Assembly: GCA_029265875.1 (NCBI GenBank)
Contig: JAJUGS010000009.1
Span: 1 to 34,065, forward strand
Reading direction: 5' to 3'
DNA from: Prolixibacteraceae bacterium
GTDB lineage: Bacteria > Bacteroidota > Bacteroidia > Bacteroidales > Prolixibacteraceae
Length of the DNA: 34,065 nucleotides
Shown here: in pieces, positions 1-34,065 of the stretch
Layout: the number at the start of each line of letters is the position of its first letter
Position numbering within the stretch: the stretch's first letter is position 1
The notes under the pieces: model-generated
What the model was told of the DNA's origin: nothing
Seen by the model: the letters and a program-made list of their open reading frames with translations, nothing else
Databases searched by the model: none
Program-made: the position numbers and the translations under genes

Positions 1-486
1 AAAAATGAATTGAAATTTACAGGAACTAAAAATCATACATTCCCAGGTGGTGAGAAAAGTATAGGAGAAAGATATGAAATAAATACAAGTCACGGAATTT
101 TATCCATAACAGTTGAGATTGAAGGAATACATCAGGATAGGTTTGTTCACTATGTTTTATTAGATAAAACAGTAAATAGTTCAGCATCAGATATTGAAAT
201 TAACATACCTAAGATTCATAATGGGAATGTTGCTTGCCTAATAATTGAAAATCTTGGAAAAAGATTTCTTTGTAATCGCGGAAAATGCACTGTTTACATG
301 AAAGCATTAAAAAAATCAGAAGTTATAGAACATTTTGAATTGAAATATGGGAATGTTCTCAATATCAAAGAAAATGGTAAAATAGCGCCAGTAATTAAGT
401 TTGCAGAACTTGATTCTAAAAATCTATTTGAACAGATTGCTCAATTTACACACCAAATGAAAATTTTTAAGGAACAATTTAGATAA
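1..486 (+). CDS. hypothetical protein, probably 5'-truncated by the window edge
   Basis: Open frame continues to base 1 upstream of the TTG at 10; stop at 484-486; no family recognised. Confidence 0.5.
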   Translation, partial: KNELKFTGTKNHTFPGGEKSIGERYEINTSHGILSITVEIEGIHQDRFVHYVLLDKTVNSSASDIEINIPKIHNGNVACLIIENLGKRFLCNRGKCTVYMKALKKSEVIEHFELKYGNVLNIKENGKIAPVIKFAELDSKNLFEQIAQFTHQMKIFKEQFR

Positions 487-495
487 CCATTGTTT

Positions 496-1311
496 TCATT
501 GCAAATTACCTATTATTTCAGTTAGATTCTCATATATTTCGGGTCTTGCAATCAATAAATGCGAATGTGTTCCATCCCACGGATTTCCCTGCCAGTCGGT
601 AAAAATGCAACCGGCTTCCTGTGCAATTACAATTCCGGCGGCAAAATCCCAGAGTTCGTCGCCCGAACAGATAAACCCGTCAACTGCACCCGAAGCAATG
701 TAACACAATTCAAGTGCCGTGGTTCCGAGTTTCAGGATATTGAAATCAGAAGCCAGCAAACCGGCCAGTTTTTTAAATTTGGCACGGTCGGTCTCTGCAT
801 AACCATGATTCAGGAAAAGCATGGGGATATAGCTTGTATCGAAAGTGGGATGGACAATTTTTTCGCCATTGCAGAAGGCACCGCCACCTTTTACTGCGTA
901 ATATTCTTTCTTCCCAACCACATCGATGATTACGCCAACCAGCGATTCGTTTCCATCCATCAGGCCCACCGAAACGGCAAAAAACGGGAGCGACCGTGCA
1001 AAATTGTTGGTGCCGTCGAGCGGGTCAACCACCCAAACCGGACCGTTGTTATTTTTTTGCCTGTTCCGACTTTCCTCGCTCATGATTTCGTAACCCGATT
1101 CTGCTGAAAGAACTTCCAGAATAACCTTTTCAGCCGCTAAATCGGTGGTAGTCACCAATCCTTTCGAATTGCCTTTCACCCGCGAATCTTTTGACTTTCC
1201 GAAGTTTTTCAGAACAACCTTCGCTCCAGCGCGGGCAGCTTTTAGTGCTATTTTGAGTTCTTTTTGCAAGTCAGGTATCGTTTCTATTAATTTAACTTTT
1301 CCAATGTTCAA
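496..1311 (-). CDS. inositol monophosphatase family protein
   Basis: IMPase motifs 'DPLDGTNNFARSLPFFAVSVGL' and 'ELWDFAAGIVIAQEAG'; the listed start is TTG inside a palindrome. Confidence 0.9.
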   Translation of the reverse strand: MNIGKVKLIETIPDLQKELKIALKAARAGAKVVLKNFGKSKDSRVKGNSKGLVTTTDLAAEKVILEVLSAESGYEIMSEESRNRQKNNNGPVWVVDPLDGTNNFARSLPFFAVSVGLMDGNESLVGVIIDVVGKKEYYAVKGGGAFCNGEKIVHPTFDTSYIPMLFLNHGYAETDRAKFKKLAGLLASDFNILKLGTTALELCYIASGAVDGFICSGDELWDFAAGIVIAQEAGCIFTDWQGNPWDGTHSHLLIARPEIYENLTEIIGNLQ

Positions 1312-1326
1312 AACTTTGGAAAAGTT
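1294..1326. repeat. 33-bp palindromic repeat, copy 1 (one arm mismatch)
   Basis: AACTTTTCCAATGTT-CAA-AACTTTGGAAAAGTT; near-identical to 21670-21702. Confidence 0.85.
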
Positions 1327-1346
1327 GTAGTTTGAAAATTAACTAA

Positions 1347-2618
1347 TCAAATCTCCGGGGCGTTTTTCAGCAGATATTCCTCGGCCTCCACGTTCCACAA
1401 GCCTTTTGTTTTGGCCACCAGTTTTGCCAGTTCAGCATAAAAACTGTCTGTTTTGCCAAGTTCTGCAAAATCGGAAATGGCCGTGAGTGGCATGTTTTTG
1501 TGCGTGTAAATCAGCTTTTTCCCTCCGGGAATATTTGGAAGGTTGAGCGTGGTTTCAATCACCGCATTCAGTCCGCCAACGTGGGTTACCAGGCCGGCCG
1601 GGTCGAGCCCTTTGCTCATGATATCCAGCGCTTCCACCATGTCGTCGTTGTTACCGCCCGAGGTGCCCACAATGTGTGTGTAAGCATAATGCACATTATA
1701 AAAATTCAGTTTTGCCGAGAATTCCGGATTCGACGGGCCTGCAAAAAAGTTCAGACAGCCATCGTGAGCCAGAATCGCATCGCCCTGTTCCACTACCGGG
1801 GCCACCGGTGCAAAAACAAACACATCGTCGTAACCACCACCGGCAATCTCTTTGAGCCGGGCCACCGGGTTTTCAATATTGCCTGTATTCAGGTAAACCA
1901 GTTCGATACCCTTTTCTTTTGCCCACGCCACCGGGAAAATTTCGGCAGCACGGTCGAGGCGGTCCTGCGCAATATCGGTTACTACCAGCAACGAAGGTTT
2001 GCGGTCTTCGCGACTCACCACATAATTGATAGCTGCCAGCCCCATCGGGCCAACTCCGGCCAGAATTGCCATTTTTCCACCCTGCACAATTTCCATCTGG
2101 TGAATGTACGAGCCCGGTTTGGTGTGGTAGTTGGCGTGCATGGCGCCAATCACGCAACTCAGCGGCTCGGCCAGCGACGCCGGGTAATAGCCGGGGCCAT
2201 CGTAAGCCAGCAGACAATCCTGCTCCAGCACGTCTTTCGGAATAATCACATGCGTGGCATCGCCGCCTATATGCTGGTACGAATAGCCGGGAGCGCTCAA
2301 AATTCCCACCGGCCCGTTTTCGTAGTAAATGGCGGGCTGAATCGAATATTTCTGCCCGGGTTTGAATTTGTGCTGCCATTTGGCACCCACTTCAATGATT
2401 TCTCCCGAAAACTCGTGCCCGATGATGATGGGATTTTCAGCCACATCGTTGGGAATACGTTTGTGGTCGGTTCCCTGGTGGGCTGCTTTGTAACTCGACA
2501 TGCAAATACTGTCGCTGACAACGCTGGCCAGGATTTCATCCTCATTTATCGCCGGAAGTTCAAACTCCTCCAGCCGCAAATCTTCTTTGCCGTACAGTCT
2601 TATCGCTTTTGTTTTCAT
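1347..2618 (-). CDS. zinc-binding alcohol dehydrogenase, L-sorbose-1-phosphate reductase (SorE)-like
   Basis: MDR-type N-terminus with 'GHEFSGEI' and a Rossmann region 'AILAGVGPMGLAAINY'; resembles SorE-type reductases. Confidence 0.75.
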   Translation of the reverse strand: MKTKAIRLYGKEDLRLEEFELPAINEDEILASVVSDSICMSSYKAAHQGTDHKRIPNDVAENPIIIGHEFSGEIIEVGAKWQHKFKPGQKYSIQPAIYYENGPVGILSAPGYSYQHIGGDATHVIIPKDVLEQDCLLAYDGPGYYPASLAEPLSCVIGAMHANYHTKPGSYIHQMEIVQGGKMAILAGVGPMGLAAINYVVSREDRKPSLLVVTDIAQDRLDRAAEIFPVAWAKEKGIELVYLNTGNIENPVARLKEIAGGGYDDVFVFAPVAPVVEQGDAILAHDGCLNFFAGPSNPEFSAKLNFYNVHYAYTHIVGTSGGNNDDMVEALDIMSKGLDPAGLVTHVGGLNAVIETTLNLPNIPGGKKLIYTHKNMPLTAISDFAELGKTDSFYAELAKLVAKTKGLWNVEAEEYLLKNAPEI

Positions 2619-2643
2619 ATTTTCATTCTTTGTGTCTTCGCGA

Positions 2644-2678
2644 CTCTGCGGTTAAATTTTCACCGCAAAGCCGCAGAG
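2644..2678. repeat. inverted repeat with two alternative stems, 5' of the dehydrogenase
   Basis: CTCTGCGG (2644-2651)/CCGCAGAG (2671-2678), and TGCGGT (2647-2652)/ACCGCA (2662-2667). Confidence 0.75.
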
Positions 2679-2686
2679 GCGCTGAG

Positions 2687-4663
2687 TTATTTCAACATAT
2701 TTTGTCCACCCGTCACCGGCACTGCCTGCCCGGTTTCGTATTGCTGTTCAATGACATACAAAATGGCTTTTGCCACATCGTTTGCCGTGCAGCCGCGGCC
2801 AGCCGGAACCTGTGCTTCGTAAAACGCTTTTACATCGGCAATGGTTTTGGCTCCCGGAACTTTACCGGCTTTCAGGTATTGAACGAATAAACCATTTTCA
2901 GGGTCGCTCCACAGCGGGCCGTCGAAAAAGTTGCCCGGACAAATGCTGTTTACTTTTATATTGAAGGGCATCAGTTCGAGTGCAAACGACTGGGTTAACC
3001 CGATGCCACCAAATTTTCCACCCGCGTAAGCGAAGTTTTTGTTGCTCCCTTTCAACCCTGATTTTGAGTTGATTTGAATAATATCCATGTAAAATCCGTG
3101 ACGGTATTTCTGCTGGAGTTTCATCACTTTCTGTGCATATTTGGCACACAAAAAATAGCCGGTGTAGTTCACCTTTGTCATCAGTTCAAAGGTGGACTGG
3201 TCCATTTCGTCGAGACTACCGGCACGCAGAATTCCGGCGTTGGAAATCATCACGTCTAATCCGCCAAAGTTCAGCACGGTTTCCTTTACAAGGTTTTCCA
3301 CCGATGCTGCTTCTGAAACGTTCGCCTTAACAAAACAGGCTTTGTTTTTGGTCCCGGCAGCATTGATTTGTAACGCAAATTCCTTTCCTTTTTCCTCGTT
3401 TATATCAGCAACTACAATATTTGCACCTTCGCCATGAAGAATTTCCGCAATTCCCGCTCCAAAACCCTGAGCAGCACCTGTTATCACCACCACCCGGTTT
3501 TCAAGCCGTCCTTGTGGTTTACCGCCCAGCGACACTTTTTTGCGGTAGTTTTCCACCTCCCAGTTTTCGATAAATGCCACCTGTTCGGCAGTCATCGGGT
3601 GCGGGCCACCAAAATTATGGGTAAACCGGCTGATCTGGCAGAAATCGTTTACCATATCTTTCAGGTATTCAACCGCCACAGCCGAATCTTCGGCCACCAT
3701 CGCCCCTTCATTTTTTACAAAAAGAATTTTGGGCGACACACCACGCCGGGCAACGAATTCAGCTGTTTTTTCTTTTGCTTCCGTAATCAGTTCTTCCACT
3801 GAACCTGTTTTTTCGAGAAAAAGGTATTCCGACAAGGCATACACCATTTGGTCGGGGTTAAAAGGCCGTGCCAAAGTTTCACTGAATTGCTCTGTGCTGC
3901 CAATATTTGCCATAATGGCCGAGCTGTTGACCGCGGCAACCACTTTTAGTTTTTCTCCGGAAAGCAACATGCGGATAGCCGGTAAAACCTGCGGAATCAT
4001 TTCCCCCACAGGCAATTCTTGGTTTACCGGAAAAACCGGAAATGCTGATTTCAGTTTGGATTCAACCCCGGCGTAAATTCCTTTTATTTCGTCGATGGAG
4101 TTGGCTGCCACAAAAATTCCGTGGTTTTGGATGAGCACAATTTGCGGGTCGTGGCCAAACTTTTTGTTGTAAATCCTGATTTTCTCGGCAATGAGTGTAA
4201 ACAGTACAAATCCCGGGTCGGAATAGGGAACATACAGCACTTTTTCGCCAAACAATTCCCGTGTTTTTTCTTCGGCCAGGTTGCTGCACATCAGTCCGTT
4301 GACCAGCGTCATGTGCGTGTGCACCACAAAACTATAGCTGAAAAGGTTGTGCAGCGACGTTTCCACCGACGGGCGCAACCCTGAATCAGGGTTTACACGG
4401 GCATTCAGCAGTGCATTTTTTACCTGCTCCTCGCGGGTAACCGAATCAGTTGAAAACTGCTGTTTCGGAATATCGTTCAGCTTTTGGCGGTCGAGTACAC
4501 AAAACCCGTTTTCGGTGATGTTGCCCAGGTTTATGCCGCTGGCTTTTATCCACAAATGGTTTTCATCTTTGAACGAAGTGTTGCCACCGCCGGCAATTAC
4601 AAACTCCTTTTTCTGCCCGTAGTAGCGCGAAACATCCACTAATTCCTGTATTTCCGGTTTCAT
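2687..4663 (-). CDS. bifunctional class II aldolase / short-chain dehydrogenase (RhaEW-like architecture)
   Basis: N-terminal class II aldolase region 'VVHTHMTLVNGL', 'IQNHGIFVAA'; C-terminal SDR 'VVITGAAQGFGAGIAE', 'YAGGKFG'. Start moved to the ATG at 4663 (MKPEIQELVDVSRYYGQ). Confidence 0.88.
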   Translation of the reverse strand: MKPEIQELVDVSRYYGQKKEFVIAGGGNTSFKDENHLWIKASGINLGNITENGFCVLDRQKLNDIPKQQFSTDSVTREEQVKNALLNARVNPDSGLRPSVETSLHNLFSYSFVVHTHMTLVNGLMCSNLAEEKTRELFGEKVLYVPYSDPGFVLFTLIAEKIRIYNKKFGHDPQIVLIQNHGIFVAANSIDEIKGIYAGVESKLKSAFPVFPVNQELPVGEMIPQVLPAIRMLLSGEKLKVVAAVNSSAIMANIGSTEQFSETLARPFNPDQMVYALSEYLFLEKTGSVEELITEAKEKTAEFVARRGVSPKILFVKNEGAMVAEDSAVAVEYLKDMVNDFCQISRFTHNFGGPHPMTAEQVAFIENWEVENYRKKVSLGGKPQGRLENRVVVITGAAQGFGAGIAEILHGEGANIVVADINEEKGKEFALQINAAGTKNKACFVKANVSEAASVENLVKETVLNFGGLDVMISNAGILRAGSLDEMDQSTFELMTKVNYTGYFLCAKYAQKVMKLQQKYRHGFYMDIIQINSKSGLKGSNKNFAYAGGKFGGIGLTQSFALELMPFNIKVNSICPGNFFDGPLWSDPENGLFVQYLKAGKVPGAKTIADVKAFYEAQVPAGRGCTANDVAKAILYVIEQQYETGQAVPVTGGQNMLK

Positions 4664-4675
4664 ATTCTTGTATTT

Positions 4676-4732
4676 TCTATGTGTCCTATGTGTCAATGTG
4701 GTTGATCCTTGAATACCACATAGGCACATAGA
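4676..4732. repeat. multi-arm inverted repeat 5' of the aldolase/SDR gene
   Basis: TCTATGTG/CACATAGA, CCTATGTG/CACATAGG and ATGTGGT/ACCACAT pairings. Confidence 0.75.
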
Positions 4733-4744
4733 TCACATGAGTAT

Positions 4745-6010
4745 TTAAGGTTTTAAAAATTTACCAATAACTGCTTTTCCCAATTCAATATAATATTCTT
4801 TCTCTGCGATTTTTGCCTTTTTGCCGTTCAGGTACCCTTCTTTTCCGTTGGCAATCAAATATTGGTGGGCCGCAATCACCGCAGTTCCCTCGTAACAGAT
4901 TTGCTTCAGCTCCTCATCAAGTTCAACGCCTCCGCGACAAGTAATTTTCATCGGGTCGAGCTGGGGCGTGTTGTGCTCCGAACCAAAAGTGATGACAAAC
5001 CCGTTCCGGTGAAACCAGGTAACAAAATCCTTCAGGATGTGAAAATCGTTTCGTCCGGGAATCAGTTCGATGGAATAAACATCGTTTTTTACGAGTTCGT
5101 GCAGCAGTTTTTCCTTGTCGGCTTCGTAATCTGTAAAATCACCTTTCGGGTCGTCCAGAAGTACTGGGTAACAAGGAATTCCGCCGGCATCCACAATCAG
5201 TTCAATCACTTCCTCGAGCGAAAGAAAAGCTTTCGGGTCTTCGGGGACAAAAGCAGCACCTCCCGCCTTCAGAAGATTGCCACGGATTTCGTTTTCAAGC
5301 GAAGCCACATTTTCTATTGGCGATTTCACTTCTTTTCCTGAGAAGATTTTCTGAAGAAGCGCATTTCTTCCGGTTTCTGTTTCTTCCTTTTCAAAAACAG
5401 CAATCCTTACCGCCTGTGCAATGTGCCGTTCGCGGAACAGGTTTTTCGCCAGCCGCAATTGCAGGGCTTTTGCATCGAACCGGATACCCAACTGGATGGA
5501 GGCCATGAAATCGTTCAGTTTGTCCACCATTTCATAGGTCTGGCGGTTGCTTTCCATCTGCAGATTCGTGATTTTTTCAAACGAGGCTTTGCTCATGGCG
5601 GCAGGTTGCCGCAATCCTTTTCCACTGAAATAAGTGCGCCCCGGGTTGCTGGGGTCGTTCACCCGTACACCGGCTTCCTGCAAATGACTTTGCAGCGCCA
5701 TAAATTCGATATTAAACAAGGGGAATATTTTATGTTTTTGTGCCAGTTCAGCAAATTCGCTGTAACCATCGGTAGTGTAAAAATCGTTGATGCCCAGTAC
5801 CGAAACTTCCTCAGCTTTTGCCAGTTGAAAAGCCTGTTCAATGCTTTCGAAAGCGCTGAAAGAATGCGGTGTGTGAATGTGCCCATTGATATTGGGAATT
5901 GTTTTGTCCTCTTTTGAATTGGGTTGATTCATGAGTTCCTCTGCATCTGGGAAGGTTGAAAAAATGCTGCGATTTGTTGTCATTTTATCAGATAAATTTT
6001 CGGGGTGCAA
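4745..6010 (-). CDS. PHP domain-containing protein
   Basis: N-terminal 'NGHIHTPHSFSAFESIEQAFQLAKAEEVSVLGINDF' and C-terminal 'FVITFGSEHNTPQLDPM' typical of PHP proteins; true start may be MNQPNSKED downstream. Confidence 0.8.
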   Translation of the reverse strand: MHPENLSDKMTTNRSIFSTFPDAEELMNQPNSKEDKTIPNINGHIHTPHSFSAFESIEQAFQLAKAEEVSVLGINDFYTTDGYSEFAELAQKHKIFPLFNIEFMALQSHLQEAGVRVNDPSNPGRTYFSGKGLRQPAAMSKASFEKITNLQMESNRQTYEMVDKLNDFMASIQLGIRFDAKALQLRLAKNLFRERHIAQAVRIAVFEKEETETGRNALLQKIFSGKEVKSPIENVASLENEIRGNLLKAGGAAFVPEDPKAFLSLEEVIELIVDAGGIPCYPVLLDDPKGDFTDYEADKEKLLHELVKNDVYSIELIPGRNDFHILKDFVTWFHRNGFVITFGSEHNTPQLDPMKITCRGGVELDEELKQICYEGTAVIAAHQYLIANGKEGYLNGKKAKIAEKEYYIELGKAVIGKFLKP

Positions 6011-6063
6011 ATTAACAAAAGCGGTCGATTTTGCGTGTCCGTTACCGGTTGGAATTCTCCTTG

Positions 6064-6087
6064 AATTGTGATTTCTTTATCACAATT
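6064..6087. promoter_or_regulatory. perfect 9-bp dyad in a divergent intergenic region
   Basis: AATTGTGAT-TTCTTT-ATCACAATT between divergent PHP and M23 genes. Confidence 0.35.
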
Positions 6088-6368
6088 GAATTTTTCGGCC
6101 TTAAAATTTCACCGGATCTAACAACAGAAAAACAACTTTTGTGAGTTCTGTTTCAAACAATCATTAATCAACAAAATTTCATTTTAAATCTTGTAATAAA
6201 TTGTTATAAAGCATTTTAAGTGGCAACAAATTTTGTTAATGATTTTTAAACAAGATGTTATTCTCATCAAAAACCCCCAAAAAGTGTTTCTATTTCATAC
6301 AGAATTTTAGTACAATTGTTCCCGACATTCGAAAAAGATGATTATTTTCAGAAACTAAATTTGTTTGG

Positions 6369-7214
6369 ATGATTAGGACAGTTTTATTAACAATATTCTC
6401 GCTGATGCTGGTCGCCGGCCATTCAGCGGCCCAATATGTAAACACCGATTCGTTGGTTTTTGACTCGTATCACATCCCGATAATAGCTTCTCAACTCGAC
6501 TCTTTTGAAATTTATTCACCCGAAATATTACCTGAATATTTTACCAATGGCGTTATTACGGCAGGTTACCTGCTTTCGCGTTTTCAATTGCCAACAACCG
6601 GAAACGTAATCAGCAAATTCGGGCCGCGCCGGGGCAGAATGCACACCGGTACTGATATTAAAAAGATGAAAGGCGACACCATTTATGCGGCTTACGATGG
6701 TCAGGTCACCATGGCGAAATATTATTATGGTTATGGAAACCTGGTGGTGTTAGATCATGGCCATTCGCTTGAAACCTATTATTCGCACCTTACAAAATGT
6801 TTGGTAAAACCTGGTGAGCCTGTAAAAATTGGCCAACCAATTGGTTTAGCCGGCGCTACCGGACGTGCCACCACAACTCATTTGCATTTTGAGATAAGGG
6901 AAGAAGGAAAACCGTATGACCCCGAATTGGTCTTTGATTTTGAAAACAGCTGCATTCACGAACATGTTCTGAAATCGGAAAATCTGGCTGCATTGCACAA
7001 AGAATTGAAACCTGCTAAAACAGCATCCGTTGCTTCGGCATCCGTTTCGTCTTCTGTTCATGCTATTGTTTCGGAAAACTATATTGTGAGGGCAGGCGAC
7101 TCGCTATACAAAATTGCCAAACGTGCCAAAACTTCAATTGAAGCATTGTGTAAATTAAATAACCTTACTGAAGCTTCGATTTTACAAATCGGGCAGGTAA
7201 TCAAGGTTTATTGA
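6369..7214 (+). CDS. M23 family metallopeptidase with C-terminal LysM domain
   Basis: Signal peptide; 'GRMHTGTDIKK', 'THLHFEIRE'; LysM 'YIVRAGDSLYKIAKRAKTSIEALCKLNNL'. Confidence 0.95.
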   Translation: MIRTVLLTIFSLMLVAGHSAAQYVNTDSLVFDSYHIPIIASQLDSFEIYSPEILPEYFTNGVITAGYLLSRFQLPTTGNVISKFGPRRGRMHTGTDIKKMKGDTIYAAYDGQVTMAKYYYGYGNLVVLDHGHSLETYYSHLTKCLVKPGEPVKIGQPIGLAGATGRATTTHLHFEIREEGKPYDPELVFDFENSCIHEHVLKSENLAALHKELKPAKTASVASASVSSSVHAIVSENYIVRAGDSLYKIAKRAKTSIEALCKLNNLTEASILQIGQVIKVY

Positions 7215-7313
7215 TTCCTAAATCTTAAATTATCCTCAATTTCCGCGGTATTTTAAGTACATCGGCGAACAATCCTTTTTCATTTCAGTTTATTTAGGAT
7301 AAAAATATCTGAA

Positions 7314-8330
7314 ATGAAAAAATTGAATTTTGCTATGTTGGGAAGAGCCCTGCGCACCATTCCACGGATCACAAAAGAGGAGTGGCAGAATCTAGATATT
7401 GTCTCCCAGTGGCTGATAGCCACACGTTCCGCCGTTTTTATCATGACAGCCCTTGCTGCTGCCATTGGTGGTTTTATGGCACTGATTGCCGGAAATTTCA
7501 ACCTTGCCAATTTTTTGGCTGCACTAATCGGGCTTGTATTTGCCCACGCATCCAACAACCTGCTGAATGACCTTGTGGATTCAAGAAAAGGGGTTGACAA
7601 AGGAAATTATTACCGGTCGTTGTACGGGCCGCAAACGGTTGAGCACGGATTGCTGAGCACAGCGGGAATGATACGCTTTATCAGCGTAACCTTGCTGATT
7701 GCGCTGGCTTGTGGTGTTTTTCTGGTTGCCCGGACCGGCCCCGGTACACTGTACCTGATGCTATTGGGTTTGTTTTTCCTTATTTTCTACACCTGGCCGC
7801 TGAAATACATTGGGTTGGGTGAATTTACGGTAATTGCAGTGTGGGGCCCGTTGATGGTGGGGGGTACCTATTTTGTTACAACGGGTGGTGAATGGAGCTG
7901 GCCGGTGGCCATTGTCGGGCTTGTTTACGCTTTGGGGCCGACCTCGGTGCTTTTCGGAAAACACATCGACAAATCGGAGGCTGACAAAGTAAAACGGGTC
8001 TATACACTCCCGGTTATTCTGGGCGAAAAAGTTTCGAGGTACACAACAATTGTGCTTTGGGTGGTTCAGTATGCATTGGTGGCCTGGCTGATTCTCAGTG
8101 GCTCGATCGGCATTTCATTAGCCATTGTACTTTTGGCCCTTCCTAAATTTTTGTACACTGCTGTGGTATTTTCGCAACCACGCCCAAAAGAAAAGCCCGA
8201 TGGTATTTTAGGCGAAACCTGGCCGCTTTACCTGGTTCATCAGGCATTTCTTTACAACAAACGTTTTGGAATGTTATTCCTGCTGGGATTGATCATCGAT
8301 TTGGTTTTGGTTAAAGCAGGAATTCTTTAA
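7314..8330 (+). CDS. UbiA-family prenyltransferase (MenA-like)
   Basis: NDxxDxxxD motif 'NDLVDSRKGVD' and multiple hydrophobic helices. Confidence 0.88.
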   Translation: MKKLNFAMLGRALRTIPRITKEEWQNLDIVSQWLIATRSAVFIMTALAAAIGGFMALIAGNFNLANFLAALIGLVFAHASNNLLNDLVDSRKGVDKGNYYRSLYGPQTVEHGLLSTAGMIRFISVTLLIALACGVFLVARTGPGTLYLMLLGLFFLIFYTWPLKYIGLGEFTVIAVWGPLMVGGTYFVTTGGEWSWPVAIVGLVYALGPTSVLFGKHIDKSEADKVKRVYTLPVILGEKVSRYTTIVLWVVQYALVAWLILSGSIGISLAIVLLALPKFLYTAVVFSQPRPKEKPDGILGETWPLYLVHQAFLYNKRFGMLFLLGLIIDLVLVKAGIL

Positions 8331-8402
8331 CTGGAAAAATCTCACGCGAAAGCGCTGAGACGATTGCGAAATTCAATACAACCAAAATTCGCTGAATGAA
8401 AA

Positions 8403-8438
8403 GGGAACCGTTCTCTTCGGAAAGAACGGTTCTCTTTT
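8403..8438. terminator. bidirectional rho-independent terminator
   Basis: GAACCGTTCT-loop-AGAACGGTTC followed by TCTTTT, between convergent genes. Confidence 0.88.
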
Positions 8439-8444
8439 AAACAT

Positions 8445-9173
8445 TTAATTTTCTCCCCAGGTAATTGGTTTTTCTGTAACCGAAACCTCGCTCACATTGT
8501 AATCGCTGTTTGCACTGGTGGCGCCAGCATCATAAGCAATGGCGTTTACCTGGAGAATATAATCTTCTCCGTCAACCGGGGCCTTTAGCCACGAGCCTGA
8601 GCTAGCCGAGCCTGAAATAGTATATTTCAATGTACCTGAACTGACACCAAAGCCACTGAAAACAAGTTTTTGATCTTTATCAAGTAATTTAACAAAGTAG
8701 CCATCTGAACCGGTAACAGCAGCCCATTCAACATTGAGAGTCGCCGGTGAACCAACAAACGTATCTTTTTTAATCAGTGGCACAGGAAGTCCTTCGTAAT
8801 CAAATGCGTCCGTAACTTCCATTACTTCACCATCTTTTGACTTCACCGTAAATTTATAATTTCCTTCTGCGGGTGGAACATCTTTGTAATCAGCGGCAAC
8901 CGGCTCCTTTAAAAATGTGTAAGAAGAACCGGGATATCCCGCCAATGCAATAGTGTCGCTGTTTCCAGGCAAGGCAACACTGGCACTTTCGAGGCTTTGG
9001 TTTCCATACACATAATAAGCAGGGGCCCTTTTCACCACATCATCAATTTTTTTATTGATTACTATAACATCAGCAAAAACTTCGAGCGGAATTTCAGAAT
9101 CGTTGCACGAAACGATTGTCGCACCCGATAACAAAACAAACATTGTTCTTCCTAAAAAATTTCTGACTTTCAT
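8445..9173 (-). CDS. hypothetical lipoprotein
   Basis: Signal peptide with lipobox 'LLSGATIVSC'; no confident family. Confidence 0.75.
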   Translation of the reverse strand: MKVRNFLGRTMFVLLSGATIVSCNDSEIPLEVFADVIVINKKIDDVVKRAPAYYVYGNQSLESASVALPGNSDTIALAGYPGSSYTFLKEPVAADYKDVPPAEGNYKFTVKSKDGEVMEVTDAFDYEGLPVPLIKKDTFVGSPATLNVEWAAVTGSDGYFVKLLDKDQKLVFSGFGVSSGTLKYTISGSASSGSWLKAPVDGEDYILQVNAIAYDAGATSANSDYNVSEVSVTEKPITWGEN

Positions 9174-9314
9174 TTTTCTTGAAATGTTTAATTGATCAAA
9201 TTATGTTGTTACTTATTGTAATTCATAAAAGATGATTTTGTTGACAAAAGGTTGCGCGGTTTTGTTTTGTGACAAAAATTTAGTTCAAACTATCCTGTCT
9301 ATCAACGATTAATT

Positions 9315-12300
9315 TTAGTTGTTTTTTACAAACTCCAAAATGTTTTTCAGCAGATAATCGGCGGTTTCGATGTTGGGGATGTTGGTAAAACTCAGGGTAA
9401 GTTTGTTGTTGAGTTCTTTCATTTTTCCATTGCCGGTTTTGTGAACATATTGCACGATCTTCATAAATTCAGAAGAACTGTAAAACTTCGATTGCTGGTC
9501 GGCAATAAAATAGCAAATCATGGTTTTGTTTTTCAATACCAGTTTTTCCATTCCCAGTTCGATGGCTTTCCACCTGAGCTGCACTACTTCCAGCAATTCG
9601 GCGCTTTCGCGGGGCATTTTACCAAACCGGTCAACCAGCCCGGCTTTGAATTTATTCAGTTGGTCTTCGTTTTCAATGCTGTCGAGTTCGCGGTAGAGCA
9701 ACATGCGTTCCGAAGTACCCGAAATATAACTGTCGGGGAAAAGCAGTTCCATGTCGGTGTCCACCTGGCAATCGTTTACATAGTTTACTTTCAGGAAAGC
9801 CTGCGACTGTTTCTGGTCTTCCTCTTCAAACAATCCGGCAAATTCTTCCTGTTTTAATTCCTGCACGGCTTCGTTCAAAATGCGGTGGTAGGTTTCGAAC
9901 CCGATGTCGGCAATAAAACCACTTTGCTCGGCGCCTAGCATGTTTCCGGCACCGCGGATGTCGAGGTCCTGCATGGCAATATTGAACCCGCTGCCCAAAT
10001 CGGCAAACTCCTCGATGGCTTTCAGACGGCGGCGTGCTTCGGCATTCACCAGCGACAGCGGTGGCGCAATGAGGTAACAAAACGCTTTTTTGTTCGAACG
10101 CCCAACCCTGCCCCGTAACTGGTGCAAATCGCTCAACCCGAAATTTTCGGCATGGTTGATAATGATTGTATTGGCATTCGGAATATCAAGACCCGATTCG
10201 ATGATGGTAGTGGCAATCAGCACGTCAAACTGGCCGTTGATAAAATCGAGCATCACTTTTTCGAGTTTGTGGCCATCCATTTGTCCGTGCCCGACACCGG
10301 TTTTTACACCCGGCACAATTTTGCGGATGGTGTCTTCCACCTCGTAAATATTGCTTACCCGGTTGTGGATAAAGAAAACCTGTCCGCCGCGCTCCATCTC
10401 GTAAGTAATGGCTTCGCGGATAAGCTGCTCGTTAAAACTGTGCACTTCGGTGGTGATGGGAATGCGGTTGGGTGGGGGAGTTTGAATGATGGAAAGGTCG
10501 CGGGCGCCCATCAGCGAAAACTGCAGGGTACGTGGAATCGGGGTGGCTGTAAGCGTCAGCGTGTCCACATTCACTTTCATCTGTTTCAGTTTTTCCTTTA
10601 CCGAAACGCCAAATTTCTGCTCCTCGTCAATCACCAGCAAACCCAGGTTTTTAAACTTCACATCGGCACTCACCAGCCGGTGTGTGCCAATCAGAATGTC
10701 GATTTTTCCGTCGGCGAGTTTCTTTAATATTTCCTTTATTTCTGAAGTCGATTTTAAACGGCTGACATATTCAATGGTGGCCGGAAAATTTTTCAACCGT
10801 TCCGAAAAAGTTTTGTAATGCTGCAGCGCCAGAATGGTGGTGGGTACCAGTACTGCCACCTGTTTACTGTCGGCCACGGCTTTAAAAGCCGCACGAATCG
10901 CCACTTCCGTTTTGCCAAAACCCACGTCGCCGCACACCAGCCTGTCCATCGGAATCTGTTTTTCCATGTCGGCTTTTACCGCGGTGGTGGCTTTTTCCTG
11001 GTCGGGCGTGTCTTCATAAATAAACGACGCTTCAAGTTCGCGCTGCATATACGTGTCGGGCGAAAAGGCAAACCCCGTTTCGCTCCGGCGGCGGGCGTAC
11101 AACGCAATCAGTTCCTTCGCAATGTCCTTGACTTTTGCTTTTGTACGGTTTTTCAGGTTCTGCCATGCGCCGCTGCCCAGCTTGCTGATGTTGGGTTCGG
11201 TTCCCTCTTTTCCCTTAAATTTTGAAATGCGGTGCAGCGAATGGATGCTCACCAGCAGCGAGTCGTTGTCTTTGTAAACCAAACGCACTGCTTCCTGCAT
11301 TTTGCCGTTCACCTCGGTTTTCACCAGCCCGGCAAACTTCCCGATCCCGTGGTCGATGTGCACCACGTAATCGCCCTGGTGCAGCATGCCCAGCTCTTTC
11401 AGCGAAATGGCCTCGTGTTCGGCTTTCCGGTTTTTCAGGTTGAAACGGTGGTAACGTTCAAAAATCTGGTGGTCGGTAAAACAGCAGATTTTCAGGTCGT
11501 GGTCGATAAAACCTTCGTGCAGGATAAACTGAACCGGCGTAAATTTCACCGACGATTTGATCTCGTTGAAGATGGCCTTCAACCGTTCAATCTGTTTTTC
11601 CTGGTTCGAAAGTATGTAAATATCGTAGCCGTTGTTGCCCGATGTTTCGAGGTTTTCGGCCAGCAGTTCAAAGTTCTTGTTGAAAACGGGTTGCCGCGCG
11701 TTGCTGAACGGGATGATGGCAATGGGCGTAAAAGCGAGGTCGGAACCCAAATCAAAAACCGTATAATTTTTCAGTGTGGCTTTGATTTCGCTGCCTGAAA
11801 CCAGTTCCTGTTTTATCTTTTCCTCGTCGGGACTTTCGACCACCAAATGTTTGTAAACGCCCGAAATGTGTTCGATAAACTGGTTGAGGTCGCTGCCAAA
11901 CCAGAGGCTGTTTTTGTGAAACTCCGGGAACGAAATACGCACCCCTTCCATCTGGCTGTCCTGGATGTTGGGGACGATGGTCACCTGGTCGATAACCTCT
12001 TTTGAAATCTGTGTATCGATGTGAAAAGTGCGCAGTGACTCCACCTCGTCGCCAAAAAAATCAAGCCGGAACGGGTCTTCCGCTGAATAGGAAAAAATAT
12101 CGACAATGCTTCCTCGCACCGAAAACTGGCCGGGTTGATAGACATAATCCACCCGCTCAAAACCATATTCATACAAAAATTCGTTGAGGAAACCCGATGA
12201 AAGTTTGTCGCCTTTTGTAACCTGCAGCGTGTTTTTCTGCAAAATATCGGGCGCCACTACTTTTTCGACGAGCGCCTCGGGGTAAGTAACCACCAGCAGT

Positions 12301-12656
12301 TGTTCTTTCTGCTGCGAAATGCGGTTGAGCACCTCGGTGCGCTGCACAATGTTCTCCTGCTCGGCCTGCCCGAACTGCACCGACCGTTTAAACGACGATG
12401 GATAAAACAATGTGTTGGCTTCTAAACCGAGGTTGTTGAGGTCGTCGAAAAAATAGGCGGCTTCTTCGCGGTCGTTGAGCAGCACCGTAATGTTTTTGCC
12501 CGAACGGACAAACAGGTTGGCGAGCAGCAGGGTTTTGGCAGAGCCAATCAATCCCTTCAGGTGAATCTTTTCACCCGGGGGGACATCGGTCCATTTCAGC
12601 ACTTCGCCAAATTTCCGGTGCCCCTGGAAAATCTTTAGTATCTGCTTTGGTTGCAA
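9315..12656 (-). CDS. mfd: transcription-repair coupling factor
   Basis: Walker A 'GDVGFGKTEVA', 'DEEQKFGV', full Mfd-like length (1113 aa). Confidence 0.98.
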   Translation of the reverse strand: MQPKQILKIFQGHRKFGEVLKWTDVPPGEKIHLKGLIGSAKTLLLANLFVRSGKNITVLLNDREEAAYFFDDLNNLGLEANTLFYPSSFKRSVQFGQAEQENIVQRTEVLNRISQQKEQLLVVTYPEALVEKVVAPDILQKNTLQVTKGDKLSSGFLNEFLYEYGFERVDYVYQPGQFSVRGSIVDIFSYSAEDPFRLDFFGDEVESLRTFHIDTQISKEVIDQVTIVPNIQDSQMEGVRISFPEFHKNSLWFGSDLNQFIEHISGVYKHLVVESPDEEKIKQELVSGSEIKATLKNYTVFDLGSDLAFTPIAIIPFSNARQPVFNKNFELLAENLETSGNNGYDIYILSNQEKQIERLKAIFNEIKSSVKFTPVQFILHEGFIDHDLKICCFTDHQIFERYHRFNLKNRKAEHEAISLKELGMLHQGDYVVHIDHGIGKFAGLVKTEVNGKMQEAVRLVYKDNDSLLVSIHSLHRISKFKGKEGTEPNISKLGSGAWQNLKNRTKAKVKDIAKELIALYARRRSETGFAFSPDTYMQRELEASFIYEDTPDQEKATTAVKADMEKQIPMDRLVCGDVGFGKTEVAIRAAFKAVADSKQVAVLVPTTILALQHYKTFSERLKNFPATIEYVSRLKSTSEIKEILKKLADGKIDILIGTHRLVSADVKFKNLGLLVIDEEQKFGVSVKEKLKQMKVNVDTLTLTATPIPRTLQFSLMGARDLSIIQTPPPNRIPITTEVHSFNEQLIREAITYEMERGGQVFFIHNRVSNIYEVEDTIRKIVPGVKTGVGHGQMDGHKLEKVMLDFINGQFDVLIATTIIESGLDIPNANTIIINHAENFGLSDLHQLRGRVGRSNKKAFCYLIAPPLSLVNAEARRRLKAIEEFADLGSGFNIAMQDLDIRGAGNMLGAEQSGFIADIGFETYHRILNEAVQELKQEEFAGLFEEEDQKQSQAFLKVNYVNDCQVDTDMELLFPDSYISGTSERMLLYRELDSIENEDQLNKFKAGLVDRFGKMPRESAELLEVVQLRWKAIELGMEKLVLKNKTMICYFIADQQSKFYSSSEFMKIVQYVHKTGNGKMKELNNKLTLSFTNIPNIETADYLLKNILEFVKNN

Positions 12657-12744
12657 ACCCTGAATTTTGCGGCAAAGATAAAACTTATTGCCTTAAAAAA
12701 ATGCCAGTGAGCTTGTCTCTTGGTGCAAACGAGAGATAGCGGGG

Positions 12745-12915
12745 CCTCACTTACTGAAAATTTTTGTCTCCTTGTAACCATATGACCCGAACTTGCTGAA
12801 AATATCGGTCTCCTTGTAACCTGATGACCAGCACCTGTTGAAAATATCGGCGTACTTGTTACCAGGTGACCCGAACTTGTTAAGAATATTGGCATCCTTG
12901 TAGGTGTGCACCCCG
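12745..12915. repeat. imperfect 42-bp tandem repeat, about 3 full copies plus degenerate edges
   Basis: CTTG register at 12771, 12813, 12855 and 12897 (exact 42-bp steps); consensus CTTGTWACC..RTGACC.G.ACYTGYTGAAAATATCGG. Confidence 0.9.
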
Positions 12916-12965
12916 TCCTTGTTAAACTGGACGCGAAAAATTTTAACAAGGGTGTTAAAGAAAAA

Positions 12966-13523
12966 TCACTTGGTTTTTTTCAGAAACGCCAGCACAGCCT
13001 CGGCATCTTTGGCGGCATCCACCTGTTCGTTTTTATAAACGATATTGCCTTTTTTGTCGATGATAAAAGTCCAGCGACTGGCGGTGGCGCCACGGATGAG
13101 GTCGTAACTTTTACCCTCAATTTCGCGGGTGATGGTTCCACCATCTTTCACCGGCACACCAAATGATTTGGCAATTTCGCCCTTTTCATCGGACAACAGT
13201 GTAAAATTCAGGTTTTCAGCTTTTTTGAAAAGTTTCAGCCCTTCAGGGTTGTCGCCACTGACGCCCACCACCACTGCGTCTGCAGATTCAATGGCAGGTT
13301 GAGCATCCCGGTAGGCACAGGCCTGTTTGGTGCAACCGCCTGTCATGGCTGCCGGGTAAAAATAAACCACCACGTTTTTCTTTCCAATGTAATCGGCCAG
13401 TTTCCAGGTTGAACCTTCATCGGTTTTGGCAGTAAAAACCGGCGCTTTGTCGCCCACTGCAACCTGAGCAAAAGCGCTGTAAGCAAAAAAAACAGTTACC
13501 AGAAAGGAGAATATTGTTTTCAT
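12966..13523 (-). CDS. peroxiredoxin (Bcp/PrxQ-like), secreted
   Basis: N-terminal signal peptide; 'YFYPAAMTGGCTKQACAYRD' PxxxTxxC active site. Confidence 0.92.
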   Translation of the reverse strand: MKTIFSFLVTVFFAYSAFAQVAVGDKAPVFTAKTDEGSTWKLADYIGKKNVVVYFYPAAMTGGCTKQACAYRDAQPAIESADAVVVGVSGDNPEGLKLFKKAENLNFTLLSDEKGEIAKSFGVPVKDGGTITREIEGKSYDLIRGATASRWTFIIDKKGNIVYKNEQVDAAKDAEAVLAFLKKTK

Positions 13524-13620
13524 ATTTCAGTGTTTTATATTTGAAAACAGGAAAGTACAACCAAAAGTTTCAATTTCGTTGTTGAATTTTACGCCTTTAA
13601 AAACTAATTCTATTTCTGTC

Positions 13621-13821
13621 GGGCTGAAAGTCCGGATGATTTCAGCCCAATGCGGCTTCCGATAGCTATCGGAAGCCGCATTGGGAGATGATTTACAGGG
13701 AGATTTAGCGCCCTGTAAGGGCAATTTATTCTTTCTAACCTGGGCATTCAGCCCGAAATTCTATTTTATCAATCAACCCAGGGCGTTGCCCCGTGCTCAA
13801 TTTATTAAGCCTTTCAGGCTT
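13621..13821. repeat. cluster of REP-like palindromes
   Basis: GGGCTGAAA/TTTCAGCCC (13621-13648); perfect 40-bp palindrome (13646-13685); TTACAGGG/CCCTGTAA (13693-13718); GGGC/GCCC (13742-13754); AAGCCT/AGGCTT (13807-13821). Confidence 0.9.
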
Positions 13822-13912
13822 TTCACTTGCAGCCAGAAAATTTTTGTTTTCTGCTTTAAAACATTCTGTTTCAGCCAGATTTTTCCCTATTTTTAAAGCA
13901 AGCTGAAAAAAT

Positions 13913-14323
13913 ATGGGACACGCATACAATTACCGGTGCAGCAACTGCGGATTTGAACAGGATTTTAACCTGGGTCACGGTTTTTTGGTCCACTCGCAGC
14001 CGCTGAATGATTACCTCGAGCAGAACCGGAAGCTGTTTCATTACAAAACGCACAGTGTTTTACAGCGACTGGCTGCCAACAATAACCAGCTTTACCTGAA
14101 ATCGGGTTTCCAGGTTTACAAATGTCCTAAATGCCTGACTTTATATGACAAAAAAGAGGTGGTGGTTTACAGCGACGAAAAACCTGTTTACCGCAGTGAA
14201 TTTCGCTGCACCAGTTGCCGCGCAAGGCTGAAACTCACCAATATTCACCGGTTACGCAAAGCCGACTGCCCGAAATGTGGCCAGCGCACTTTTCAGAAAA
14301 TAAAACCCAATACGTTGCTTTAG
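13913..14323 (+). CDS. small multi-zinc-ribbon protein
   Basis: Four CxxC pairs: 'CSNC', 'CPKC', 'CTSC', 'CPKC'. Confidence 0.75.
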   Translation: MGHAYNYRCSNCGFEQDFNLGHGFLVHSQPLNDYLEQNRKLFHYKTHSVLQRLAANNNQLYLKSGFQVYKCPKCLTLYDKKEVVVYSDEKPVYRSEFRCTSCRARLKLTNIHRLRKADCPKCGQRTFQKIKPNTLL

Positions 14324-15199
14324 TTAAAAATCGGTGGCCTTGCCAGCTGCGAGGTTGGCAAAAAGCGTGTTTTGCGGAAAACGCCGGTTCAGTGTCTGGA
14401 AATGAATTTTTCCCTTTTGCGGTTCTTTCTCAATTTTGGTGTAAATGCGCCCCAGAAAATAGTGTGCCTCCGACGAAACTATCCAATCGCTGTCGGCAGC
14501 CAGTTGATGCAGCTTTTTTAAACAGGCCTGTTTTTCTGCCTCATCCCCGAAAACCGAACCGGCTTCGTTACTGTATTGCAGCAGCAAAACAAACACCGAA
14601 AGCAATTTCCGCTGGTTGTCCGGCAGAAGCACCGGGGTTTTCTGCACTACTTCCAGTTGGTCTTCCACTTCGCCTTTCAGAAAAAACGCTTTCGCATAAT
14701 TTTTCCGTTTTACTTCGAAACGCATTTTGTACGAAAGCCAGATGAGCCGGTTGATTTCATCGTAAGCTGAATTTTTGTTTTGTTTTGAAAACCAGTTCAG
14801 CGTGGTACTCAGCTTTTCTTCATCGGATTCCGTTTTGCTGATGCTGTATTTCCACCAAAAAAGGTCGAGTTTTAAAACCTGGTAATAAAAAGAATGGTTT
14901 TGAAAGTCATCGCTTCCAAGCATTTTCTCTGCTTCATTAAAACGAGTATTGTAAATGAGTGTGAAAACCTGTATAACTTGCGAGTCGGGCTGAGCATTCA
15001 AAGAAGATTTATTGTGCACAACGAAAGCTTCATCAATGCTGTCATTTCGACGAGTGTGCGAGGAGAAATCTCCTCCAACAGAAAGATCTCTCCTATCGTC
15101 GGGATGACAACACAAGAGAAACTTGTCATTGAATGCCAAAACATTGAAAGACAAAAAATGGGCGAATAAGAGGAATATTGAAATAAGGATATTTTTCAA
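14324..15199 (-). CDS. hypothetical secreted protein, possibly helical/TPR-like
   Basis: Signal peptide 'MKNILISIFLLFAHFLSFNVLA'; helical repeat-like body; palindromic element in frame near the N-terminus. Confidence 0.65.
   Translation of the reverse strand: MKNILISIFLLFAHFLSFNVLAFNDKFLLCCHPDDRRDLSVGGDFSSHTRRNDSIDEAFVVHNKSSLNAQPDSQVIQVFTLIYNTRFNEAEKMLGSDDFQNHSFYYQVLKLDLFWWKYSISKTESDEEKLSTTLNWFSKQNKNSAYDEINRLIWLSYKMRFEVKRKNYAKAFFLKGEVEDQLEVVQKTPVLLPDNQRKLLSVFVLLLQYSNEAGSVFGDEAEKQACLKKLHQLAADSDWIVSSEAHYFLGRIYTKIEKEPQKGKIHFQTLNRRFPQNTLFANLAAGKATDF
15040..15109. repeat. 70-bp palindromic MITE/REP-like element inside a coding sequence
   Basis: TGTCATTTCGACGA ... TCGTCGGGATGACA: 14-bp terminal inverted repeats with 2 mismatches. 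Confidence 0.85.
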
Positions 15200-15648
15200 T
15201 TGTGTTGAGTTTTGTAAACCATTCCAACATGCGGGATTCCGTCTTCAAGGTACATTTCTGTCACCACTTCAAAACCCAGGTCTTCGTAAAAACGCTGCAA
15301 ATATTGCTGGGCACTGATTTTAATTTTTTCTGCTTTCCAGTTTATAATACAGTAATTAACAGCAGCGTTCATCAGTTCTTTGCCAAGCCCTGTCCCGCGT
15401 TTTTCTTTTTTCACCACCACCCTGCCGATGGAAAAATCGGCAAAACGGGTTCCGGATTGCAACAAACGGGCTGTGGCCACAATTTCACCATTTTCGGTAT
15501 AAAAAACATGCACGGCTTTTTTGTCGAAATCATCAAGGTCGTTGTATACACATTTCTGTTCAACCACAAAAATTTCGGCCCTGAGTTTTAGCAAATCGTA
15601 TAACTCGTTTACCGACAGCTCCTGAAAGGTTTTGAAAATGAATGACAT
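15196..15648 (-). CDS. GNAT family N-acetyltransferase (ElaA-like)
   Basis: 'LRAEIFVVEQKCVYNDLDDFDKKAVHV', 'IGRVVVKKEKRGTGLGKELMN'. Confidence 0.92.
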   Translation of the reverse strand: MSFIFKTFQELSVNELYDLLKLRAEIFVVEQKCVYNDLDDFDKKAVHVFYTENGEIVATARLLQSGTRFADFSIGRVVVKKEKRGTGLGKELMNAAVNYCIINWKAEKIKISAQQYLQRFYEDLGFEVVTEMYLEDGIPHVGMVYKTQHN

Positions 15649-15696
15649 TGAGTTAAAATCTGTGCTATTTCAATTTGAAAAAAGTTTTCCGACTCA

Positions 15697-15753
15697 CCCT
15701 CTTTTCCCTGCCCGACTTTGCCATTCAGGCGGGCCTCTCTGATTCGAAGAGGG
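15697..15753. repeat. nested inverted repeat
   Basis: CCCTCTT (15697)/AAGAGGG (15747) enclosing GCCCG (15710)/CGGGC (15730). Confidence 0.65.
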
Positions 15754-15815
15754 ATGATTTTTGAGTGCTACAAACAACTAAAGCGAAAATACTTTCCAAT
15801 GTTTAAAAGTACATT

Positions 15816-17171
15816 TTATAAAAATATATCTACTACTAAAATCAGTGCAAGTCCGGCAACAGCGATGATGGTTTCCATTACGGTCCACGACTGCAACGTT
15901 TGTTTTTCCGACATGCCAAGGTATTTCCCCACCAACCAGAAACCGCTGTCGTTTACATGCGAAGCGATGGTGGCACCCGAAGCAATCGCCAATACAATCA
16001 GCGCCAGCCGCGGTTCGGAATACTGAAAAGTTTCGAGCGCCGGAGCCAGAATTCCCGCAGCGGTTATCATCGCCACGGTTGCAGAACCCTGTGCCAGACG
16101 TACCACTGCCGCCAGCAACCAGGCCAGCACAATGGGCGGCAGTGCTGAACCAGCCATCGATTCAGCCATGATTTTGCCGATTCCGCTGTCAACCAAAACC
16201 TGTTTTAAAACACCGCCTGCACCGGTAATCAAAATGATAATTCCGGCCGGAGCGAGTGATTTGTTACTTAATTCGAGAATTTTGGCTTTGCCCATTCAGC
16301 GTTTCAAACAGAAGAACATGGCCAGCAATGTGGCAATTATCAGTGCCGAGAACGGGTGCCCCAAAAATTCAACCATCTCTGTGAGCATCGATTTTTCGAT
16401 AATTCCTTTTTGCACAATAATTCCGGTCACTGTATTCAAAAGAATCAGAAACAGCGGCACCGAAATCAGGAAGGCAATGGTGCCAAACGGTGGCAGGTTA
16501 TTTTTATCGTAATCACCATTTTCGGTCTGAAAAAATTCGGCGGGTGGCGCGATAAAAATTTTTTTCGAAATGTATTTTCCCCAAATTGGTCCGGCAATTA
16601 CCGCCACCGGAAAACCAATGATAATGCCCAGAAAAATCACCCACCCGAGTGGAACTTTAATGATGTCGGCCACAGCAACCGGCCCGGGTGTGGGCGGCAC
16701 AAAAGCATGGGTAACTGCTAATCCGGCCAGCAGCGGGATGGCGTAATACAAAAGTGATTTTTTTGAATCGCGGGCTAGTGCGTAAATTATCGGGACAAGA
16801 ATAATAAACCCTACATCGAGGAAAATTGGTATTGCCACCAAAAAACCGGTGATTGTCATTGCCCAGGAAGCTTTGCTATCGCCAAACTTTTTCAGCAGGT
16901 AGCGCGCCAGCGATTCGGCACCGCCCGAACTTTCGAGCATTTGGCCGAAAATGGCGCCAAGTCCAACCACCGTTGCCACAAAGCCCAGTGTTCCGGCCAT
17001 GCCATTCTGAATGGCTTTGCTGATTTCTCCCAGTGGCATTCTGGTTACAATTCCCACATAAACCGCCGTTAAAAGCAAGGTGATAAAGGCGTTCACCTTT
17101 AATTTCAGTACCATAAAAAGTAGAATCGCTACCGCTGAAACAACAATAAATAGGAGATATGGCGTTGACAT
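15816..17171 (-). pseudogene. GntP family permease interrupted by in-frame TGA (16296-16298)
   Basis: ORFs 16296-17171 and 15816-16295 are contiguous in one frame; junction '...MFFCLKR*MGKAKILELSNKSLAPAGIIILITGAGG' matches uninterrupted GntP architecture. Confidence 0.88.
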
Positions 17172-17350
17172 GCTTATTCCGGATTATCTGGTTTTTTTAA
17201 TTCTTCTTTTAAACGCTCTCTCTTTTCCCTTACGAGGAAAGTACAATTTTTACTTTTACGCAAAAGATAAATCTATAAAAGGCATTCTTTTGCTGTCATT
17301 TAACATTGCCCGTTTGAAAACTTGCTGATTGCAGGCTAAATCTTATCCAG

Positions 17351-18556
17351 TTACACCATTTTTAAACAAAAATCTTTAATATGCATTCGATTAATTCCCT
17401 TGTGTGTCGATATTTCAGTTAATTCATCCATTGTAACAACATACTTTGGAAAATTATCTGGTATTGTTAGCAAATTTCCAAATTCCCTGTTTATTGTCTC
17501 CTCATTTGTTAACATATAGGCAACCTGAATATAAATTTTTTCTCCTGCCTTTTGTGCGATAAAATCAACTTCTTTATTTCCCTCCTGGCCAACAGTTACC
17601 GTATATCCTGCCATTCTTAAGTGCAGATAAACAACGTTTTCCAAAATTTTATGTATGTCACTTGTTTTAAATCCAACTATTGCATTCCTAATTCCAATAT
17701 CTTCAAAGAAATACTTTTCACCTATTTCAAAAACTTTTTTACCCTCAATTCCTGTCCGTTTTACTTTGAAAATCAAAAATGATGCTTCAAGATAGCCAAG
17801 ATAGTCGATAACTACCTGGGTTGAAATATTGATTTTTTGAGATTTTAAATATTCGCTGATTTTCTTTGAAGAAACGATACTACCCATATTGTCTGCTAAA
17901 AAAGCAATCAAATTTTCTAAAAACTTTACATTTCTGACTTTAAATCGGGCGACAACATCTTTGAGCAATATCGTATTATAAATGCTTGATAAATACTCAT
18001 ATGCAACTTGTATTTCAGTATTCAGATTTATCAGGTATGGCAATCCGCCAAATTTAAGATAGTTCTGAAATGTTGCCACTGAATCCTGCAAGTTATAAAA
18101 CAATAAAAACTCCGTATAGCTTAGTCCAAATACTTTAATTTCAATGTATCTGCCACTTAAAAATGTAGCTAATTCGCCCGAAAGTAAATTAGCATTGCTT
18201 CCAGTAATATAAATATCATAATTACCTCTGGTTAAAAGGTCTCTTAATGTAATTTCAAATGAGTCAATATCTTGAATTTCATCAATAAAGAGTGCTACTT
18301 TGCCGTTCTCCTTTACGTTTTCTTTTAAATAGAGAAGCAGGTCGTCTGAATTTTTTATTTCAGAGAACTCATGCTGCTCTTTATTGATATAAATAATCTG
18401 ATTGTCAGGATACTGTTCTTTAATGAGGTCTCTCAGTTGCATTAACAGGTAACTTTTCCCTACTCTGCGCTGCCCAATTAATACCTTTATCAACGATTTC
18501 CCAATAAATGGTTTCAACCTGTCAATATAAAGAGGCCTTTCTATGTATTTAATCAT
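17351..18556 (-). CDS. AAA+ ATPase with DUF4143-type C-terminus
   Basis: Walker A 'GQRRVGKSYL', Walker B 'VALFIDEIQD', 'DIYITGSNANLLSGELATFLSGRYIEI'. Confidence 0.92.
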   Translation of the reverse strand: MIKYIERPLYIDRLKPFIGKSLIKVLIGQRRVGKSYLLMQLRDLIKEQYPDNQIIYINKEQHEFSEIKNSDDLLLYLKENVKENGKVALFIDEIQDIDSFEITLRDLLTRGNYDIYITGSNANLLSGELATFLSGRYIEIKVFGLSYTEFLLFYNLQDSVATFQNYLKFGGLPYLINLNTEIQVAYEYLSSIYNTILLKDVVARFKVRNVKFLENLIAFLADNMGSIVSSKKISEYLKSQKINISTQVVIDYLGYLEASFLIFKVKRTGIEGKKVFEIGEKYFFEDIGIRNAIVGFKTSDIHKILENVVYLHLRMAGYTVTVGQEGNKEVDFIAQKAGEKIYIQVAYMLTNEETINREFGNLLTIPDNFPKYVVTMDELTEISTHKGINRMHIKDFCLKMV

Positions 18557-18688
18557 TTCATTTATGTTTTAAACTTTAAACAAATATACGAAATGCTTCA
18601 AACATGAATGAATATTATTTAAGAGTAATAAAATTCTTCAATCATAAAATATTGTAATTTTATTTTTAAGCTTGTTGGCAACTATCTG

Positions 18689-20149
18689 CTACTTATTTAA
18701 CTTCCCCACTTCGCGGGTTCCGGTGCCTTTCTCAATACCCACATTCAGGTCGCCCAGTTCCGCACGTGCCTTTTCGGCTACTTTCATGAGTTCAGCTACT
18801 TTTTCTGGATTGTAAGATGCCACATTGAACTGTTCACCTGGGTCGCGCATCAGGTTGTACAATTCAGGCTTTACAGTTTTAACACGAACCCGCGGGCCGC
18901 CATCACCACCGTTTCCAGGGATTGTATCGTATCCATCCCAGGCATGTGGAAGCACCAGTTTCCAATTGTCTTTACGCACCCCGTTCAGGTTATTTTTTCC
19001 GTAGTAATACCAGAGCTCGGTGCGCGGTTTGGCTTCCACATTTCCTTTCCAGAGTTCAGCCAAACTTACCCCGTCGATTTTATTTTCAGGCAGTTTTGTT
19101 CCGGCTATTTCAGCAAAACTGGGCAGCACATCGATGTTACAACCCAACCGGTTACAGATGGTTCCGGCCGGAATTTTTCCCAGCCACGCCACAATAAACG
19201 GCACCCGTTGTCCGCCTTCCCAATTGGTTCCCTTGCCTTCGCGCATCCCACCGTTCGAACCGGCATGGTCGCCGTAATTCATCCATGGCCCGTTGTCGGA
19301 GGTAAAAATAATGACGGTATTTTCGAGCAGGTTATTGGCTTTGAGCGCCTTTACAATTTCGCCCACACTCCAGTCAATTTCCATCATCACATCGCCATAT
19401 TTTCCATACTCGCTTTTTCCCCTGAACTTATCGGAAACGCCTAGCGGAACGTGACCCATGGTGTGTGGCAGGTATAAAAAGAAAGGCTTTTGGGCGTTTC
19501 GGTTGATAAAACTGACCGCTTTTTCGGTGTAAAGTGTTGTGAGTTTATCCTGACTTTCGAGATTTGTTATATATTCAAGCGGTTCGTTTCCTTCAATCAG
19601 CGGGAGCGGCGGCAATCCGTATCTTCTGAATTCTTTTCCGGCAGGTTTGCCAAGGTCATCCATCGGCCACATATCGTTTGAATAGGGCAATCCGCAATAT
19701 TCATCAAAACCATGTTGCAGTGGGAGAAACTCTTTTGCATCGCCCAAATGCCACTTGCCAAAAATGGCCGTTGCATACCCTTTTTGTTTCAACATTTCTG
19801 CAATGGTCGTTTCCGCAGGATTAATACCCACTTTTGCATTGGGGAACAGTGCCCCGCTGATACCAATCCGGTTGGGATAACAACCCGTGAGCAATGCCGC
19901 CCGCGAGGCACTGCAAACCGGCTGTGCCGAATAAAAGTTGGTAAAGCGCATTCCGGCTGCGGCCAGCTTGTCGATGTTGGGCGTGGTGTACCCGGTGGCA
20001 CCATAACACCCTGCATCACCGTAGCCCATATCGTCGATAAAAATGAGTACAAAATTGGGTTGATTGTTATTTGAAACCGGCTGGCTTTTAATTTCTGAAT
20101 TTATCAGGCAAAAAGTGAAGAGCAAACCGAGAAATGAAGCTTTGTTCAT
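18689..20149 (-). CDS. sulfatase (arylsulfatase type)
   Basis: Formylglycine motif 'CSASRAALLTG', 'IFIDDMGYGDAGCYGATGYTTPNIDKLAAAG'; signal peptide. Confidence 0.95.
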   Translation of the reverse strand: MNKASFLGLLFTFCLINSEIKSQPVSNNNQPNFVLIFIDDMGYGDAGCYGATGYTTPNIDKLAAAGMRFTNFYSAQPVCSASRAALLTGCYPNRIGISGALFPNAKVGINPAETTIAEMLKQKGYATAIFGKWHLGDAKEFLPLQHGFDEYCGLPYSNDMWPMDDLGKPAGKEFRRYGLPPLPLIEGNEPLEYITNLESQDKLTTLYTEKAVSFINRNAQKPFFLYLPHTMGHVPLGVSDKFRGKSEYGKYGDVMMEIDWSVGEIVKALKANNLLENTVIIFTSDNGPWMNYGDHAGSNGGMREGKGTNWEGGQRVPFIVAWLGKIPAGTICNRLGCNIDVLPSFAEIAGTKLPENKIDGVSLAELWKGNVEAKPRTELWYYYGKNNLNGVRKDNWKLVLPHAWDGYDTIPGNGGDGGPRVRVKTVKPELYNLMRDPGEQFNVASYNPEKVAELMKVAEKARAELGDLNVGIEKGTGTREVGKLNK

Positions 20150-20230
20150 GGTTAAGTTTGTTTAAGTTCAATTTTAACAAATTTAGTTTTTTTACAGCCC
20201 GTTGGTTATTGCTATCTTTAAAAACAAAAA

Positions 20231-21664
20231 ATGAAACCACAAAACCTGATTTTACTGCTCATTATTACAGCATTTGCTGCCTGTACCAAAACCGCGGAAC
20301 AATCCCAAACAACCGACTGGACTTCGTTTTACCAGAAACCAACCGGGAAACCTGTTTCAATGGTTTTTGCCAGTTACAAAACAACCATGATTGCCAACGG
20401 AAAAGACACCTCGCTGCTGCGTTTCAGCGCTGCCGACAGCACCGATGCTGAAATTCTGAATGCCTCGTTTTCATTCGAGATTTCGGTAAAAGGCGATGCA
20501 AATCTGGTTGAAACTGACGGCTCCGCTCCTGAATTAATCTCGGCAACCGACACGATGAAAGTCTGGAAATCGAAACTGGAAAACGGAATAAAAAAGCTGA
20601 AACTTGTTGCCGGAACAACGCCCGGAATTGTAAAAGTTGAAGCAAAAACCGAAGGATTGTGGCCTGCCTCGCACGAAATACATACAGTTCCGGGAGATTT
20701 TAAACTGATGAAACCCACGCCGGAACAACTTACCAAAAGCGCCACAGTTTTGCCCAAAATGGTGGGTGCCGATATTTCGTTTCTGCCACAACTTGAATCA
20801 CGCGGCATGAAGTTTTTCGATAATGGAGTTGAAGATGATGCTATTAAAATTCTGAAAAATCATGGTATCAACTACATCCGGCTGCGGATTTTTGTCAATC
20901 CCGAAAACCCGGAAGGCTATTCACCTGAAAAAGGGTTCTGTGGCCTTGACAGTTCGCTCAACATGGCAAAACGGGTAAAAGAAGCCGGGTTAAACCTGTT
21001 ACTCGACTTCCATTACAGCGACACCTGGGCCGACCCACAAAAACAATTCAAACCCAAAGACTGGGAAAACCTGCCTTTTGAAGAACTCACTGCCACTTTG
21101 AAAGATTATACCAAAATGGTTTTGCTGAAACTGAAAGAACAGGGCACTTTACCTGATATGGTGCAAATTGGCAATGAAATCAACCACGGAATAGTGTGGC
21201 CCGAAGGTCATATTTCTAATCCCGACAATCTGGCTGCGCTGCTGAAAGCCGGCACCGAGGCCGTAAAAGAGGTTGACCCGAAAATAATTGTGATGATGCA
21301 CCTGGCGCTGGGCGGACAAAACGAAGAGGCTGTTTTCTGGTTCGATAACATGATTGCCCGGGGAGTGCAGTTTGACATCATCGGACTTTCGTATTACCCG
21401 CGCTGGCACTGCACTTTAAATGACCTGAATGCCAATATGCACGACCTGATCAATCGTTATCAGAAAGATGTGAATGTGGTGGAATACAGCGCCTACAAAA
21501 AGGAAATCCACGACATGGTTTTCAGTTTGCCCGATAGCCGCGGAAATGGCGCCTGCATTTGGGAGCCGCTGAATACCTGGAGCCGTGTTTTCGACCGGCA
21601 GGGAAAATCGCTTGAATCACTGAAAATCTATGATGAAATCAGCCGGAAGTATTTTGCTAATTGA
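20231..21664 (+). CDS. arabinogalactan endo-beta-1,4-galactanase (GH53), lipoprotein
   Basis: 'GADISFLPQLESRGMKFFDNG', 'YIRLRIFVNP', 'LLLDFHYSDTWADP', 'QIGNEINHGIVWPEG'; lipobox 'AFAAC'; N-terminal Ig-like region. Confidence 0.95.
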   Translation: MKPQNLILLLIITAFAACTKTAEQSQTTDWTSFYQKPTGKPVSMVFASYKTTMIANGKDTSLLRFSAADSTDAEILNASFSFEISVKGDANLVETDGSAPELISATDTMKVWKSKLENGIKKLKLVAGTTPGIVKVEAKTEGLWPASHEIHTVPGDFKLMKPTPEQLTKSATVLPKMVGADISFLPQLESRGMKFFDNGVEDDAIKILKNHGINYIRLRIFVNPENPEGYSPEKGFCGLDSSLNMAKRVKEAGLNLLLDFHYSDTWADPQKQFKPKDWENLPFEELTATLKDYTKMVLLKLKEQGTLPDMVQIGNEINHGIVWPEGHISNPDNLAALLKAGTEAVKEVDPKIIVMMHLALGGQNEEAVFWFDNMIARGVQFDIIGLSYYPRWHCTLNDLNANMHDLINRYQKDVNVVEYSAYKKEIHDMVFSLPDSRGNGACIWEPLNTWSRVFDRQGKSLESLKIYDEISRKYFAN

Positions 21665-21669
21665 AACTT

Positions 21670-21702
21670 AACTTTTCCAAAGTTCCAAACTTTGGAAAAG
21701 TT
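21670..21702. repeat. 33-bp palindromic repeat, copy 2 (perfect 15-bp arms); likely bidirectional terminator
   Basis: AACTTTTCCAAAGTT-CCA-AACTTTGGAAAAGTT between convergent genes. Confidence 0.9.
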
Positions 21703-21707
21703 ATAAG

Positions 21708-22541
21708 TTATACCAGCCCGGCTTCTTTCAGAATTTCTTCCATTTCCTGCTGCATTTCGCGGGCAGCGAGGCCTGCTTTTTCAGCAAAATCGCTGTCGGA
21801 AGAAGCATAAATAATATTTCTGGATGAGTTCACCAGCAACCCGCACTGTTTGTTCAGTCCGTATTTGGCCACTTCCTGCAAACTGCCGCCCTGTGCGCCA
21901 ACGCCCGGCACCAGCAGAAAATGGTCGGGCACAATCTGCCTGATTTCTTGCAGTTTTTCGGCTTTTGTGGCACCTACCACATACATCATATTTTCAGCCG
22001 AACCCCAGTTTTGCGAAGTCTTCAGCACTGATTCGAAAAGCTGGTCGCCGCTTTTTTCATCTTTCAGAAACTGAAAATCGAAAGCACCTTTGTTAGAGGT
22101 AAGCGCCAGCAAAATCACCCATTTCCCGGCATATTCGGTGAATGGTTTTACCGAATCTTCGCCCATGTAGGGAGCTACAGTCACTGCATCGAAATTCATT
22201 TTTTCGAAAAAGGCACGGGCGTACAAACTCGATGTATTCCCGATATCGCCGCGTTTGGCATCGGCAATCAGGAAAATATTTTTGTGTTTCGAACGGATAT
22301 ACATCACCGTTTTTTCAAGGCTTTCCCACCCTTTTGACCCCAGACTTTCATAAAAAGCAAGGTTGGGTTTGTAGGCTACGGTAAATTCGGCTGTGGCATC
22401 AATAATTTCCTTGTTAAAGGAAAAAACAGGGTCGGATGTTTCGAGCAGGTACTCCGGAATTTTCTTGATGTCGGTATCCAAACCCACACACAAAAAGCTG
22501 CGTTTTTTCTGAATCTGTTCAAAAAGTTGTTGCTGGTTCAT
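21708..22541 (-). CDS. pyrF: orotidine 5'-phosphate decarboxylase
   Basis: '[17 protein letters not shown]', '[16 protein letters not shown]', '[11 protein letters not shown]'. Confidence 0.97.
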
Positions 22542-22553
22542 GTTTAAAAAATT

Positions 22554-22588
22554 AGTCGGAAGACCGGAGACCGAAGTCGGTGGTCTTA
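22554..22588. repeat. quasi-tandem/palindromic element just 5' of pyrF
   Basis: gtcggAAGACCggagACCGAagTCGGTGGTCTT: AAGACC/GGTCTT with inner ACCGA/TCGGT. Confidence 0.7.
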
Positions 22589-22625
22589 TTTTACATTCTT
22601 ATTTCTTTAATTATTTAATTTGAGT

Positions 22626-22877
22626 TTAATATCCGTACCGTCCTTCCATGATTCCGGTAACTGATAAATCTTCATCAAGTTCTGGCCAGTGCAAACCGGT
22701 TCCTCCACAAATAATTTCGACATTATTTCCTTGTTTATCGGTGGCATTTTTAAGTTTTCTGTTCAACTCAACAGGAAACCTGACTTCTTTTCCATCAGTC
22801 AATGACAAGCAAATCATGCCACTCTCATACCAGGCTTTTTTTACGATAAAAAGCAATTCAGCTACCATGTACTTCAT
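22626..22877 (-). CDS. DUF2442 domain-containing protein
   Basis: 'GMICLSLTDGKEVRFPVELNRKLKNAT' typical of DUF2442; overlaps the DUF4160 remnant. Confidence 0.82.
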   Translation of the reverse strand: MKYMVAELLFIVKKAWYESGMICLSLTDGKEVRFPVELNRKLKNATDKQGNNVEIICGGTGLHWPELDEDLSVTGIMEGRYGY

Positions 22878-23094
22878 GCCATTTTTGTATTATCATTTCA
22901 ATATTCTCCTTTATTAAATCTTCTGCCTGTTTTTATTCAGAAACTTTCAATCCCTGAGAAAAATCCAGTTCAAGAGGTTCAATCCAATATTTTGCAAACC
23001 CACCTGCCCTTCTCACATGAATATGAATAGGATCAACGCCTTCGTTAGCATGAAAGAAAAATACAAAACCATATTTTCTGAAAACCTCGGGCAT
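22858..23094 (-). pseudogene. DUF4160 family gene with in-frame TAA (22933-22935)
   Basis: Hand translation: MPEVFRKYGFVFFFHANEGVDPIHIHVRRAGGFAKYWIEPLELDFSQGLKVSE*KQAEDLIKENIEMIIQKWHEVHGS*. Confidence 0.8.
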
Positions 23095-23138
23095 AATTCG
23101 CAATTGTACCGTAATATACGAAATGAAACAATAAGGTT

Positions 23139-24224
23139 TTAAATTTCTGCTTCTTTCAGTTTTTCTGCGTTTTCCTCAATCATCAGTTTTTCGATAAACT
23201 CGTGGATATCGCCGTTGATAACCGCCGGCAAGTTGTACACCGTAAAGTTAATGCGGTGGTCAGTAACACGGCCCTGCGGCCAGTTGTAGGTGCGTATTTT
23301 TGCCGAACGGTCGCCGGTTGAAACCATGGTTTTCCGTTTCGATGAAATCTCGTCGATGTACTTCTGGTACTCCATGTTGTATATACGGGTACGCAGTTCC
23401 GACATGGCTTTGGCAAGGTTTTTCAGCTGCGACTTTTCATCCTGACAGGTAACCACAATACCAGTGGGGATATGTGTTAACCGGATGGCTGAATAGGTTG
23501 TGTTTACCGACTGTCCGCCGGGACCCGAAGAACAGTAAGTATCTTTTCGGATGTCCGATTCTTTCAGTTCCACATCAAACTCTTCGGCTTCGGGCAACAC
23601 AGCCACCGTGGCTGCCGAAGTGTGAATACGCCCCTGTGTTTCGGTTTGCGGGACACGCTGCACACGGTGAACGCCCGATTCGTATTTCAGGATTCCGTAA
23701 ACACCCTCGCCGGTTACTTTGGCCACAATTTCCTTGTAACCGCCGGCAGTTCCTTCACTGATGTTGGTCACTTCCATGCGCCAGCCTTTCTGTTCGCAGA
23801 ATTTGGAATACATGCGGAACAGGTCGCCTGCAAAAATACTGGCTTCGTCGCCACCGGTGCCGGCACGGATTTCGAGAATGGCATTTTTGCTATCTTCGGG
23901 GTCAGCCGGAACCAGTAAAAGTTTTATTTCGGTTTCTTTTTCAGGAATGCGCTGTTCGGCCAGTTCAATTTCCTCGCGGGCCATTTCGCGCAAATCCTCA
24001 TCGGTTTCCTGTGCCAGGATTTCGCGGCCCGACTCAATGCTGTCAACCAGGTTTTTATATTCCTTAAAAACTGCCACCAGCTTTTCGAGATTTTTGTATT
24101 CCTGGTTCAGCTTTACATACCGTTTCATGTCGGCCATTGCTGCCGGGTCGGTAATCTGTTGCTGAATCTCTTCGAAACGGTGTTTTATCGTTTCGTATCT
24201 GTCTAATAATTCGTATTGTGCCAT
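23139..24224 (-). CDS. prfA: peptide chain release factor 1
   Basis: GGQ motif 'SSGPGGQSVNTTYSAIRLTHIPTG', 'GVHRVQRVPQTETQGRIHTS'. Confidence 0.97.
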   Translation of the reverse strand: MAQYELLDRYETIKHRFEEIQQQITDPAAMADMKRYVKLNQEYKNLEKLVAVFKEYKNLVDSIESGREILAQETDEDLREMAREEIELAEQRIPEKETEIKLLLVPADPEDSKNAILEIRAGTGGDEASIFAGDLFRMYSKFCEQKGWRMEVTNISEGTAGGYKEIVAKVTGEGVYGILKYESGVHRVQRVPQTETQGRIHTSAATVAVLPEAEEFDVELKESDIRKDTYCSSGPGGQSVNTTYSAIRLTHIPTGIVVTCQDEKSQLKNLAKAMSELRTRIYNMEYQKYIDEISSKRKTMVSTGDRSAKIRTYNWPQGRVTDHRINFTVYNLPAVINGDIHEFIEKLMIEENAEKLKEAEI

Positions 24225-24230
24225 TTTAAT

Positions 24231-24564
24231 TTACTCGTCTAAAAGCTTCTCAACCTCTTTTTTCAGGGTTGGTAAATGATTTATAATAATTCCCCAAATC
24301 TGGGCATTTTCAATCTCATCGTATCCATGAATAATCTTATTCCTCACATCAACAATTCTTCTTGAATTACTTATTTCAATATCAGGGTTTATAAAAAGAA
24401 TCTTATTCACAGCTTCTCCGATAATTTCCAGGTTTTTTTACCGCATCCTGCAGCATCGGGTTTGAGTCGTACTCCTCAAAAATTCTTTTTTCACCCAGAT
24501 ATTCCTCAATGTTATTTACCGATGTATGAATATCAAACAGCAATTTCTTAATCTTATTATCCAT
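24231..24564 (-). pseudogene. HepT-like HEPN toxin, +1 frameshifted at an A7 run (T7 on + strand)
   Basis: Frame 0: MDNKIKK...MLQDAVKKPGNYRRSCE*; removing one A gives ...MLQDAVKNLEIIGEAVNK...RRIVDVRNKIIHGYDEIENAQIWGI... with the RX4HXY motif RNKIIHGY. Confidence 0.85.
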
Positions 24565-24862
24565 AAATCAGCACTTTGGTATCGTTAATTTCTTTTATGA
24601 AATAAGGGTTTTTCAGTGAGTTCATTGTTACAATATCAATTTCGCGCTTGAGAAAATTCCTTAACTCATCGTGCAAATTCCACCAGAGCTCACCTTTTTC
24701 GAGAGGCGTTAAATCGGCACTGAACCGGACCAAAAAGTCAACATCGCTTTTTTCCGTAAAGTTCCCATTTGCTGCCGAGCCAAAAATATAAGCTTCCTCA
24801 ATTCTGTTGGCAGCCAACAATTGCCTTATTTTTTCGATATTTGATGCTATCAGATTTACCAT
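24557..24862 (-). CDS. MntA-like nucleotidyltransferase antitoxin
   Basis: GSX10DXD motif 'GSAANGNFTEKSDVD'; overlaps the hepT start. Confidence 0.9.
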   Translation of the reverse strand: MVNLIASNIEKIRQLLAANRIEEAYIFGSAANGNFTEKSDVDFLVRFSADLTPLEKGELWWNLHDELRNFLKREIDIVTMNSLKNPYFIKEINDTKVLIYG

Positions 24863-24888
24863 CGCCTTGATTTTTAGGAGGTCAGAAA

Positions 24889-26058
24889 CTAATAAACAAA
24901 TTCGCCTTTGTCCGAATTGATGGTGAGTTTTTTCCCTTCCGATGATTCAACACGCCCCACAATGCGGGCTTCAATTCCGAATGATTCTGAAATTGCGATA
25001 ATACCGGCAGCCAGTTCGGGGCGAACATAAATTTCGAACCGGTGGCCCATGTTAAAAACCTTGTACATCTCTTTCCAGTCGGTACCCGATTGTTCCTGAA
25101 TGATGCTGAAAAGCAGAGGAACCGGGAAAAGATTGTCTTTTATAACATGAACATTGTCAACAAAATGAAGCACTTTGGTTTGTGCCCCGCCCGAACAATG
25201 AATCATCCCCGAGATTTGCCCGCGATAATTATCCAGCACTTTTTTGATGACTGGTGCGTAGGTGCGTGTTGGCGATAAAACCAGTTTTCCGGCATCAACA
25301 CCCAGCCCTTCAATGGCATCGGTCAGTTTTAACCGGCCCGAATAAACAAGGTCGCGCGGGACATCGGGGTCAAAACTTTCGGGATATTTTTCTGCGAGGT
25401 ATTTGGCAAACACATCGTGGCGTGCCGAAGTCAGCCCGTTGCTGCCCATGCCGCCGTTGTATGCGGTTTCGTAAGTTGCCTGCCCCGTTGACGAAAGCCC
25501 AACAATTACATCGCCTGCAGCAATCCGGTCGGCAGAAATTACATCCGAGCGTTTCATCCGGCAGGTTACGGTTGAATCGACAATAATGGTACGCACCAAA
25601 TCGCCCACATCGGCAGTCTCGCCACCGGTTGAATAAATCGGAATCCCCATTTCGCGCAAGGTTGCCAGCAATTCTTCGGTTCCGTTGATAATGGCTGAAA
25701 TCACTTCGCCGGGAATTTTGTTTTTGTTGCGCCCGATAGTGGATGAAACCAGGATATTTTCGACAGCACCCACACAAAGCAGGTCGTCGATATTCATGAT
25801 GAGTGCATCCTGCGCAATGCCTTTCCAAACAGAAAGGTCACCGGTTTCTTTCCAGTAAAGGTAGGCCAGCGACGATTTTGTTCCGGCACCATCGGCATGC
25901 ATGATGTTGCACCATGCCGGGTCGCCACCCAGAATATCGGGGACAATCTTGCAAAATGCCTTGGGGAACAAGCCTTTATCGACATTTTTAATGGCTTCGT
26001 GCACATCCTCTTTTGATGCTGAAACGCCCCTCGAACTATATCGTGACTCAGTTACCAT
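24889..26058 (-). CDS. purM: phosphoribosylformylglycinamidine cyclo-ligase
   Basis: 'YSSRGVSASKEDVHEAI', 'HADGAGTKSSLAYLYWKETGD', 'STGGETADVGDLVRTI', 'MGHRFEIYV'. Confidence 0.95.
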   Translation of the reverse strand: MVTESRYSSRGVSASKEDVHEAIKNVDKGLFPKAFCKIVPDILGGDPAWCNIMHADGAGTKSSLAYLYWKETGDLSVWKGIAQDALIMNIDDLLCVGAVENILVSSTIGRNKNKIPGEVISAIINGTEELLATLREMGIPIYSTGGETADVGDLVRTIIVDSTVTCRMKRSDVISADRIAAGDVIVGLSSTGQATYETAYNGGMGSNGLTSARHDVFAKYLAEKYPESFDPDVPRDLVYSGRLKLTDAIEGLGVDAGKLVLSPTRTYAPVIKKVLDNYRGQISGMIHCSGGAQTKVLHFVDNVHVIKDNLFPVPLLFSIIQEQSGTDWKEMYKVFNMGHRFEIYVRPELAAGIIAISESFGIEARIVGRVESSEGKKLTINSDKGEFVY

Positions 26059-26109
26059 ATACCGGATTTTCAGGCCACAAAATTAACATTTTAAATTGTG
26101 CCAAACAAA

Positions 26110-26138
26110 AAAGGAAAGCCTCTCAACAACTTTCCTTT
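26110..26138 (-). terminator. rho-independent terminator after the acyl-CoA ligase gene
   Basis: AAAGGAAAG-11 nt-CTTTCCTTT, followed on the minus strand by a T run. Confidence 0.8.
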
Positions 26139-26164
26139 CTGTTATTTAATACTAAAATCTTTTC

Positions 26165-26250
26165 ACCCTCAACCTCTTAAAGGGGGCAATTACAACCAAA
26201 ACTTTATAACATTTCTCAGTTGTAAATATCCCCTTGAGGGGACAAAGGCG
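26165..26250. repeat. imperfect inverted-repeat element (MITE-like candidate)
   Basis: CCTCAACCTCTTAAAGGGGGCAATTACAAC versus GTTGTAAATATCCCCTTGAGGGG; perfect inner arms TTACAAC/GTTGTAA. Confidence 0.5.
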
Positions 26251-26279
26251 TGATTATCCACCTTAATACAAGCCTGTTA

Positions 26280-27944
26280 CTATGCGTATAAAAATCTTTT
26301 GATCTTTTTGGTGGGTGTTTTTTCAAACGGATCGGGCTGTAAAATAACCTGTTGAATCCTCGAAAACTTATTTACTTCTGCATTTACTTTTTTGTGGATT
26401 TCTTTGAGAATCTCTTCAGATTTTTCATGAATATAATGCTGAGCCTCCGACTTCAGGTGTTTAAACTGGCTCTCAATTTCTTCCATATTGAGATGGATCA
26501 TGGCTACGAGTTTCCCTTTTTTCTCGATAACCAGCGACTCAAGTACAAACCGCATTTTGTTGATTACCGATTCAATTTCTTCGGGATAGATATTTTCGCC
26601 GCTGGCACCCACAATCATGGTTTTTATGCGCCCTTTAATATAAAGCATGTTATTTTTATCGAAGCAGCCACGGTCGCCGGTTTTAAACCAGCCATCTTCT
26701 GTAAATACTTCTTTGGTCAATTCGGGTGCTTTGTAATAACCACGCATGACATTGGGCCCCTTGGCCTGAATTTCGCCTTCACCCGTTAAAGGGTTGGCAT
26801 TGGCAATCCGGAGTTGAACACCCTCAACCGCAACACCTGTCGAGCCCAGTTTGGTTTTACCAACGACCGCGCCGGCAAGCAAAGGCGAAGTTTCTGTTAG
26901 TCCATAGCCAATGGCATACGGGAAACCGCCTTCCATCAGAAAACGTTCAACAGTGGAGTCGAGTTTGGCACCACCGATTCCAAAGAAATGCAAATGACCG
27001 CCAAAAGTTTTATGCAGTTTTTTGGCTGCCACTTTGTGCAGAATTTTCCGGAAAAAAGAAATTGAATATAGTTTACTGATTACAGCGTTTTTCTGAAACG
27101 CAGGTTGAATTTTCGATCTGAATACTTTTTCAATAATCAGGGGAACCGACAACATAATAGTAGGTTTCACCACATTGAAAGCGGGCAGTAAAACCGAAGG
27201 GACAGGTGGTTTACGGAGATAATGCACAGAGGCACCATATTTCAGCGGCAACAGGAAACCAACCGTATTTTCGAGCGTGTGCGACAAGGGTAAAATCGAC
27301 AAAAGCCTGTCGGTGGGTTTTATCACCTGCAACGTGTAACATTGCTGGGCTGTCCATGCCAGGTTTTTGTGCGTTAACATCACACCTTTAGAACTTCCGG
27401 TGGTTCCGGATGTATAGATAATCGATGCAAGGTCTTCTTCTTCCACATCGGCCCAAATATTTTCAAGTGCTTTTTCAGGCTTGGCAGAAGGTATTTCCAG
27501 CACCTGGGCTACAACGGCGCCCGCAGGAACAAGCGCAAAAGTATCAACCAGGATCATGTGTTCCACTATTTGCTGAACCTCGCTGCCCAAGCTTCCAATC
27601 AAATTAGCTGAGATAAAAATTACCTTTGCTTCTGAATGTTCAATAATTGCTTTTATCTCATTTTCGTGAAAATCGGGAAGAATCGGAACTGCCACTGCAC
27701 CCAGCACCGAAATAGCAAAAAAAGCAATTCCCCAATTGGGCATGTTTGTACTGAGAATGGCTACTTTATCTCCCTTTTCAATACCCAGTAAACTGAGCAA
27801 TGAAGCCACCTTTTCAACATCGGCACCCATTTGTGAATAGGTATATTTTTGCTCGCCGGCAAAAACCAGCGAATTATTGTCTGCAAAATTCTCGACAGAG
27901 TTTCTTAGTAACTCCGGAATTGTCAACTTTGAATTATTTGTCAT
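26280..27944 (-). CDS. AMP-binding long-chain acyl-CoA synthetase/ligase
   Basis: 'IIYTSGTTGSSKGVMLTHKNL', 'YGLTETSPLLAG', 'GWFKTGDRG'; start at the ATG at 27944 (MTNNSKLTIPELL). Confidence 0.94.
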   Translation of the reverse strand: MTNNSKLTIPELLRNSVENFADNNSLVFAGEQKYTYSQMGADVEKVASLLSLLGIEKGDKVAILSTNMPNWGIAFFAISVLGAVAVPILPDFHENEIKAIIEHSEAKVIFISANLIGSLGSEVQQIVEHMILVDTFALVPAGAVVAQVLEIPSAKPEKALENIWADVEEEDLASIIYTSGTTGSSKGVMLTHKNLAWTAQQCYTLQVIKPTDRLLSILPLSHTLENTVGFLLPLKYGASVHYLRKPPVPSVLLPAFNVVKPTIMLSVPLIIEKVFRSKIQPAFQKNAVISKLYSISFFRKILHKVAAKKLHKTFGGHLHFFGIGGAKLDSTVERFLMEGGFPYAIGYGLTETSPLLAGAVVGKTKLGSTGVAVEGVQLRIANANPLTGEGEIQAKGPNVMRGYYKAPELTKEVFTEDGWFKTGDRGCFDKNNMLYIKGRIKTMIVGASGENIYPEEIESVINKMRFVLESLVIEKKGKLVAMIHLNMEEIESQFKHLKSEAQHYIHEKSEEILKEIHKKVNAEVNKFSRIQQVILQPDPFEKTPTKKIKRFLYA

Positions 27945-28167
27945 TCCACGAATATATTTGTTATCCAGCAGCAAAACAACTCAGGCTGGCCATTGTTCCA
28001 ACGCTCAAATGTAACATTTTTGAAATATGAAGAATCCCAGCATCACATGTTATACTAAACGTGTTAATTCTTAATTACTTAGTTACATGCGTTTTATAAA
28101 TACGCGTTATCAGGCTTTAACTTTTTTTATATATTGTGGTTTCAAAAAATACAAATTTTAAAACCAC

Positions 28168-28818
28168 ATGTTCGAACTATTTGATAAACAAGCTATAAGT
28201 TTAACCGAAAAATATATAAACGAAATTTTTACGGGCGAAGGTTCTGGTCACGACTGGTGGCACATTCAACGGGTACGCGCGATGGCGTTAAAAATAGCAG
28301 ATAGCGAGGGTGGTGATCGGTTTATTATCGAAATGGCAGCCTTGTTACATGACGTTGACGACTGGAAACTGAATCCTGATGCAGGTACCAAAGCTTTGAA
28401 CTGGTTAAAAAAGTTGGGCATCAATAAATTACAATCAGCTTTAATCCTGGAAGTCATTAACCAGGTTTCTTTCAAAGGAGCAGGAGTGGAAAATAAGGCC
28501 ACCACCATGGAGGCAAAAATAGTCCAGGATGCTGACCGGTTGGATGCGATTGGCGCAATAGGGGTTGCCAGGGCTTTTGCTTACGGAGGCCACAAAAACA
28601 GGCCTTTACACATTCCTGGTTCAACACCTCAAATCCATACCGATTTCGAAAGCTACAAAAACAACCAGGGTTCCACCATCAATCACTTCTATGAAAAACT
28701 TTTATTGTTAAAAAATTCTTTAAATACAACATCAGCCATTGAAATAGCAAAAAATCGGCATATTTTTATGGAAACGTTTCTGCAGCAATTTTTTGCAGAA
28801 TGGGATGGGGAAAAATGA
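28168..28818 (+). CDS. HD domain phosphohydrolase
   Basis: 'GHDWWHIQRVRAMALKIA', 'MAALLHDVDDWKL', 'VQDADRLDAIGAIGVARAF'. Confidence 0.93.
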   Translation: MFELFDKQAISLTEKYINEIFTGEGSGHDWWHIQRVRAMALKIADSEGGDRFIIEMAALLHDVDDWKLNPDAGTKALNWLKKLGINKLQSALILEVINQVSFKGAGVENKATTMEAKIVQDADRLDAIGAIGVARAFAYGGHKNRPLHIPGSTPQIHTDFESYKNNQGSTINHFYEKLLLLKNSLNTTSAIEIAKNRHIFMETFLQQFFAEWDGEK

Positions 28819-28849
28819 CATCAAGGTTTTATTTAAATTCTGAAACAAC

Positions 28850-29239
28850 ATGAAAATAGATCATATTGCCATTTGGACTTACAATCTTGAAGGATTGCGT
28901 GATTTTTACATCCGTTATTTCGATGCCTCGAGCAATGAAATTTATTACAATCACTCTAAGGAATTCCGATCTTATTTTCTGACATTTAACGGTGACTGCC
29001 GGCTCGAAATCATGGAAATGCCACGAATTCCTGCCTCGAAAAATGATCCGATGAAACAGTACGTTGGGTTGATTCATTTTGCCATTAACATGGGAAACCG
29101 GGAACGGGTGGACCAACTGACCGAAATTCTTCGCAAGGATGGATACAAAGTAATTGGCGAACCTCGCTTTACCGGCGATGGCAATTACGAAAGCATAGTT
29201 CTTGACCCCGATGGAAACCGGGTTGAATTGATGGCCTGA
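28850..29239 (+). CDS. VOC family (glyoxalase/dioxygenase superfamily) protein
   Basis: 'MKIDHIAIWTYNLEGLRDFYIRYF', 'GNYESIVLDPDGNRVELM'. Confidence 0.92.
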   Translation: MKIDHIAIWTYNLEGLRDFYIRYFDASSNEIYYNHSKEFRSYFLTFNGDCRLEIMEMPRIPASKNDPMKQYVGLIHFAINMGNRERVDQLTEILRKDGYKVIGEPRFTGDGNYESIVLDPDGNRVELMA

Positions 29240-29296
29240 TTTTTTTAATGGCAATTTTTTGCCAATTATCGCTTTTCGATTCAAACCTAAACCTTT

Positions 29297-31180
29297 ATGA
29301 AACTAAATCAATTTGCGGTCCTTTTGTTTTTGTCTGCATTTATTCTTTCATCCTGCAGAAAAAGTCAACCTGAAGAATTACCCAATATTTTATGGTTAAC
29401 AAGTGAAGATAACAGTCCGTTTTTGGGTTGTTATGGTGACACTTTTGCCACAACGCCCAATTTCGACAAGTTGGCTGCAGAAGGATTTTTATATACACAC
29501 GCTTATGCCAATGCACCGGTTTGTGCGCCAACACGCAATACTATTCTCACCGGTGTTTATGCCTGTTCAGGTGGTCACGAACACATGCGCAGTTATTATC
29601 CGAAATCTGGGGCGGTTAAAACTTACCCTGAATTGCTAAGAGCTGCCGGTTATTATTGCACCAATAATGTTAAAACCGATTACAATCTGGGCAATTTCGA
29701 TGACAAAAGCATTTGGGACGATTGCAGCAACAAGGCGCATTACAAAAACCGGCCAGCCGGGAAACCATTTTTTGCAGTGTTCAACAGCACCATTACACAC
29801 GAAAGCAGTCTGCACCAATCTACACCCGACAGCCTGCTAAGGCATAACCCCGATAAAGTTCCTCTTCCGCCGTATCACCCTGCCACTCCGGAAATGAAAC
29901 ACGATTGGGCACAGTATTACGACAAAATTGAAGATCTCGACACGTGGGTGGGCGAAAAGCTGAAAGAACTTGAAGAGGCCGGTCTTGCTGAAAATACCAT
30001 TGTTTTTTACTATGGCGATCACGGCGGCGTTTTAGCCCGAAGCAAAAGGTTTTTGTATGAGTCGGGGACCCGCGTGCCTTTTATTGTCCGAATCCCTGAA
30101 AAATACAAATACCTGTTTCCGGCAGAAAAACCCGGTTCAAAAGTTGACAGGCTCATCAGTTGGGTTGACCTCGTCCCGACACTTTTAAGTATTTCCGGAA
30201 TTCCGGTTCCAGATTATCTTCAGGGGAAAGCTTTTCTTGGAAAACAAAAAACTGCCGATCCGGAATACGCTTATTTATTCCGGGGCAGGATGGACGAAAG
30301 ATATGACATGAGCCGGGCTGTGAGGGACCAAAAATTCCGGTACATTCGCAACTACATGCCCCATCGTGCTTACGGGCAAAGACTTGAATATCTCTGGAAA
30401 GCGCCTTCGGTTGGCTCGTGGGAGCAGGCATTTCTGAATGGGGAATGCAACGAAGTGCAAAGTATTTTCTGGAAAGCAAAACCTGCCGAAGAGTTGTACG
30501 ACGTTGAAAACGACCCGTGGGAAGTAAACAATCTGGCTGGCATTCCCGAATATAAAGAAGTGCTTGAACGGATGCAAAAAGCCAACCGCGACCATTTGCT
30601 GAAAATATATGATACAGGTTTTTTGCCCGAAGCCGACCGCATTGAGCGTGTGGGAGATATGCCCATTTACGATTTTATGCGCACCGGGAAAGTTGATTTA
30701 CCAGCCATTGTTGATGCTGCAGAATTGGCAACATGGGGAAATGCTGAAAATATTGAAATGCTGAAAAACTATCTGAAAAACAGCGAGAGTGCCATTCGTT
30801 ACTGGGGTGCCACCGGTTTGCTCATTCTGGGTGAAAAAGCTGCTGTTGCCAAACCTGATTTGTTACAAGCGCTGAATGATTCATCGTTGAGTGTGGTTAC
30901 AGTGGCCGCCGAAGCCTTGTACAACCTGGGAGAAAAATCGGCCGCAGTGAAATCGTTGGTTGCGGTTTTGACGAAAGGAAACGAAATGGCCCGTTGTTTT
31001 GCTCTTAACACAGTCGATCTTGTTAACGATGCTTCTCCCGAAATACAGAAGGCGGTAATTGAACTGGCACAGAAAAGTCCGGCGGCCACCCGCGAATTGT
31101 ATGACATGCGAATGGCAAAATGGCTTTTCGAAAAATGGAAACTGAACCCGGCTGACTACAATGTGAAATTTAACTGGTAA
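29297..31180 (+). CDS. sulfatase (heparan N-sulfatase-like) with C-terminal HEAT-like repeats, lipoprotein
   Basis: 'CAPTRNTILTGVYACSGGHEHMRS' formylglycine motif; lipobox 'AFILSSC'; alpha-helical repeats in about the last 150 aa. Confidence 0.93.
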   Translation: MKLNQFAVLLFLSAFILSSCRKSQPEELPNILWLTSEDNSPFLGCYGDTFATTPNFDKLAAEGFLYTHAYANAPVCAPTRNTILTGVYACSGGHEHMRSYYPKSGAVKTYPELLRAAGYYCTNNVKTDYNLGNFDDKSIWDDCSNKAHYKNRPAGKPFFAVFNSTITHESSLHQSTPDSLLRHNPDKVPLPPYHPATPEMKHDWAQYYDKIEDLDTWVGEKLKELEEAGLAENTIVFYYGDHGGVLARSKRFLYESGTRVPFIVRIPEKYKYLFPAEKPGSKVDRLISWVDLVPTLLSISGIPVPDYLQGKAFLGKQKTADPEYAYLFRGRMDERYDMSRAVRDQKFRYIRNYMPHRAYGQRLEYLWKAPSVGSWEQAFLNGECNEVQSIFWKAKPAEELYDVENDPWEVNNLAGIPEYKEVLERMQKANRDHLLKIYDTGFLPEADRIERVGDMPIYDFMRTGKVDLPAIVDAAELATWGNAENIEMLKNYLKNSESAIRYWGATGLLILGEKAAVAKPDLLQALNDSSLSVVTVAAEALYNLGEKSAAVKSLVAVLTKGNEMARCFALNTVDLVNDASPEIQKAVIELAQKSPAATRELYDMRMAKWLFEKWKLNPADYNVKFNW

Positions 31181-31183
31181 AAG

Positions 31184-31759
31184 TCAACGGGATTTTTCGA
31201 GATATTCAGCCGCTGCCTCCACATCGGCATACCATTCCTCACCGTATTTTCGGATTAATGGCTCTTTCAGAAATTTGTAAAGTGGCAGTTTGGCCGAACG
31301 GCCACATTCTTTTCCCGGTTGGCAAATGGCCAGTTCCTGGTAATTCACGGCATCGTAGCGTTTGTAAGCTGTAATCCTGATTGGGAAAAGATGGCACGAA
31401 ACCGGTTTGCGAAAAGTGGTTTTCCCTTCAAAATATGCTTTTTCGATGGCACACTTCAGGATGCCTTTTTCGTCGGTGAAAGTATAAACACACTGCCCGT
31501 TGTTGATGAGCGGTGTAACCAGATCGCCGTCTTTGTCAATTACCGAAAATCCCTGCTTTTCAATTTCGTGTTTGTGTTTTCCGGGCAAATAATCTGCATA
31601 GGCCGGAAATTCAGTTTCAATAATCTGTGCTTCCTCTTTGGTTAATGGTGCACCCGAGTCGCCTTCAATACAACAGGCGCCTTTACATTTTAATAAATCA
31701 CACAAAAAGTGTTCTTCAAAAATATCGCGGCTAAGGATGGTGCTGCCAATTTCAATCAT
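31184..31759 (-). CDS. DUF3109 family cysteine-rich protein
   Basis: 'FLCDLLKCKGACCIEGDSGAPLT', 'CHLFPIRI', 'CQPGKEC'; start at the ATG at 31759. Confidence 0.88.
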   Translation of the reverse strand: MIEIGSTILSRDIFEEHFLCDLLKCKGACCIEGDSGAPLTKEEAQIIETEFPAYADYLPGKHKHEIEKQGFSVIDKDGDLVTPLINNGQCVYTFTDEKGILKCAIEKAYFEGKTTFRKPVSCHLFPIRITAYKRYDAVNYQELAICQPGKECGRSAKLPLYKFLKEPLIRKYGEEWYADVEAAAEYLEKSR

Positions 31760-31771
31760 AGAGATGTGTTT

Positions 31772-31833
31772 AAACACAAAGACACGAAGACACAAAGAAA
31801 ATTTAAACTTAGTGTCTTTATGCCTTCGTGTTT
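31772..31833. repeat. inverted repeat 5' of the DUF3109 gene
   Basis: AAACACAAAGACACGAAGACACAAAG versus CTTAGTGTCTTTATGCCTTCGTGTTT, 21/26 arm match. Confidence 0.8.
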
Positions 31834-31839
31834 GATTAA

Positions 31840-33369
31840 CTATTTTATCAGGTTTTTCCCGGTCATTTCCTTTGGTACTTCCAGGCCCATTACATTCAGC
31901 AGGGTTGGAGCCACATCGGCAAGAATTCCATCTTCCAATTGAATTCCTTTTTTATCGCTGATAAAAATACAGGGAACCGGGTTCAGCGAGTGGGCTGTAT
32001 TTTCGCTGCCATCTTCGTTAATGGCATTATCGGCGTTTCCATGGTCTGCAATGATCATTACATTGTAACCACCTTCAAGTGCTGCTTCCACCACATCTTT
32101 TGTGCAGGCATCAACAGCCACCACGGCTTTGTAAATCGCTTCATAAACACCGGTGTGCCCCACCATGTCGCCGTTGGCAAAGTTGAGACAAACAAAATCG
32201 GCTTCGCTGTTACGTAGTTTCGGAACAATGGCATCTCGTATTCCCGGGGCCGACATTTCGGGCTGCAAATCATAGGTTGGTACTTTTGGCGACTGCACCA
32301 GAATGCGGCTTTCGCCGGGGAATTCCTCTTCGCGGCCACCGCTGAAGAAGAAAGTTACGTGGGCATATTTTTCGGTTTCGGCAATGCGGATTTGTTTCAA
32401 ACCGGCTTTTGCCACCACTTCGCCCATCGTGTTAGTTACATTATCCTTGTCGAAAATCACGTTAATGCCCGTGAAGTCGGCTTTGTAGTTGGTCATGGTG
32501 TACCATTGCAGGTTCATGCGGTGCATACCGAATTCGGGCAGGTCTTTCTGGGTAAAGGCGATGGTGGTCTGGCGCAGACGGTCGGTGCGGAAATTGAAAC
32601 AGATTACCACATCGTTTTCTTCAATCAAACCCAGTGGTTTGCCTTCGCTGTCAACCATTACAATGGGTTTCATAAATTCGTCGGTAACACCGGCGTCGTA
32701 TGATTTCTGAACAGTTGCCAAAAGATCTGTCGATTTTTCGCCGGTTCCTTTGGTGTATAAATCATACGCCAGTTTCAGGCGGTCGTAGTTTTTGTCGCGG
32801 TCCATGCCATAATAGCGGCCTATGATGGACGCAAATTTCGCGTTGGTATTTTTCAGCGCTTCAAGGTCGGCTTCGAGGAATCCGTAACCCGAACGCGGGT
32901 CGGTGTCGCGGCCATCCATCAACCCATGAACAAAAACTTTTTCAAGTCCCATATCGGTGGCAATCTGGCAAAGCGCCACCATGTGAGTGCTCAGCGCGTG
33001 TACACCGCCGGGGCCAATCAACCCGATGAGGTGAACCTTTTTGTTATTCTCTTTGGCGTAGTTGTAGGCTTTTACAATCTGCGGGTTGGTCCACAGCGAT
33101 TTGTCGCGGATGGCTTTGGTGATTTTTACCATGTCCTGGTACAAAATGCGGCCAGCGCCAATGGTGAGGTGTCCTACTTCTGAGTTACCCATCTGGCCTT
33201 CGGGCAGACCCACATCTTCGCCGCAGGCCATCAGTTTTGAGTGCGGATATTTTTCCAAAAGCGAGTCGATAAAAGGTGTTGGTGCAGTTGCCACAATGTC
33301 GCCTTTCGAGCCGTCGCCGATTCCCCATCCGTCAAGGATCATCAATAAAGTCTTCTGAATATTTGCCAT
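31840..33369 (-). CDS. gpmI: 2,3-bisphosphoglycerate-independent phosphoglycerate mutase
   Basis: 'LMILDGWGIGD', 'GQMGNSEVGHLTIGAGRI', 'HGLMDGRDTDPRSG', 'ADHGNAD'; start at the ATG at 33369 (MANIQKTLLM). Confidence 0.97.
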   Translation of the reverse strand: MANIQKTLLMILDGWGIGDGSKGDIVATAPTPFIDSLLEKYPHSKLMACGEDVGLPEGQMGNSEVGHLTIGAGRILYQDMVKITKAIRDKSLWTNPQIVKAYNYAKENNKKVHLIGLIGPGGVHALSTHMVALCQIATDMGLEKVFVHGLMDGRDTDPRSGYGFLEADLEALKNTNAKFASIIGRYYGMDRDKNYDRLKLAYDLYTKGTGEKSTDLLATVQKSYDAGVTDEFMKPIVMVDSEGKPLGLIEENDVVICFNFRTDRLRQTTIAFTQKDLPEFGMHRMNLQWYTMTNYKADFTGINVIFDKDNVTNTMGEVVAKAGLKQIRIAETEKYAHVTFFFSGGREEEFPGESRILVQSPKVPTYDLQPEMSAPGIRDAIVPKLRNSEADFVCLNFANGDMVGHTGVYEAIYKAVVAVDACTKDVVEAALEGGYNVMIIADHGNADNAINEDGSENTAHSLNPVPCIFISDKKGIQLEDGILADVAPTLLNVMGLEVPKEMTGKNLIK

Positions 33370-33388
33370 TTTGTTTTGTTTTTTGTTA

Positions 33389-33450
33389 CTGGATACTTGA
33401 TTCAGGATACTGGATATTGGATACTGCCGCCCGACTGCGCAGTCAGGCGG
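33389..33450. repeat. GGATACT-type quasi-tandem repeat plus 24-bp near-perfect palindrome 5' of gpmI
   Basis: ggatacttgattcaggatactggatattggatact, then CCGCCCGACTGCGCAGTCAGGCGG (33427-33450). Confidence 0.8.
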
Positions 33451-33673
33451 GGATGCTGGATTTTTGATGTCCTGATACTCAATACTCAATACTTTCTCTC
33501 TGAAAATCTGATTCCTGACAAAAGTATCCTTTTTTATTTCAGTAAAGAAATAACAAATGAAAGCTGAAATTGATTTAACAAATTCTTAGGGGATTGTAAT
33601 ATGTCTAATCAAATTAAGAAACCTAAATCACTGGATCAACAATTATTACGTACATTTTGAGGAGTTTTTTAAA

Positions 33674-33703
33674 GAAAAAGCCGGATTGAAACACAGCTTT
33701 TTC
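33674..33703 (-). terminator. probable terminator of the T9SS-cargo gene
   Basis: GAAAAAGC-14 nt-GCTTTTTC downstream of the ORF. Confidence 0.55.
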
Positions 33704-33724
33704 AAATATAATCTACCGAATAAT

Positions 33725-34065
33725 TCACTGAATAACAAGTTTTTCAGTATTAACTCCACCCTCATATGATGTTTTGATCAGGTAAATCCCAGATGGAATA
33801 TGCTGAATATTCAATGTGTTCCCAACCTGTTTAGGCGTTTTCCACAATTGAACAATCCTGCCTGAAAAATCGATTAACTCAATCTTTTTGATAGAAGTAT
33901 TAGACGGATTGGAAATGGTGATAAATGATTCTGCCGGATTGGGAAAAAACTTCAGGTTGTTGTTGGTTTTAATCTCCTGAACACCTGTAATCACAAGCTT
34001 ATCGCCCCATTCTGTTTCACCTTTTTTGTAATAAACAAGCTTTCGTTCTTCCGTATCGCCGACAT
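33725..34065 (-). CDS. C-terminal fragment of a T9SS type A sorting-domain protein (5' end beyond window)
   Basis: 'LKFFPNPAESFITISNP...IELIDFSGRIVQ...IPSGIYLIKTSYEGGVNTEKLVIQ'; frame stays open to the window edge (VGDTEERKLVYYKKGETEWGDKLVITG). Confidence 0.85.
   Translation of the reverse strand, partial: VGDTEERKLVYYKKGETEWGDKLVITGVQEIKTNNNLKFFPNPAESFITISNPSNTSIKKIELIDFSGRIVQLWKTPKQVGNTLNIQHIPSGIYLIKTSYEGGVNTEKLVIQ

Follow-up and report, generated by a model that had tools for sequence, protein, structure and literature searches.

In-frame insertion of a TGTC-tagged REP mosaic as the probable origin of an N-terminal extension in a Prolixibacteraceae protein

Comparison of a 291-codon gene with its homologues and with the dispersed repeats of its own genome reveals a palindromic element lying within the reading frame. 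The best explanation, in which we have considerable confidence, is the in-frame insertion of a non-autonomous dimer of TGTC-tagged REPs into the linker of an exported protein. The gene (minus strand, 14324–15199; 291 aa, TTG start) is located in the window, by which we mean the whole 34,065 bp stretch of DNA analyzed here, and it runs without a stop codon or frameshift through all of its codons. The palindrome, a 70-mer of the form TGTCATTTCGACGA...TCGTCGGGATGACA, occupies positions 15040–15109 within this gene and is translated, stop-free, as '...CCHPDDRRDLSVGGDFSSHTRRNDS...'. A first-pass annotation had described it as captured in frame directly behind a signal peptide; the sequence agrees, the palindrome is not a chance arrangement given its many genomic matches, and the homologues lack the element at the corresponding position behind their putative signal peptides.

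Distribution and structure of the repeat

A 90 bp query around the palindrome has 37 matches in its own genome (4.26 Mb in 420 contigs), as expected of a dispersed repeat, and genus-wide there are matches in 27 of 37 genomes, this one included. The strict unit motif (TGTCATTTCGA, 4–20 bases, GAGAAATCT) is widespread in Bacteroidota, with occurrences in 73 of the 297 genomes and 29 of the 141 genera sampled, and the reversed-pattern control gave no match in any of the genomes listed; the statement in the first-pass annotation that such TGTCATTTCGA elements are common in Bacteroidota is thus borne out. Inverted pairs make up most of the copies. Plasmid records contain no match to the core, and an Rfam search returned nothing across the whole window.

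The core of the element (15040–15109; identity to other copies of at most 90%) consists of two hairpins placed head to head, and these two units differ from each other. The left REP unit (15040–15072, plus strand), recognized by reading the sequence and the aligned copies, consists of TGTC and an ATTTC...GAAAT hairpin with tandem G.A mismatches, and the right REP unit (15084–15109, minus strand), recognized by covariation of its stem across the family, consists of TGTC and an ATCCC...GAGAT hairpin. The TGTC tags lie unpaired on the outer side of each unit, at both outer ends of the core, and are near-invariant among copies. The loops are TGTG in the left unit and GATA in the right, with loops of 3 nt in some other copies, and the tail of the REP unit is unpaired and CTC/CTT-like rather than CCA. 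As coding-strand RNA the 70-mer folds with −36.9 kcal/mol (z −5.7), and none of 200 shuffles does as well.

The right unit is the more informative of the two. Among 25 copies (16 distinct) its stem takes the forms ATTTC/GAAAT, ATCTC/GAGAT and ACCTC/GAGGT, 97.9% of the cells are paired, and its covariation score (0.365 versus 0.223) lies above that of every slid version and of each of 500 shuffles. The conserved structure is therefore the unit itself and not just the large palindrome. The stem has five pairs, with A-T first in most rows, two tandem mismatches and one C-G pair; it covers eight positions when G.A counts as a pair, and DNA energy rules predict the hairpin poorly. The tandem G.A mismatches between the 5 bp outer stem and the inner C-G pair are found family-wide (for example at 15084–15109, minus strand), and as DNA they could form sheared G.A pairs that standard DNA folding misses.

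Extent of the insert and the protein that carries it

The first-pass annotation had put the gain at about 23 residues from a 70 bp element, but the repeat homology spans about 150 bp and the actual gain is about 48 residues. When 18 copies are aligned with 200 bp of flank, many share sequence well past the 70-mer, and a profile built from 14 genomic copies, the window copy being left out, matches 14981–15132 (100.5 bits, E 1e-30; envelope 14978–15150). To the left of the core is a module (14984–15039, plus strand) at most 71% identical to the left module of other copies, and a left-module profile scores 8.9 bits against the left flank alone, where the best of 200 shuffles reaches 3.6. To the right, local alignment to other copies defines a module (15110–15132, plus strand) that ends in TGTCATTG; its mean local alignment score of 20.5 is reached by 5 of 1,000 shuffles and 3 of 1,000 random genomic stretches. 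The right flank past 15132 has no similarity signal to other copies, and a right end placed beyond it, taking in the signal-peptidase region, was rejected on that ground. The whole insert, identified by the profile match and by its absence from homologues, is thus a mosaic of REP units at about 14984–15132 (plus strand), its left boundary being uncertain by some 6 bp and its right boundary by some 10 bp; it amounts to about 150 bp or 48 codons, corresponding to residues ~23–72. The ends were compared through homologues of at most 66% identity, which places base-exact ends and any target-site duplication beyond their resolution. About half of the long copies in the genome (including L012, L014, L018, L019, L020, L022, L023 and L029) carry an extra 20 nt, AATTGAAAATCAGCGGAGCT, within the left REP unit, and the window copy is without it.

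The insert separates two parts of the host protein. Residues 1–22 (MKNILISIFLLFAHFLSFNVLA; 15134–15199, minus strand) are a putative signal peptide, whose start and hydrophobic segment align with MNQIILSILLFINLFLP of the nearest relative, G022, and residues 72–291 (14327–14986, minus strand) form an all-helical mature domain, with homology from about residue 72 onward in 27 congeneric or same-order genomes. Residues 26–70 include, for example, the peptide DLSVGGDFSSHTR. An AlphaFold2 model run on the alignment has a mean pLDDT of 80.7, with values below 50 at residues 19–70 and mostly above 85 in the helical domain from residue 72 on. Pfam and NCBIfam searches of the protein found no model, and a PDB search gave a single weak match (E 0.016).

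The alignment of 27 homologues, one from each of these genomes, locates the insert in the linker. The number of residues before the F79 column is 28–35 (median 31) in the 26 more distant homologues, which do not have the repeat, 52 in G022 and 78 in the window protein, whose excess of about 47 residues matches the 149 bp of repeat homology. The G022 protein is 66% identical over its full length and about 74% from residue 74, and its gene has the same signal segment, the same order of GNAT gene, host gene and zinc-ribbon gene, and a TTG start at the identical overlap with the GNAT stop. Scanned forward and in reverse, the G022 linker does not contain the element; one weak repeat match elsewhere in G022 was dismissed as a coding coincidence in another gene. 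This synteny together with the homologue comparison indicates that the start is conserved, that the insert is real rather than a contig join, and that the linker tolerates changes in length. At the linker, G022 itself has some 20 additional residues of unrelated sequence (L042, G022:C91, ~2142–2230). From these sequences the linker position appears to have been lengthened on two occasions or in two steps, and part of the length gain in the window protein could be older than the repeat.

Two neighboring genes deserve mention. The gene upstream of the host gene encodes a GNAT acetyltransferase (15196–15648, minus strand), an arrangement that is the same in G022, and in both genomes the TTG start of the host gene overlaps the GNAT TGA stop (15196–15199 in the window), which suggests translational coupling. 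Further along, a gntP-type permease gene (15816–17171, minus strand) is split by one in-frame TGA with an ATG directly after it; the position is glycine in G022, which reads through, and the explanation is a nonsense mutation, possible reinitiation or a base error.

Proposed origin and alternative explanations

The sequence of events that we favor is as follows. A TGTC-tagged REP dimer, within a mosaic of about 150 bp, would have been inserted in the short linker that joins the signal peptide to the helical domain, moved in trans by a transposase of the HUH/Y1 type or by some other enzyme. The gene would still be read through, and the exported protein would begin with about 48 disordered, repeat-encoded residues, presumably at little or no cost. 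Selection would have removed most insertions into genes, leaving the intergenic copies and rare ones that preserve the frame. The pre-insertion site in this scheme is reconstructed from homologues of at most 66% identity.

The frame was kept because the net length fits and because the element often has an antisense frame that is stop-free. Nevertheless, of the 84 frames of 14 other long copies only 8 stay open along the whole element, so an insertion at random seldom preserves a frame; given a length condition of 1/3, the share of random in-gene insertions expected to stay in frame is only a few per cent. Among 35 copies examined in this one genome, with ORFs judged by eye where unannotated, there is no further convincing insertion within a gene, which would fit the loss of disruptive insertions. 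Nor is there another in-gene capture at about 30 congener loci; in both sets the other spanning ORFs are antisense or short, or the element lies upstream of the likely start. One copy (L011, G000:C255, element at 1501–1589) lies, as judged by eye, between a cobalamin riboswitch-like leader and a gene resembling those for BtuF-type binding proteins, and an in-frame ATG from the element's end is a possible start codon for that gene.

The strongest competitor, although an unlikely one, is that the insertion recently inactivated the gene and that the frame remains open by luck. The in-frame TGA in gntP gives this some footing, as a possible sign of decaying genes on this contig, or else of base errors in it. 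Against it are the 291 codons free of stops and frameshifts, and the position of the insert, which coincides with the protein's only variable and unstructured region. Furthermore, comparison of 215 codons of the mature domain with G022 by the Nei-Gojobori method gives pS 0.61, pN 0.15 and dN/dS 0.13, a value that is the mean of both lineages, with dS close to saturation, and in which a very recent loss would not show. These substitutions point to purifying selection on the mature domain. The simplest reading is that the gene encodes a working protein with a disordered extension, predicted to be translated and exported.

A second alternative, raised in the first-pass annotation, is that the start is misannotated, the true start being downstream at an in-frame GTG (residue 61) or TTG (residue 67) and the element forming a 5′ leader. 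Both codons are present, many N-terminal REPs are in fact extragenic owing to misannotated starts (Di Nocera et al., PMC3733652), and three other copies in this genome have an open frame and yet lie upstream of probable true starts. However, every homologue has its own signal-like hydrophobic segment at the N-terminus, ahead of the insertion point, none starts downstream of the element, and the segment in the window shares with G022 its frame, its TTG and its overlap with the GNAT stop. A downstream start would also leave an unexported protein in an otherwise exported family, and we consider this reading very improbable.

Our preferred reading is insertion into a tolerant linker. The first-pass annotation had offered the element as a candidate for repeat-driven protein evolution, which holds only insofar as new sequence has been added; there is no sign of an adaptive benefit. 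The REP-encoded tail or the hairpin at the 5′ end of the mRNA could tune export or expression, and the strength of that hairpin, the placement of the repeat segment at what becomes the mature N-terminus, and the report that a Yersinia signal peptide is partly MITE-made (PMC2229807) all lend themselves to this idea. But the segment is not conserved beyond its own genome, the hairpin owes its strength to the repeat itself, and no independent constraint on the segment was found. It is doubtful in the extreme that the segment is now a functional part of the exported protein, either as a new mature N-terminus or as an expression-setting hairpin; were it so, a REP would have created functional coding sequence in Bacteroidota. 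Finally, a chimera assembled at a repeat is the least credible explanation of all, for although the repeat is multicopy and the genome is in 420 contigs, the element lies in the middle of a 34 kb contig and the gene start, mature domain and neighboring genes on both sides of it are syntenic with G022.

Comparison with known repeat systems

In-frame capture of palindromic repeats is already known elsewhere, from the Rickettsia RPEs and from intragenic REPs, and the present gene is a further example. Like REPIN/RAYT systems, the element is an inverted pair of REP hairpins, non-autonomous and dispersed, in a genome that encodes Y1 transposases, but its tag is TGTC rather than GTAG and no RAYT gene is flanked by these REPs. 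There are 15 Y1_Tnp matches in the genome (L031–L040 and L107–L111 among them), most of the NQKEHH type; none of the 15 loci has flanking copies of the element, and a link to any one of these transposases was therefore rejected. Several of these IS200/RAYT-like Y1 loci have other short palindromic repeats on their flanks, which bear no relation to the element.

The closest known system is that of the CGTC-tagged REPs (Di Nocera et al. 2013, PMC3733652), which occur in Bacteroidetes, with Gramella forsetii listed as a carrier, and in other phyla, mostly as head-to-head dimers and often with CGTC changed to TGTC. Some of these lie inside ORFs and add 20–30 residues, and they have no dedicated transposase. 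The features in common are the unpaired terminal tag (CGTC, TGTC or CCTC in theirs, TGTC here), the loop (4–5 nt in theirs, 4 nt in both units here), the short hairpins, the head-to-head heterodimers, the intergenic dispersal and the absence of the element from the flanks of transposase genes. The fit is not strict, as the stem in the window is broken by tandem G.A where theirs is 8–9 bp and starts A-T, T-A, the tail is not CCA where theirs mostly is, and the window copy sits in a mosaic of ~150–200 bp that adds about 48 residues.

The behavior of the element, though not its membership, is shared with the Rickettsia RPEs, palindromic elements of 100–150 bp whose in-frame insertion into protein genes is tolerated (Ogata et al. 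2000, reviewed in PMC2229807). In both, the gene stays open after an in-frame insertion. RPE capture is frequent, with 19 reading frames recorded, and the product of one RPE-bearing enzyme that was tested is active (PMC2229807); here the lineage and sequence are different, and there is one convincing case among the 35 copies read. With the present gene, the well-documented in-frame capture of repeats is clearly exemplified in a Bacteroidota lineage of the free-living type as well, and the homologues reveal at which point of the protein added sequence is tolerated. The gene is also a natural test case for the amount of unselected sequence that an exported protein can accommodate, and repeat-made N-terminal extensions of this kind will be encountered in Bacteroidota by gene-calling programs and by family models.
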